A stretch of DNA of 51,901 bases from a virus. The notes under the pieces were generated by a model that was given only the letters and a program-made list of their open reading frames with translations, searched no databases and was not told the DNA's origin. The translations under genes were made by a program, and so were the position numbers. The DNA is taken from the IMG/VR virus record IMGVR_UViG_3300025127_000058, positions 1-51,901 of that record. One strand, given 5' to 3'. This document shows, one piece after another, positions 1-51,901 of this stretch; positions within the stretch are counted from its first letter, which is position 1; every line of letters begins with the position of its first letter.

Positions 1-1590
1 AGAAAAGCGTATGAAAGAGTTGCTAGAACAGTTGCGAAAAGATTACAGAAGACCGAAATGGCAGAAACTTTTTTTGAGTATATCTGGAAAGGTTGGTTAT
101 GCTTGGCGTCACCTGTGTTATCAAACACCGGTACTGATAGAGGTTTACCTATTAGTTGCTTTGGTATTGATGTTGCTGATTCTATCATAGACATAGGTCA
201 AAAAAATTTAGAGATGATGCTGCTCGCAAAACACGGCGGTGGAGTTGGTATCGGTGTAAATCAAATAAGACCCGCCGGAGCTAAAATTACTGGTAATGGA
301 ACAAGTGACGGAGTTGTACCTTTTTGTAAAATATATGATTCAACTATACTTGCAACGAATCAAGGATCTGTCAGACGAGGAGCTGCATCTGTTAATATCA
401 ACATTGAACATGACGATTTTGAAGAATGGCTCGAGATTAGAGAACCAAAAGGAGACGTCAATAGACAGTCACTTAACCTCCATCAATGCGCGGTCGTCGG
501 TGATAAGTTTATGCGAAGACTTGTTAGCGGAGATAATGAAGCTAGAAAACGATGGGGCAAATTACTTCAAAAGCGCAAAGCAACTGGCGAACCTTATATT
601 TTATTTAAAGGAAATACAAACAAGCAAAACCCTTCAGCTTACAAAGACAACGCGTTGAAGGTACATATGACAAACATATGTAGTGAAATAACACTACATA
701 CAGATGAAAATCATTCATTCGTTTGTTGTCTATCTAGCTTAAACCTAGCTAAGTACGATGAGTGGAAAAATACAAATATCATTTACGACTCAATATGGTT
801 TCTTGATGGAGTACTTGAAGAGTTTATACAAAGAGCTAAATATAGAAAAGGCTTTGAAAACTCCGTAAGATCTGCTGAAAAAGGTAGAGCATTAGGTTTA
901 GGTGTTCTAGGGTATCATACATACCTACAAGAAAAAGGTTTACCGTTTGAGGGTTTATTAGCACAATATGAAACTAGAAGAATCTTTAGTCAAATCAAAA
1001 TCGAATCTGAGAGAGCTAGTATGGCTCTTGCTGATGTTTATGGAGAACCTCTTTGGTGCGTCGGTACTGGCTTTCGCAATACCCATTTACGCGCTATTGC
1101 TCCCACTGTTAGTAATAGTAAACTTTCTGGAAACGTGTCTCCCGGAATTGAACCGTGGGCAGCTAACGTTTTCACTGAACAAAGCGCAAAAGGAACGTTT
1201 ATACGCAAAAATCCTACATTACAAAAGGTGTTGGACAAAAGAGGATTAAATACAAAAGAAGTATGGGACAAAATATTAGCAGATGGTGGTTCGGTCCAGG
1301 ATATAAAAGGATTAGACGAAGATACCAAAGAAGTATTTAAAACATTTAAAGAAATAAATCAATTAGAATTAGTAAGACAAGCTGGCATACGTCAGCAGTA
1401 CATAGATCAAAGTGTAAGTTTAAACCTTGCTTTTCCAGCTGAAGCAAGTCCTAAATGGATTAATAGAGTACATTTAGACGCATGGAAAAAAGGTATTAAA
1501 ACTTTGTACTATATGAGAACAGAGTCTGTGCTTCGTGGAGACATAGCTGCGAAAGCAATGGACGATGGTTGTTTAAGTTGTGATGGATAG
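1..1590 (+). CDS. nrdA: Ribonucleoside-diphosphate reductase large (alpha) subunit, class I, 5'-truncated by window edge
   Basis: Reduces ribonucleotides to deoxyribonucleotides in the cytoplasm to feed phage DNA synthesis. The frame is open from base 1 through an ATG at 58, and the residues before that ATG continue the family pattern, so the gene starts upstream of the window and 58 is not a convincing start. Visible landmarks are the first redox cysteine (LPISCFG), the glycine-rich loop GGGVGIGVNQIR, the finger-loop motif NICSEI with the radical cysteine and glutamate, the second redox cysteine in SFVCCLSSLN, the radical-transfer tyrosine pair in TLYYMR, and a C-terminal CLSC pair that normally re-reduces the active site. 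The C-terminus is therefore intact. No small-subunit gene lies in the window. It is the only plus-strand gene left of 49637 and converges on the late block. Confidence 0.96.
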   Translation, partial: RKAYERVARTVAKRLQKTEMAETFFEYIWKGWLCLASPVLSNTGTDRGLPISCFGIDVADSIIDIGQKNLEMMLLAKHGGGVGIGVNQIRPAGAKITGNGTSDGVVPFCKIYDSTILATNQGSVRRGAASVNINIEHDDFEEWLEIREPKGDVNRQSLNLHQCAVVGDKFMRRLVSGDNEARKRWGKLLQKRKATGEPYILFKGNTNKQNPSAYKDNALKVHMTNICSEITLHTDENHSFVCCLSSLNLAKYDEWKNTNIIYDSIWFLDGVLEEFIQRAKYRKGFENSVRSAEKGRALGLGVLGYHTYLQEKGLPFEGLLAQYETRRIFSQIKIESERASMALADVYGEPLWCVGTGFRNTHLRAIAPTVSNSKLSGNVSPGIEPWAANVFTEQSAKGTFIRKNPTLQKVLDKRGLNTKEVWDKILADGGSVQDIKGLDEDTKEVFKTFKEINQLELVRQAGIRQQYIDQSVSLNLAFPAEASPKWINRVHLDAWKKGIKTLYYMRTESVLRGDIAAKAMDDGCLSCDG

Positions 1591-1598
1591 TAACTAAA

Positions 1599-1626
1599 AA
1601 AGGGGAGCTCGATTGAACTCCCCTTT
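1599..1626 (-). terminator. Rho-independent terminator at the end of the late block (possibly bidirectional)
   Basis: A perfect 9-bp stem AAAGGGGAG/CTCCCCTTT encloses a 10-base loop between two convergent genes. Read on the minus strand the stem runs straight into TTTTTT, the classic terminator shape. On the plus strand only three T follow, so it is a weaker stop for the reductase gene. Confidence 0.8.
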
Positions 1627-1671
1627 GGTTACAGGATCTTCGGGTATGGTACGCCCGTTATTTCTTGATCC

Positions 1672-2031
1672 TTAACAATTCCATCTACGTCTTGCTGCTT
1701 TACCTCTTTCTGATGTCCAGCTTTTAGATCTTGCACAAAACGATTTTCTACGCTTAGCGTCTTTACTTCCTGGTTTAAGCTCTGATGGCTTTTTAGTTAC
1801 AGCAGTTTTTAATTTACTACCAGGATTTTTTCTTTTATATTCATTAACACCTTTCTGCGTCATACCTCCTCCAGCTGCACCACCTGTAGCGCTTTTATCT
1901 TTAGATACTTTATTAAAATTCTTACCTTTACCAATAGTACGTCTTGGCTCTGCTGCATTTAGCGGAGACATATAATTTCTTCTTCTACCACACGGCGTAA
2001 CGGGAAACGGATTACCTTTTTGTTTAAACAT
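1672..2031 (-). CDS. Small basic protein with C-terminal SFCARS...RRRWNC motif
   Basis: Unknown function. A 119-residue, Lys/Arg-rich protein, last gene of the minus-strand block. The N-terminus reads MFKQKGNPFP and an MSPL follows near residue 21, echoing the N/K-S-P-F/L signature of many small proteins in this genome. The C-terminal stretch RRKSFCARSKSW...RRRWNC resembles a short domain (often seen as SFCARM...RKWNC) that recurs at the end of small virion-associated phage proteins; I recall it only as a domain of unknown function. The two cysteines could bind metal or form a disulfide. It abuts the next upstream gene end to start (1-base overlap), which suggests translational coupling. Confidence 0.75.
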   Translation of the reverse strand: MFKQKGNPFPVTPCGRRRNYMSPLNAAEPRRTIGKGKNFNKVSKDKSATGGAAGGGMTQKGVNEYKRKNPGSKLKTAVTKKPSELKPGSKDAKRRKSFCARSKSWTSERGKAARRRWNC

Positions 2032-2306
2032 TATTCACCACATTTTTTACTAGGGTCATCAACTCTTCTCCAGTCTTCTTTTTCAAACCAGTCTCTAAGT
2101 GTAGCTCCTTTTTTACGAGCACCCTTTACATTTGTTTTACTTGATCTTTTATACTTACCACTTGCGCCAGCAGCCTTCTTTGAACTAACTAATTCTTTTT
2201 TCTTTTCAGCAGATAAACTTCTGATCTTTGCTGCAGGCAAGCATGTCTTTGTTGTTCCACCACCTTTTTGTTTTTTAAAAGGTGAATTAGTTAATTTAAA
2301 CGCCAT
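2031..2306 (-). CDS. Small basic protein with N-terminal MAFKLTNSPFK signature
   Basis: Unknown function. Its 91 residues are highly Lys-rich. It begins MAFKLTNSPFKKQKG, almost the same first eleven residues as the protein encoded at 2850-3404 (MAFKLHNSPFK), while the rest of the two proteins differs. Further in are a CLPAAK segment, alternating KK/SS stretches and a Trp-containing tail (LRDWFEKEDWRRVDDPSKK). The start overlaps the end of the PAP2-type gene by 11 bases. Likely a DNA-associated or virion-packed small protein, but that is inference. Confidence 0.75.
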   Translation of the reverse strand: MAFKLTNSPFKKQKGGGTTKTCLPAAKIRSLSAEKKKELVSSKKAAGASGKYKRSSKTNVKGARKKGATLRDWFEKEDWRRVDDPSKKCGE

Positions 2307-2850
2307 TTGTTTTCTTTTTTAAATGATTATACATTGCATCGCCTAATTCTACACCCATTTTAGAATCAGAAGGATAATGAACTCTACCTACTAATCTACT
2401 ATTAGAAATATCATCAGCAGCTTTCATAAAATCGTTTTTATATTTAGGGTACATTTGACTAAAAGCATTAGCAAATAATCTAGACTGAGCAGAATGTCCT
2501 GAGGGATATGATTTAGTTTTAGCTGTGTCCATGTTTACTACTTTTAAATCCATACCCATATCGCCTGCTAAACCTTGAGGTCTTGTTCTACCATGATAAT
2601 TTTTTAATTTTCTAATTACATCACTGCTTTCGTTATTCAACTTAACAAATAAATCATTAGGAAAAGGTAAGTTGTTTCTTTTAAAAACATCTTTAAATAC
2701 TTTTTCTTGATCATCATTGTATTCAACAAACTTTTTATCAATAGGTATTCTATTAATATCATTTATTTCCTTAAACGTTTCCATTGAATTATCTGCAGGA
2801 GGTCGTTTAGATTTAAATGTTTCTATATCAAAATCGTTAAAATATTCCAT
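2296..2850 (-). CDS. Soluble PAP2-superfamily acid phosphatase
   Basis: Predicted to hydrolyse phosphomonoesters through a phospho-histidine intermediate. All three motifs of the PAP2/acid-phosphatase family are present and in order: K-x6-RP at residues 83-91, PSGH at 116-119, and SR-x5-H-x3-D at residues 151-162 (SR 151-152, H158, D162). There is no signal peptide and no membrane span, unlike most lipid phosphatases, so it resembles class A non-specific acid phosphatases or a soluble nucleotide or sugar phosphatase. The substrate cannot be told from sequence. It sits among virion-type small genes near the endolysin and shares its last bases with the start of the gene downstream. Confidence 0.9.
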   Translation of the reverse strand: MEYFNDFDIETFKSKRPPADNSMETFKEINDINRIPIDKKFVEYNDDQEKVFKDVFKRNNLPFPNDLFVKLNNESSDVIRKLKNYHGRTRPQGLAGDMGMDLKVVNMDTAKTKSYPSGHSAQSRLFANAFSQMYPKYKNDFMKAADDISNSRLVGRVHYPSDSKMGVELGDAMYNHLKKKTNGV

Positions 2851-3404
2851 TATCTATTTGTCTGCATGTTTATAAACCAGTTAGCTAATTGTTTATCTCT
2901 ATTAGTAGCATTTGGTCTTGCTTTTAGTTTTCTAGCTTTTTCTACAGTTACATCACCACCATATAACTTATTTACTCTAGCTTTTAAAACACCTCTATAC
3001 TCTTTTTTCAACGGTGATTTGCCGTGTTGTTTTCTTATAGCCTCTTTACCTCTTTTAGCTATTGCCGCTTGCTCTGGTTTACCTGCTACTTTTGATCTTT
3101 GCTCTACTACAGTTAAGATCTGTATTTTACGAGCATAAGGTTTGTTAACGTTTTTAACTTTAGCTACAGTTGCTCTAGCATCTTCAGGTGTTTTATATTT
3201 TATACTAACTGTATCTTTAGGATTTTCATCAGTATATAATCTTCTACTAGAACCTTTAGGTTTTTTACCTGTACCTTCTAATGGTTCTTTTCTTTTAGCA
3301 GGTGAAGACTTACGACAACTACCTTTTGCTCCGGGTCTTGTGCCGGGTACTCGCTCATAACCTTGCCAGCATTTAAATGGTGAGTTGTGTAATTTAAAAG
3401 CCAT
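2850..3404 (-). CDS. Basic protein with N-terminal MAFKLHNSPFK signature and internal SP-K motifs
   Basis: Function unknown. 184 residues, strongly basic. It begins with the shared signature, then CWQGYERVPGTRPGAKGSC, a compact two-cysteine segment that I recall from small proteins of other marine phages. Two further S-P-x-K copies follow (KSSPAKRKE and GKSPLKKEY). The C-terminal half (about 90-184) is predicted helical, with an ARVNKLYGG stretch and a WFINMQ end. It overlaps its downstream neighbour by one base. Basic charge and SP-K motifs suggest nucleic-acid binding inside the capsid; this is inference. Confidence 0.75.
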   Translation of the reverse strand: MAFKLHNSPFKCWQGYERVPGTRPGAKGSCRKSSPAKRKEPLEGTGKKPKGSSRRLYTDENPKDTVSIKYKTPEDARATVAKVKNVNKPYARKIQILTVVEQRSKVAGKPEQAAIAKRGKEAIRKQHGKSPLKKEYRGVLKARVNKLYGGDVTVEKARKLKARPNATNRDKQLANWFINMQTNR

Positions 3405-4039
3405 TATTTCTTTTTACCTCCTCCGTAATTACTAGGTCCACCAGCTTTAGTACATCTTACACCCCAACCAGAAGCATAAGCGCTTGGCCACACTTTAAAT
3501 TTCTTTTTAGCCGCAGCTTTACATGGACCACTAATTTTATTTAATGGACTACTAATACCTAACATATTTAAAGCAGACTTCTTTTTTATAGTACCTAGAT
3601 CAATACCAACTTGACCTTGATAATCTTGTTCTTTAATAGCTTTATCAGTTATTGATTGAGTAGCATGCATACGTCTCTTTTCAGACTCACTCATTGGCGG
3701 TCTTTTTAATCCACCAAGTGGTGGTTGTTTTGGAGCTGGCTTTGGTCTTCTATCTTCTTTCATAGATGGTGCTAATTGCCAGTCTTGTATACCTGATCTA
3801 TCTTGCTGTTCTCCATCATCAGTAGGTATTAATCTTAATTTACCTCTATCAACATCATAGTAAAATTCATTTTTTTCTCTATCATATTCATCTTGGTTTT
3901 CTTGAGCACTTATAGGTTCACCCGGTCTTGCTGGATGTTCTTTTCTACTCATATAACCTTTTTTAAATTCTGCCCATGCTTTTGAAGCAGCTATACTATC
4001 AGTATTTTTTTCGTGTCCTTCTCTTAGTGGTGATCTCAT
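3404..4039 (-). CDS. Small virion-type protein, N-terminal MRSPL, C-terminal FKVWPSAYAS domain
   Basis: Function unknown. 211 residues starting MRSPLREGHEKN. The middle is Pro/Lys-rich and contains LAPSMKED (residues 89-96), nearly identical to LAPSMKQD in the protein at 4908-5453. The C-terminus holds ISSPLNKISGPCKAAAKK followed by FKVWPSAYASGWGVRC and a glycine-lysine tail. The F-x-V-W/Y-P-S-A-Y-A motif is a small domain of unknown function found in phages and giant viruses, sometimes at the end of proteins. The start overlaps the end of the endolysin gene by 4 bases. Confidence 0.78.
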   Translation of the reverse strand: MRSPLREGHEKNTDSIAASKAWAEFKKGYMSRKEHPARPGEPISAQENQDEYDREKNEFYYDVDRGKLRLIPTDDGEQQDRSGIQDWQLAPSMKEDRRPKPAPKQPPLGGLKRPPMSESEKRRMHATQSITDKAIKEQDYQGQVGIDLGTIKKKSALNMLGISSPLNKISGPCKAAAKKKFKVWPSAYASGWGVRCTKAGGPSNYGGGKKK

Positions 4040-4497
4040 ATTACTTTATATTTAGTTTTACCGCGTTCATCTTTATATGCTTTTAAACAACGGTTTCTGT
4101 TATCTTCTTCTGACACATATGATATATGTACCCAGTTAGGATTCATATCTGTTCCAAACTCCCATATCATTTGATCAAAATTTAAATTTTCTTTAACCCA
4201 GTTATACATTTCAGCATTAGTCTTATAACCAAATACATCGTCTATATCGATTGCTTGGCCTTTGCAATGTTGGCTAGTTTTACTTCCGCCGATCGCTTTA
4301 TTAAGTTCAGCTGATCTAAAAAATGAGTTAACTTTTATTGGTCCGCCTACAAATTTACGTAGTGGCTCAAATATCTTTTCTGCAGTTAGCTTCATAACTT
4401 CTACTTGTTTAGCCGTAGGTGTATTATCTATACCTTTACGTTTAGCTGTTTGTGAGTGTATTGCTTCTGCGTACGTTATGTTATCACTTATCTTCAT
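4036..4497 (-). CDS. Peptidase M15-family endolysin (D,D- or L,D-peptidase type)
   Basis: Predicted to cleave peptidoglycan stem peptides for host lysis. 153 residues, the usual size for a minimal M15 domain. The zinc site is visible: SFFRS...SQH with H77, AIDID with D84, and NWVHISY with H124; E113 in IWEF is placed as the catalytic base. There is no signal peptide, so it needs the holin to reach the wall. The predicted holin is encoded far away at 36292-36747. The gene overlaps both neighbours by a few bases. Confidence 0.92.
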   Translation of the reverse strand: MKISDNITYAEAIHSQTAKRKGIDNTPTAKQVEVMKLTAEKIFEPLRKFVGGPIKVNSFFRSAELNKAIGGSKTSQHCKGQAIDIDDVFGYKTNAEMYNWVKENLNFDQMIWEFGTDMNPNWVHISYVSEEDNRNRCLKAYKDERGKTKYKVI

Positions 4498-4759
4498 TTT
4501 TTCCTAATCTTTTTCTTACAATGTTCATAGTTGTTTTCATTTTCTTAGCATAGCTAGGATTTTTTTGTCTGTTAAATACAACTTGTTGATTTAAACTACC
4601 TATGATCTTCTGTAAATTATTATTTCTAGTCTTCATTAACCAACTAGCTAAAGAACTAGGAGATAACTCCTTAAATTTTCCTTTAGCATCTGGTGCGTCA
4701 GAGTGTTTAAATGCTCCCATTTTTTTATTAAATGGAGAATTATATTGTTTGTAAGCCAT
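4484..4759 (-). CDS. Small basic protein with N-terminal MAYKQYNSPFNKK signature
   Basis: Function unknown. 91 residues. The N-terminus is another variant of the shared signature (MA-aromatic-K-x-x-NSPF). A second motif KELSPSSLASWLMKTR follows at about 31-46, and the C-terminal half is helical and very basic, ending VRKRLGKNEDK. The final S-P-S-S-L-A-x-W-L segment is reminiscent of short capture helices, but I cannot name a family. It overlaps the endolysin start by 14 bases. Confidence 0.75.
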   Translation of the reverse strand: MAYKQYNSPFNKKMGAFKHSDAPDAKGKFKELSPSSLASWLMKTRNNNLQKIIGSLNQQVVFNRQKNPSYAKKMKTTMNIVRKRLGKNEDK

Positions 4760-4761
4760 AA

Positions 4762-4911
4762 TTATTCTACTTCACTGAATACAGCATAGACACGTATATT
4801 TCTTTTTCTGCCTTTGCGTATTGTTGCTATTAATTCTTTACGATCTTTAACTTCCTCATCTTTTACAGGATAGTACTTAGGATTCGTGCTATTTAATTTT
4901 CTTTTTTTCAT
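4762..4911 (-). CDS. 49-residue basic protein, short gene in a tight gap
   Basis: A reading frame of 49 codons plus stop that fills the only gap here. It begins MKKRKLNSTNPKYYPVKDE and ends NIRVYAVFSEVE. Its ATG overlaps the stop of the upstream gene as ATGA (4908-4911), and its stop lies 2 bases before the next start, the same packing as all neighbours. The amino-acid composition (Lys-rich, then a beta-like hydrophobic tail) is plausible for a real protein. Function unknown. Confidence 0.6.
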   Translation of the reverse strand: MKKRKLNSTNPKYYPVKDEEVKDRKELIATIRKGRKRNIRVYAVFSEVE

Positions 4912-5453
4912 CTGCCGCCTTTATATGATTTCATACCTTTCATAGATCTGCCACCAGGAATTAAATCATGTATCTTTCCTTTACCAGTTCTAGATTTACT
5001 GGTTCCTTTTATACCTTGAGGATTAGGCTTCGATATAGTAATACCAGCTCTTGCGTCATTACCTGCTTTAGCTGCTCTTGCACCTGCTTTAAGACCAGCA
5101 CCAGCAGCTCCACCTATAATACCAATAGCACCAGCTCCACCTAACTTAGCAGCTTTTTTCATAGCTTTAGTCATAGGTTTTATAGAATCTTGTTTCATAG
5201 AAGGTGCAAGTTTACCATCTTTAACAGTATAATCATCATCAGAAAGATAACCGCTACTCATTTTACCTGATTGTTTTCCTTTGATAAAAGGTCTAAAGTT
5301 TTTATTATTTGCTGGTCGAATAGTATCTTTACCATGCATTACATATTCTCCTTTTTTATCAGTTTTTATCTCTCCAGTATCTTGTCCTACTATTTTTTTC
5401 TTTAATTTACTTAAAGGACTTTTACTTACAAATTGTGATGCGAATTTTTTCAT
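4908..5453 (-). CDS. Basic glycine/alanine-rich protein with KSPL signature
   Basis: Function unknown. 181 residues beginning MKKFASQFVSKSPLSKLKKK, so the K-S-P-L motif is near the N-terminus but after a short amphipathic stretch. LAPSMKQD at residues 82-89 matches LAPSMKED in the protein at 3404-4039. Residues about 100-135 form a glycine/alanine-rich hydrophobic segment (GGAGAIGIIGGAAGAG) that could insert in a membrane or pack as a helix pair. The tail is basic and glycine-rich. Candidate internal virion protein. Confidence 0.72.
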   Translation of the reverse strand: MKKFASQFVSKSPLSKLKKKIVGQDTGEIKTDKKGEYVMHGKDTIRPANNKNFRPFIKGKQSGKMSSGYLSDDDYTVKDGKLAPSMKQDSIKPMTKAMKKAAKLGGAGAIGIIGGAAGAGLKAGARAAKAGNDARAGITISKPNPQGIKGTSKSRTGKGKIHDLIPGGRSMKGMKSYKGGR

Positions 5454-5457
5454 AATT

Positions 5458-5868
5458 TTAAAATTGTGAAGCTGTATTAACTTCGTTTATTGCTTCTTGT
5501 ATATCTTCTAAAGTAGCTGGTAGCATTAAATCTAAACCAGCTTTAAAAACAGTTTCTTTTACACCGTCTTTAAATATAATAATTGTTGGTGCCATACGCA
5601 CTTTATATTTTTTCTTTGCATTAGGAGCTTTTGCTATATCAACTCTATAATATATAACATCTTCTAATTTATTCCACTCAGCAAAACAATTTGCTTCATT
5701 AAACTTTGCCCAAAACTCTACAACTACGGGTTTTGTTTCCTCATCACCAAAAGCTTCATTTGTATTAATAGCACTTTCAAAATCATTATCGTCTATCCAA
5801 TATTCATTAGGAACATCTTGCTGACTAAATGATAAAAAAGGTATTAACAATAAAAATATATATTTCAT
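5458..5868 (-). CDS. Exported thioredoxin-fold protein lacking the CxxC pair
   Basis: 136 residues with a clear signal peptide (MKYIFLLLIPFLSFSQ), so it acts in the periplasm. The fold is suggested by VVVEFWAKFNEANC at 48-61 followed by the cis-proline strand MAPTIIIF at 92-99 and FKDG. The usual WCxxC is absent: only one cysteine (C61) remains, displaced from the normal position. It is therefore unlikely to be a standard disulfide oxidoreductase. It may be a chaperone-like or blocking protein, or use a mixed disulfide. First of four successive envelope-directed genes. Confidence 0.8.
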   Translation of the reverse strand: MKYIFLLLIPFLSFSQQDVPNEYWIDDNDFESAINTNEAFGDEETKPVVVEFWAKFNEANCFAEWNKLEDVIYYRVDIAKAPNAKKKYKVRMAPTIIIFKDGVKETVFKAGLDLMLPATLEDIQEAINEVNTASQF

Positions 5869-6152
5869 TAGTTATTCTTTTGTATTTCGTATAATCTCTC
5901 GTCTATCTTTTCAATAGTTTCTTTTATCTCTTCAACATCTTCTTGTGTGTCCATGATAGTTTGACGTATTAACTCGTCTTTTAAATCATATTCAACTCTA
6001 TCAATAACCGGCACAGGTAATTCTTTAGCTTGAGCAATATCTGCTTGTAGTGTAAACCACATACCAGCTATCATAATTACAAAACCTACTATCATGCCTA
6101 TTGTTTTAAGATCAAGCGTTACTTGTGTTTCTTCACCTATCTTCTTTGCCAT
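5868..6152 (-). CDS. Single-span membrane protein with periplasmic coiled coil (spanin-like candidate)
   Basis: 94 residues. One hydrophobic span (IGMIVGFVIMIAGMWFTL, about 18-35) is preceded by a short charged N-terminus and followed by a long acidic helix with heptad spacing (EDVEEIKETIEKIDERLYEI). This is the shape of an inner-membrane spanin subunit or a membrane-anchored coiled-coil scaffold. No sequence family is recognised, and no lipoprotein partner with a clear lipobox is found nearby. It ends 1 base into the thioredoxin-fold gene and starts 1 base from the barrel gene. Confidence 0.75.
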   Translation of the reverse strand: MAKKIGEETQVTLDLKTIGMIVGFVIMIAGMWFTLQADIAQAKELPVPVIDRVEYDLKDELIRQTIMDTQEDVEEIKETIEKIDERLYEIQKNN

Positions 6153-6153
6153 T

Positions 6154-7338
6154 TTATCTAAGTGTTATGTTCAGACCAACTGAACCGTTATAAATTTTAC
6201 TATCCCAGAACTTAGTATATTCACCTTCAAAGAATACACCAATTGATTTGTTAAGCTTCCAGCCAAATACTACACCAGCTTGATAGTCTTCCCATTGTTC
6301 TAGATCTGAGTCTTGACGTAATCCGCCTAATCCCCAATTGTTTCTATTTAAATAACTAAAATCTTCATCGCCTTTTACGTACTTATGATATGGTAATAAA
6401 TAAGAACCATAAGCATGAAGCCAGAAATTATTTTTATAATGATAGAAGTCAAAACCGACAACAGGTGACACAACACCAAACGGATCTAATAAATCCCACT
6501 GCTCGTTATTATAACGATTAATAAGTGATTCAAATATAGTGTCACGGAACTGTAAATCAGTATAAGCTACTTCATTTCCTTGTGGATCATACCAGTAATA
6601 ATCGTAAACCTCTTCACCATCTATGTCGATAGTAACCCATTGATCAGTATAACCATAGTTATAACCTAACTGGTACCAATAGTTTATAGGCCAACCATTT
6701 TCATCTGTTTCATTTAACCATATCTCAATTGGATTATAGCCGTAAGCTCTATCATGTGTACGATATATAACACCAGCATTAAATGAAAATTTATCACCCA
6801 TGGGTATTTTACCTCTAACCTCAGCTGACTTATAATTAAAGTTTACTTTACCTTGTTTTCTACTTTCAACTTTCACCATGTGGTATTTACCACTATGTTT
6901 TAGAAAATAACGGTGATTTTTAAATACTTCATCTCTGGATCTTTCTTTTTCAGTATGAAATACATATTCAAAACCTTTAATCGGTGAGTTAGAAGCTGCT
7001 AAACCTACGTTAGATTCAGTCCCATCATAATAGTTTTTGCCTTTTATTTCATAATCGAACCTAGCGATCTTACGAATACCAAAACCATAACGATAATCAA
7101 AGTCATAATAGTCTGTACCATCGACTACAACAGGTGGTTCGTATATATTTCCACTAGGATTAGTTCTTACAAAATAATCTTTTGGTTCTTCTTTTGGGTT
7201 CTGTATATCACCAGCTACATAAATAGTACTATATTTAAATATGTCTTCGTATATACTTTTAAATAAGTTTTTCTTTTCTTGAGCGTTAGCAGATACCGCA
7301 AATACCGCCGCAAAGAGGACAAGGATTAATTTTTTCAT
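6154..7338 (-). CDS. Phage-encoded outer-membrane beta-barrel protein
   Basis: 394 residues with a signal peptide (MKKLILVLFAAVFAVSANAQ) cut after NAQ in the flavobacterial manner. The body alternates aromatic and polar residues in many short strands (for example FDYRYGFGIRKI, FEYVFHTEK, WLHAYGSYLLPY, AGVVFGWKLNKSIGVFFEGEYTKF is split over several strands) and ends with GSVGLNITLR, a typical barrel-closing strand. No enzymatic motif is seen. It would sit in the host outer membrane during infection. Plausible roles are blocking receptors against superinfection or disturbing the envelope at lysis; neither is proven. Confidence 0.82.
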   Translation of the reverse strand: MKKLILVLFAAVFAVSANAQEKKNLFKSIYEDIFKYSTIYVAGDIQNPKEEPKDYFVRTNPSGNIYEPPVVVDGTDYYDFDYRYGFGIRKIARFDYEIKGKNYYDGTESNVGLAASNSPIKGFEYVFHTEKERSRDEVFKNHRYFLKHSGKYHMVKVESRKQGKVNFNYKSAEVRGKIPMGDKFSFNAGVIYRTHDRAYGYNPIEIWLNETDENGWPINYWYQLGYNYGYTDQWVTIDIDGEEVYDYYWYDPQGNEVAYTDLQFRDTIFESLINRYNNEQWDLLDPFGVVSPVVGFDFYHYKNNFWLHAYGSYLLPYHKYVKGDEDFSYLNRNNWGLGGLRQDSDLEQWEDYQAGVVFGWKLNKSIGVFFEGEYTKFWDSKIYNGSVGLNITLR

Positions 7339-7565
7339 TAGTCATTTTTTCTTTTTTTACGTTTTCTTTGTTTTTTATCCCACTCTTTTTTTAAGTAAGT
7401 TTTTATAGTAATAACAGGTGGATTAACACAGTTATTCTTTTTAATTACTTTTATTTTGTGGGGTCCAATTTTTTCTGTTTTAACAACAGTACACTTTTTA
7501 ATCTTTTGCTGAGCGTTGACCGTTACAGAAAAAGATAATAATAAGATTAAAATAATTTGTTTCAT
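7338..7565 (-). CDS. Small exported cationic protein
   Basis: 75 residues. A signal peptide MKQIILILLLSFSVTVNAQ is followed by a mature part of about 56 residues with two cysteines (KKCTVV and KNNCVN) and a strongly basic tail KKQRKRKKRKND. No lipobox is present, so it is probably periplasmic, perhaps with one disulfide. The size and charge recall cationic outer-membrane-disrupting lysis proteins, but there is no sequence match I can name. It overlaps the barrel gene by one base. Confidence 0.7.
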   Translation of the reverse strand: MKQIILILLLSFSVTVNAQQKIKKCTVVKTEKIGPHKIKVIKKNNCVNPPVITIKTYLKKEWDKKQRKRKKRKND

Positions 7566-7566
7566 T

Positions 7567-7656
7567 TTATTTATATTTTTTAAACATTAATTTATATAAT
7601 AAGCTATTCCAAGCTTGTTGAATTTTATCTATTAGTTTTATAATTCTATCTTTCAT
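7567..7656 (-). CDS. Possible 29-residue microprotein
   Basis: The gap between the giant gene and the cationic exported gene is filled by an ATG frame of 29 codons, MKDRIIKLIDKIQQAW then SLLYKLMFKKYK. Its start lies 2 bases past the giant gene's stop and its stop 1 base before the next start. The peptide would be a cationic amphipathic helix. Tight packing argues that it is real; short length and AT-rich DNA argue caution. Confidence 0.4.
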   Translation of the reverse strand: MKDRIIKLIDKIQQAWNSLLYKLMFKKYK

Positions 7657-7658
7657 AA

Positions 7659-10600
7659 TTATGGTTTTTTATAGTATTGTATAATTCCGTCATATCTCTT
7701 TATAGCTACATAATCTACACCTTCTTTCAGTCCTTTTGGTATACCTTCACTCCAAGAGTTTTTACCTGTAAATGGTACTCTTTTAGTAAAGCCATCAGCT
7801 TTCGCTTTTTTAACACCAGCTTTAAAATCTTCTTTTAATTTTTCTTCATTTGCAGCTTCTTGCTCTATTGTACTTTCTCTACCCCAATAAGGTAAACCAA
7901 AGTTCCAACCAGACCAACCTAATAATAAAGCTATTCTTTCAAACGTTCTAACATTTTCATCTGTAGCTTGTCTAATATTATTTATTTTTCTAAATAATCT
8001 ATCAATAGGTATGTTTGTAAATCCAGATACAATTGAAGATACTGCTATGTAAGCTGGGTTATCTAAACTCCAACCTCTGTTCTTTATTTCTTTCATATCC
8101 CAACTAAAAGTTTTAAGACCGTTTCTTATGTTACGTATTTTTGTATCTATAACTGGTGATATATCAAATAAAGCAAATACAGCTTCTTGATATTCAGGTG
8201 ATTTTCTTTCACTTTGAGCTAATAGTTCTCTAGCTACATTTTTAACAGTAGATATTATTGCTCCACCAAAACCAAGACCAAATAATAGAGAATCAACCAT
8301 ACCGTTTATAGTATCAGCTGTTTTGTTTCTCTCTTTTTCTTCTTCATCATCAAACGCTAAAGCAAATAAAGCTTGTTGTAATGAATTAAATATCAGATTC
8401 TGCATACCTACATAATATATAACACCAGATAAGTTACTTAAATCACTTTCACGCTGTGTCATACCAGGTCGTTTTCTTCTATTGACTAGATCAAGTAGCA
8501 TTTTTTTAGCTTTCCTATTATACTGCATGGTAACATTTTGGAAAGATAATATAACACGACCAAACATACTAGCTTGCTGAGAAGATATTTTACTAGGATT
8601 ACTAGATTGTTGTGTCTCTTCTGCTATAGCATAGAAATCATCAAAAGCTTTTGCTTCAGCTTCTTGTTGAGTATATAACTTGTTTGTTTCAGGATTAGTT
8701 TGTTTTAATAAAGACTTAGTTCTATTTATATAAAAAGTAGCACCACCAGTAGCAATAGCTAAGCTGTCAAATATTCTTGTCAATATAAAACCTTTATCTA
8801 AAAGAAAATTTAACATACCTTTAAAACCATCTTTTTGATTAGCAGCAGCAAGTTCCGCTTCGTTTACATTTATTTTTAATCCATCACGTCTGTTTACTAA
8901 ATAATCAGAGTTCATTAGCTTTAAAACTGTTGGCACGTAATCTTTACTTAAAAACGCTTTAGCAGCTGCATATATATTATTATCACCCCAATTTATAAAG
9001 TTTACATTAGATAACATTTGTAATGTACCAGATCTTACATTTAAGAACATGGCTACAGCAACTGAGCCATTTAACCAGTCCATCATTTCATTAACTTGAC
9101 GTGATCCACTTCCTGTGTACGTAGGTCTATTTGTTCCAGACTCCATACGTTTTAATGAATCACGAAGTGCTTCTACATATTTAGAACCAAAAGCAGCTTC
9201 TAACTTATTCATGTTTTTCTCAGAGAAAGCAATATTTACATTTTCTTTCCATTCAGTTAATAAATCTGCTCTAAATGTTTTATCTAAACCACTTATTATA
9301 TCAGACTTTATATCTCCAGCTAACCAAGCAGCAGTTGGACCTGGATATTGTTCGCCTTTTTGTATTAACTGTAACTCATCAGCAAACACATTTAACTCTG
9401 GATCTGACTCTACAGCGGCAACCAAACCATCAATATCTGTTCTAGACATGCCTGGTATTTCCATACCTTGTTTATTCCATAAATATACTCTTACAGCTTG
9501 TGATTTATTAAATGATTTATAACCTACATCTTGTAATAACGGACTTTTAAGACTAAATCTAGAACTTTTAAGAGTTGGAAATTTAGCTTTTAACGCTGCA
9601 AAATCTTTAGCAACATTCATTTTAGCAGATATTAATGTTTGCTCTGCTTTATTATAAGGTTTTATAAAAGTTTCTATAAACCATTTTTGTTGTCTAGTAC
9701 CTTTTTCACCAAAACCAAAAAGCTTATAACCTAATCCTAAAAAATCATCAGCCGATGCTGTTATAGTAAACTGTCTTAATAATCTTTTAAAAAATCCTTT
9801 GTCTTTTCTTCTACCTTCAAGAGCTGCTTCAACATCTGTAACTTCTTGATCAGCTAAAATACCAGAAGCATCTTCAATTAACTCATTCATTTCCTGATCT
9901 ATTCTAGTAGCTTTATCAGTTATAGCTTGTTGAACTCTTGATTTAACATCTATTTGACTTAATATATCTTGAACTGTTTGTACGTTTAAAGCAGAGTCAT
10001 CAGCAAAATAAAAATCATTATAACCTTCTTCTGCTTTACTTAATAACCAATCAGCTTTAGCTTGTGGTGATCCATCTTCTAAAGTAATAATATTTTCAAG
10101 AGGTATGTTTAAACCTATACTATCTAAAAATGTTTTAATAGCTTGTTGAGAAGCGTTTGGTCTAGCTGTTACTACAAATATATCTTTTGCACCGTATTTA
10201 GCTTGACGTGCTAATGCTTTACCTGCTAATGGACCTTTTTCTGTTTGTAAACTTACATTATCAAAAGCACTGTAATCAAACTCTGCGCCTTCAGCTAATA
10301 AACCTTCATATTGTACAGCAAATTCACCTGCAGTTAACGTTCCTTTTTTACCATTTGGTAAAGTGTATTTAACTTTTTCTTTAGTTAAAGCTAAAGTATC
10401 GTCCATATCAAAAGCACTTAAACCTCTTCGCTTTTTATTAAACTTTAAAGCTTTTATTCTAGCCGCAAAAGAATTTAACATTGTTTTCTTTTGTGAAAAC
10501 GGAGTTACTAAATCTCTAAATATAGCGCCAAATGTTTTAGTGTTTTGATCAACCATTTGTTGCTCAGCTACTTTAACACCAGAATCTACACCAACTTTTA

Positions 10601-13600
10601 ATAAAGCTTTTGCTTGTCTTAAACTCATATCACCTGCAGCAACTTTATATAGTAGTTCATTTTGAAATTTAATTAATCCAAAATTAGTTCTATTATTACC
10701 GTAAGTATATTCGTTTTTATTTAAAGGTAAACCAAATTTTTCTGCTAAACTAGTTATTGTTCCATCATTATTATATGTAACTAGTTCATTCATATTTATA
10801 CCGCCTTTATTGTCATTAATTACAGCGTCTAAATATCTTAACCATGTTTTAGGATTTAATGTAAGTGCTGGTCCAGTGAAATATATATTAGGCATATCTC
10901 TCTGTAATAGTCTACCTTCTTGATTTGTTTTTAATTTATTATCATCTGCAACTAATAATTTGCCTTGAAAATAATCTTGCTCTATAATTTTAAATTCATT
11001 ATCTACTTCACCTCTAATAGCCATGTCCATTATCATAGTTGAAACTTGATTAGAAGGTAAAGAGTGTTCTGCTCTAAATAAAGATGCAGGTCCTTTTGAT
11101 GTATTAAAAAATGTAATAGGAGCTAAAACTCTGACAGGGTGGCTACTCTGTGTGCTTTGACTATTTAACCAAGAAGCCCAGTAAGCTATGTTCTGCGGAT
11201 TAGCTTTTATATCTGCTTCAATTACTTTAGCTATTTTTTTTAATAGTTTTAATTTGTTTCTTTGTTGCTCTCTCCAAGCTGGATCTTTTATTTTTTGTAA
11301 TATTTTTGCTGGACTCCAGTTTTTATAAGCATTAACACCGTTTTGCTCAGCTCTAGAATCTTGTAATGTATTGTTTTGATCTATACTAGTTGCTTGGCTT
11401 TTATCATATTTAAAATTACCATTATCTAATTGTGTTAATGGAACACCTTGTTTTTGTAGTTCCGCAGCTAAAGCAGCATCTATTTCACCATCTATATCAT
11501 TATTAACTTCGTCTATAGTATTGTATAATGAATTTTCACTACCAGTTAAAACACTACTATTAGTAAACTCTGGACCTAAAAGAAAATGAGAAACAATAGT
11601 ACCTATTCTTCTTTGCTGTCTTTGCTCAGCATTAAGAGTTCCTTTTCTACCAGGATTAAATAACTTTACGTTTTTACCAGCAACTAACTGTTTCATTTCT
11701 AATCTAGCTGATCTACCTAATTTACTATATAGTTTAGCTGGATATTTTAACGCGTGTCTAAATGATCTAGCAAATTGTGCAGCTGCTTGTTTTAATGTTG
11801 CGCCAGCTTTTATTGCTGCTCTAGTTAATTTTAAAGCTGCTTTAATAGCACCAGTGAATAATTGTATAGGATTAGTACCTAATGTATTTTTGTAATCATC
11901 TTCTAAACTATCAAAATATTCTATTGCTTTATCTAAAACATCTTTATCTTTAAAATCATTTAAATTTTCTTCTGTAACTATATCGTTAAAAGCTTCACTA
12001 CTAGCTTCATTTGCATTTTTTACTGGAGTTGTTACATCAAGAGTAGAATCTTCTAATGTTCTTTGATCCATTTGAGCTTCTAAGTCATTCATAAACTCTT
12101 CAGCTGTTTGTTTATCACCTAATGCAGTCTGTAATTTTTGCATAAAGTCTTGATCACCTTTTAATTCTTGCAGTGATTCCATTGCAAACTCTTGAGACAT
12201 TTTTTGCAATAAACGTATTCTGCTTGGATTATCTTTTTTAAAGTAATCTTTAACCTTTTGAACCATTTCAGCTGTTATTTCACCTGGTAATAAAAACGTA
12301 TCTGGTCTACTATAAGTTCTTTTACCATCTTTTTCAACAACCTTGTCTGATTTACCTATTTTTTCTATACCTAATATTTTACCTAAACCTGATTGTTTAA
12401 TATATGCAGCTGGTAATTGTGATATAAACTCAGCGTCAACAACATTGTCAACAAAGTTTTTATATCCTTTAGTCATAGTACCAATTTTGTTACCTAATGT
12501 TTTCCATAAACCTCTACCGCCTCTAGCTTTAGCATCACCAAACATGTTATTGATAGCGCTTTTTACTTGACTAATTGTAGAGCCTTTGTTTGCTTGGTTT
12601 AATATTTCTTGACTAGTTTGATTTTTAATTTCATTTTTAGCTTCTGGTCCAACAGCTTCGTTTACCTTTTCATTTGAACCTAAATATTTTTTATCACGTT
12701 TACCTCGCACCTCTTGAGTTTCAGCGTCAAAATCTTGTTGTTGTGTAGTATCACCTATTTGTGGCGCTTTTTCATCAGACATACTAATTGTATCACCTTG
12801 TTGTCTAATATTTTCAGAAGCAACTGCATTAGCTCTTAAATTAAATAAATTACTAGTTTGTTGACCAATACCTTGATTATTAACATCTTGCTCAGCGTTA
12901 TACTCTGTTAAAGCTTGTATGTATTCGTTTTCTAAACGAGTTTTAAACTGTTCTCTAGTTAATAAACCTCCGGGTTTAAAAAGTCTATCAAAAGCAGATT
13001 GAATAGTACCACCAGCTAATTTTAATATTCTTTTTTGATCTAATCTATTGTTTAAATCTAAATCTTGATCATTAATTAAATCATTTATTTTTTGATAAGA
13101 GTCTCTGTCTTGTTCAGTTTCTGCAAATGGAGAAACTTCTTGATCTGGATCAACAACAAATTTAACACCACTAGCTTTTTCTAATCCTTTTTGTAAAGGA
13201 CCAAGTACGCTATTGGCAAAAAGATCTGAATTAGCATCAGCATTTTCAATTATATCTCTTATTTGTTTATCAACTTCGCCTTTTCTTTTAATTTTATTAA
13301 CGCTTAAATCAGCATTGTCTTCAGCTTTTATTTCATTTTTTAATCTACGCTGTTCGATTATTAAATTCATAAGTTTAGCTTTTTGAGCACCTGTAACATT
13401 ACTAGGTACTAACATGGCAGCTTCCCTTATTCTTGATATTTCATCTATTTTAGCTCTTTTTTGAGATTCACTTAGACTATCATCTTCTTTTATTTTAGAT
13501 TTTAACTTATCAAAGGCAACTCTAGCAGCTTTAGAAGTTTTAGAACCAGGTCTCATATCTATTTTATAAGCAATATTTTCTGCTTGTTGTTCATAAGTTT

Positions 13601-16436
13601 GTTGTATTTGACTTAAACCAACACTTGTTCCTAATAATGCAACACCACCAAATAATTCACCTTGCTTATAACCCATTTTAGCGGCTTCTTGAATCTCATC
13701 CATTCTAATATTGCTAGTAAATATATTATCTACTGTTGTAAATTCTTCTTCATGTATATATTTATCAATATAATTATCCGCTACTTGACCTAGATACTCT
13801 TGAAAACCTTCTGTTAAATATTCTTGAGCAGCATTAATCTTCATACCACCAAATCCACTTACACCAACACTTGCTAAATATCTAGTAAATGTATTACCAA
13901 GTATAGCTCTACCTGGTCTACTTCCAGCAATATAACCTCCAATACCACCTGTAAGTTTAGTAGTTAAATAATCAGATAAAAATTCAACACCAACTGTCGC
14001 GGCACCAGCTGCTAATGAAGCAGTTTGATCAGTATAACCACCACTTTTTAAAGCTTTTAAATATTCCTCTGCTGTAGGCTCTCTACCTAGTTCTGCAGTA
14101 AGTTTTCTTCTGACACCATCCATGTATGTTCCACCATATTCCATCGCGCCTTGAACCATACTACCTAATGTTATAAGTCCAGTACCAATAGCTGCTGTAG
14201 TTGCAGTTACTGGGCTAGCTGTACCACCAGAACCTATTGTAGCAACAGTACTAGCTCCAACTAGTAATTGACCTATTTGAGTTGGTACCATGTGAGGTGC
14301 TTGTTCTACTAAACCACCAACTCTATCTAAAAAACCTTCTAAAGTAAATATTCCTTTACCAGAATCATATGTTCTATATTTAGCAGTTGCTTCATAAGCA
14401 TCTAACATCTGTTCTATATCTATAGCAATATCCTCTTCTAATTCTGTCTGTTTTTTTTGCTCTGTTGAAAGAGCTTCGTTTACCGTTTCATTACCAGTAG
14501 AACCTGTTTGTATTTTCCACATTGCTAACTCGTGACCTCCACCTAACAAATCTATAGCTTCATTAACAGTTAAATCACCTGATTCACCTTCAAAACTAAT
14601 ATCTGGATTATCTAAATCTTCTATAGCTTTATTTATAGCATTTTCTCTAGCTTCAGCTGATGATCTAAAAAAATCTCTTACTGCAATTTGAATTTCATTA
14701 CCCCATGTACCTGCTTCATCAGGTAATTTTATAGCAGTTTCTCTAATTTTAGCTGACCATTCTTTCCACTCACCTTTCCAACTATCATCAAATTGATATT
14801 TTTTTATAGTATTATCTATTCTTCTTAATGAAGGTGTTATATATCTTTGATATGATTGATTTATTTCTCCAAATTGAGTACCAACAGCTATACCATAATT
14901 TTGAAATAATTTAGTAACTTCTGAATTATTTTTCATTGCTTCAGAAATAGAATTATTATACCAATCAGTAAAATCTTTTTCAACAGCTTCTAAACCTTCT
15001 TGAGTAACTTCTTTGTCTAAACCATATTTAATTCTTAATTCTTCTACTTTTGCGGCTGCAAGTTTATCAACATTTTGTACTACAGATCTTTGTATAAATT
15101 GAAATCTAGGATCGTTTTGTACGGCTTTTTGAGTAGTGCTGTTTATAACATTAACTATGTTTTGACTACTAGTTAGATTAGGATCTGCTTCAGCTGCTAT
15201 AGTTTCGTTGTCAGGTACAAATCTTTGTACATAATCTTTAAAATCAGGATCAATAGTAGATATTTTATTTAATTCTTCGGTTGATAATTCTAATTCGCCT
15301 TTATTATATAAATCTAGCTTTTCTGCTCTTTCTTGTATTATTTTGTTAAAAATTATAGCTCTTTTTTCATTATCGCTCATTTCCTTTCTATCAACACCTT
15401 GAACTAGCTGAGGTATAGGTCTTCCAAGTCCGTCATATTGAACTTCAGCAAAATTTGGATTACCTTCCATTTCATTAAGCAATACTTTATATCTTCTTTG
15501 TTCTTCTGGACTTAATTGATCATAACCTAAATCAAAATCTATATCTTCTTCTTTAGCTGTAAGTGGACTTGGTATATCATTTACTAAATTATCTAGAGCT
15601 TCTTGAGTAGCTGAAACATCTATTTCACCATCATCGTTTAAAATAGGATTATTCATTAACTGTTTTAAGTCAGAATAATAATTATTCATTTTAGTAGTAT
15701 AATCATCTCCTAATGTGCTTATATGTGCTCTTTCAGGTTGCTCAGTAGCTACATCGAATATAGAAAATTCAGGTCCTTTTGGAAGTTCTACTATTGCAGA
15801 TGGTCCAATAAATCCTTCTCCTTCTATTTCTTCTGCTCTTGCTATTTTTTCATCACGAGTTAATACTTCTGGTCCATCAAAATCTAATTCTTTTCTATAT
15901 GTTTTAGTAGTATTATCGTTAAGCCATTTAATTTTTTGATCTAAAGTAAAATTTTTACCTTCTTCAATTACATCGTTTTTAGACTTAGTCCATGTTCTAC
16001 TAGCTTGATTAGCATATTCTCTATCAAAATCACTAAGTATTTTATTTGTGTTTTCTTGTTGAAGATCAGATCTTCTTTGTTCTTCTTTTTGCTCGTTTAT
16101 TAATCGTTCTTTTTCTTCTTTTTCTTTAGCTTCTCTAATACGTTTATTTTGAGCATCTATTTTTCTTTGTAAATCTTCTGCGTATTTTTTCCAACCTTCA
16201 CTAGTTCTACCTTCTGGATATTGCTTTTTAAAATCTTCAACTCTATCACCTGATACTTCATAAGGTATGTATTTGTCACCATCTTTAACATAGTACATCT
16301 CTACTTTTCTACTTAAGTCAGGAGCTTTTTCCTCAACTTTTGTAGCATTAGGATATTGTTCTAAAAAATCTTCAAGTCTGTCATCAGATACTTCAAATGT
16401 CTGACCATCAGATTTGTACATTGAAACATTTACCAT
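7659..16436 (-). CDS. Giant internal virion (ejection-type) protein with embedded HAD phosphatase domain
   Basis: 2925 residues, the largest gene. The N-terminus has two copies of a short repeat (VSDDRLEDFLEQYPNA, then VSGDRVEDFKKQYPEG) followed by a charged coiled coil (about 85-135). Residues about 740-860 are glycine/alanine-rich and hydrophobic. A HAD-family phosphatase domain lies at about 2005-2155: FDMDDT (nucleophile D2010, acid D2012), VTARP (T2090) and YFADD (D2146, D2147). The last 300 residues contain hydrophobic segments (LSGVIYYVGMQNLIF, LLFGLGFGGAIIS). Size, alpha-helical composition and position after the connector and muzzle genes fit a protein packed in the capsid and ejected with DNA, like T7 gp16 or crAss-like cargo proteins. 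No RNA-polymerase DxDxD/DFDxD site is seen. TAATG coupling links it to the upstream gene. Confidence 0.85.
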   Translation of the reverse strand: MVNVSMYKSDGQTFEVSDDRLEDFLEQYPNATKVEEKAPDLSRKVEMYYVKDGDKYIPYEVSGDRVEDFKKQYPEGRTSEGWKKYAEDLQRKIDAQNKRIREAKEKEEKERLINEQKEEQRRSDLQQENTNKILSDFDREYANQASRTWTKSKNDVIEEGKNFTLDQKIKWLNDNTTKTYRKELDFDGPEVLTRDEKIARAEEIEGEGFIGPSAIVELPKGPEFSIFDVATEQPERAHISTLGDDYTTKMNNYYSDLKQLMNNPILNDDGEIDVSATQEALDNLVNDIPSPLTAKEEDIDFDLGYDQLSPEEQRRYKVLLNEMEGNPNFAEVQYDGLGRPIPQLVQGVDRKEMSDNEKRAIIFNKIIQERAEKLDLYNKGELELSTEELNKISTIDPDFKDYVQRFVPDNETIAAEADPNLTSSQNIVNVINSTTQKAVQNDPRFQFIQRSVVQNVDKLAAAKVEELRIKYGLDKEVTQEGLEAVEKDFTDWYNNSISEAMKNNSEVTKLFQNYGIAVGTQFGEINQSYQRYITPSLRRIDNTIKKYQFDDSWKGEWKEWSAKIRETAIKLPDEAGTWGNEIQIAVRDFFRSSAEARENAINKAIEDLDNPDISFEGESGDLTVNEAIDLLGGGHELAMWKIQTGSTGNETVNEALSTEQKKQTELEEDIAIDIEQMLDAYEATAKYRTYDSGKGIFTLEGFLDRVGGLVEQAPHMVPTQIGQLLVGASTVATIGSGGTASPVTATTAAIGTGLITLGSMVQGAMEYGGTYMDGVRRKLTAELGREPTAEEYLKALKSGGYTDQTASLAAGAATVGVEFLSDYLTTKLTGGIGGYIAGSRPGRAILGNTFTRYLASVGVSGFGGMKINAAQEYLTEGFQEYLGQVADNYIDKYIHEEEFTTVDNIFTSNIRMDEIQEAAKMGYKQGELFGGVALLGTSVGLSQIQQTYEQQAENIAYKIDMRPGSKTSKAARVAFDKLKSKIKEDDSLSESQKRAKIDEISRIREAAMLVPSNVTGAQKAKLMNLIIEQRRLKNEIKAEDNADLSVNKIKRKGEVDKQIRDIIENADANSDLFANSVLGPLQKGLEKASGVKFVVDPDQEVSPFAETEQDRDSYQKINDLINDQDLDLNNRLDQKRILKLAGGTIQSAFDRLFKPGGLLTREQFKTRLENEYIQALTEYNAEQDVNNQGIGQQTSNLFNLRANAVASENIRQQGDTISMSDEKAPQIGDTTQQQDFDAETQEVRGKRDKKYLGSNEKVNEAVGPEAKNEIKNQTSQEILNQANKGSTISQVKSAINNMFGDAKARGGRGLWKTLGNKIGTMTKGYKNFVDNVVDAEFISQLPAAYIKQSGLGKILGIEKIGKSDKVVEKDGKRTYSRPDTFLLPGEITAEMVQKVKDYFKKDNPSRIRLLQKMSQEFAMESLQELKGDQDFMQKLQTALGDKQTAEEFMNDLEAQMDQRTLEDSTLDVTTPVKNANEASSEAFNDIVTEENLNDFKDKDVLDKAIEYFDSLEDDYKNTLGTNPIQLFTGAIKAALKLTRAAIKAGATLKQAAAQFARSFRHALKYPAKLYSKLGRSARLEMKQLVAGKNVKLFNPGRKGTLNAEQRQQRRIGTIVSHFLLGPEFTNSSVLTGSENSLYNTIDEVNNDIDGEIDAALAAELQKQGVPLTQLDNGNFKYDKSQATSIDQNNTLQDSRAEQNGVNAYKNWSPAKILQKIKDPAWREQQRNKLKLLKKIAKVIEADIKANPQNIAYWASWLNSQSTQSSHPVRVLAPITFFNTSKGPASLFRAEHSLPSNQVSTMIMDMAIRGEVDNEFKIIEQDYFQGKLLVADDNKLKTNQEGRLLQRDMPNIYFTGPALTLNPKTWLRYLDAVINDNKGGINMNELVTYNNDGTITSLAEKFGLPLNKNEYTYGNNRTNFGLIKFQNELLYKVAAGDMSLRQAKALLKVGVDSGVKVAEQQMVDQNTKTFGAIFRDLVTPFSQKKTMLNSFAARIKALKFNKKRRGLSAFDMDDTLALTKEKVKYTLPNGKKGTLTAGEFAVQYEGLLAEGAEFDYSAFDNVSLQTEKGPLAGKALARQAKYGAKDIFVVTARPNASQQAIKTFLDSIGLNIPLENIITLEDGSPQAKADWLLSKAEEGYNDFYFADDSALNVQTVQDILSQIDVKSRVQQAITDKATRIDQEMNELIEDASGILADQEVTDVEAALEGRRKDKGFFKRLLRQFTITASADDFLGLGYKLFGFGEKGTRQQKWFIETFIKPYNKAEQTLISAKMNVAKDFAALKAKFPTLKSSRFSLKSPLLQDVGYKSFNKSQAVRVYLWNKQGMEIPGMSRTDIDGLVAAVESDPELNVFADELQLIQKGEQYPGPTAAWLAGDIKSDIISGLDKTFRADLLTEWKENVNIAFSEKNMNKLEAAFGSKYVEALRDSLKRMESGTNRPTYTGSGSRQVNEMMDWLNGSVAVAMFLNVRSGTLQMLSNVNFINWGDNNIYAAAKAFLSKDYVPTVLKLMNSDYLVNRRDGLKINVNEAELAAANQKDGFKGMLNFLLDKGFILTRIFDSLAIATGGATFYINRTKSLLKQTNPETNKLYTQQEAEAKAFDDFYAIAEETQQSSNPSKISSQQASMFGRVILSFQNVTMQYNRKAKKMLLDLVNRRKRPGMTQRESDLSNLSGVIYYVGMQNLIFNSLQQALFALAFDDEEEKERNKTADTINGMVDSLLFGLGFGGAIISTVKNVARELLAQSERKSPEYQEAVFALFDISPVIDTKIRNIRNGLKTFSWDMKEIKNRGWSLDNPAYIAVSSIVSGFTNIPIDRLFRKINNIRQATDENVRTFERIALLLGWSGWNFGLPYWGRESTIEQEAANEEKLKEDFKAGVKKAKADGFTKRVPFTGKNSWSEGIPKGLKEGVDYVAIKRYDGIIQYYKKP

Positions 16437-17788
16437 TATGTTGTTTGTTTATTTGAATTAAAGCTAGTATTAGAAGTTATAGCGCCAGCGCTAATAGTTG
16501 TTTTTCTTTGCTCTATATTACTTTCTAAAAGTTTATATGTTTCATCAACCATTAAATCAGTGTATAATCTTTTAAAAGCTAGTTCTTGATATTTATTTAA
16601 TTTAGTTAGATCTGATGGCCAAGCTGATGTAGATTCTTCCCAAAGATCTTTAACTTCATCATCAGACATTTTTGCAACTTCTGGAAACTCACCCATTGCT
16701 TCTCTAATTAAATTTACATCATATGGTTGACTAGCAGCTCTAGTAGCTAATTTATTATTCCAAAAAGCTCTAGCGTCTTGTAAATCACCACCTGTTGGAC
16801 TAGTAAACTCTAAAACATTAAGATCAATAGTTGGTATCATTTGTCTTCTTAGTTCTGCTTTATCTATATCCCAAACTCTAAATTTATTATTAGGTGGTTC
16901 TAAATTAGGATCAATATATTCTTTTGAATTTGTATCATCTGCAGTAGCTCCTGGCATTCTAAGACTATGTATGTCAAGCTTACCAAAATCTGTTATATTA
17001 CCTTTTTTGTCAAATGTAACACCATCTAAAATATTAGACTCTGTTATGTTTTCACTTACTTGCAATGTCTCAGAAGGTATTCCAGGTATAAACTCTTTGT
17101 CTTGATCTTCGTAATCTGCTAAATCTTGACTATTTACTACATAAGGAGATGGCTCAAACTTAACTTCATTACCACTAGCATCAGTCATACTACCTGTAAA
17201 AACGTAATCATATGTAGGTGGATTAGTAGTTTTATTCATTTTAACATCCATTTTAAAATTACTTTTACCTGGTTCAAAACCTGGTTTACCCATAATTACT
17301 TGAGCAGCTAGCAATGGATTACTAGCACTAGTAAGATCTACATCTCTACCTTCGGTATTAAACTGTGAGGCTAAATTTTCTAATCCTGTCTGCATTGCTG
17401 CAGGTGAACCATTAATAAAATCAAGTTCTGTTTGAAGCTCACCATAGTTTTCTGGCTTAGGATTTTGATTCATTTGCATTGTAATATTTTTAACTCTTTC
17501 AGCCCAAGTAGTTATTTCACCATCTGGACCTTCATATGAATCATAAAAACCACTAACAACACCTTGATTAAACTTACCACCGTAATCCTTTGCATTCATA
17601 TCCTTGATGAAAGTAGCAGATGCATTACCAGCCGCAACAATATTCTGATTTTTAATTAAATTATTTTTATAATTTTCAGCAGCAATAGTTTTTTTACTAG
17701 TAAGCACAGCACTATCTATCTTGTCTTGCATCTTTTGAAACAAGTCAGCATTAGATTTATTTATATATTTAGGACTTTCGTAAGACAT
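16436..17788 (-). CDS. Probable internal virion protein
   Basis: 450 residues, not recognised as a named family. It begins MSYESPKYINKSNADLFQKMQ and is rich in Asn, Asp, Thr and Lys, with a helical N-terminus and a helical C-terminus (LNKYQELAFKRLYTDLMVDET). A central beta-like part contains YDYVFTGSMTDASGNEVKFEPSPY. It lies between two likely ejected proteins and is coupled by TAATG to the giant gene, so a capsid-internal or ejected role is inferred from position. No membrane span or catalytic motif is visible. Confidence 0.72.
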   Translation of the reverse strand: MSYESPKYINKSNADLFQKMQDKIDSAVLTSKKTIAAENYKNNLIKNQNIVAAGNASATFIKDMNAKDYGGKFNQGVVSGFYDSYEGPDGEITTWAERVKNITMQMNQNPKPENYGELQTELDFINGSPAAMQTGLENLASQFNTEGRDVDLTSASNPLLAAQVIMGKPGFEPGKSNFKMDVKMNKTTNPPTYDYVFTGSMTDASGNEVKFEPSPYVVNSQDLADYEDQDKEFIPGIPSETLQVSENITESNILDGVTFDKKGNITDFGKLDIHSLRMPGATADDTNSKEYIDPNLEPPNNKFRVWDIDKAELRRQMIPTIDLNVLEFTSPTGGDLQDARAFWNNKLATRAASQPYDVNLIREAMGEFPEVAKMSDDEVKDLWEESTSAWPSDLTKLNKYQELAFKRLYTDLMVDETYKLLESNIEQRKTTISAGAITSNTSFNSNKQTT

Positions 17789-17798
17789 AATTTAATTT

Positions 17799-18560
17799 TT
17801 AAACAGAACCGCTAGGATTATTATTATTATTATTATTGTTATTAGTGTTGCTTTGACCTGGTACTTTGGTTAAAGCATTGGCTATACCACCAATTGCACC
17901 TGTAATAGCAGAAGTACTATCTCTCTGCGCTTGAGCAACTGCAGCACGAGCATTATCAAGTTGAGCAGCAGTTCTATTAATTTGCTGCATCTCTCTTTGC
18001 TCTCTTTGGTTAAACATAAATTGTTCACCTTGAGCTCTTGCTTGTTGAACTCTCTGTGCTTCAGACATCTGTATACCTTCTATTCTTGCTTGCTCTGCTA
18101 TTCTTCTTTGCTCTAAACTTTCTTCTCCTTGAGCTCTAAGTTTTTCATTAGCAACTTCTTGTTGTTCTATACTAGCAGCAACTTCTTTTTTACTCTGTAA
18201 AGCAGCTTGAGCTAAAGCAGTAGCACCACCAGCACCACTACCAGTTTGCATTAATGTGTCTAATGTATTAGCTAAACTAATATCAGCTTGTTCTATTTTC
18301 ATCTCTGCAGCTTGTGTAGCAACTGAAAGATTATTGTAAGCATTAGTCATTTGAGCTGATCTATCTGTAGCCATACCAGAAATATCTTGTATACCTCTAT
18401 AAGGATCTATTATAGCTTGTCTATTTCTTTCTAAATTAGCTAGTTTTCTGGAAAGTCTTTTTGCTTCGCGTTGAGCCGCACGTTTAGCTCTACGCGCTGC
18501 ACCGCCTCCAAAAATACCTGTCACTACACTTGACGCTATTCCTAATGTTACTGGATCCAT
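17799..18560 (-). CDS. Alpha-helical internal virion protein (T7 gp14-like layout)
   Basis: 253 residues. A hydrophobic glycine-rich N-terminus (LGIASSVVTGIFGGGAA) is followed by a basic segment (RRAKRAAQREAKRLSRKL) and a long Gln/Ala/Glu-rich coiled coil (about 75-210). A second glycine-rich helix (ITGAIGGIANAL) and a run of nine asparagines precede the end NPSGSV. Membrane-active ends around a long helix match small ejected proteins of podoviruses that form the conduit through the cell envelope. No direct sequence family is claimed. Confidence 0.75.
   Translation of the reverse strand: MDPVTLGIASSVVTGIFGGGAARRAKRAAQREAKRLSRKLANLERNRQAIIDPYRGIQDISGMATDRSAQMTNAYNNLSVATQAAEMKIEQADISLANTLDTLMQTGSGAGGATALAQAALQSKKEVAASIEQQEVANEKLRAQGEESLEQRRIAEQARIEGIQMSEAQRVQQARAQGEQFMFNQREQREMQQINRTAAQLDNARAAVAQAQRDSTSAITGAIGGIANALTKVPGQSNTNNNNNNNNNPSGSV
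17817..17837 (-). repeat. Triplet microsatellite coding for polyasparagine
   Basis: Seven exact ATT units on the plus strand (AAT in the coding sense) lie near the 3' end of the internal virion gene, followed by near-copies, and encode an Asn run. Slippage would change the number of Asn without breaking the frame. Confidence 0.9.
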
Positions 18561-18561
18561 G

Positions 18562-20028
18562 TTATTTTGTTATAAATTCTGAGCTGACCGCGAATAAAGC
18601 TTTTGGCCCGCCGTTATTAGTTGTATTATCTGTTTTCATTGTTACTGTAGCAAAATATCCTTTAACACCCATTGTTTGATTACCCCAAAGAACTTCGCCA
18701 TACATAGGGTTTTGAGTATTGTTAGGAACTACAGCGTAATATTTATTTTGTTTTCTATAGAAACCTGCTCTATATTGTATATTATCTTCTGTATAAGCAC
18801 CTTCATCATAACTATATATTCTATTGTAGCTTACACCACTTGCTGCACCGGTAGATAATCTTACATCACCAGTTGATTGATCAAAGTTACTTAACCAGTT
18901 ACCAGGTGGTGTTACTGAAGCATCTTGCCCTGTGCTATCTGATTTAAAATCACTAACTTCCCAACCATTACTACCTTCATAATTAATTGTTTTAAATGTT
19001 TTTATAAAGTTTGGCTCAGGATTAAATACAAACTGTATTGATGATGGAGTTTTAGTTCCATAAAAACTGTTTCTATCTGTATTAGAATAATGTTTAAATA
19101 AGAAAGATGTTGTACCTGTTGCTTTTGTAGTATAATAATCACCTCTTACACTAAACGCATCGTCTGGTTGATAAGTATAAAAACTAATCCACCCAGCGTT
19201 TAACTCGTCCCATGTTAATGTTTTAAACGCGCCGTTTGCATATCTACCTGCTGGTTGTAAAGACAATACATAATTCTTATTATACACGTCATAAGATCCT
19301 AGTATAGCTCCACCTTCACCAATGGCAGATAATTGATCTCTAAAAAAGTCAGTCATACCAGCTTGAGATATTTCTTGTATACTAGTACCTTCCATTTTAA
19401 GAACAGCGTTTCTGTCTTTATCTACAAAATATTTAGTATAACCATATGTTGCAAATGATTCTGGATTAGTACCAATACCCCAGTTTCCAGGTATAGGAGT
19501 AATAGAACCTATAACTTGATTAACAGTTGTTAATGTTCCACCACCTTCAGCACTATATATAGCATCTTTATCTATTAAAGCTACATTACATTTTCTTTCT
19601 TGAAATACAGTTAAGTTTGTATCTTCTGCAAAAAGCTTTTGTATTGATCCACCAACTGGATCTACGCTTTTAGTAATTTCTTCTGCAACACTAAATTGAT
19701 TAGTGTTATTAATACCTGTTCTAGAGTTATAAATACCTGAATATATTAAAGAGTTACTTCTTCTCTGCTGAGCATCGTTTTCTTCTACAATATAAGCTTT
19801 AACACCTATATCAGTACTAGTATTATTGTAGCCACCTCGTATTCTAGACTCTTCAATACACCAATCATATGTAGGATTAGACACAACAGTATTTGCTTCC
19901 CAAGATGCTGATCTTGTTCCTTGATTATCAGCATAAGGTATTTGATCAGTAGCTCCAGCACCATCACTCGCATAAACTCTTTTTAAAACAAAGGAATTAA
20001 AGAAGTTAACATCTATTGTTATAGCCAT
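18562..20028 (-). CDS. Tail muzzle/nozzle protein, C-terminal part (beta-propeller-type)
   Basis: 488 residues. The segment RIRGGYNNTSTDIGVKAYIVEE, and then LTVFQERKCNVALIDKDAIYS, FATYGYTKYFVDKDRNAVL and the FFRDQLSAIGEGGAILGSYD stretch, match what I remember as the C-terminal propeller half of the long tail nozzle proteins of marine podoviruses, related in shape to T7 gp12. In those phages it is usually the continuation of the protein that starts like the one encoded at 20060-24661. Here it is its own gene with its own ATG, 31 bases downstream. Likely role: closing the distal tail tube and attaching fibres. Confidence 0.72.
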   Translation of the reverse strand: MAITIDVNFFNSFVLKRVYASDGAGATDQIPYADNQGTRSASWEANTVVSNPTYDWCIEESRIRGGYNNTSTDIGVKAYIVEENDAQQRRSNSLIYSGIYNSRTGINNTNQFSVAEEITKSVDPVGGSIQKLFAEDTNLTVFQERKCNVALIDKDAIYSAEGGGTLTTVNQVIGSITPIPGNWGIGTNPESFATYGYTKYFVDKDRNAVLKMEGTSIQEISQAGMTDFFRDQLSAIGEGGAILGSYDVYNKNYVLSLQPAGRYANGAFKTLTWDELNAGWISFYTYQPDDAFSVRGDYYTTKATGTTSFLFKHYSNTDRNSFYGTKTPSSIQFVFNPEPNFIKTFKTINYEGSNGWEVSDFKSDSTGQDASVTPPGNWLSNFDQSTGDVRLSTGAASGVSYNRIYSYDEGAYTEDNIQYRAGFYRKQNKYYAVVPNNTQNPMYGEVLWGNQTMGVKGYFATVTMKTDNTTNNGGPKALFAVSSEFITK

Positions 20029-20059
20029 TTAATATATTATTACTTGTTTTTTTAATAAA

Positions 20060-23000
20060 TTACTCTTTACAAGGACCAGCAGTTGTTATGCCATACGCGC
20101 CATCTTGAAACTCTACTTCAAATTTAGCATGAGAAGATTGATCACCACCTAATCCATTTGTTAAAACTCTGTACTCTCCTAGTTGATCAAATTTATAATT
20201 TTTGCTTACATTACCAGCAGCGGCAGTACTTTTTGTTAATTGAACAGTTGTGGTAGAAGCGGTCCAACTGTCTAACCCAGCTCCTGATAAACTATTAATA
20301 GAAGACCATGATTGACCACTGTTTGCTCTATATTGTATGCTAAATAAAACAGTAATATCACCAGAAGCAGTTGTAGTGTTAAATAATTTAGGAGTTAATT
20401 TTATTGTTCCTTGAAATAACTTAGCAGTAGCACCTGTTGCACAAGCTGCACTACCTTGACCACTATTAGCATATAATTTTTTAATATTAAATAAACTACT
20501 AGCTGGACTTCCAAAAGGACTTCCTGATGCATCTGCTTGATAATTATCAGCTACATCAGCCCATATATATTCTCCACTAGCACCAGTACCTGCAATATCA
20601 TAGTTTACACCTCCAATTTGTCCGCTACCAATTGCTTTAGGAGCAAAAGCTGTACCCGCTTTCCATGTTATAGTTCTGGTTGTTACTTCTCTACCAGGTA
20701 GAGCATTATTAGCGTCTGCTAAGCTTATAACTAAACCATAATCAGTTTCGTTTATCATAGTTATATTACTTGTAACTAAACCTGAACTGCTAATGCTAAA
20801 ATCACTAGTTGAACCAGGAGTACCAGGTGAAAGACTTCCAATGCTCCAAACCAACTCTTCACTTCTATTTGCAGGTACATTTACAGGACTACCATTAGTA
20901 CCATACAATTGTATTATATTTGTGTCGTTAACAGCTGGGTTAGGACTAATCTGATAAGCTGGACCTGCTTGTATCACATTATTAGGATCAGTTACATCAG
21001 CAGCATCATACATTACAGGAGCAACATTTGTTAAAGATAATGTAAACACATCGCTTAATGTGTCTACGCCTGTAGAACCAGTTGTCGTTATTTGAAAACT
21101 AAAAATATAAACATCTTTTGAAGGATTAGCATTTGAATCTTCACTATAATAAAAAGTACTAGCAGTTCTTATTTGATATTCATTATTAGTTTTTTGTACT
21201 ATTGTAAATAAGCCTGGTAAATTGTTTTGATTTAAATCATTTTGTCTATATACTTTGGAAATACTAGGAGCAACTGTTACATTTGCGTAAGGTATATCAG
21301 CACCTGATCCATCTACAAATTTAAACGCTACACCAACATCTGTTCCGCTAGAAGTACTTTCAGGAAAAGTTCCTGAACTAGCATTTATTCTAACAGCTCC
21401 ATTGTAATTAGTGTTGATCATACCATTTAATATTTCCAACTTACCAGTCATAGCTGTTTCATAATATAAATCTAATACAGAAAATACAGGTTTAGTTTCT
21501 GCTACAGATAATATTGGCTCCATGTTTCTTCTATTTTGAAGTGGAGTACCATTTGAGTTCCAATTAGTATCATGCGGTATAGGATAGTTGGTGCCTGAAG
21601 GAGCTCCTTCTCCTTTTCCACAAACAATAGCTCCAATAGGGTTACCATGATTACCAACTTGACCAACTTTTATTATAAAAGGATTTTGTTCTGAACCATA
21701 AAATGATTGAACATCACCAACATCTCCATAAGGTATTCTACCAGCGTTTATATTAGCTGTGGCTTTATCATTAGATCCATCTGGATGGTATTGAGTTATT
21801 CCTCCATAATCCCCTTTGTTTCCAGTAGCACCTATTATTATACCGTTAAAAGTATAAGATGTTCTAAATTCTGCAAAAGGTATAGCCGCTAATTCTGTTT
21901 CTTTAGCTGTACCTATATTTAAAACGTTTTGTTCTAGTTTACCTGGATAATATTGTAAGTTTCTAACCTGCTCATCTTTAGTGGCATCAGGATTGTTTAC
22001 TCTTATATATAGTATTTCATCACTATTATATTCTCTATCAGTTGGACCAACTTCGTTTAAGTTTCTAGGTATTTTATTTATATTATCACTTAACAATGTA
22101 GAGAAAAATATCTTATTTCTTTGTGTTTCAATAGGTGAAAAAGAACCAGCATTTATTGTAGGCGAACCGTTCCATACTTGATTTTGTATAGGTAATCCAT
22201 TAACGAAGCCAGGTAAATAAACATTATAATATTCTTGCTCTTGTTGTTTAACTACAACTTTATAGCTATAAAAACCAAGTGGATTAGCTATGCCTGTGTT
22301 TACTGTAAATGTTCCAGCTCCACCACCGCCAACAACTATTAATTCTTGATCTTGAGTGTAACCGCTACCACTTTCAATAATAGCTAAACCTGTTATTGCT
22401 CCACTATTAACACTTGTTACTCTAACTGTACAACCTGAACCAGCCGCGCCACCTTGCGTAGAAGTAGCATATGTTTTATTAGCTTCATAATCAGCATCAC
22501 CATCTGTTATAGCTTTTACACTAGCTACATGACCATCTTCTTTATATATACCAGGTTGACCTGCTTGAAAGTTTATATCTTCTGCTATAGCATTGTCTAT
22601 AGTTAAAGTTAAATTTTGTCCTAACCAATCTATTACAGGAGCTGTTGTAGCTTCACTAGAGCTTCTATATGGAACATAAACACTAGAACCTCTTTGACTA
22701 TTATCACTATCAAAAGAAGATAATACAACATCTGATTGTCTACCATAGTAATCTGCTAATACAAAACCAACTTGATAAGTTCTGTTTGACTTAACGGTTT
22801 GATGAGGATATATTGCTGAAAAATTAGAAGACTCTAAATCAGAATTTGTAAATCCTACACTATAATCTATAGCGCCTGGAGGAGTCATTTTTTCTACAAA
22901 ATTACCATATATAACTCTATTACTAGAAACTTCTTGGGCTAATGCTCTAATTGGAACTTTATCGTAAACTCTAGTTGTTTGATTCTGTGGTAATGTTTTA

Positions 23001-24661
23001 TATGGTTTATTTGATTTATAATTATAGTTGTAATATTGTTGTGTAATGAATCCGTTTATATCATCATCGTATTGTATTGATTCTAAAGTTAAACCAGCAG
23101 TAGTTAAATCAATAGTATCTAAAACTTTTACAGCTAATGCATCAGACTCTTTATATAATACTTCAATTTTTTGAATTTTATATTTACTTATTAAATTATT
23201 TATTGTATCAGGAACAGGTATTTTTACATCTACAGAATCCATATCGTTTTCAAACCACTCTACAATAGTACTTGTATATGCGTCTGTTTCGTCTTGATAA
23301 TAATTATTTATATCATTTACTTTAGTATCAATTTGTCCTAATCCAAATTGTCCTTGTTGTTTTGGAACAAACATTATATTACTAAAAGGTGCCATTAGTG
23401 AGTATTCGTTATCATCAAACTTAAATCTATAACTAAATCTTACAAATTTATCTTCTAATAATTTTGAATCACCTAAAAAATTAGGATCGTAATTTTCATT
23501 ATTACCAATTACTATTTGATTAGTATTAACAATACCGGCTAAATTACCTCCAGCTGTCATATCTTTATCAAATGTTATTGTCCATCTACCACTATCAGTA
23601 GTACTAACACTGTCTATTGCAACGTTAGCTATTCTTAATGGATAACGATAAGCAGCGTTTGCATGATTTAAATTAGGTATTGAATCTGGAACTGTTAAAT
23701 TTGTTACAATATCACCAACTCTAGGAACACCACCTAAAGAAGCATTAGCAGTGATTCTAACTACAGTATTACCTCCAAAACTTGCATCATCTACAGTTTG
23801 TATAGAATAATTAGAAACATATTGATCGCTATTGTTTTCCATTGTAGTTCTTATAAATGCAACTTTTTTGCCACCTGCTATTGCGCCAGGTGTAATAGCT
23901 GGATTTACTCTAAACAAAGTATTAGTTCCTGGGTTTACAACTTCTACGACTCTTACAGGAGGTAAAGTATTAGTTATTAAAGAATTACTAATATCTGTTT
24001 GATCTGCATCTGTAACAATATCACCAACTTTAATATTCGCGTTACCAGAAGTTAAAGCTATTTGAGTAGTAGTGTTATTAGAACCAGATGTAGTTCCTAT
24101 TATTTTATGTATTGGAACAACAGGTAAACATGGATAGTATTTTGCTACAGATATTTGTAGTTCTTCTGTGTATGCCGTAGGATTATTTCTTGCAGTAGTT
24201 ACATTTATTTTTCTTGGTTGATTTAAATTATCAGTCCAAAAAAGTAAATCTTCTAATAAATTAACACCGTATATAGGAAATTTTTTATTTAAATTTAACC
24301 AATAACCTGAAACTAAAGTAACAGGGTTTCCAGGTGCACTTAAATTAAATTCTATTATTCTCATTCTTTCTGATGATGTAGCTCTAACACTAGCATCTTC
24401 ATTAGAAAAAGTTGTAGCAAATAAATAAACTCTATTATTAGTTTCATCTACAAAATGACCAATAACACTTTCTTGATGAGTGCTAGATATAGTACCAACA
24501 TTTGTATTACCTAATATATTTTCAAACTCACCAACAGTACTACCTTCAGATCTACTAATCAATAAGTTGATAGCTTCTCTATATTCACCTTGTGGTAAAA
24601 TACGAGAGTCAAGATCTTGATTCATTCTACCTTTTAAAAAGGTATTTTTTATTTCTGGCAT
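20060..24661 (-). CDS. Tail muzzle/nozzle (stabilization-type) protein, N-terminal part
   Basis: 1533 residues. The start MPEIKNTFLKGRMNQDLDSR and the following LLPQGEYREAIN-like stretch is the hallmark N-terminus of nozzle proteins in crAss-like and marine podoviruses. Blade-like repeats follow (HFVDETNNRVYLFATTF, YGVNLLEDLLFWTDN, NQPRKINVT). The middle carries large insertions, and after about residue 1080 there is PVFSVLDLYYETAMTGK and then immunoglobulin/cadherin-like stretches rich in Ser, Thr, Gly and Asn. It forms the distal tail end below the connector rings encoded just upstream. The expected final propeller half lies in the next gene, 18562-20028. Confidence 0.82.
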   Translation of the reverse strand: MPEIKNTFLKGRMNQDLDSRILPQGEYREAINLLISRSEGSTVGEFENILGNTNVGTISSTHQESVIGHFVDETNNRVYLFATTFSNEDASVRATSSERMRIIEFNLSAPGNPVTLVSGYWLNLNKKFPIYGVNLLEDLLFWTDNLNQPRKINVTTARNNPTAYTEELQISVAKYYPCLPVVPIHKIIGTTSGSNNTTTQIALTSGNANIKVGDIVTDADQTDISNSLITNTLPPVRVVEVVNPGTNTLFRVNPAITPGAIAGGKKVAFIRTTMENNSDQYVSNYSIQTVDDASFGGNTVVRITANASLGGVPRVGDIVTNLTVPDSIPNLNHANAAYRYPLRIANVAIDSVSTTDSGRWTITFDKDMTAGGNLAGIVNTNQIVIGNNENYDPNFLGDSKLLEDKFVRFSYRFKFDDNEYSLMAPFSNIMFVPKQQGQFGLGQIDTKVNDINNYYQDETDAYTSTIVEWFENDMDSVDVKIPVPDTINNLISKYKIQKIEVLYKESDALAVKVLDTIDLTTAGLTLESIQYDDDINGFITQQYYNYNYKSNKPYKTLPQNQTTRVYDKVPIRALAQEVSSNRVIYGNFVEKMTPPGAIDYSVGFTNSDLESSNFSAIYPHQTVKSNRTYQVGFVLADYYGRQSDVVLSSFDSDNSQRGSSVYVPYRSSSEATTAPVIDWLGQNLTLTIDNAIAEDINFQAGQPGIYKEDGHVASVKAITDGDADYEANKTYATSTQGGAAGSGCTVRVTSVNSGAITGLAIIESGSGYTQDQELIVVGGGGAGTFTVNTGIANPLGFYSYKVVVKQQEQEYYNVYLPGFVNGLPIQNQVWNGSPTINAGSFSPIETQRNKIFFSTLLSDNINKIPRNLNEVGPTDREYNSDEILYIRVNNPDATKDEQVRNLQYYPGKLEQNVLNIGTAKETELAAIPFAEFRTSYTFNGIIIGATGNKGDYGGITQYHPDGSNDKATANINAGRIPYGDVGDVQSFYGSEQNPFIIKVGQVGNHGNPIGAIVCGKGEGAPSGTNYPIPHDTNWNSNGTPLQNRRNMEPILSVAETKPVFSVLDLYYETAMTGKLEILNGMINTNYNGAVRINASSGTFPESTSSGTDVGVAFKFVDGSGADIPYANVTVAPSISKVYRQNDLNQNNLPGLFTIVQKTNNEYQIRTASTFYYSEDSNANPSKDVYIFSFQITTTGSTGVDTLSDVFTLSLTNVAPVMYDAADVTDPNNVIQAGPAYQISPNPAVNDTNIIQLYGTNGSPVNVPANRSEELVWSIGSLSPGTPGSTSDFSISSSGLVTSNITMINETDYGLVISLADANNALPGREVTTRTITWKAGTAFAPKAIGSGQIGGVNYDIAGTGASGEYIWADVADNYQADASGSPFGSPASSLFNIKKLYANSGQGSAACATGATAKLFQGTIKLTPKLFNTTTASGDITVLFSIQYRANSGQSWSSINSLSGAGLDSWTASTTTVQLTKSTAAAGNVSKNYKFDQLGEYRVLTNGLGGDQSSHAKFEVEFQDGAYGITTAGPCKE

Positions 24662-24664
24662 ATT

Positions 24665-25888
24665 TTAGTGTTTAATCCATTTAGATTTATTACGCATTAC
24701 TTGTACTATTTCATCTAACTTAATATTAGATAATCTTATTTTTGCATTACGTAATGCTGCATATCTTTGTCTTTTATATTGTGGTGCTATTGCTGCAGTA
24801 TCTCTTCTAGTTGACATTATGCTATATAGCAAATGTTGATACATTGCCTCTTCTGCTAATTTAGGAACTTTAGTATCTAAGTCATAAGCTAAACCATCTG
24901 ATATGTATTCTAATAATATTAACTTACTTTTTAAATCACTAGAAAAATTAAATGTACCTCTTTTTTCGTCAATATTAAACCAACCGTTAATTTGCATGTT
25001 AACAGGTTCGCCACCATATCTTTGCCCATAATAAAAATAAGGACCAGCAGCTTCACCATAAAAATCATACATCCAAAGCAAAGCGTTATTACTATCTGTA
25101 GGATAAAAACCAGTTATATTATTAGGGTTAGACTGCTGCCATCTTCTATTAATTTCTGATTGTCCTTCAATATTATCACTAAAATTATCTTGAATTATTT
25201 GACCATCTTTTGCTTGTATAGGTGATTCCCATGGACTACTAGTTAACTGTGTAGGATAAATAGTATGTTTAACACCGTTTTTATCTGCCCAAGATAATTT
25301 AACATAATTAACATAATCTTGCGGTATTGTTAATGAAAGGCTATCTGGTATTGTTAATTCTTGAGATTTTATACTTTTTAATGTATCATAACTAAATTCT
25401 TGTAAACCACGTTTAGCATGAAAAATTACATCAGTTCTATTAACTCTTGGTATTAATTTATCTTGACCAACATAACCTACAATAAAATTATTTACTATAT
25501 CGTTTAATTTTATATACTCATAACCACCGTAATTATTTTGTACTGCACCTTCTTTTAATTGTACTTTTACATAAGTACCTATTGCTTGTCCTGCTCCTAA
25601 TGTTATTCTACTAGTAACTTTAGAACCATCTTGAATATAAGTAAGAGTATAAGCAGTAACAAATTCTGTCCATTGATCAATACCTGTTGGACTAGTGTAT
25701 ATTTGAAAATTATTTTGAGTATAATCAGGATCAGCTGGCGCATAACTCGTTGCACTACCTAAAACTAATTTTGTATTAAAAGTAAAATTATATACAGTAG
25801 TCGCTGCTACTGAAGTATAAATTATCTGCGCGCCGGCGTAATATTGTAAATTATTTTCACGGATTAATCCGCCATCTGGTTTAGGCAT
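24665..25888 (-). CDS. Connector/tail ring protein (crAss-like ring type)
   Basis: 407 residues. The N-terminal 150 residues are beta-rich (fibre-dock or Ig-like), then comes a segment typical of head-to-tail adaptor proteins: DVIFHAKRGLQEFSYDTLKS, a beta region around DYVNYVKLSWADKNG, and a helical C-terminus (LAEEAMYQHLLYSIMSTRR and IAPQYKRQRYAALRNAKIRL). It is coupled (3 bases) to the muzzle gene. Position between the second ring gene and the muzzle supports a tail ring. The exact ring number cannot be assigned without structure prediction. Confidence 0.75.
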   Translation of the reverse strand: MPKPDGGLIRENNLQYYAGAQIIYTSVAATTVYNFTFNTKLVLGSATSYAPADPDYTQNNFQIYTSPTGIDQWTEFVTAYTLTYIQDGSKVTSRITLGAGQAIGTYVKVQLKEGAVQNNYGGYEYIKLNDIVNNFIVGYVGQDKLIPRVNRTDVIFHAKRGLQEFSYDTLKSIKSQELTIPDSLSLTIPQDYVNYVKLSWADKNGVKHTIYPTQLTSSPWESPIQAKDGQIIQDNFSDNIEGQSEINRRWQQSNPNNITGFYPTDSNNALLWMYDFYGEAAGPYFYYGQRYGGEPVNMQINGWFNIDEKRGTFNFSSDLKSKLILLEYISDGLAYDLDTKVPKLAEEAMYQHLLYSIMSTRRDTAAIAPQYKRQRYAALRNAKIRLSNIKLDEIVQVMRNKSKWIKH

Positions 25889-25891
25889 GTC

Positions 25892-26620
25892 TTATTGTTT
25901 TGCGTTTTGTTGTTCTGCTGCTATTTCTTGAGAAGCTACTTGTATTATCGTAGGATCATTTATTATAACTCCAGCATAAGCTAATATTCTAGTTACAATA
26001 TTACTCTGTTCCGATGCTGCTAATTCAAAATTAATAGATGTACCAGCTGCATACTCATATTGACCTAAGTTACCTACACCATAACTCCATATAGGTGGTT
26101 CTGGTTTTTTAACATAAGAAAATGTTATATCTGCAGGTGCAATTATACTTGTTGGATATATATAAAACTTATCGTTCTCATATAAAAATATAGGAAAATC
26201 TGTTGTTGGTTGAGTTAACGGGGAAAGTAATACTTGTGTTATCTCATTTCGTTGCGCGTATTGATTTAATTGTGCGCTTTTATAAAATACTGAACCTACT
26301 CTATAAATAGTATCAGTAACTACGTTACCATTATAGGTAGTAGTACCTGGCGCTGGTGTAAAAGGATTTGCACCTGTAGCTGTTCCAGTTCTTTGAAAAT
26401 ATTGTAACTTTTGTTCTAAGTTTTCTATTCTATTAGCGTATTCAGTATCGTTTTGTGGCACTCTATACTGTTGATTTAAGTCTTCAAAATAACTTTCAAA
26501 TATATTTAACTGTGCCTGATCTGCAACTTTATTAAATTCATCAGGTGTCATATATCCTCTTTGCTGTTGGTTAAGTATTAATAAGACTGTTTTATATACA
26601 GTATTTACGTTTATTGCCAT
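25892..26620 (-). CDS. Connector/ring protein, small
   Basis: 242 residues. MAINVNTVYKTVLLILNQQQ, RGYMTPDEFNKVADQAQLNIF and the following IENLEQKLQYF match the helical start I associate with a ring protein of crAss-like and marine Bacteroidetes podoviruses; DNDKFYIYPTSI-like beta strands and a PEPPIW loop follow. It would stack under the portal. First gene after the 26638-26657 terminator, so its transcription depends on read-through or an unseen promoter. Confidence 0.75.
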   Translation of the reverse strand: MAINVNTVYKTVLLILNQQQRGYMTPDEFNKVADQAQLNIFESYFEDLNQQYRVPQNDTEYANRIENLEQKLQYFQRTGTATGANPFTPAPGTTTYNGNVVTDTIYRVGSVFYKSAQLNQYAQRNEITQVLLSPLTQPTTDFPIFLYENDKFYIYPTSIIAPADITFSYVKKPEPPIWSYGVGNLGQYEYAAGTSINFELAASEQSNIVTRILAYAGVIINDPTIIQVASQEIAAEQQNAKQ

Positions 26621-26637
26621 TATAATATTTTTATAAA

Positions 26638-26657
26638 AAGGCGGGCGAACCCGCCTT
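26638..26657 (-). terminator. Rho-independent terminator with UUCG tetraloop
   Basis: Perfect 8-bp stem AAGGCGGG/CCCGCCTT around CGAA (UUCG in the minus-strand RNA), followed on the minus strand by a T-rich run (TTTTTAT). Lies between the conserved unknown at 26664-27434 and the ring gene, so it should end or damp transcription after the capsid operon. Confidence 0.88.
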
Positions 26658-26663
26658 AATTAT

Positions 26664-27434
26664 TTATTTAAGCTTTTTAGTAAGAGCTTTATACATCTCT
26701 ACACCTTCATCTGTTTTAAACCATGCAGCTAATGCTGAATAAGGGTTTTCATCAAAAGGCACACTAAATAACTTTCTTTTAGTTTTACCTAAGCTAAAGC
26801 TTCTTTGGTCTTGTGATAAATGTATAAGACCTGCTTCAACTGCTTTAATACCAAAGTTTCTAAGTTGAACATTTTCGTCTTTTGCTAATTCAATAAACAA
26901 TTGTGGTTGTTCTTTAGCAAATAAAAGTAAATCTCTTTTAAGTTCTTTAGAACTCATTTTATCAACTCTAGAACCTACTTCTGTTCTTAACACTGCTTCT
27001 GCTTGTTCAATATCCATATCTCTAGCCATTAGTAAAGCTTCTATTTCCCACTCAATGGTATCAGTTTCTATAATAGCATCTTCTTGTGGTTTTAATTCTG
27101 TATATCTCTTGTTTAAATCAGGGTGATATATAGAAAGTAACTTTTGCAAAGCTTGCTCTTGTTTAGGAACAACTAGTGATCCATCTCTAAAAACAATATG
27201 TTTTAAAGTTACTTCACCTTTTTGCTCGTCTACAAATGGAGAGTTTTGGTTTGTAGCATATCTCAATGCTCTTTGAGTATTTGTTGTTGTATCAAAATAT
27301 AACAGAGGATATTTTTCTGTATGTCTTGATTTTATTGTATATGTTAAAGGATTTTTATCACCTCTAATCATATACGTTCTATCTTTTATTTCCCACCCTT
27401 TTTCTGCAGGGTGTACTTTGTTTTCTTTTGACAT
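26664..27434 (-). CDS. Conserved phage protein of unknown function, bracketed by two terminators
   Basis: 256 residues. It starts MSKENKVHPAEKGWEIKDR. RALRYATNQNSPFVDEQKG near 55-73 contains an internal NSPF. The remainder is helical with KMSSKELKRDLLLFAKEQP, VQLRNFGIKAVEAGLIHLSQ and a terminal PYSALAAWFKTDEGVEMYK. I remember very similar sequences from marine myoviruses and podoviruses but no assigned role. Being directly after the capsid gene suggests a head-related function. UUCG-loop terminators lie on both sides, 25 bases before its start and 6 bases after its stop. Confidence 0.8.
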   Translation of the reverse strand: MSKENKVHPAEKGWEIKDRTYMIRGDKNPLTYTIKSRHTEKYPLLYFDTTTNTQRALRYATNQNSPFVDEQKGEVTLKHIVFRDGSLVVPKQEQALQKLLSIYHPDLNKRYTELKPQEDAIIETDTIEWEIEALLMARDMDIEQAEAVLRTEVGSRVDKMSSKELKRDLLLFAKEQPQLFIELAKDENVQLRNFGIKAVEAGLIHLSQDQRSFSLGKTKRKLFSVPFDENPYSALAAWFKTDEGVEMYKALTKKLK

Positions 27435-27458
27435 GATATAATATAATTAAATAGTTAA

Positions 27459-27489
27459 AAGGTATTGGGCGCCGAAGCGCCCTAACCTT
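27459..27489 (-). terminator. Rho-independent terminator after the major capsid gene, UUCG tetraloop
   Basis: Inner stem GGGCGC/GCGCCC with CGAA loop (UUCG in the minus-strand RNA) and outer stem AAGGT/ACCTT separated by a small internal loop. The minus strand continues TTTTAAC. It lies 10 bases past the capsid gene's stop. Confidence 0.88.
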
Positions 27490-27498
27490 ATATAAAAA

Positions 27499-28983
27499 TT
27501 AAGCTGTAAATAATACGAAGTTATTTCTAGCTTGTACACATAGACATCTTTCAGATAAGAAGTTTACTTGCATAGCATCTAACGTAGAATTAGAAGCACC
27601 ACCAACTGAACCAGTTAGCCATGATTTCATTCTTCTGTCATCTGCTTGAGAAGCTCTATATCTTACATGTAGGAAAGGTCTTCTGATGTTTGTTCCAAGT
27701 AACTGATCGTATACTGTAGAAGTACCAGCTGGTACTAATACACCATCAATATTGTCACCATTAACAAAGTTTGAAGAACCACCTCTTAATGAAGCGTCGT
27801 TTAAGTATTTCCATGAAGTTTTATAGAAGTCATATGAACCTCTTCTAAATCCAGAAAAACCTAAGTTAAGCGCCATATCTTCAGAGTTTTCAAATACACC
27901 ATAAGATGTACCACCAGCTCCGTAAGAATTTTGCTGTGCTAACATATTGTCAAACAATAGTTCAGTTCTTCTATCTAAGAATAACATATTTTCTTCAATA
28001 GCTCCTTCACTGTCTAATAATTGTAATACAGAATCAAAGTCTTGTAAAGATCCAGCATAACCAGAAAGTACATTACCACCATTGTTGATAGCAGCAAATA
28101 AACCTTCAGTACCAATAGAACCAGCAGTTGATTGGTTAACAAATTGTGTTAAACCAACAGCGTTAAAGCTAGCTGCGATTGCATTAGTAGAAGCAAGTTC
28201 ACCTTCAATCATTGCCATTTCTAAATAATCTTCAAATCTTAATCTAGTTTCACCTTCGGCTTTTAAATACCATAGGTAACCAGAGTTACCATCTTCTGTA
28301 GCAACCTCAACCCAACCGATTTGAGCTGTATCAGAACCAGATACTGAGTACTGATCTCTAATAATAATTGGCTTATTACTAAAAGTTGATAATTGTGGCT
28401 CAATGGAATTAAAGTTACTAGTAGTACCAGCACCTGTTCCACTTATACCTTTTGCAAATTCAGAACCGTAAACAAATACTTTACATCCTGTTCTTGCTAC
28501 GTTAATATCGTTAACAGCAGCTCTTGTGTAAGGCTGTGCATCTACGAAAGCAGCTCCAACAGCATATACAATAGCTTTTACTGTAAACGCTGGATCAGCT
28601 GGATCCATAACAACGATAGTATCGTTAACATCGATAACATTTTGTACAGTTGTACCGTTTTGGTTTGCAATAGTAATTCTATGACCAGTTTGTGCACCAC
28701 CTGTAGCTTGAACAGTACAATTATCATAAGAGATATGTAATCTGTTTTGCTCAGACCATACAACTTGGTCAGACATCATTGGCATTTCAGCGCCAACCAT
28801 TCTTAAGAAGCCTCCAATCGTTCTGTTTCCATAACGTTCTACCTCGGCTTCATAAATTTCAGGTAGATATTGTTGCGCGAAGTCATTACCACCACCGCTG
28901 TTAAAATTCAAATAGTTTGAATTTAAAGTAACAGGCTGAGCAGTAGGTATTAAACTTCCGAACTGAGGACTTAATACACCCAT
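27499..28983 (-). CDS. Major capsid protein (HK97-fold candidate)
   Basis: 494 residues, near the size of crAss-like capsid proteins. The N-terminus MGVLSPQFGSLIPTAQPVTL is followed by FAQQYLPEIYEAEVERYGNRT and GGFLRMVGAEMPMMSDQVVWS, a pattern typical of this capsid group. A likely E-loop and A-domain rich in Gly, Ser and Asn follow (GGAGTSYGVFENSEDMALNLG). It sits directly after the scaffold gene (11-base gap) and the portal, the expected order. A strong terminator just past the stop fits high, separately tuned expression. Assignment rests on size, position and remembered similarity. Confidence 0.85.
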   Translation of the reverse strand: MGVLSPQFGSLIPTAQPVTLNSNYLNFNSGGGNDFAQQYLPEIYEAEVERYGNRTIGGFLRMVGAEMPMMSDQVVWSEQNRLHISYDNCTVQATGGAQTGHRITIANQNGTTVQNVIDVNDTIVVMDPADPAFTVKAIVYAVGAAFVDAQPYTRAAVNDINVARTGCKVFVYGSEFAKGISGTGAGTTSNFNSIEPQLSTFSNKPIIIRDQYSVSGSDTAQIGWVEVATEDGNSGYLWYLKAEGETRLRFEDYLEMAMIEGELASTNAIAASFNAVGLTQFVNQSTAGSIGTEGLFAAINNGGNVLSGYAGSLQDFDSVLQLLDSEGAIEENMLFLDRRTELLFDNMLAQQNSYGAGGTSYGVFENSEDMALNLGFSGFRRGSYDFYKTSWKYLNDASLRGGSSNFVNGDNIDGVLVPAGTSTVYDQLLGTNIRRPFLHVRYRASQADDRRMKSWLTGSVGGASNSTLDAMQVNFLSERCLCVQARNNFVLFTA

Positions 28984-28994
28984 TTTAAATAGTT

Positions 28995-30227
28995 TTAATT
29001 GTTAAATTTACTTTTTTTAATTCTCAATTTTGAACTATCTACACCAGATATAGCTTTAACTTTTAAACCACCTATGAATACATCTCCTCCGCTAGTTTGT
29101 CTAGCTTCATTAGATATATTTTTAGAATTATCTACTACGGTTTTTATACCGTCAGATTTTCCTTGCTCATAGAAATGACTTACAATTTTGTCTATATTCT
29201 GTGCAGCATACATAGCCTTATGATAACCTTTCGTATCTTTAACATTACCTTCATTGTCTAAGAACTTCTCGACGAAGTTGTTTAAATTTGATTGATTGTC
29301 TGCGACATCACTAGGGTTTTTAACACCATATCTAAATTTTTTTTCACCAACCTCGAAATCAAAACCTTTGAAATCATTAGTAAAATATTCTTTAGTGTTG
29401 TTAACAAACTCTTCGTGTTGTTGCGATGCTATTTGTTGTTCTTGGTTATAGCGATTAAAAAAGTCCATAGCCTTTTGTTGTTCTTGAGTTACTCCAGGTC
29501 TTAATTTTATTTCATCATAATACCTTTTCTTCAAGTCTTCTAAATGATTACGTGCTTCTGCAACCGCTTCTTTTTTAGCGAGTTTCTTTTTTCTGATGTC
29601 TCGCTCTTCATCAACATCCTCATCAAACTTAAATTTATCTTCCATTACAAATGAAATTTCATCTCCGTTAAGATGTGGTTTTGTATTTTTGTAATATTCT
29701 CTTAGTAGAGTATCATCGTCTACACTGGAATAATCGTGATTTAACCTTACATAATCTTGAACTGTACCACCTGTTTCTTCCATAAAGTTAACAAGCTTTT
29801 CGATGTTTTCAGGTAATTGTTTACCTAATACTCTTTCATCTCTTTTAGCAGCTGCAACTTCTTGTTCTGCTTTTTTTATTTGCTTTTGTTCTTCTTTATC
29901 AAGTTCGACAATAGGCGATTCGGACTTTTGTACTTCATCTGTATTGCTGACCCGTACTTCTCCGTCCACTTTTTTGCTAGCTTCGGGTTTGTCGCCCACA
30001 GGTACCTCCTTTGTTTCTCCGATTTGAATGGCATCGTCTTTTTCTTTTTTAGTTAAGTCTACTTTTACTGGCTCCTCAACTTTTACATTAGGATCTTTTC
30101 TTAAATCAACCTTTACAGGTTCGTCTTTTTGAGTAAACTTTTTAGGCTTTGATTTGATTTTCATATCACCGCCTTCTGATTTGACTTCTTGAGTCACCTC
30201 AGGTTTAGTTGTTTCTTTTTCTGACAT
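28995..30227 (-). CDS. Head scaffold protein candidate
   Basis: 410 residues, extremely charged and mostly helical. The first 130 residues are Lys/Glu/Val-rich with a near-repeat (EPVKVDLRKDPNVKVE, then EPVKVDLTKKEKDD). A central coiled coil follows (DERDIRKKKLAKKEAVAEA...). The C-terminus is short and basic (VDSSKLRIKKSKFNN), as expected for the capsid-binding end of a scaffold. Location between portal and capsid genes is the usual place. No protease signature is visible, so scaffold removal would need another enzyme. Confidence 0.8.
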   Translation of the reverse strand: MSEKETTKPEVTQEVKSEGGDMKIKSKPKKFTQKDEPVKVDLRKDPNVKVEEPVKVDLTKKEKDDAIQIGETKEVPVGDKPEASKKVDGEVRVSNTDEVQKSESPIVELDKEEQKQIKKAEQEVAAAKRDERVLGKQLPENIEKLVNFMEETGGTVQDYVRLNHDYSSVDDDTLLREYYKNTKPHLNGDEISFVMEDKFKFDEDVDEERDIRKKKLAKKEAVAEARNHLEDLKKRYYDEIKLRPGVTQEQQKAMDFFNRYNQEQQIASQQHEEFVNNTKEYFTNDFKGFDFEVGEKKFRYGVKNPSDVADNQSNLNNFVEKFLDNEGNVKDTKGYHKAMYAAQNIDKIVSHFYEQGKSDGIKTVVDNSKNISNEARQTSGGDVFIGGLKVKAISGVDSSKLRIKKSKFNN

Positions 30228-30258
30228 AATAAAATATTATAAAATTAGTTAATTGGTA

Positions 30259-32622
30259 TTATATACCTTCGTTTTCAAAATTTATAGGCATTAAATCATT
30301 GTTTCTTTGATCTATCATAGCGCTTTGCTGTGAGCCTTCCATTTTAGTTCTTTTATCTTTACGATCTTCTATAAAAGATTCTTTTTCTTTCATAGCATCA
30401 ACTTCTATCTTTTTTAACTCCATATCAAACATATGTTGTTGTTGCATTTTTTGCTGATCAAGTTGTGCTTGTAATTGCATTTTTTTAATAGCTAAATTAT
30501 TTTTAGCTTCTTCATATTGTACATTAGAAGCTGTTAAAGCTTGTTGCTTTTGCATTTCTGCTTGAGCAATAGCTTGAGCAGAAGCTGCCTTAGCTTGTTC
30601 TTGAGACGCTGCCATTGCTTGCTGTTGCTGATCCATACGCTTTTGTTTTTCTTTACGTTTTTGTTTCAGCACATCATTAGCAAGTTTAAGATTTTTTATT
30701 CTTCTAATATCAATAGCATCTTCTAAATCTATACCGCCTTGCTGTATAGCCATTTGTATATTTTGCTCTAATCTTGCTTTTTCTTCTTCTTCAGGTTCTA
30801 ATTCTAAATAAATACCAAAATCATGTAGCGGTAAATTTTGTATTTCAGATAATGTAGCGGTATTATATGTAGATATAGAACTTTTTAATGAATTTAATGT
30901 TAAAGGATTTTTTAAAGAATCAGCAATTTTTAATGATATATTTTCACAAGTTCTTAGTGTTAACCACAAACTCGCTTGCATTATATGTCTTGTAGCTGTA
31001 TTAGAAGCATTAACTGCCATTTTTTGTAAACCAACTAACGTATCTTTTTCAGGCATACTACCGTCTCTTGCTTCATTTAAACCTGTACAATCTCTAATTA
31101 ATTGTAAATAATACTGATATGTAGCAATTAAACTTTGTATTTTACCTTGACCACTTGAAGTTTGTAATTCTTGAATAGGTACTTTACCTGGATTCATATC
31201 ACCTTCTTGAGTCATTGATCTACCTACGATACTACCAGTTTGAAAATACATATTTAATGCTTCTGCTGGATTATAATTTGTACCATTACCTAAATCAACT
31301 TCAGCAAGACCATCCATATCTAAAAATACACCATCTGGAACTGTACGAGCAATTACTTGTTGTAGTTTCAAATGTGTTATTTGTATCATATCAGCAAAGC
31401 CTGTACACTTACTAACAATAGATTCTATACGACCTTTATACATACGTGGCGAACATATAGTATAACTCATTTCTACTTTTGTAGTATCGGCAAAAGGTCT
31501 AGTCATATTTTCTGACAACTGCCATTTAATAAGTTGATTATTGCCTAAAATTTTTACACCTTCATAAAGTACTTCTATTTTTCTAGCAACTCTCTGAAAA
31601 TTATCATTAGCAGGAGGATTAAAGGTATCAGGTTTTTCTAATGCTTTTTCTAATCCAGTATCAGTTTGTTTAATTTTAAAAACTTGTTCGTTATAAGTTT
31701 TATATTCAAAAAATAAAACTGAAACAGTATTAGGATCGTAAGATCTATATCCGTATAAATTATCTTTTTGATAACCTTTTGTTTGTTCTATCTTTTTTAA
31801 ATCTTCTTGTGTAAGATAAGGAAACTGTTTAGCTATTTCAGGAACAGTTAATTGCTTTACTTCACCTACATAATATATATCTTCAAAATGAGGATCTTCT
31901 GTATAAGAATATATTAAATTAGCTGGATCTACATATTTTAAATTAACACCATTAGCTGGATTAAAAGCTGTTTTACAAGCTCCAATACCTAATACAACTA
32001 AATCATGATTAAATCTTTTCTTTATATTGTCAAATCTATTACGTTCAAGAGTGTTATTTATAACTTCTTCTTCCGCTATTTCTACACTTTGCTTATAGCT
32101 TAACTGCATATGAATATCTAACTCTTGCTCGCTTTCAGGTAATTTATTTTGATCTGTATTAAATTTGTTTACACCTAGATTTCCTTCAAGATTTTGTAAA
32201 AAAGGTTTAGCCATCATATCAGTTAAAATAGCATCAGCATAAGCTGTTCGCTTTTTTAATGATACTGGGTCTTGAGCAAAAGCTTTTATTTCATAAAGCT
32301 TATTGTTCATACCGTTACTAACTATATCTACAAATTTAGATAACACAGGTACTGGTTTCCAGTCTAAATTTAAATAAGATAAATCACCATTAATAGCTAA
32401 TTCATCTTTATATTTTTGCACTGGTTGCTCACCTCTTGCATATAATCTTAATGTATGAAACCTATTAAATGAAGTAGCAAATCTAGTACCATTACCACCT
32501 TGCTGCCACCATTCGCCTTCTATAGCCTGTGCAACTTGTCTTCCATATTCTTCTGATGATTTTTCAATATCAGAGACTGTTTGGCTAGGAAAAGCACTAT
32601 TTGGATTTGCGTATATATTCAT
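30259..32622 (-). CDS. Portal protein (crAss-like type)
   Basis: 787 residues. It forms the dodecameric DNA gate at one capsid vertex. FHTLRLYARGEQPVQKYKD, LDWKPVPVLSKFVDIV and GACKTAFNPANG fit the clip/wing regions of large portals of crAss-like and marine podoviruses. The last 170 residues are a Gln/Ala-rich coiled coil (RMDQQQQAMAASQEQAKAAS...), the barrel-like C-terminal extension inside the capsid. It touches the terminase gene at its start (terminase stop and portal ATG adjacent) and precedes the scaffold. Confidence 0.88.
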   Translation of the reverse strand: MNIYANPNSAFPSQTVSDIEKSSEEYGRQVAQAIEGEWWQQGGNGTRFATSFNRFHTLRLYARGEQPVQKYKDELAINGDLSYLNLDWKPVPVLSKFVDIVSNGMNNKLYEIKAFAQDPVSLKKRTAYADAILTDMMAKPFLQNLEGNLGVNKFNTDQNKLPESEQELDIHMQLSYKQSVEIAEEEVINNTLERNRFDNIKKRFNHDLVVLGIGACKTAFNPANGVNLKYVDPANLIYSYTEDPHFEDIYYVGEVKQLTVPEIAKQFPYLTQEDLKKIEQTKGYQKDNLYGYRSYDPNTVSVLFFEYKTYNEQVFKIKQTDTGLEKALEKPDTFNPPANDNFQRVARKIEVLYEGVKILGNNQLIKWQLSENMTRPFADTTKVEMSYTICSPRMYKGRIESIVSKCTGFADMIQITHLKLQQVIARTVPDGVFLDMDGLAEVDLGNGTNYNPAEALNMYFQTGSIVGRSMTQEGDMNPGKVPIQELQTSSGQGKIQSLIATYQYYLQLIRDCTGLNEARDGSMPEKDTLVGLQKMAVNASNTATRHIMQASLWLTLRTCENISLKIADSLKNPLTLNSLKSSISTYNTATLSEIQNLPLHDFGIYLELEPEEEEKARLEQNIQMAIQQGGIDLEDAIDIRRIKNLKLANDVLKQKRKEKQKRMDQQQQAMAASQEQAKAASAQAIAQAEMQKQQALTASNVQYEEAKNNLAIKKMQLQAQLDQQKMQQQHMFDMELKKIEVDAMKEKESFIEDRKDKRTKMEGSQQSAMIDQRNNDLMPINFENEGI

Positions 32623-34845
32623 TTACTTAATTATTTTTGATAACGAACCTCGATTATCATATTTTTTTATTCCTAAGTCTATTGGTTCACGTTTTCTTCT
32701 AGCAACTGGTGCGTATCTATTTTTATTACAAGCCATTAAAGCTAAACCAGAACTAATAGAAGCATCGTGTGTTGTTCTATTATTTATATCAAAAGCAGCC
32801 CAGTCTTCAAGTGTTCTTTGAAAATAAACATTTCCATAAGAATCACCATTAAATCCAACAGCTGTTTCAATATAAGATTCAATTGCAGCAGCGTGAGCTT
32901 GCTTTATATCTTCACTTGAGTTTGGTATACCACCTATTTCTTTTTCTGTTACTGATAATTTATTCCAAACTTTATCAGGTCTGTTCATTGCAAAACCTCT
33001 ATATCCTCTTCTTTTAAAATGATATAAAAGTCTAGGTTTATTATTTTCACATAGTAAAGGCATACCATAAAAAACACACGCCATTAATACATCTTCAAAA
33101 AATACTTCAGCTGTTTGAGGTCTTGCTATATATTCTAAAAAGAAATGATCAGCTGGTGCATTTTCCATACTAAATTTAGTTAATCCATGTAAAGCACCAT
33201 TAGAACCTCGCTTATCTACTGTACCTGATATATCATAAGGATCACAACCAAAAGCGCCTATATGATCATTACCAGGATATTTAATACCATTTTTTTCTAT
33301 ATATCTATTTTGTAAGTTTTTATCAGGAATCCAAGTTATAAAAAATCTTCCTTGATTACTAGGTGCAAATATAACTCTACTATCTTTTATACCATGTTCC
33401 CATAAAAAATTACCTTGAGTAACCATTGATTTATTGTTTTCATCTTCATTAAAATCTATTTGTTGATATATCTTAGTGAGATTAAATAAAGATGATTTAG
33501 ATTCATCTCTAAACGCGTGTTTTGTAGTTCTAGGAAACTGTCTATAAAACTCGTTTAAAGCATCTTGGTTATCTTTTAATCCGTCAACTTCGTTTTCCCA
33601 ATACTCAATAACGCCAAGGTCGATAAACTCGCCTTGTGGTCCAAGTACTTCTTTGTCGGGAGTGTCGAAGACAGGTATGCCATAAGAATCAATGTAGCCT
33701 TCGTAGTTCCATTCCATAGGTATGAACAAAGAATATAATCCCGAACTAGTCTGTCCGTTGCGGTTTCTTTTTGTAACATCTGATTCATCATATAATTTTT
33801 TAAAGTTTCTACCACCTTTATCTAATGCGTTAGATGTTGAACCCATCATACATTTACCAATAATTTTACTACCTAATCTTAATGTCGTCTTGGTGACGCG
33901 CCAGTTGTTGAGGATGTTGTTGGGCTTCTCCCACTTCCCCGATTCATCATGAACGAGGAGTTTGAGTTTCTCCCCATCGTAGGAGTTGTCACCGGTATTC
34001 TTCCAGTCGATGGTGGTGTCAAGTCCCTGTAGTTCGTCCTGTAAGGTTTCATCGGCGGTGGTGGCGGTGATGGAACGTCTGGTAAACTTGGAGGCTGGGA
34101 CACGGTAGGCAAGCTCGGTCTTTGGACGGTCCATTCCGTCCTGGGTCGGCTTGAAAAAGAAGGGGTAATTAACTGATATGGGTACCACCTTATCTGTGAA
34201 CATCTTCTTGGCATCAGGTCCAGACTTGGATAATATACCATACCTGGAGTCACTTGATATGGTTGCCAAGTTAACCACCTCTCCTGAGGCCATGAAAGAA
34301 AACCCGGACCGCCTATTCTTAAGGTAACACATCCCATAGGATCGTGAATCTGCCTTACAAGCTTCCCAGAAAATAAAGAATAATCTATTTGACTCCCTAA
34401 AGTCTGGTGCCCCGACGTCAATCTTAGACCACTGCAAGTACATGTAATGAGTACCACTAATGTAAGTAGGAACGCCTTTGTTATAAAACCAAAAACCTTC
34501 CTCCCTACGGGTAAATTCATTATCGATGTAATCATACCACTTTGTTTTAAAATCTTCTGGATATTGTCTCCAGTCAAATACTGTTTTTATTCTTGCTAAA
34601 GCTTTAGGATATTCAAACTTACTCCATTTATCATCTTCAAACTTATATATGTTTTTAGCTTTTGGTAAAGCTATCTTTAAATTTTGTATTTCATATATTT
34701 CACCTACTTCACCTGTTTTGCTAATAACTACAATGTCATGCTCTTTATTATAACCGTATTGCCATTTTTTATAACGGTTCATACGATTAATAATTTTAGG
34801 TTTTATATGATTATCAAGTACTTTATATAAACTTTGCTTATACAT
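32623..34845 (-). CDS. terL: Terminase large subunit
   Basis: 740 residues; ATP-driven motor and nuclease that packages DNA into the prohead. ATPase: deviant Walker A KNRRSGFS at 176-183 and Walker B LKLLVHDE with D300-E301. Nuclease: FGCDPYD with D535 and THDAS with D694. The gene is normal in length and intact. Base composition is odd: the part coding for roughly residues 108-322, and a smaller piece at about 375-422, is far richer in G+C than the rest, which points to mosaic exchange (see separate entry). Confidence 0.95.
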   Translation of the reverse strand: MYKQSLYKVLDNHIKPKIINRMNRYKKWQYGYNKEHDIVVISKTGEVGEIYEIQNLKIALPKAKNIYKFEDDKWSKFEYPKALARIKTVFDWRQYPEDFKTKWYDYIDNEFTRREEGFWFYNKGVPTYISGTHYMYLQWSKIDVGAPDFRESNRLFFIFWEACKADSRSYGMCYLKNRRSGFSFMASGEVVNLATISSDSRYGILSKSGPDAKKMFTDKVVPISVNYPFFFKPTQDGMDRPKTELAYRVPASKFTRRSITATTADETLQDELQGLDTTIDWKNTGDNSYDGEKLKLLVHDESGKWEKPNNILNNWRVTKTTLRLGSKIIGKCMMGSTSNALDKGGRNFKKLYDESDVTKRNRNGQTSSGLYSLFIPMEWNYEGYIDSYGIPVFDTPDKEVLGPQGEFIDLGVIEYWENEVDGLKDNQDALNEFYRQFPRTTKHAFRDESKSSLFNLTKIYQQIDFNEDENNKSMVTQGNFLWEHGIKDSRVIFAPSNQGRFFITWIPDKNLQNRYIEKNGIKYPGNDHIGAFGCDPYDISGTVDKRGSNGALHGLTKFSMENAPADHFFLEYIARPQTAEVFFEDVLMACVFYGMPLLCENNKPRLLYHFKRRGYRGFAMNRPDKVWNKLSVTEKEIGGIPNSSEDIKQAHAAAIESYIETAVGFNGDSYGNVYFQRTLEDWAAFDINNRTTHDASISSGLALMACNKNRYAPVARRKREPIDLGIKKYDNRGSLSKIIK
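33880..34520. other. GC-rich mosaic segment inside the terminase gene
   Basis: Within an AT-rich genome this stretch is strikingly GC-rich. Counting by hand, lines 33901-33960 and 34021-34080 have 31 and 33 G+C of 60, against 15 of 60 for 34621-34680 in the same gene. A second smaller piece lies at about 33580-33720. Reading frame and motifs are intact, so the difference is in codon choice (AAG, CTC, GGG, GTC) rather than in function. Confidence 0.85.
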
Positions 34846-35123
34846 TACTTAGCTCTTCTTTCAGCAAAACCCTTAAAATATGTATCTTTTTTAACTTCTT
34901 GCTTTGGTTTATCTTCTAACATATTTTGCTCTTCTTCAATACGATTTAATATTTCAAGAGCATCGAATATAGCTAGTTTTTTAGTAGCTGCAGCATTTTT
35001 AAGTCTATCTGCGGAAATGTCAGGTCCAAAATCTATAATAGGCTCTTTAGCAACTTTAATTAACTCTTTAATTGCTACTCGCCCAGCTTGGATTATATTC
35101 TTCTTCGTTTCCTTTGTACTCAT
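34845..35123 (-). CDS. Small helical protein next to terminase (possible small terminase subunit)
   Basis: 92 residues, predicted all-helical: AGRVAIKELIKVAKEPIIDF, then KNAAATKKLAIFDALEILNRIEEEQ. It ends 1 base into the large terminase gene and its start overlaps the preceding gene by 56 bases; no later start is available. Position and size allow a small terminase subunit, but no helix-turn-helix is obvious, so this stays a guess. Confidence 0.65.
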   Translation of the reverse strand: MSTKETKKNIIQAGRVAIKELIKVAKEPIIDFGPDISADRLKNAAATKKLAIFDALEILNRIEEEQNMLEDKPKQEVKKDTYFKGFAERRAK

Positions 35124-35673
35124 ATTTAATTACAATATCATTTGATTTCATACAGTAAATTCGCTTTTTATCAACAATAAACTCCCATTCACGACCTGGT
35201 TTATAACCAACTAGATCTCCTGGGTTAATATCGTGTGCTTCTAAAGCATTATTACCTATTTTTAATATACCAACACATTTCTGCTCTAAATCCATTGTTA
35301 GAGAGTTATTATCTTTTATAGGCATTACAAAACATCTATCCATAAATGGTAGCCATTGTTCGCCTTTTTTATGTAAATATATTTGATCAGGTTTACAAAA
35401 AAATAAATCTTCTTTAAAATATTGACTACTATTACGTTGTTTACCTCTTACATCATACCATCTGCGAAATATATTATGATGTATTATTATTTGATCACCT
35501 TTTTTTATATTGAATTTATATGCTAAAGGTACTGAAACAACAGTAGCGTGGCGACTAACCATTTTATGATCTTCTATATTAGAATTAATAATAAGTGTTT
35601 TTTCGCCTACTTTAATTTTATTGTTATACCTTTCATTTGTAGGTTTAACAATAAAGTCATATATACTGTTCAT
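35068..35673 (-). CDS. Probable tandem GroES-fold (co-chaperonin-like) protein
   Basis: 201 residues with two successive halves that each read like a GroES barrel. The second half has PFMDRCFVMPI, CVGILKIGNN, INPGDLVGYKPG and YCMKSNDIVIKYEY, matching in order the D-R-V-x-V, G-x-V-x-x-V-G, V-G-D-x-V and S-D-I-L-A strands of GroES. The first half has YDFIVKPTNERY, a mobile-loop-like stretch, ATVVSVP, IKKGDQIIIHHN and FCKPDQIYL. It lacks the GG-I/L-V/I-L loop tripeptide found in the separate groES at 41165-41425. It may be a capsid-specific co-chaperonin like T4 gp31, or a structural barrel. Confidence 0.6.
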   Translation of the reverse strand: MNSIYDFIVKPTNERYNNKIKVGEKTLIINSNIEDHKMVSRHATVVSVPLAYKFNIKKGDQIIIHHNIFRRWYDVRGKQRNSSQYFKEDLFFCKPDQIYLHKKGEQWLPFMDRCFVMPIKDNNSLTMDLEQKCVGILKIGNNALEAHDINPGDLVGYKPGREWEFIVDKKRIYCMKSNDIVIKYEYKGNEEEYNPSWASSN

Positions 35674-35900
35674 TAATATTCTAAATCATACTCAACAGAT
35701 ATAGCCATATTAGAATTAAATTTTTTCCAAGGCATTATCTCTTGATCTTTCTTTATAAATATATTATAAGAGTTATCTCTTTCATTATGATCAATATTGT
35801 TTATTACATGACCACCATATACTTGTTGGCCAACAGAATAATGCATGGCATCGTTCTTGTAATCAGCACCAATACTGATCTTTCTTATTACAGAATACAT
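35673..35900 (-). CDS. Conserved-looking small beta protein, unknown function
   Basis: 75 residues, MYSVIRKISIGADYKNDAMH then VGQQVYGGHVINNIDHN. Alternating hydrophobic strands suggest a small barrel or sandwich. No motif is recognised. Its stop coincides with the start of the double-GroES-like gene (1-base overlap), implying co-expression. Confidence 0.65.
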   Translation of the reverse strand: MYSVIRKISIGADYKNDAMHYSVGQQVYGGHVINNIDHNERDNSYNIFIKKDQEIMPWKKFNSNMAISVEYDLEY

Positions 35901-36235
35901 TACTCTTTATCTTCGCAGTCTTCGCAGTCTTCTTTCTTTTCATCACAGCCACAATCTTCTTCTTCAACTACTTCTTCTACTTTAGGTTCTTCTGTTTTAG
36001 GAACTTCTACTTCTTCCCAAACACCTGTTTTTAAATTAATATTAACTGCTCCATACTTAGATTCAAGTTCTTGTTTAGTTTTTTCTAAAACTTCTAATGC
36101 AGCTTTATAGTGTTGCATTGTTTTGTTTTTTTCTATTTCTAAAGCACCTAAATCAAAAACTGCTTTTTGTAAAGCTGTATTTTGCTCGTTAATTGTTTTT
36201 AATTCTAATTCTTTAATTTTTCCACTTTTTGCCAT
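35900..36235 (-). CDS. Coiled-coil protein with acidic cysteine-rich tail
   Basis: 111 residues. Residues 1-62 form a continuous coiled coil (KELELKTINEQNTALQKAVF..., KQELESKYGAVNINLKTG), then a linker and a very acidic tail with four cysteines as two close pairs (DCGCDEKKEDCEDCED). The tail could bind metal or form disulfides. I recall coiled-coil proteins with an LESKYG-x-VN-I-x-L-x-TG core in other marine phages, without a known role. Starts 56 bases downstream of the holin gene's stop. Confidence 0.7.
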   Translation of the reverse strand: MAKSGKIKELELKTINEQNTALQKAVFDLGALEIEKNKTMQHYKAALEVLEKTKQELESKYGAVNINLKTGVWEEVEVPKTEEPKVEEVVEEEDCGCDEKKEDCEDCEDKE

Positions 36236-36291
36236 TTGATTAAATTTTAATTGTTATTACTATATTTATAGTTACTTGTTAATATTCACTT

Positions 36292-36747
36292 TTACTTTTT
36301 AAATATATTACTTGCCTTTTCAGTCGTACGTCCGCCGAAATAGGCTAAAACGACCGCCATCATGACTTTCTCGAAAGTATCGTTCCATAATTCATTTATA
36401 TGAAAAGGTATTGTTTCGACACTATCTAATATACCTGCAAAAGAAAATACAACAATACACCATACTAAAACTAATGGACGTACATTTTTAGACATCCAAG
36501 AGTCTGACATAGAATCTGCTTGCCATCTTGACGTGATAGCTTCGATTTCTTTTGTTTGTTGTTCGTAGATTATTTGTTGTAATTTTATCTTATCGTCTGC
36601 TGGAGCATCAGCTTTAGTAATAGCTTCTATTGCTTCTTTTGGCGAAGTTACACCTTGTAATACATTTCCTAATGTAGGATTAATTACAGATGCAGCGCCA
36701 AACAATAGTTGTCCAACGGTTGTATCTTTAAATTTCTTTTTACTCAT
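36292..36747 (-). CDS. Holin of the three-transmembrane (GTA-like) type
   Basis: 151 residues. A hydrophobic N-terminal part (GQLLFGAASVINPTLG) and an amphipathic linker lead to SRWQADSMSDSWMSKNVRPL, the signature stretch of the family of three-TM holins also found in gene-transfer agents. Two clear spans follow (LVLVWCIVVFSFAGIL and VMMAVVLAYFGG). It would make lesions in the inner membrane and let the M15 endolysin out. The endolysin lies about 32 kb away rather than adjacent. Overlaps the metallopeptidase gene by 4 bases. Confidence 0.85.
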   Translation of the reverse strand: MSKKKFKDTTVGQLLFGAASVINPTLGNVLQGVTSPKEAIEAITKADAPADDKIKLQQIIYEQQTKEIEAITSRWQADSMSDSWMSKNVRPLVLVWCIVVFSFAGILDSVETIPFHINELWNDTFEKVMMAVVLAYFGGRTTEKASNIFKK

Positions 36748-37046
36748 GATTTTCTATATGCTTCTGCTTCCCATGGTAAGTTTTTAGCGCCCTCATGCAT
36801 TTTTGATCTTGGATATACTTTACCTTTCCAATATACGTTATCATCATCATAATCGAGATCACCTCTTTTAACTTGATCAATATGTACTTCTTCATGTGCT
36901 ATAACTTCTTCATGTTTATGCAGTGGTACATCACTACCAATAAGTATAGTACCATTTTTATTACCCTTACCCATAGTTCCAGGTTCTAATTCACGTTCAT
37001 ATATTGGTGAATTTTTTTTAAACGGAGGTGTTAATTTAAAAGACAT
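36744..37046 (-). CDS. Mini HExxH zinc-metallopeptidase-like protein with N-terminal SP tag
   Basis: 100 residues with the chosen start. It begins MSFKLTPPFKKNSPIYER, clearly related to the MAFKL-x-NSPFK signature of other proteins, so I prefer this ATG (37046) to the one eight codons upstream (37070), which would overlap the preceding gene by 23 bases. The core holds HEEVH (residues 51-55) in IAHEEVHIDQVKRGD, followed by PWEAEAY with E93 or E95 as a candidate third zinc ligand, an HExxH...E arrangement. Far smaller than normal metallopeptidases. Substrate unknown; could trim capsid or tagged proteins. Confidence 0.75.
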   Translation of the reverse strand: MSFKLTPPFKKNSPIYERELEPGTMGKGNKNGTILIGSDVPLHKHEEVIAHEEVHIDQVKRGDLDYDDDNVYWKGKVYPRSKMHEGAKNLPWEAEAYRKS

Positions 37047-37047
37047 A

Positions 37048-37935
37048 TTATGTTTCTTTTTCTTCGCCAATTTTACTACCCTTTACTATTCCTTTACCAC
37101 TAACTAGTTCGCTTGTTTTTTTACCAACTACACCACTTACTTTGTTGTTACCTAATGCACCTGAAATTCCTGACTTAATTTTGTCACTTAATTTAGTGTC
37201 CTGACCTTTTCTAAAAGCAAAATTAGTAATACCTCTACCAATATTTCTTTTACTAGACTCAGGCATAAACATACCCGGTTTATATACGCGACCTTTTGAT
37301 TTACCAAACTTGTTTAGTTTACCTATTTTTCCTACATCAGTTCCAGGTATCATATAAAAACCTGAAGCAAGAGCTTTTTTGCCAAATCTTTTAGCTCCTT
37401 GAACATCACCTGTTGCGGCAGCAACTCCAGCTCTAGTTCCAGATAAAACTAAATTAAGACCATCGCTAATAGGAGTAGGATCAACTAAACTCGCGTAATC
37501 TAATCCTGCTTGCACATCGTCTATTGATGGTGTTGGGATTATACTGCTTGCACTAGAATAATCACTTCTTCCTTCTAAACCTTTTCTCATTATATCTTCG
37601 TAGTAAGGATCTTTACTAAAGTTTTCTGCTAAACTTCTTTTATACTCTTCAGGTGTTAAGTTTTTCTTCATGTGCTCTTCAAAATCAGCGTCTTCACCAT
37701 ATTTGTTATAAAAATCATCGTAGTCTACGCCAGATCTCATGATAACACCGTCTAAAACTGGGTTATGTATATTACCCATCTCATATTGATCACGGTATTC
37801 GCTATCTGACATACCTCTTTCTGATTGAGTTTTATAATCTAAATCATCAAATACATCACTACTTGGAGTTTTTGACTCGTCTTCATTACTCAACGGTGAT
37901 TTTCTACTTAAACCAAAGCGTTGTACGTAAGACAT
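37048..37935 (-). CDS. Protein with KSPL tag and pre-toxin-like glycine/alanine segment
   Basis: 295 residues, unknown family. The N-terminus MSYVQRFGLSRKSPLSNEDE carries the K-S-P-L motif after a short hydrophobic start. Residues 20-135 are acidic and aromatic (DDLDYKTQSERGMSDSEYRDQ). At about 140-205 the text reads VDPTPISDGLNLVLSGTRAG, then GDVQGAKRFGKKALASGF and MIPGTDVGKIGKL. This D-P-x-P-x-x-D-G-L-N ... A-x-G-D ... P-G-D pattern recalls the linker segment before toxin domains in polymorphic toxins. The remaining C-terminus is basic and Gly/Ser-rich with no catalytic motif seen. Confidence 0.68.
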   Translation of the reverse strand: MSYVQRFGLSRKSPLSNEDESKTPSSDVFDDLDYKTQSERGMSDSEYRDQYEMGNIHNPVLDGVIMRSGVDYDDFYNKYGEDADFEEHMKKNLTPEEYKRSLAENFSKDPYYEDIMRKGLEGRSDYSSASSIIPTPSIDDVQAGLDYASLVDPTPISDGLNLVLSGTRAGVAAATGDVQGAKRFGKKALASGFYMIPGTDVGKIGKLNKFGKSKGRVYKPGMFMPESSKRNIGRGITNFAFRKGQDTKLSDKIKSGISGALGNNKVSGVVGKKTSELVSGKGIVKGSKIGEEKET

Positions 37936-37937
37936 TG

Positions 37938-38429
37938 TTAAGCTTTTTTAAAACCTTTTCCGTATCTTCTAGCGTCTTTAGGACGTTCACCAGCTTCTTT
38001 CATTCCTAGCTTTTTAAAATCTTCTTTAGTCATTTTTCTTTTACCTGAAGCGTCTTTAACTACAGGATTATCTTTCATAAGATCTTTTCTTTCTTGCTTA
38101 GGACCTTCTTTTTTCATAGGGGCTTTCATATCAGCTGGTGACATTTTACCTGCTTTCTTCATTGGAGCTTTCATTGAAGGAGCTTCGTGTCCCATTTCCA
38201 TAGCTGACTTCATTTTAGCTGGAGCCTTGTGACCCATTTCAGCTGGTGATTCATGACCTGCTTTCATTGGTGATTTCATTGACATACCTTTATCAGCGAT
38301 GTCATTTTCAAGATAATGTAATCTCGCTTTACCACTTAAGTTTTTATCATAAGCCATTTTAGCGTCATATCTTTCGTCTGCTTTACGAGCTCTCATTCTT
38401 GAGCTCATATGTTTGTGTATTGGATGCAT
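37938..38429 (-). CDS. Lys/Met/His-rich repeat protein with SP-M-K repeats (histone-tail-like)
   Basis: 163 residues. After a basic start (MHPIHKHMSSRMRARKADER), residues about 50-110 are a string of short repeats: MKSPMKAGHESPAEMGHKAP, AKMKSAMEMGHEAP, SMKAPMKKAGKMSPADMKAP. The C-terminus is basic. Composition is that of an unfolded polycation with proline kinks, similar to histone H1-type tails where S-P-x-K units lie in the minor groove of AT-rich DNA. Nucleoid packing in the capsid is a reasonable but unproven role. Confidence 0.7.
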   Translation of the reverse strand: MHPIHKHMSSRMRARKADERYDAKMAYDKNLSGKARLHYLENDIADKGMSMKSPMKAGHESPAEMGHKAPAKMKSAMEMGHEAPSMKAPMKKAGKMSPADMKAPMKKEGPKQERKDLMKDNPVVKDASGKRKMTKEDFKKLGMKEAGERPKDARRYGKGFKKA

Positions 38430-38446
38430 AATTGTTTTTTTAATTG

Positions 38447-39040
38447 TTATATAAATGCTGTTATTTTTTCTGCAGTAGTTAAAGTACTAGGCGCACCAGA
38501 TGTTGCAGCTGATCCTACCATAACTCTTTGTACTATTAAATCTAATGTTTCACCTGGAGCAACTCCTTGCACTAACACATCTTGACCATCAAGTGTTTTT
38601 ACAAATATATCACTCTTAGTATTGTTACCCGCTTGATTATCACCAACCATAATAATAGCACCTTTTGGCAATTTATTAGCATCGTATATTTTATACTGTT
38701 GCGTTGTTGATGGCGCGCCTGTTACAGGAAATATATTAGCAGACAATGTTAATTGTGTATTACTGTCTACTGATTTTACTACTGCGGCTTCAGGGCCTAA
38801 CCAAGCTGTTGTATTCATAGCAGCCATGTTATAAACTATTTGACCTACTTGAACGCCTTGATTTGTAATATTTCCATTAGCATCTACTGTTTGTAAGAAG
38901 TTACCATTAGTATCTACAAGTTTATCATTAGTTAAACTAGTTGTAGTACCTGATTTTCTTACTTCTGGTCCCGGAATATTAATATCATCATTTAATGCCA
39001 CCGGGATCGCACTAGTATATGAACTTGGATTTATTATCAT
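38447..39040 (-). CDS. Probable structural protein (capsid-decoration or fibre-base type)
   Basis: 197 residues, beta-rich, low in Lys and rich in Thr, Gly, Asn, unlike its basic neighbours. MIINPSSYTSAIPVALNDDI starts it. GQIVYNMAAMNTTAWLGPEA and ANKLPKGAIIMVGDNQAGN follow, and the end is VQRVMVGSAATSG...TAEKITAFI. The composition fits an exposed head or tail surface protein. No family is named. Confidence 0.7.
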   Translation of the reverse strand: MIINPSSYTSAIPVALNDDINIPGPEVRKSGTTTSLTNDKLVDTNGNFLQTVDANGNITNQGVQVGQIVYNMAAMNTTAWLGPEAAVVKSVDSNTQLTLSANIFPVTGAPSTTQQYKIYDANKLPKGAIIMVGDNQAGNNTKSDIFVKTLDGQDVLVQGVAPGETLDLIVQRVMVGSAATSGAPSTLTTAEKITAFI

Positions 39041-39051
39041 GATTAATTATT

Positions 39052-40140
39052 TTATGTTGCTCTTTTTTGATCTTCTTTGAACTTGTTATAACCTCTTTTA
39101 TAACCTTCTTTAAGTTCTTTAGTAAATTTTTTACCTTTTTCGATAACTTTGTCAATATTTTTGTTAACACTTCTAATAGTTCTTGCAGCTACATTACCTT
39201 TCTTACCATCTTTCTGGTTACTACTTTTCTTATTTAAAAGTTCAAGACCTCTTGAAAGTAAATCGCCTTTCTTACCATCTTTCTTCATTGGTGACTTCAT
39301 TTTAGCAGGAGATTTTCTTTTTTTAATTGCAGCTGATTGCTTTTTAGCAGCGTCTATCATTCTTGCTTCTTTTTTACGGTCACCTCTAGCTAATTCTTTT
39401 GCTCTTTTTTCAGCAGCAGACAATTTTTTAACTGGTGATTTCATCTTAGCTGGTGACTTTTTTTTAGCTTTTTTCTCAGCAGCTTCTTTTTCTAATCTTT
39501 CTCTTTGTCTTCTCGCAATATCTTCTGCTTTTCTATCAAACTTTTTTGAAGCTGGAGAGCTTTTAGCATCAGGCGCTTCTTTACTATGTGCTTTATCAGC
39601 TTCTCTAGCTTTGTCTAATAGTTCTACAACTTTAGGGTTATCATAATCATAATCACCTTGTTCAGCTTTTTCAGACAACTTCATAGCTCTTTTTCTAAAT
39701 TTATCACCGTGTTTTTTCATAGGTGATTTCATCTTAGCTGGACTTTCTGGTGCAGCTTCAATAGCTTTCTTTAAACCTTCATTTAAATTTTTTTGATTAC
39801 CAACTAGTTCTTTGTCAATTGGTGACTTCATTTTAGCCGCAGAACCTTTAGCAGCATCTTTCATTGGCTCTGTTGTGTTACCATCTTTATCTAAATCTAA
39901 AAAATCTGGTTTAGCTTGTTTAGCTGGTGATTGTTTCATTCTTGCTTTTTGAGCAGCAGTTGGTCCTGAACCAGCGCCTTTCATTTTAGCATTAGCTACT
40001 TTACCAGCAATTTTAGTTGCAGCTTCTTTTGACTTACCTTGATTCATTAGTTTTCCTACTAAACTATCGAAGCTGTTTAACGGTGAGTTAAAGTTTAGTG
40101 GATTTTTACTAAAAGGGTTTTTACTTTGATTATATGCCAT
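39052..40140 (-). CDS. Large Lys-rich protein with repeated SPAKMKSP units (histone H1-like)
   Basis: 362 residues, very basic. The N-terminus packs three tag-like motifs (KNPFSKNPLNFNSPLNSF), then helices rich in Lys and Ala. SPAKMKSPMKK-type units occur several times (around residues 68, 99, 132, 230 and 280), separated by long charged helices (RRQRERLEKEAAEKKAKK). PDFLDLDKDGNTTEPMKDA at about 77-95 looks like a single degenerate EF-hand/dockerin-like loop. Best guess: DNA-condensing or capsid-filling protein. The repeats are visible in the DNA as near-identical 20-25-base copies. Confidence 0.72.
   Translation of the reverse strand: MAYNQSKNPFSKNPLNFNSPLNSFDSLVGKLMNQGKSKEAATKIAGKVANAKMKGAGSGPTAAQKARMKQSPAKQAKPDFLDLDKDGNTTEPMKDAAKGSAAKMKSPIDKELVGNQKNLNEGLKKAIEAAPESPAKMKSPMKKHGDKFRKRAMKLSEKAEQGDYDYDNPKVVELLDKAREADKAHSKEAPDAKSSPASKKFDRKAEDIARRQRERLEKEAAEKKAKKKSPAKMKSPVKKLSAAEKRAKELARGDRKKEARMIDAAKKQSAAIKKRKSPAKMKSPMKKDGKKGDLLSRGLELLNKKSSNQKDGKKGNVAARTIRSVNKNIDKVIEKGKKFTKELKEGYKRGYNKFKEDQKRAT
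39281..39840 (-). repeat. Dispersed short repeats encoding KMKSP units
   Basis: Four near-copies of GGTGA-Y-TTCAT-Y-TTAGC (plus-strand reading) occur at about 39290, 39434, 39722 and 39821, with a shorter related copy at 38270 in the next gene. Each encodes K-M-K-S-P in reverse sense. The same protein unit in a second gene suggests duplication or gene conversion. Confidence 0.75.
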
Positions 40141-40142
40141 GA

Positions 40143-40379
40143 TTATCCTCTTTTTGCACGTTGTGTTATTGGCATACTTCCTGCATAAGGAACTGCCCCT
40201 AGTTTTAATTTCATACCATTACTACCAGAACTTCTTCCCGGAGCATGTGGTCTTCCGTGTTGATCGAGTGGTCCGTCCCATATAGAAGTTTCCCCTACAA
40301 TACCTACAGAATTCTTTTTTGACGCATGAGTATGAGATTTATCTTCTATCATACGTAGTGGTGAGTTGTATTTTTTCAT
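40143..40379 (-). CDS. Small protein with N-terminal MKKYNSPL signature
   Basis: 78 residues: MKKYNSPLRMIEDKSHTHAS, then a Gly/Pro/His-rich middle (WDGPLDQHGRPHAPGRSSG) and LKLGAVPYAGSMPITQRAKRG. The NSPL motif is again within the first ten residues. No fold or function is recognised. It follows the repeat protein's start by 2 bases, in the same tightly packed string. Confidence 0.7.
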   Translation of the reverse strand: MKKYNSPLRMIEDKSHTHASKKNSVGIVGETSIWDGPLDQHGRPHAPGRSSGSNGMKLKLGAVPYAGSMPITQRAKRG

Positions 40380-40395
40380 AAGTTGTGTTAATTTA

Positions 40396-40725
40396 TTAGT
40401 TGCCTAAGTCTCTATCAAAAGAACCAGGTATTTTACTTCCAAACATAGCGTTAGCAACGCCCATTGTTCCAGGAGAAAATGCGTTCATTGGTGTTAACAT
40501 ATCTTCTTGTATAGGTGCTTGTAAGCTTCCAGGTTGTGATTCAGTTGCCACATCAAACTCAGGCTCATTCATATCATTTGCGTTTCTATTTCTATCACGC
40601 ATTAATACAGCCATTTGATTTTCTAGCTTATTAATTCTACCTCCAAGTCTTCCTCTACCTCTTCTTCCTCTTATACCTGCTGCTATGCCTGCAAGGCCCC
40701 CGAAATTTATTGGACTTTTATTCAT
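40396..40725 (-). CDS. Small protein with N-terminal MNKSPINFGG signature
   Basis: 109 residues. KSP lies at residues 3-5. A glycine/arginine-rich stretch (GIRGRRGRGRLGGRINKLEN) leads to a short coiled coil, then an acidic, proline- and methionine-rich C-terminal half (EDMLTPMNAFSPGTMGVANA) with another SPG. The arginine-rich part could touch nucleic acid. Overlaps the winged-helix-like gene by 4 bases. Function unknown. Confidence 0.7.
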   Translation of the reverse strand: MNKSPINFGGLAGIAAGIRGRRGRGRLGGRINKLENQMAVLMRDRNRNANDMNEPEFDVATESQPGSLQAPIQEDMLTPMNAFSPGTMGVANAMFGSKIPGSFDRDLGN

Positions 40726-41168
40726 CTTTGTTTATCTTTGTTTACGTTATACATTGCTTGATACATAACTTTATCAGTATATGAATTACCAGCAACTAGT
40801 TTGTTTCTTCTTTCACTCATCGGTATATCATCTAATCCAAGCATTATTCTATAAACTCTTCTTATTAATTGTTTACCTTTAAATGATATTTTATATATAT
40901 TGTATTTTTGTGTAGTTCTGTTTCTATGTCTCCACACTTCAATCCAATTGTTTTGTATTAATTTATTCCAGCGCCTATTATTCCAACTAAAAGTATATAC
41001 GCCTGTTTCAAAATCTTTTTTTGTAAACAAATCAATACAGTCTAAATAGATAATAAGTTCAAACTCAGCATCTGTTAAGCCGTTGTTTTTACAAGCCCAC
41101 TTACGTATTATACGATAATGTTTTAACAAGTTTAAATCTTTAAGATCACTTGCTTCTAGCTTTTTCAT
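40722..41168 (-). CDS. Winged-helix-like protein, possible transcription regulator
   Basis: 148 residues. LKHYRIIRKWACKNNGLTDA, EFELIIYLDCIDLFTKKDF, WNNRRWNKLIQNNWIEVWRHRNR and KYNIYKISFKGKQLIRRVYR follow the H-H-H-strand-strand order of MarR-like winged helices, with the basic RHRNRTTQK hairpin as wing. I remember close relatives in flavobacterial phages. It could regulate late transcription. It lies directly after groES (4-base overlap). Confidence 0.72.
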   Translation of the reverse strand: MKKLEASDLKDLNLLKHYRIIRKWACKNNGLTDAEFELIIYLDCIDLFTKKDFETGVYTFSWNNRRWNKLIQNNWIEVWRHRNRTTQKYNIYKISFKGKQLIRRVYRIMLGLDDIPMSERRNKLVAGNSYTDKVMYQAMYNVNKDKQR

Positions 41169-41425
41169 AAAACAACGACCACATTTTCTTGTCTAATGAC
41201 ATGATATGGTTCTTTATCTATTTCTATTCTATGAGCAGCAGCTTTATCAAAATAAATAATATCTTTTTCTTTTACAGCTACAACAGTATCACCTACTTTA
41301 ATAACTTCAGCTTTTTGAAACCTAATATCTTCTCTTTGTTTTTCACTAAGTATTAAACCACCTTTTGTAGTTTCATTAGGTTTTTCAATTTTTTTAATAA
41401 CTAAATTATTTCCTATCGCCCTCAT
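41165..41425 (-). CDS. groES: Co-chaperonin GroES
   Basis: 86 residues, slightly shorter than bacterial GroES. MRAIGNNLVIKKIEKPNETT begins the barrel; TKGGLILSEKQ is the mobile loop with the hydrophobic tripeptide that binds GroEL. AEVIKVGDTVVAVKEKDIIYFDK and VIRQENVVVVL complete it. It caps the phage GroEL, probably to fold the capsid or giant proteins. It overlaps the end of groEL by 20 bases and lies downstream of it, the reverse of the bacterial groES-groEL order. Confidence 0.9.
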   Translation of the reverse strand: MRAIGNNLVIKKIEKPNETTKGGLILSEKQREDIRFQKAEVIKVGDTVVAVKEKDIIYFDKAAAHRIEIDKEPYHVIRQENVVVVL

Positions 41426-42959
41426 GTAATCTAATATTATTAATTATACAATCAGTTGATAAAATAGTTGTTGCTACAGAAGCCGCGTTTAATAACGCAC
41501 TTTTTGTAACTAACAATGGATCAATAATACCACTGTCAATCATATTTACCATATTTCCTGTAACCACATTAATACCTTCACCATCTTTGCCGGATATTCT
41601 TACTTCTTCATAACCAGCATTTTCTAGTATTTTTTTGTATGGCGCTAATATAGCTCTACCTAAAACAATTTCACCAGCGTTATCATCTTTTAGCTTTAAC
41701 GCAGCGTTTAGTAAAGCAACACCACCACCAGGGACTATACCTTCTTTTATTGCGGCTCTTGTAGCACATATAGCGTCTTCGACTCTATCACTTTTTTCTT
41801 TTAATTCTATTTCAGAACTAGCACCTACTTTAACCACGGCTACTTTAGCAGCTAATAACGCAAGTCTTTTTTCATGTGCCATTTTATATCCAGGAATTTT
41901 TTCTGCAGCTTGTTTTTTTCTTAAATCTTCTATAAGATCTTTAACTGCGTCTGGAGTTTTTTCAACTTGTATTATAGTATTATCTTTATTACTTATTACT
42001 TTTTTAGCACTACCTAAATGATCAGCACTAATTAAATCCATATCATCTCCTAGATCTTCATTTATAACAGTAGCGCCTGTCATTAATGCTAAATCATTTA
42101 ATTTTTCTTTTTTAGTAAAACCATATATTGGAGCGTCTACAATACAAACTTTAATATTACCTTTCATTTTATTCATAGCTAAAGCAGCTAGCACTTGTGG
42201 CTCAACATCTGCTACTATAAATAAAGGTTTATTATTTTTTATAACATATTCTAATACACCTTGTATTTTACGTATGTTTTCTATTTTAGATTCAACTATA
42301 AGAACAAGAGGATTTTTTAACTCAGCTGTACCCTTTGACTGATCTGTAGCAAAATGTAAACTTTTTAAAGGTCTATCATATTGCATACCATCAATTATTT
42401 TAACAGAGCTCTCTAAGTCTTTAGATTCTTCCATCATTACAATACCTTGTTTATCTACATCTTTGAACGCGCCCCCGATTAATTTACCTAATTCAGGATC
42501 GTTGTTTGCAGATATAGTGGCAACTTGATCAATCATTTTGCCTTCAACTGGTATGCTAACTTTTTCTAAATAATTAACAACTTTTTTAACAGCTGAATTA
42601 ATACCCTCTTTTAATTCTCTAGTATTAATATTTTCTTTAACAGCTTCTTTTAGTATTGCTTCTGCTAATACTGTAGCGGTAGTAGTACCGTCTCCTGCTT
42701 CTTCAACAGTTTTTCTTGCTGCTTCTTTTAATAACGTTGCGCCCATGTTTTCAACAGCATCGAACAATACTACTGAGTTTGCAACTGTTACACCATCTTT
42801 TGTTATGATGGGTTTACCTTGATCATCTTCTAGGATAACACACTTGCCGCTAGCTCCTAATGTGGAGCTAACAGCTTTAGTGAGTTTTTCTATCCCTTTA
42901 AATATCTGATCTTTTGCATCTTGACCGAAGTTAAGATGTTTCACAAGTTTATCGGACAT
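41406..42959 (-). CDS. groEL: Chaperonin GroEL
   Basis: 517 residues, slightly shorter than the bacterial protein. ATP site GDGTTT at 89-94 and the catalytic aspartate in RVEDAICATRAA are conserved, as is GIVPGGGVALL. The C-terminal GGM tail that lines the bacterial cavity is missing; the protein ends IRLHEGDRK. That may alter cavity volume for a large viral substrate. Several apical substrate-binding positions differ from E. coli by eye. Forms a unit with groES, whose start lies inside its 3' end. Confidence 0.95.
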   Translation of the reverse strand: MSDKLVKHLNFGQDAKDQIFKGIEKLTKAVSSTLGASGKCVILEDDQGKPIITKDGVTVANSVVLFDAVENMGATLLKEAARKTVEEAGDGTTTATVLAEAILKEAVKENINTRELKEGINSAVKKVVNYLEKVSIPVEGKMIDQVATISANNDPELGKLIGGAFKDVDKQGIVMMEESKDLESSVKIIDGMQYDRPLKSLHFATDQSKGTAELKNPLVLIVESKIENIRKIQGVLEYVIKNNKPLFIVADVEPQVLAALAMNKMKGNIKVCIVDAPIYGFTKKEKLNDLALMTGATVINEDLGDDMDLISADHLGSAKKVISNKDNTIIQVEKTPDAVKDLIEDLRKKQAAEKIPGYKMAHEKRLALLAAKVAVVKVGASSEIELKEKSDRVEDAICATRAAIKEGIVPGGGVALLNAALKLKDDNAGEIVLGRAILAPYKKILENAGYEEVRISGKDGEGINVVTGNMVNMIDSGIIDPLLVTKSALLNAASVATTILSTDCIINNIRLHEGDRK

Positions 42960-42978
42960 AATTTAATTATATTTAATT

Positions 42979-43269
42979 TTATTTAAAGGTTTTCACGACT
43001 TTAGGACCATTTAAGAATTCTATCTTTTTAGCATAGTGCGCTACTGATGAATCAATAGCAGCTTCTGCTCCTTCAATAGTTTCTCTTCTGGTTATGTCGA
43101 TCCAAGTATCTTCGTCTTCTGGACTCTGGTACTCGGTTTGGTAGAAACCATTTGCTAATTGAGTGATCCTCCAGTTTTTCTTATCTGCAAGATGCTTCCA
43201 TAAGTTAACAGTTTCTTTGGTTAGTTGTGGTTGACTATTCCACGTTCTAGTCGAATAATAAAACGTCAT
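42979..43269 (-). CDS. Conserved small phage protein of unknown function
   Basis: 96 residues. WKHLADKKNWRITQLANGFY, QTEYQSPEDEDTWIDITRRE, and IEGAEAAIDSSVAHYAKKIEF ending KVVKTFK. The last part is a helix that I recall as well conserved in cyanophages and other marine phages, where it is only listed as hypothetical. Alpha/beta, no cysteines or catalytic triad. Lies 20 bases before groEL. Confidence 0.75.
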   Translation of the reverse strand: MTFYYSTRTWNSQPQLTKETVNLWKHLADKKNWRITQLANGFYQTEYQSPEDEDTWIDITRRETIEGAEAAIDSSVAHYAKKIEFLNGPKVVKTFK

Positions 43270-43303
43270 TTGGTTTGGGTTTTAATTGGTTAATAAATTG
43301 TTA

Positions 43304-43783
43304 CTATACAGCTTCAACAGAAAGCATTGGAGATACAGGTCCAGTAGTTGGTGTAGAAGCAGCGTTTGTTCCTTCTAATACAGAAGATTGCTTAGCAGCA
43401 AATGTATCTGTTTTAGCAGCGCCTTGCTTCACGTACTCACTAGCTTGTGAAGATGATGGCTCTACAGTGTAGTCCCAACCGTCATCACCACCTATAACTG
43501 GTAAGTTCCATGGAGTTGCTAATCCTTCAATAACTTTTTGATATAAAGCTCTAACAAACTCAGTCTTTTGACCTGCAGCAGAAGGAATATATTGTGCACC
43601 AGCACCACCTCTTACTTGAGATAAAATTTTAACAGCTCCGCCGTCAACGTAATTAATTCTAAGATCTGTTTGTAAAGTAGCGCCTGAACCTACGTCAGAA
43701 GCAAACTTTATAACTGAAATTCCAGAAATTCTTACTGGAGTAACTGAACCGTCACTAAGTTTAATGTTTAAAAACTTTTCCAT
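43304..43783 (-). CDS. Probable structural protein, unknown family
   Basis: 159 residues. MEKFLNIKLSDGSVTPVRIS, beta-rich start (VIKFASDVGSGATLQTDLRIN), then a Ser/Thr/Ala/Pro-rich C-terminus (SSQASEYVKQGAAK...TPTTGPVSPMLSVEAV). The low-lysine, Thr/Ala-rich composition resembles virion surface proteins rather than enzymes. Its leader region (43784-43900) carries two dyads. Confidence 0.65.
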   Translation of the reverse strand: MEKFLNIKLSDGSVTPVRISGISVIKFASDVGSGATLQTDLRINYVDGGAVKILSQVRGGAGAQYIPSAAGQKTEFVRALYQKVIEGLATPWNLPVIGGDDGWDYTVEPSSSQASEYVKQGAAKTDTFAAKQSSVLEGTNAASTPTTGPVSPMLSVEAV

Positions 43784-43803
43784 TTTGTAATTATTAAAAA
43801 TTA

Positions 43804-43846
43804 TGGTTTACTATTAATTGTCAGATATTTAGAGCATGGTAAACCA
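43804..43846 (-). other. Long hairpin in the leader of the structural gene at 43304
   Basis: Perfect 8-bp inverted repeat TGGTTTAC/GTAAACCA with a 27-base spacer, 20 bases upstream of the minus-strand start. On the minus strand the second arm is followed by TAATTTTTAATAAT, so it could be a weak terminator for the upstream gene or a leader hairpin. Confidence 0.5.
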
Positions 43847-43877
43847 AAAAAATACTCTAATACCTTGTATATATTAT

Positions 43878-43892
43878 TACTTATAATAAGTA
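43878..43892. promoter_or_regulatory. Short palindrome in the same leader, operator- or promoter-like
   Basis: TACTTATAATAAGTA is a perfect palindrome around a central A, 8 bases past the stop of the nucleotidyltransferase-fold gene. It overlaps ATATATTATTACTT (43869-43882), which is repeated exactly at 20032-20045 before another late gene. Could bind a dimeric regulator or be a late promoter core; AT-richness makes chance possible. Confidence 0.35.
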
Positions 43893-43900
43893 TGTTTTAC

Positions 43901-44395
43901 TTAATTCAACGCTAATGGCGCTTCAGTATAAGTTCTATCTTTTGCTTCAAATTTTTCACACATCCAAAATAATCCATCGCTTTTCCATTGACCATGCCAT
44001 CTTGGAGCACCTTCATGAGCTTTACAATCAGCTTTAGCAAATTCCCATATTCTAGTAGAGTTATCACTTATTGTTTCTAATGAATCAACATAGTATAAAT
44101 CAAATGGACCTAATTTTGCAGCTTGTTTCATTAAATCTGGTAAATCATTATCAACAGCACCTGTTATACAAATATCAATATCTGTTGTTTTCCAACCTTG
44201 TAGTAAACCTCCTACTAAATATAGCTTATAATGTTTCCAGTCTAGCTCTAATAATTCTTTTAAACAGTTTTTATATATTTCATCATCTGTGCTTTCCATC
44301 CAAGGCACTAATGTATATCCACCATCAACATATCTTATTTCACCATCTGTTTTAAGATTTAACGCTGCTTTATCTAAATTTTCAAAATATCCCAT
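43901..44395 (-). CDS. Small nucleotidyltransferase-fold (pol-beta-like) protein
   Basis: 164 residues. LVGGLLQGWKTTDIDICITG contains the fold's signature: the double glycine G62-G63 followed nine residues later by D72-x-D74, the two metal-binding acids. GPFDLYYVDS supplies a possible third acid (D99). Helices before the GG and the WxxD-type end agree with a minimal nucleotidyltransferase. What it transfers to (tRNA, protein, antibiotic-like molecule) cannot be told; minimal members often modify RNA ends or partner toxins. Sits between fibre genes and unknown genes. Confidence 0.72.
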   Translation of the reverse strand: MGYFENLDKAALNLKTDGEIRYVDGGYTLVPWMESTDDEIYKNCLKELLELDWKHYKLYLVGGLLQGWKTTDIDICITGAVDNDLPDLMKQAAKLGPFDLYYVDSLETISDNSTRIWEFAKADCKAHEGAPRWHGQWKSDGLFWMCEKFEAKDRTYTEAPLALN

Positions 44396-44396
44396 G

Positions 44397-45320
44397 TTAT
44401 ATATCGTAATCTGTTAATTCTATTGCTACACCAAAAGAAACACCTGCAAATGTTTTACTTGATGCACTTTTTTGATAAGCAAATGATAATTCATCTCCAG
44501 CTGAAAATGTATTACTTGTTGTTGGTGTCCATGTTACAGCGCTGTTTGACAAACTTAATTCTGCACTACTTGTTTGTTGAGAACCATTTACGTATAAAAA
44601 TAATTGTGTTGTAAAACCACTACTTAAAGTTCCACTTACATTTTTCATAACTACTTTTACTACTTTTCCAGCATATGGCATGGTTAAATTGTGATAATAA
44701 GTTCTAGATGAAACTGTACTTTCAGTTAAACTATTAAAAGGTACAACAAATATACTAGATGAAGTTCCATCGAAAAAATTACTATTAAACAAGCAAGGTA
44801 TATCTCTATCTAATACATCACCTGTTACTTCAATACCAGTAGATTTTGTTTCTAATTTTTCTGATCCATTATAATATAACTGAACCGAATTACCTTCATT
44901 ACAATTAATTAAATTTGCACCGTCTTGACCTTCAATTAATAAATCATTACTAAATTTAAGAATTAAATCTCCTGTACCTGTATCTTCTATTATACTATTG
45001 CTTCCGTTATGATATATTTCTAAATCATCACTACTACCAAACTTTGCTTTTACGTTATCACTAAATTCAGCGTTAACACTAAATAAACATCTTACCTCAC
45101 TACCATCTAGTCTAAAATATGTAGCAAGTCCTCCACCACCAGTATCGCTTTTAAATATAATATCTTTATCATTAGCATTGTTACTTATAATAAAGTCACC
45201 TGTTTTATTTTCTATTGTGCTATCAGTTCCATCATGATAAATTTCTAAATCATTAGCATCACCTAATCTTATTTTAGCATTATCTGGAAAATCTCCGTCA
45301 TTTAGAAATTTTATCGCCAT
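44397..45320 (-). CDS. Fibre/adaptor structural protein with LEIYHDG repeats
   Basis: 307 residues. MAIKFLNDGDFPDNAKIRLG opens with the same MAI-K/N-FLND start as the larger fibre gene upstream. Two repeats follow, RLGDANDLEIYHDGTDSTIE and KFGSSDDLEIYHNGSNSIIE, a motif common in marine phage tail-fibre or spike proteins, then a C-terminal jelly-roll-like domain (NLTMPYAGKVVKVVMKNVSG...). Likely a trimeric host-facing fibre. Confidence 0.82.
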   Translation of the reverse strand: MAIKFLNDGDFPDNAKIRLGDANDLEIYHDGTDSTIENKTGDFIISNNANDKDIIFKSDTGGGGLATYFRLDGSEVRCLFSVNAEFSDNVKAKFGSSDDLEIYHNGSNSIIEDTGTGDLILKFSNDLLIEGQDGANLINCNEGNSVQLYYNGSEKLETKSTGIEVTGDVLDRDIPCLFNSNFFDGTSSSIFVVPFNSLTESTVSSRTYYHNLTMPYAGKVVKVVMKNVSGTLSSGFTTQLFLYVNGSQQTSSAELSLSNSAVTWTPTTSNTFSAGDELSFAYQKSASSKTFAGVSFGVAIELTDYDI

Positions 45321-45339
45321 TTAATTTAATTTTTATTTA

Positions 45340-47994
45340 TTAATTACTTCCTGCATGCACTATAGAAATATCGTAATCGTCGTTTGCAACAGTTCCTTTA
45401 AATTTAACTTCTATAGTTGTAGCTGCAGCTCTTGCAACTTCAGGATAAACAGTAGCATAAGTTGTACCGTCCATAACTTCAACAATACACTGTCTAGAGT
45501 TTGTTGCAGCTCCAAACAAGTCAGCTGTTGTAAGTGTAAAAGTTGTTACACCACCGGCTATTCCTCTTGTAATACCTGTTGTAGAATCTGTTAATGGTCC
45601 TGAGAAACCACCAGTTGAACCGCTTGTAGCAGAAACTGTAGCAGTACCACTTGAATAACTAACATCAATACCAGTTCCACCAGCTACAATTACAATACCT
45701 TTATTAGAAGCAGTTGAATCTTCACCAGAAATTGTAACAGAACCTGTAGAACCACTTACATCAATACCTGCGCCAGCTGCTACACTTGTAACACCAGCGT
45801 TTGTAAGAGTAATAGTTTCGTTACTATTTTGATTTAATGTAAATGAACCACCGCCAGACATACCTGTACCAGCGCTTATTGTAATAGTATTGTTATTTAC
45901 TGTAGGTATAGAACCTGTTGCTATATTAAGATCAGATATAATTTCTGACCATGCTTTTCTTTTACCTTGATCTGCACCAGTTTCAGATACATCTAACACA
46001 AATGCTTCATCAGAACTTAAAATAGTTTCTGTCATGTCTGTTAGCTCACTAGCATCAACTGCTAATGTTATAGTACCAGAACTTGTTATAGGATTAGTAC
46101 CTGATGAATCTATTAAATAACCATCTGAAATACCTACAGAGGTTACTGTACCTTGGAACTGATCAGTCGATGCAATTGTAATTGTATCACCAGATCTTGT
46201 AGTTGTTACATTTGTTCCACCAGCTATTGTTAATGTATCGTTATTAGTATTAGCTGTTGCTGTACCACCTGAATCTGCTGTAAAGTTTTTGAATATGTCT
46301 TGTGAAGAACCTAAATCAGAGTTTGTAACAGTTGCAGTACCATTTGAGTAAGATACTGAAATACCAGTTCCAGCATTTACGTTACCAAGACCAATTGCAC
46401 TTGCTGTTGCAACATCTGTATCAGATTGTACAACAATAAAGTCTGACTCAGTAGAAGTTCCTGCTGCAGCAGCTTCCTTACATATTACTGAATCACCAGG
46501 TGTTAACGGTGTATTAGCATTACCAAAGAAATTACCAGCTACAGTTACTACATACATATCACCGACAGCTACTGCAACTCTTGAACCACCAGATGTAAGA
46601 TTACCACCTCCTGATATTGCACCAGTGTTAGCATTGAAACCATCTTTAAATTCTAATAAACCAACAACTGCACTTTGTACAAATGCTGTTGTAGCTATTT
46701 TAGTTGTGCTATCTCCTGAGTTTGGAGTTGCTACGTAACCAAAACCAGAACTGTCTCTTGCTACAAGTTTACTTGCTGTTGCTGCTGTATCAGTTGCATC
46801 AGCATTTAATGTTACAGAACCTGATGTTCCACCACCAGTTAGATAATCTCCAGCAACAACTGCTGTAATATCTCCTTGTGGTGCCAACGCTATTAAACTA
46901 GATACTGCTATTTCTTTAACAGTTGTGTCTGTAGCATCTTCATATAATATTTTATCTGCGGCAACAATTGTACTACCATCTGCCGCTGCATCAATGATGT
47001 TTCCTGTTCCAGCATAATCAACAGCTACATCGTTAGCATTTACTACAATACCATCTCCTGCTCCAACATTTAAAGTAACAGAACCAGAAGTACCACCGCC
47101 TGTTAAACCACTACCAGCTGTAACACCTGTAATATCACCTTGTGGCGCTAGAGCTACAATATCAGAAATTGTTGCTCTTTTAATAGTATCATCTCCATCA
47201 TCATTAAACCATAATTGATCAGCCGCAGCTGGAGAAGCTGCACTTGCAGTTAATATAGCATTGTCTGTACCGGTATAATCTATTGTTACATTAGGTACTG
47301 GACCTGTTCCACTACTAACTGAGATACCATCACTACCTGTTACACCAGTAATATCTCCTTGAGGAGCTAAAGCTAATATATTTGTAATAGTAGCTTTTTT
47401 AATTGTGTTATCATCAGAATCAGAGAACCACATTGTATCTGCACCTGCTGGAGTAGCAGCACTTGCTGATAAAATTGCATTATCAGTACCAGCGTAGTCA
47501 ATACCAACGCTACCTGAAGCTACAGATATACCTGTTCCTTCACCAACAGTAAATGTAATTGTTTCATCAGAGTTTTGATTTAAATCAAAAGCACCACCAC
47601 CAGTTAGTCCATTACCAGCTGATAAAGTTATAGTATTGTCATTAACAGTAGGAATAGTTGGAAAAGTTGCTAAACTTAAATCACCACGTATATATTGTGA
47701 TGTAGTTCCTGCACCAGCTATATTAATATTACCACTGCTTGTTATTGGTGAATTTGTAATTGTTAAAGCATTACCTGTTTCAGTAATACCAATACTTGTA
47801 ACAGTACCACCACCTGTTGCTAAAGCTTCCCATGAGCCGCCTTCACCGTATTTTACTACATTATTTGTTGTATCATAATAAAGCTGACCGTCAACTGGTG
47901 TTCCAGCTGCAGTGTCATTTATTTGATTCTCTAATACTGGTTGAATTATCTCATTCTTATTAAAGGAAACGTCATTTAAAAAATTTATTGCCAT
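45340..47994 (-). CDS. Long tail-fibre protein with glycine/serine-rich beta repeats
   Basis: 884 residues starting MAINFLNDVSFNKNEIIQ. The body is built from repeats of GDITGVTGSDGISVSSGTGP type and YAGTDNAILSASAATPAGAD type, typical for beta-helical fibres of marine phages, with LYYDTTNNVVKYGEG near the N-terminus. The C-terminal domain (TTADLFGAATNSRQCIVEVM...) is globular. No enzymatic motif is apparent, so it probably binds rather than cuts a surface glycan. The shared N-terminus with 44397-45320 suggests a common docking peptide. Confidence 0.85.
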   Translation of the reverse strand: MAINFLNDVSFNKNEIIQPVLENQINDTAAGTPVDGQLYYDTTNNVVKYGEGGSWEALATGGGTVTSIGITETGNALTITNSPITSSGNINIAGAGTTSQYIRGDLSLATFPTIPTVNDNTITLSAGNGLTGGGAFDLNQNSDETITFTVGEGTGISVASGSVGIDYAGTDNAILSASAATPAGADTMWFSDSDDNTIKKATITNILALAPQGDITGVTGSDGISVSSGTGPVPNVTIDYTGTDNAILTASAASPAAADQLWFNDDGDDTIKRATISDIVALAPQGDITGVTAGSGLTGGGTSGSVTLNVGAGDGIVVNANDVAVDYAGTGNIIDAAADGSTIVAADKILYEDATDTTVKEIAVSSLIALAPQGDITAVVAGDYLTGGGTSGSVTLNADATDTAATASKLVARDSSGFGYVATPNSGDSTTKIATTAFVQSAVVGLLEFKDGFNANTGAISGGGNLTSGGSRVAVAVGDMYVVTVAGNFFGNANTPLTPGDSVICKEAAAAGTSTESDFIVVQSDTDVATASAIGLGNVNAGTGISVSYSNGTATVTNSDLGSSQDIFKNFTADSGGTATANTNNDTLTIAGGTNVTTTRSGDTITIASTDQFQGTVTSVGISDGYLIDSSGTNPITSSGTITLAVDASELTDMTETILSSDEAFVLDVSETGADQGKRKAWSEIISDLNIATGSIPTVNNNTITISAGTGMSGGGSFTLNQNSNETITLTNAGVTSVAAGAGIDVSGSTGSVTISGEDSTASNKGIVIVAGGTGIDVSYSSGTATVSATSGSTGGFSGPLTDSTTGITRGIAGGVTTFTLTTADLFGAATNSRQCIVEVMDGTTYATVYPEVARAAATTIEVKFKGTVANDDYDISIVHAGSN

Positions 47995-48001
47995 TTTGTT
48001 T

Positions 48002-48583
48002 TTAATTTAGATAAGCTTTACCAGCAAATGTGGCTGTAAAGGTTATTCTTAGTTGTGTTGTTGATAAATATTCGACTTCACCGAAATGTTCGATGTCATT
48101 ATTGTTAACTACTGTAACAGCAGGGTAAGGTCCCCACTGTCCATTGTGTGTTATACTCCATACTAACGCTGAGGTATTAGGAAAAACGCCAGTTCCGGCG
48201 CCTGTTTGATCAATCCAAGCTGTTCCTGTGCCTGTAGAGCTTAAAATTTGCCCATTTGTACCAGTATTTCCTGCAGTATCTTTAATAGGACCTGTAGCTT
48301 GCAGTGTTCCTGCTATAGTTATCTGTGATCCGCCTGGATATGCGTCTTGCGTTATTATAGTATCTCTTAATTGTGTAGTAACTTTACCAGTTAATGGATC
48401 AGTTACATCAAAAAATAAAGGAACTTTTAAATTTGTTCCTCCAAACGTGGTAATAATAAAGCTTGCTAGGTCACTTACCTTAAAATTCTTAGTAGGATTT
48501 CTAAGTGTTGCGTTTTTCTCAGTACCTAACAATATATCGTCGGCCTCTGGGAACACAGTAGGGTAAGTATATATTATTGCCAT
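48002..48583 (-). CDS. Fibre-associated structural protein, paralogue A (MAIIYTYP)
   Basis: 193 residues. It begins MAIIYTYPTVFPEADDILLG, and shares the first eight residues and the D-x-I-L-G-T pattern with the next gene. LASFIITTFG and an LSSTGTGTAWIDQTGAG stretch resemble phage fibre repeats; the C-terminus is a small beta domain ending TFAGKAYLN. Probably one of several proteins using a common attachment peptide at the fibre base. Confidence 0.75.
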   Translation of the reverse strand: MAIIYTYPTVFPEADDILLGTEKNATLRNPTKNFKVSDLASFIITTFGGTNLKVPLFFDVTDPLTGKVTTQLRDTIITQDAYPGGSQITIAGTLQATGPIKDTAGNTGTNGQILSSTGTGTAWIDQTGAGTGVFPNTSALVWSITHNGQWGPYPAVTVVNNNDIEHFGEVEYLSTTQLRITFTATFAGKAYLN

Positions 48584-48594
48584 GTGTTAATTTC

Positions 48595-49122
48595 TTAGAA
48601 ACTAGATGTTGTCGATGTGTCTAGTATTTGGTATCTTATTTTTATCTGCATTGAACTATTACCACCGCCTCCAACTGCTCCAGATGTAGTTAATTTCAAT
48701 GCTGTATTCGCAGCAATAACTCCTTCTACCATAGCACAATTATAAACAGCATCAGCATTTGACTGACCAAATGTATTAGGTAGTCTAGTTTGATTAACAC
48801 CGTTTACTGATATGTTTAATGTTGCTGCAAATGTATATACAGGAGCTGTATAATCTAAGAAAGCTGAAGCAGCTAAAACTTTTATGTATTTATTAGCGCC
48901 TGGTGCTTCTATTAAAGTAACATCTGTTGTTTGTAACGCTGTCAACTGTGCTTTTGTTACAGTAATTGTGTCTTCTAAATAGTTGTTCGTGGCAAAATTA
49001 GCAACCGCAGACACACCGAACTGTACTGTTTTGTTTTCTTCTGTCACATTATCGAACTGTGTACCGAGTATTTTATCTCCTCCTGCTGGAGCTGCGTCTG
49101 GATATGTGTAAATTATTGCCAT
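48595..49122 (-). CDS. Fibre-associated structural protein, paralogue B (MAIIYTYP)
   Basis: 175 residues, first gene of the late block. The N-terminus MAIIYTYPDAAPAGGDKILG and FGVSAVANFATNNYL match paralogue A in design while the rest differs: a beta sandwich with IKVLAASAFLDYTAPVYTF and LKLTTSGAVGGGGNSSMQIK. Transcription must start in 49123-49250 on the minus strand. Confidence 0.75.
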   Translation of the reverse strand: MAIIYTYPDAAPAGGDKILGTQFDNVTEENKTVQFGVSAVANFATNNYLEDTITVTKAQLTALQTTDVTLIEAPGANKYIKVLAASAFLDYTAPVYTFAATLNISVNGVNQTRLPNTFGQSNADAVYNCAMVEGVIAANTALKLTTSGAVGGGGNSSMQIKIRYQILDTSTTSSF

Positions 49123-49226
49123 TTATGGTCGTTTTTTTGTGATTGTTGTACAAGTTTAATACTTACACATATTTTTCTAAATTTACATAATCCTATATCT
49201 ATTATATAATATATTATATATATCTA

Positions 49227-49249
49227 GATATTATACGTAGTATAATATC
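49227..49249. promoter_or_regulatory. Perfect 10-bp inverted repeat, operator candidate
   Basis: Arms GATATTATAC and GTATAATATC are exact reverse complements around a GTA spacer. It lies about 105 bases from the late block's first start codon and has no T-run on either side, so it looks like a dimer-binding operator more than a terminator. Confidence 0.6.
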
Positions 49250-49253
49250 ATAA

Positions 49254-49302
49254 GGGGGAAATTTTTAGGTACATCGCATAGAGCGCATGGTGGTGTCCCC
49301 CC
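49254..49302. other. GC-rich hairpin/G-tract element in an AT-rich control region
   Basis: GGGGGA (49254-49259) can pair with TCCCCC (49296-49301) around a 36-base loop that contains CGC-ATAGA-GCG. The C-run is followed by TCCCC, so the minus strand carries GGGGAGGGGGG. It is the only G/C-rich spot in the region. It could be a primer, origin or packaging-type site. Confidence 0.45.
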
Positions 49303-49397
49303 TCCCCAAAAAGTGTGCCAAACTATACAAAAATTCAACTTTTTTTACAATTTTTTACATTTTTATGTTTTTATTTCACTATGTTTTACATTTTTCT

Positions 49398-49434
49398 ATA
49401 CATAATGCGAACTAATTATGATAATAATAATGTA
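49398..49434 (+). promoter_or_regulatory. Early promoter-like element, copy A
   Basis: 37 bases, begins ATACATAATGCGA and ends TGATAATAATAATGTA. It matches copy B at 30 of 37 positions and copies C and D in the two conserved blocks. It lies about 200 bases upstream of the first early gene, just left of the TGACA half-site array. Confidence 0.65.
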
Positions 49435-49471
49435 AATAAGTTACAATGAAAATATTACTAATAAATATTTA

Positions 49472-49517
49472 TGACAATGTGTCACAATATGACACTCATT
49501 GCAATGACACAATGACA
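49472..49517. promoter_or_regulatory. Array of five TGACA/TGTCA half-sites, operator candidate
   Basis: Half-sites at 49472, 49480 (inverted), 49490, 49505 and 49513. The first pair forms TGACA-ATG-TGTCA; the next makes GTGTCA-CAATA-TGACAC. They lie between promoter copies A and B, where a bound regulator would affect early transcription. Confidence 0.55.
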
Positions 49518-49555
49518 TTTACAAATAGTAAACAAATATACACTTATTAAAATCA

Positions 49556-49592
49556 ATACACAATACGACTTACAAATGATAATAATAATGTA
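49556..49592 (+). promoter_or_regulatory. Early promoter-like element, copy B
   Basis: ATACACAATACGA, an 8-base spacer, then TGATAATAATAATGTA. It ends 44 bases before the ATG at 49637 and is the likely driver of the first early gene. Confidence 0.7.
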
Positions 49593-49636
49593 ACTAATAA
49601 AAATAAAATAATAATTAATAACTTAAATTCTAAATT

Positions 49637-49870
49637 ATGACAAACACTATTAACTCAAAAAGATTTGTTATTCGCAAATCACTAATCGGAAAAAATACAA
49701 CTATTAATGTTGAATTTAAAAATGGTAAAACTTGCACTTACAATCATGATAAAGTGTATGAAATTATGAAAGATACACTTGACAAATTACCTTGTTTTAT
49801 CAAATATAACTCTTACACTTCATCAACAAATGTACCTGTAAAAGTTAGAACACTAGTTGAAGTTAAATAA
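49637..49870 (+). CDS. Small early protein, unknown function
   Basis: 77 residues, MTNTINSKRFVIRKSLIGKN, basic and beta-like (INVEFKNGKTCTYNHDKVYE) with a VPVKVRTLVEVK end. No family is recognised. First gene of the plus-strand module; no Shine-Dalgarno motif precedes the start, only A/T-rich leader. Short size, position after promoter copies A and B, and basic charge suit an early host-takeover protein, but that is inference. Confidence 0.65.
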   Translation: MTNTINSKRFVIRKSLIGKNTTINVEFKNGKTCTYNHDKVYEIMKDTLDKLPCFIKYNSYTSSTNVPVKVRTLVEVK

Positions 49871-49883
49871 CTAGTGTTTAAAT

Positions 49884-49926
49884 TCTAGTCTTGGAGCAGA
49901 GGTGGGTTTCGACTACTCACACTAGA
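49884..49926 (+). ncRNA. tRNA-like minihelix 1 (acceptor/T-arm mimic)
   Basis: TCTAGT (49884-49889) pairs with ACTAGA (49921-49926). Inside, GTGGGT (49902-49907) pairs with ACTCAC (49915-49920) around the 7-base loop TTCGACT, the tRNA T-loop consensus. The two 3' strands are contiguous, so 6+6 = 12 bp could stack coaxially like the 7+5 of a tRNA. A 12-base linker replaces D and anticodon arms. Lies between two early genes. Confidence 0.5.
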
Positions 49927-49957
49927 GCTAATGTATTAACTTAAATAATAAATAACT

Positions 49958-50176
49958 ATGCAATTTAAAGATTATGATGCGAAGGCTATCGCGGCGAAGC
50001 TCAAACAAGTTGAAGAGTTTGAAGCTAAGTATGGAGAAAATGATATGAGTAAAAGCTGGAGAAAGTGGTGTAACTCCCATGAGTATCGCAGGCGTGAGTG
50101 GCTATGGCGACAAAATCTCGCTAAAGCTAATGAAGAACTAAATAATACTATTTACCATGAAGAGAGATTTATATAG
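49958..50176 (+). CDS. Small early protein, helical, unknown function
   Basis: 72 residues: MQFKDYDAKAIAAKLKQVEE, then WRKWCNSHEYRRREWLWRQN and ANEELNNTIYHEERFI. Mostly helix with many Trp and Arg residues, perhaps a protein- or nucleic-acid-binding helical hairpin. Its leader follows minihelix 1 by 31 bases. The 3' end overlaps the next start by 20 bases. Confidence 0.65.
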   Translation: MQFKDYDAKAIAAKLKQVEEFEAKYGENDMSKSWRKWCNSHEYRRREWLWRQNLAKANEELNNTIYHEERFI

Positions 50177-50297
50177 ATTTGCTAAGGCAAGAAAGAATAA
50201 GCGTAAAGAAATATATAAACTAAGCGCTGAAGAGATTAAAATGATAGAATATCAATACTATTCTAAGTATAATAATTCAATACATAATACGATTTAA
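50157..50297 (+). CDS. 46-residue basic early protein whose end overlaps a promoter
   Basis: ATG at 50157, stop at 50295-50297: MKRDLYRFAKARKNKRKEIY, then LSAEEIKMIEYQYYSKYNNS and IHNTI. Basic helix then Tyr-rich helix. The last six codons are formed by promoter copy C, so coding and promoter sequence share bases. The tight overlap with the gene upstream supports it. Confidence 0.55.
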   Translation: MKRDLYRFAKARKNKRKEIYKLSAEEIKMIEYQYYSKYNNSIHNTI

Positions 50298-50316
50298 GTA
50301 TGATAATATAATAAAA
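50280..50316 (+). promoter_or_regulatory. Early promoter-like element, copy C
   Basis: ATACATAATACGA, spacer, TGATAATATAATAAAA. It ends 7 bases before the ATG at 50324 and its left block lies inside the stop end of the preceding small gene. Confidence 0.7.
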
Positions 50317-50323
50317 TCAAAAT

Positions 50324-50536
50324 ATGAATACAATTAAGTTTACATCTAAAACAACTTGCCGCTTAAATGGCATTGAGTACAAAGGTTATACTGTTGGTAA
50401 TCTACCTAACTCATTTGGCTTCAAAGAAATATATCTTGGCCAAGACGAAGAAGGTAATCACCAATTTAAAACTGGTAAATCACACTGGTTTAAGTATAAA
50501 GGTTTAACATTTATAGAAGCTCCACTAAAATGGTAA
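50324..50536 (+). CDS. Small early protein, beta-rich, unknown function
   Basis: 70 residues: MNTIKFTSKTTCRLNGIEYK, GYTVGNLPNSFGFKEIYLGQ, DEEGNHQFKTGKSHWFKYKG and a short end. Aromatic and glycine-rich, likely a small barrel-type fold. Directly behind promoter copy C. Overlaps the next start by 7 bases. Confidence 0.65.
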   Translation: MNTIKFTSKTTCRLNGIEYKGYTVGNLPNSFGFKEIYLGQDEEGNHQFKTGKSHWFKYKGLTFIEAPLKW

Positions 50537-50721
50537 TTAATAATATGAAAGAATTATGCGAGTACGTTGCCAACAAGCGCAAAGCTCGCAAAGCTCAGCA
50601 CATAGAAATAATTAAAATCTATGGCGAGTGTAAAGGTATGGGAAACAAGAGATATAAATTGCCGCAGAAATCTTCTTTTCCAAAACAATATAAAGCGGCG
50701 TACAATAAAATATGGAGATAG
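50530..50721 (+). CDS. Small basic early protein, unknown function
   Basis: 63 residues: MVINNMKELCEYVANKRKAR, KAQHIEIIKIYGECKGMGNK, RYKLPQKSSFPKQYKAAYNK and IWR. Strongly basic, single domain size, two cysteines. An alternative start exists at the second Met (MKELCEYV). No family is recognised. The end overlaps the next gene by 10 bases. Confidence 0.6.
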   Translation: MVINNMKELCEYVANKRKARKAQHIEIIKIYGECKGMGNKRYKLPQKSSFPKQYKAAYNKIWR

Positions 50722-50813
50722 ATGACATGGTTTATCTCGAAGAGATAGACGAGTACGTAACTGTACAAGAATATAAAGAATATATTAACTATATAACTAA
50801 TAATAAACTATGA
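50712..50813 (+). CDS. 33-residue acidic early microprotein
   Basis: MEIDDMVYLEEIDEYVTVQE then YKEYINYITNNKL. Acidic and tyrosine-rich, in contrast to the basic gene before it. Start lies within the upstream gene's end and its stop overlaps the next ATG as ATGA (50810-50813). The packing is the main support. Acidic mini-proteins in this position can be DNA mimics or inhibitors of host proteins, but nothing specific shows that here. Confidence 0.5.
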   Translation: MEIDDMVYLEEIDEYVTVQEYKEYINYITNNKL

Positions 50814-51019
50814 AATTAAATAGAAAACTACGTGATTCTATTATAGGTTGCATGCTAATTGGTGCTAGTTTTACACTAGGTATACAATGGGGTGAGCAAA
50901 ATATATTAGACAGATGGGAAAATAGGTGGTTTGACTCTGAATGGTATGACCACCAATCAATAGAAGATATACTATATGATAAAGAGTGGGATAATTACTT
51001 GTGGACTAACAATGATTAA
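50810..51019 (+). CDS. Small early membrane-associated protein
   Basis: 69 residues. MKLNRKLRDSIIGCMLIGAS is followed by FTLGIQWGEQN, giving one hydrophobic span (about 10-27) after a basic N-terminus, then a Trp/Asp/Glu-rich soluble tail (WENRWFDSEWYDHQSIED). A small inner-membrane protein, cytoplasmic or periplasmic tail undetermined. Coupled by ATGA to the gene before it. Confidence 0.65.
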   Translation: MKLNRKLRDSIIGCMLIGASFTLGIQWGEQNILDRWENRWFDSEWYDHQSIEDILYDKEWDNYLWTNND

Positions 51020-51022
51020 TCA

Positions 51023-51059
51023 ATACACAATACGATTAACCTTTGATAATAATATAAAA
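51023..51059 (+). promoter_or_regulatory. Early promoter-like element, copy D
   Basis: ATACACAATACGA, spacer, TGATAATAATATAAAA. It ends 9 bases before the ATG at 51069, the same arrangement as copy C. Confidence 0.7.
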
Positions 51060-51068
51060 TAAAAAAAT

Positions 51069-51257
51069 ATGTATTGTAGATGCGGAAACACTGTGCACCC
51101 AGTGCGTTTAGAATTAGGTTATAAAAACTGTGTAAGTTGCAGTACAACTAAAACTTACTCGTATGTACCTATTATCACCCATAAAACTGGTAACACTATA
51201 CAAATAGTGTCGCAGGAAGTTTCCGCGTCTGTACATAAAGCATGGAGACGCAAGTAA
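51069..51257 (+). CDS. Small zinc-ribbon-type early protein
   Basis: 62 residues. C3-x-C5 at the N-terminus and C21-x2-C24 (NCVSC) give a four-cysteine zinc site in a compact ribbon, with KTYSYVPIITHKTGNTIQIV as the beta part and HKAWRRK at the end. I remember close relatives (YCRCGN...HPVR...C..C) in other flavobacterial phages without known role. Small zinc ribbons often contact RNA polymerase or DNA. Direct target of promoter copy D. Confidence 0.72.
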   Translation: MYCRCGNTVHPVRLELGYKNCVSCSTTKTYSYVPIITHKTGNTIQIVSQEVSASVHKAWRRK

Positions 51258-51466
51258 ATAAATTAGAAAGATTATTATATCTTACAATAATATGTGCTAT
51301 CTGTTTCTTTTGTGGTGTATTCTATACGTTCTACAAAATAGATCAGCGAACATGGAACGAAGATATATTAAAAGCTAGAGACATAGAGACGAGGTATATG
51401 AATTACCCAACTAAAAGAAATTATAAAAAAGAAGACTTAGAAAGAATAATATATGGAACAAATTAA
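51242..51466 (+). CDS. Small early membrane protein
   Basis: 74 residues: METQVNKLERLLYLTIICAI then CFFCGVFYTFYKIDQRTW; one transmembrane span (about 11-30) with three cysteines, and a charged helical tail (NEDILKARDIETRYMNYPTK). Overlaps the genes on both sides (16 and 14 bases). Confidence 0.65.
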   Translation: METQVNKLERLLYLTIICAICFFCGVFYTFYKIDQRTWNEDILKARDIETRYMNYPTKRNYKKEDLERIIYGTN

Positions 51467-51632
51467 GAAAAGAAGCTATGTATTTGTACTTGACTTTGAA
51501 ATAGGTTATGTATATAGATACGACGTGTTCTTCCGTGATGCTGAAAAGATAGAAGAATATTTAACAGAATTAGGTCACAATATAGGTAATATAGAGTGGA
51601 TGTTAACAAGAAATAAAAAAGTAATAACATAA
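51453..51632 (+). CDS. 59-residue early protein, alpha/beta, unknown function
   Basis: MEQIKKRSYVFVLDFEIGYV, YRYDVFFRDAEKIEEYLTEL, GHNIGNIEWMLTRNKKVIT. Strand-strand-helix-strand pattern typical of a small conserved fold. ATG inside the end of the membrane protein gene; stop 1 base before the next gene. Tight overlap and good amino-acid composition support it. Confidence 0.65.
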   Translation: MEQIKKRSYVFVLDFEIGYVYRYDVFFRDAEKIEEYLTELGHNIGNIEWMLTRNKKVIT

Positions 51633-51633
51633 C

Positions 51634-51819
51634 ATGGATAGTAGAAAAGCTTACGAGCAAATAAAAGAAGAAATAGTTGACAAAGAGTCAGCATATCTAT
51701 GCACTGAAATAGAAAGAGCATTGGACAGAATAATTAATTACACTGATCCACTTGATGAAACTATGTTCAGAGATATAAAAGCATCAGCCATTAAATTATT
51801 AAAAGAATGGCACTTGTAA
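51634..51819 (+). CDS. Small helical early protein, unknown function
   Basis: 61 residues: MDSRKAYEQIKEEIVDKESA, YLCTEIERALDRIINYTDPL, DETMFRDIKASAIKLLKEWH, L. All-helical, acidic, one cysteine. Last complete gene. It begins 1 base after the previous stop and is followed by the second tRNA-like element. Confidence 0.65.
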   Translation: MDSRKAYEQIKEEIVDKESAYLCTEIERALDRIINYTDPLDETMFRDIKASAIKLLKEWHL

Positions 51820-51854
51820 TCATTGATAGATAGTTAGACGAGTAGGTTAATTAG

Positions 51855-51901
51855 AGTGGTGCTACGGTACTAAGGTGCAGGTTCGACTCCTGCCACCACT
51901 A
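51855..51901 (+). ncRNA. tRNA-like minihelix 2 (acceptor/T-arm mimic) at the window edge
   Basis: AGTGGTG (51855-51861) pairs perfectly with CACCACT (51894-51900). Inside, GCAGG (51877-51881) and CCTGC (51889-51893) close the 7-base T-loop TTCGACT, the same loop as minihelix 1. The 3' strands are contiguous, 7+5 bp as in a tRNA, and base 51901 (A) would be the discriminator. Only 15 bases separate acceptor and T-arm, so no anticodon arm fits. An alternative hairpin with a TACG loop competes at 51857-51872. A truncated tRNA is the main alternative. Confidence 0.5.

Follow-up and report, generated by a model that had tools for sequence, protein, structure and literature searches.

What are two tRNA-shaped hairpins with the same T-loop, TTCGACT, doing among the early genes of a phage? 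The window, meaning the whole stretch of DNA that was analysed (51,901 nucleotides), is a linear 51.9-kb fragment of a marine phage whose kin are podoviruses of Flavobacteriia. Its terminase is 62% identical to that of the uncultured phage MW202828, 44% to that of Elemovirus and 36−38% to those of Cellulophaga phages; GroEL and a crAss muzzle protein domain are also encoded in the window. The right end is a rightward-directed array of small early genes, and ARAGORN finds no tRNA anywhere in the window. Element 1 lies between a 77-aa early ORF directly 5′ of it (49637−49870, + strand) and a 72-aa ORF (49958−50176, + strand) whose start codon comes 31 nt past the last paired base. Element 2 lies 3′ of a 61-aa ORF (51634−51819, + strand), at the very end of the contig.

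The initial annotation described two minihelices with identical loops, linkers of 12−15 nt, contiguous 3′ strands and 12 base pairs each, and all of these features were confirmed. The tRNA-type split into 7 + 5 pairs is found in element 2 only; element 1 is built from 6 + 6 pairs. Element 1 (49884−49926, + strand) opens with the 5′ strand of its outer, acceptor-like stem, TCTAGT (49884−49889), followed by a 12-nt linker, CTTGGAGCAGAG (49890−49901), that replaces the D and anticodon arms and contains a GG that could dock on the T-loop. The T-arm-like hairpin GTGGGT-TTCGACT-ACTCAC, with 6 bp (49902−49920), runs straight into the outer 3′ strand ACTAGA (49921−49926), and the 3′ tail is G-CTAA, a discriminator-like base plus CTAA (49927−49931). 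Element 2 (51855−51900, + strand) has the 5′ acceptor strand AGTGGTG of a 7-bp stem (51855−51861), a 15-nt linker, CTACGGTACTAAGGT (51862−51876), the 5-bp T-arm GCAGG-TTCGACT-CCTGC (51877−51893), and the 3′ acceptor strand CACCACT, which together with a discriminator-like, unpaired A at 51901 reaches the fragment end (51894−51901). Both elements thus show the 12-bp acceptor/T stack and the UUCRANU T-loop of tRNA. The Rfam tRNA model (RF00005) does not match element 1 and scores element 2 at 22.3 bits, short of its gathering score of 29, in an alignment that passes over the D and anticodon arms. Judged against tmRNA (RF00023), neither element has room for a tag reading frame, and the third acceptor pair is U-A in both, so that G3·U70 is absent. 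Folding free energies give z = −0.10 for element 1 and −2.03 for element 2, and the minimum-energy fold of element 2 is a rival hairpin with a cUACGg tetraloop. Energy alone is a poor test for such short elements and does not single these two out.

Comparison with relatives carries the case instead. Using the 77-aa ORF as a query, 80 loci were collected that encode relatives of it at 54−95% identity; all the contigs are fragments from uncultured sources. In most of the closer relatives the stop codon of the 77-aa-type ORF is directly followed by a hairpin that shares the architecture and differs in sequence. A descriptor specifying the T-loop TTCRANN, 12 stacked pairs and contiguous 3′ strands found 45 matches in 1.17 Mb of relatives, 44 of them on the early-gene strand, versus 3 in a shuffled set. 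A second scan, which permitted 12 or 13 pairs and one acceptor mismatch and required the tail N-CTA, gave 105 matches in the 80 loci and 0, 0 and 3 in shuffled sets; 104 were on the early-gene strand (one of them, within a late gene of the window, a weak match due to chance), the distinct elements include 15 genuine tRNA-Met genes, and the sole off-strand match sits in a reversed locus. The helix total is 12 bp across the family and 13 in a few members.

The initial annotation had made covariation in relatives a check on its proposal, and covariation is present for both elements. Relatives were gathered with patterns that fixed the linker and part of the T-arm and left the acceptor stem free. 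Among relatives of element 1 the acceptor is paired in 99.2% of cells, with two-sided changes at 4 of 6 pairs; among those of element 2 it is paired in 100% of cells, with two-sided changes at 6 of 7 pairs. The covariation score over the whole structure is 0.376 for the first set (shuffles 0.103 ± 0.020) and 0.516 for the second (shuffles 0.212 ± 0.037). None of 500 shuffles, which ignore relatedness, reaches the score of either set, and the signal is lost when the partner strand is slid. A third set (n = 11) has two-sided changes at 11 of 12 pairs, with some members picked because they pair. A covariance model, R1, made from the G53-C61 relatives did not report the window elements in a multi-locus search; run on 2.3 kb with filters off, it ranks them first and second at 15.5 and 13.7 bits.

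Outside these loci, a blind pattern, ATGGTTAA-N6-TTCGATTC, run over viral contigs produced at least 93 unique matches, of which at least 72 form both a T-stem and an acceptor stem with no more than one mismatch; their acceptor sequences are very diverse, and class I-like elements (defined below) are widespread in viral contigs. Among the matches listed, GG occurs at linker nucleotides 3−8 in 56 of 72 unique elements against a 10% background, GG being mildly favoured when the 5′ partner is chosen. Host genomes are nearly free of such elements: under stricter filters, the class I model matched 1 of 149 Flavobacteriaceae genomes, the matching contig carrying the 77-aa-type ORF as well, and gave no match in the other 148. 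No class I element was found in the closest annotated phages examined (MW202828, Elemovirus, Gundel_1 and phi38:1), in which the matches are mainly full tRNAs. In phage phi38:1, besides a full tmRNA, two tRNA-Glu genes lie in intergenic DNA and have CTAA tails, and the members of its tRNA array have tails other than CTAA. When one class I element was compared by BLAST with annotated phages, only tRNA T-arms and scattered fragments matched, and no published description of such elements was found in open-access papers. Elements 1 and 2 are real, neither is a tRNA, and the comparison of relatives places both in an RNA family that is large and apparently undescribed.

The family falls into four classes. 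Class I, which includes element 1, has 6 + 6 or 7 + 5 pairs and a linker of 9−13 nt, usually with GG at about positions 3−5, and its acceptor sequences vary freely. Class II, which includes element 2, has 7 + 5 pairs and a linker of CTACGGTACTAA plus three bases; this linker is constant across class II relatives, partly since the search pattern fixed it. Class III also has 7 + 5 pairs, with the acceptor mostly GGGCGTG/CACGTCC and a linker of about 33−110 nt that holds a variable hairpin. Class IV has the acceptor AACTAG/CTAGTT and linkers of 45−80 nt. The N-CTA tail also occurs on a true tRNA-Met(CAT), which falls outside the four classes. Homologues of element 2 grade into class III, one of them (L287) with the same acceptor, and class II forms the insert-less end of a series that reaches tmRNA-like domains without a tag-coding region.

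Where do the elements sit? Class I elements start about 15 nt (9−128) past the upstream stop codon and in most cases end 11−26 nt ahead of the next ATG. An unrelated contig (L360) has three class I-like elements in succession between genes, one overlapping a stop codon, and another locus (L359) carries six in a tandem array in non-coding DNA. In L002 an element separates the 77-aa ORF from a gene whose product begins MRIIKY, and in L017, L020, L022 and L024 these two genes abut or almost abut, with no element between them. The element is a removable cassette, dispensable at a given junction. Only about 3−5 early junctions per genome carry one, so the element is not general punctuation.

The 3′ tail provides a further clue. 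Among 94 elements the tail is CTAA in 83 and the preceding base is A in 76; since the scan required CTA and left only the fourth tail base free, independent evidence comes just from the bases on either side of CTA and from the blind set. In the blind set, CTA follows 30 of 72 elements among the matches listed. Host tRNA genes resemble this arrangement, in that C74 is present in all 66 Flavobacteriaceae tRNA genes, most often followed by AA, and CCA is encoded in 4 of the 66. The class I tail keeps C74 while the acceptors vary. For the L15 loop of RNase P RNA, alignment gives GGU in one Flavobacteriaceae sequence, and 22 of 31 RNase P RNAs contain a matching GGU stretch under a search pattern that presupposes it. 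Against this GGU the phage tail offers C74, and U75 could form only a wobble. A candidate reading of L15 as AGU, which would pair perfectly with a phage tail ACU, was dropped: numbering on E. coli rnpB, its sequence checked in RefSeq genomes, puts AGU on the wrong strand of the loop and leaves GGU in place.

The best explanation of these observations, and one that we hold with moderate confidence, is that the elements imitate tRNAs and are excised from early phage transcripts by host RNase P together with enzymes that act on tRNA 3′ ends, which would separate neighbouring messages. The T-loop/acceptor stack serves as a ruler for RNase P and RNase Z, which also make use of the elbow, and CCA is an antideterminant for RNase Z (PMC4919913); RNase P cleaves minihelices of acceptor plus T-arm and processes the phage M3 and C4 RNAs (PMC11143913). 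The elements would be transcribed inside the early polycistronic mRNAs of Bacteroidetes-type phages, mimicking the acceptor/T-arm half of a tRNA with the anticodon arm dropped, and the GG of the shortened linker would contact the T-loop to form the elbow. Host RNase P would most likely cut the 5′ side, just past the upstream stop codon. Mature tRNAs are protected by CCA, which is missing from the tail NC-UA-A, so RNase Z or exonucleases would probably open the 3′ side. Neighbouring early messages would be separated, and the downstream gene would gain a short A/U-rich leader. What the elements keep (the 12-bp stack, the T-loop, an elbow-capable GG and C74) and what they drop (the anticodon and an encoded CCA) therefore suggest processing marks. 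The initial annotation had offered three interpretations, and the processing-site mimic is the best supported of them, given the position from stop to start codon, the 12-bp ruler, the T-loop with GG, the host-type 3′ tail and the strong covariation. The comparison establishes the 12-bp structure with its covariation, the strand and intergenic placement, the conserved tail and the scarcity in host genomes, and from these we infer that the elbow docks, where the cuts fall, which enzymes make them and how expression changes. Several points speak against the reading: RNase P prefers an encoded CCA, U75 would form only a wobble with L15, few early junctions carry an element and it is dispensable there, element 2 of this lineage departs from the pattern, and folding energies are unexceptional.

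In the lineage of the window, this mechanism is proposed for element 2 with less certainty. Past the fragment end, relatives read on as CATAACT, which gives this lineage the tail ACAT without CUA, and the flanks are predicted to form an outer helix (TTGATA/TATCAA and GGTTA/TAACC). The 5′ half of this outer structure, TTGATA...GGTTAATTAG (51823−51854, + strand), closes around element 2 in relatives, and its 3′ half falls outside the window. By the initial annotation, complete tRNAs on an extended right flank would have refuted its proposal. Three relatives supply that flank (L027, L083 and L084), and in them element 2 does not grow into a complete tRNA: it stays 47 nt long, its flanks are conserved, and the complete tRNA-Met(CAT) that follows about 150−375 nt downstream is separate from it, across a structured, non-coding stretch. 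Element 2 may be a domain of a larger RNA, and because of this embedding and its ACAT tail it possibly has another role. In other lineages its homologues mostly have the tail TCTAA, and one with a tail of this type (L042) has an ATG 12 nt on.

The strongest competitor to processing marks holds that released elements act in trans as decoys that occupy host alanyl-tRNA synthetase, SmpB/EF-Tu or the CCA enzyme, thereby blocking trans-translation or the turnover of tRNAs. G3·U70 together with A73 is the alanine identity of tmRNA. Class III elements keep G3·U70 in 70 of 83 cases, mostly with A73, and fit the tmRNA model with the mRNA-like part missing, at 53−64 bits in three loci (L062, L085 and L086) and with E-values down to 1e-18 in others; the best members exceed the model cut-off and yet have no mRNA-like or tag domain. 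A precedent exists in the CDS-less tmRNA of phage DS6A, which, expressed in E. coli, reportedly inhibits the tmRNA of the host (PMC11915505), and the gradation of element 2 homologues into class III extends the argument toward the window. Against it, elements 1 and 2 lack G3·U70, the free variation of class I acceptors makes recognition by one synthetase unlikely, and a role in trans needs no placement shortly before start codons. We consider decoys unlikely; the reading may apply mainly to the larger class III relatives. Class III, with G3·U70 and mostly A73, could also be alanylated and act in trans, as the DS6A RNA reportedly does. A broader proposal, which we put forward only tentatively, is that the tRNA scaffold serves as a general RNA device: bare minihelices would punctuate early operons, and the longer tmRNA-like members with alanine identity would display swappable hairpin modules at the site of the anticodon arm, be freed by host tRNA enzymes and work in trans on targets such as trans-translation or host defences.

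An uncut element that works in cis is decidedly improbable. Here the structure would stabilise the downstream (or upstream) mRNA as a tRNA-shaped 5′ or 3′ cap against exonucleases, or would recruit the ribosome or EF-Tu. The close spacing to the next start codon suits this idea, as do the other hairpins or pseudoknots that occupy the same junction in relatives, but alone it does not account for a length of 12 bp, a T-loop accompanied by GG and an NC tail like that of host tRNAs, all of them features read by tRNA-processing enzymes. Decaying tRNA genes or attachment-site fragments, the remnants of the initial annotation, are highly improbable. That element 2 partly matches the Rfam tRNA model and that the fragment ends at its last base invited this reading; it is refuted for the family by covariation, and we reject it because the stems stay paired through many two-sided changes across dozens of phages and the true tRNAs nearby are separate, while element 2 continues with conserved flanks in three contigs and class I-like elements recur throughout viral contigs. 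Intrinsic terminators or chance hairpins, which the abundance of small hairpins in an A/T-rich genome and the unremarkable z-scores might suggest, are likewise refuted, by the lack of any terminator-like site (a G+C-rich hairpin with a T run) in 49200−51901 and by the contrast between 0−3 matches in shuffled controls and 105 in the real loci.

RNase P processing of phage transcripts other than tRNAs is, to our knowledge, known only from a few single cases. If processing marks are the correct reading, it would be a regular way of organising phage transcripts, and the family would provide minimal substrates, shaped by natural evolution, for RNase P, RNase Z and CCA enzymes. The tmRNA-like members, which combine alanine identity with swappable inserts, prompt a further question: do phages commonly interfere with trans-translation?

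Several known systems bear a likeness to these elements. Minimal RNase P substrates (AT1), phage M3 RNA and C4 antisense RNA likewise stack a T-arm-like stem-loop on an acceptor-like stem and end in a short 3′ tail, but each of them is a laboratory construct or a lone small RNA; here a large family lies between protein genes, without an encoded CCA and with a GG-containing linker. In mitochondrial transcripts, tRNAs between genes release the mRNAs upon tRNA processing, and the phage family similarly sets tRNA-shaped elements between genes. In contrast to mitochondrial tRNAs, the phage elements cannot decode, belong to DNA phages of bacteria and occupy only some junctions, and their processing is our proposal. 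Theta ribozymes of gut phages, which are self-cleaving, HDV-like and found beside real tRNAs, are also phage RNA elements tied to tRNA maturation, and their Bacteroidota hosts rarely encode CCA in tRNAs (PMC10879173); unlike them, elements 1 and 2 show no ribozyme core. The family also resembles tmRNA: class III aligns to the tRNA-like domain of RF00023 and keeps G3·U70, mostly A73, and the linker GG, and CDS-less tmRNAs are known from some plastids as well as from DS6A (PMC11915505). The phage elements differ in having variable inserts in place of the mRNA-like domain, several size classes down to 43 nt, an intercistronic position and the tail ACUA.

Early genes of this marine phage fragment are preceded by a recurring promoter-like motif, CAATACACAATACGA..N..TGATAATAaTAa, found on the plus strand at window positions 49563, 50287, and 51030. 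In 1.09 Mb of relatives, the motif is present in 161 copies on the early strand versus 3 on the opposite strand, and the unit containing element 1, one of the window's two anticodon-less tRNA-like minihelices, also has it ahead. A pseudoknot-like conserved element, GGTGACTNNCCGAACC...ACTGGNNNN, lies 3′ of the 77-aa early ORF in seven relatives (L016, L031, L032, L034, L036, L062, and L064), adjoining or replacing the minihelix; five loci scanned for this element against Rfam at the gathering threshold returned no match.

Longer tmRNA-like relatives of the minihelices that have no tag-coding region (class III) carry highly variable hairpin inserts at the position of the anticodon/tag domain (for example, L002 14001-14110, and in L248, L253, L263, and L264). 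The 65 distinct inserts have a mean folding z of -2.1. Certain insert modules are shared among contigs, and some are also free-standing in L027, between element 2, the second minihelix, and a complete tRNA-Met. That interval holds structured, exchangeable non-coding modules (L027 12390-12760; L083 7632-7782; L084).

Minihelices also recur in other contigs. Six near-identical copies form a tandem array in phage contig L359 (G053:C1:18700-20700), spaced ~100-160 nt apart within low-complexity non-coding DNA. In L360 (G051:C1:24000-26500), three intergenic minihelices are each followed by ACAATG, a short palindrome, and then the next gene; minihelix, ACAATG, and palindrome are a composite element.

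The cultured Cellulophaga phage phi38:1 (KC821614, L107) encodes, between protein genes, an apparently unannotated full tmRNA (26805-27164) and two tRNA-Glu (28604-28676 and 30574-30646). Most tRNAs in the phi38:1 tRNA array have other tails, and the tmRNA and both intergenic tRNA-Glu end in CTAA.
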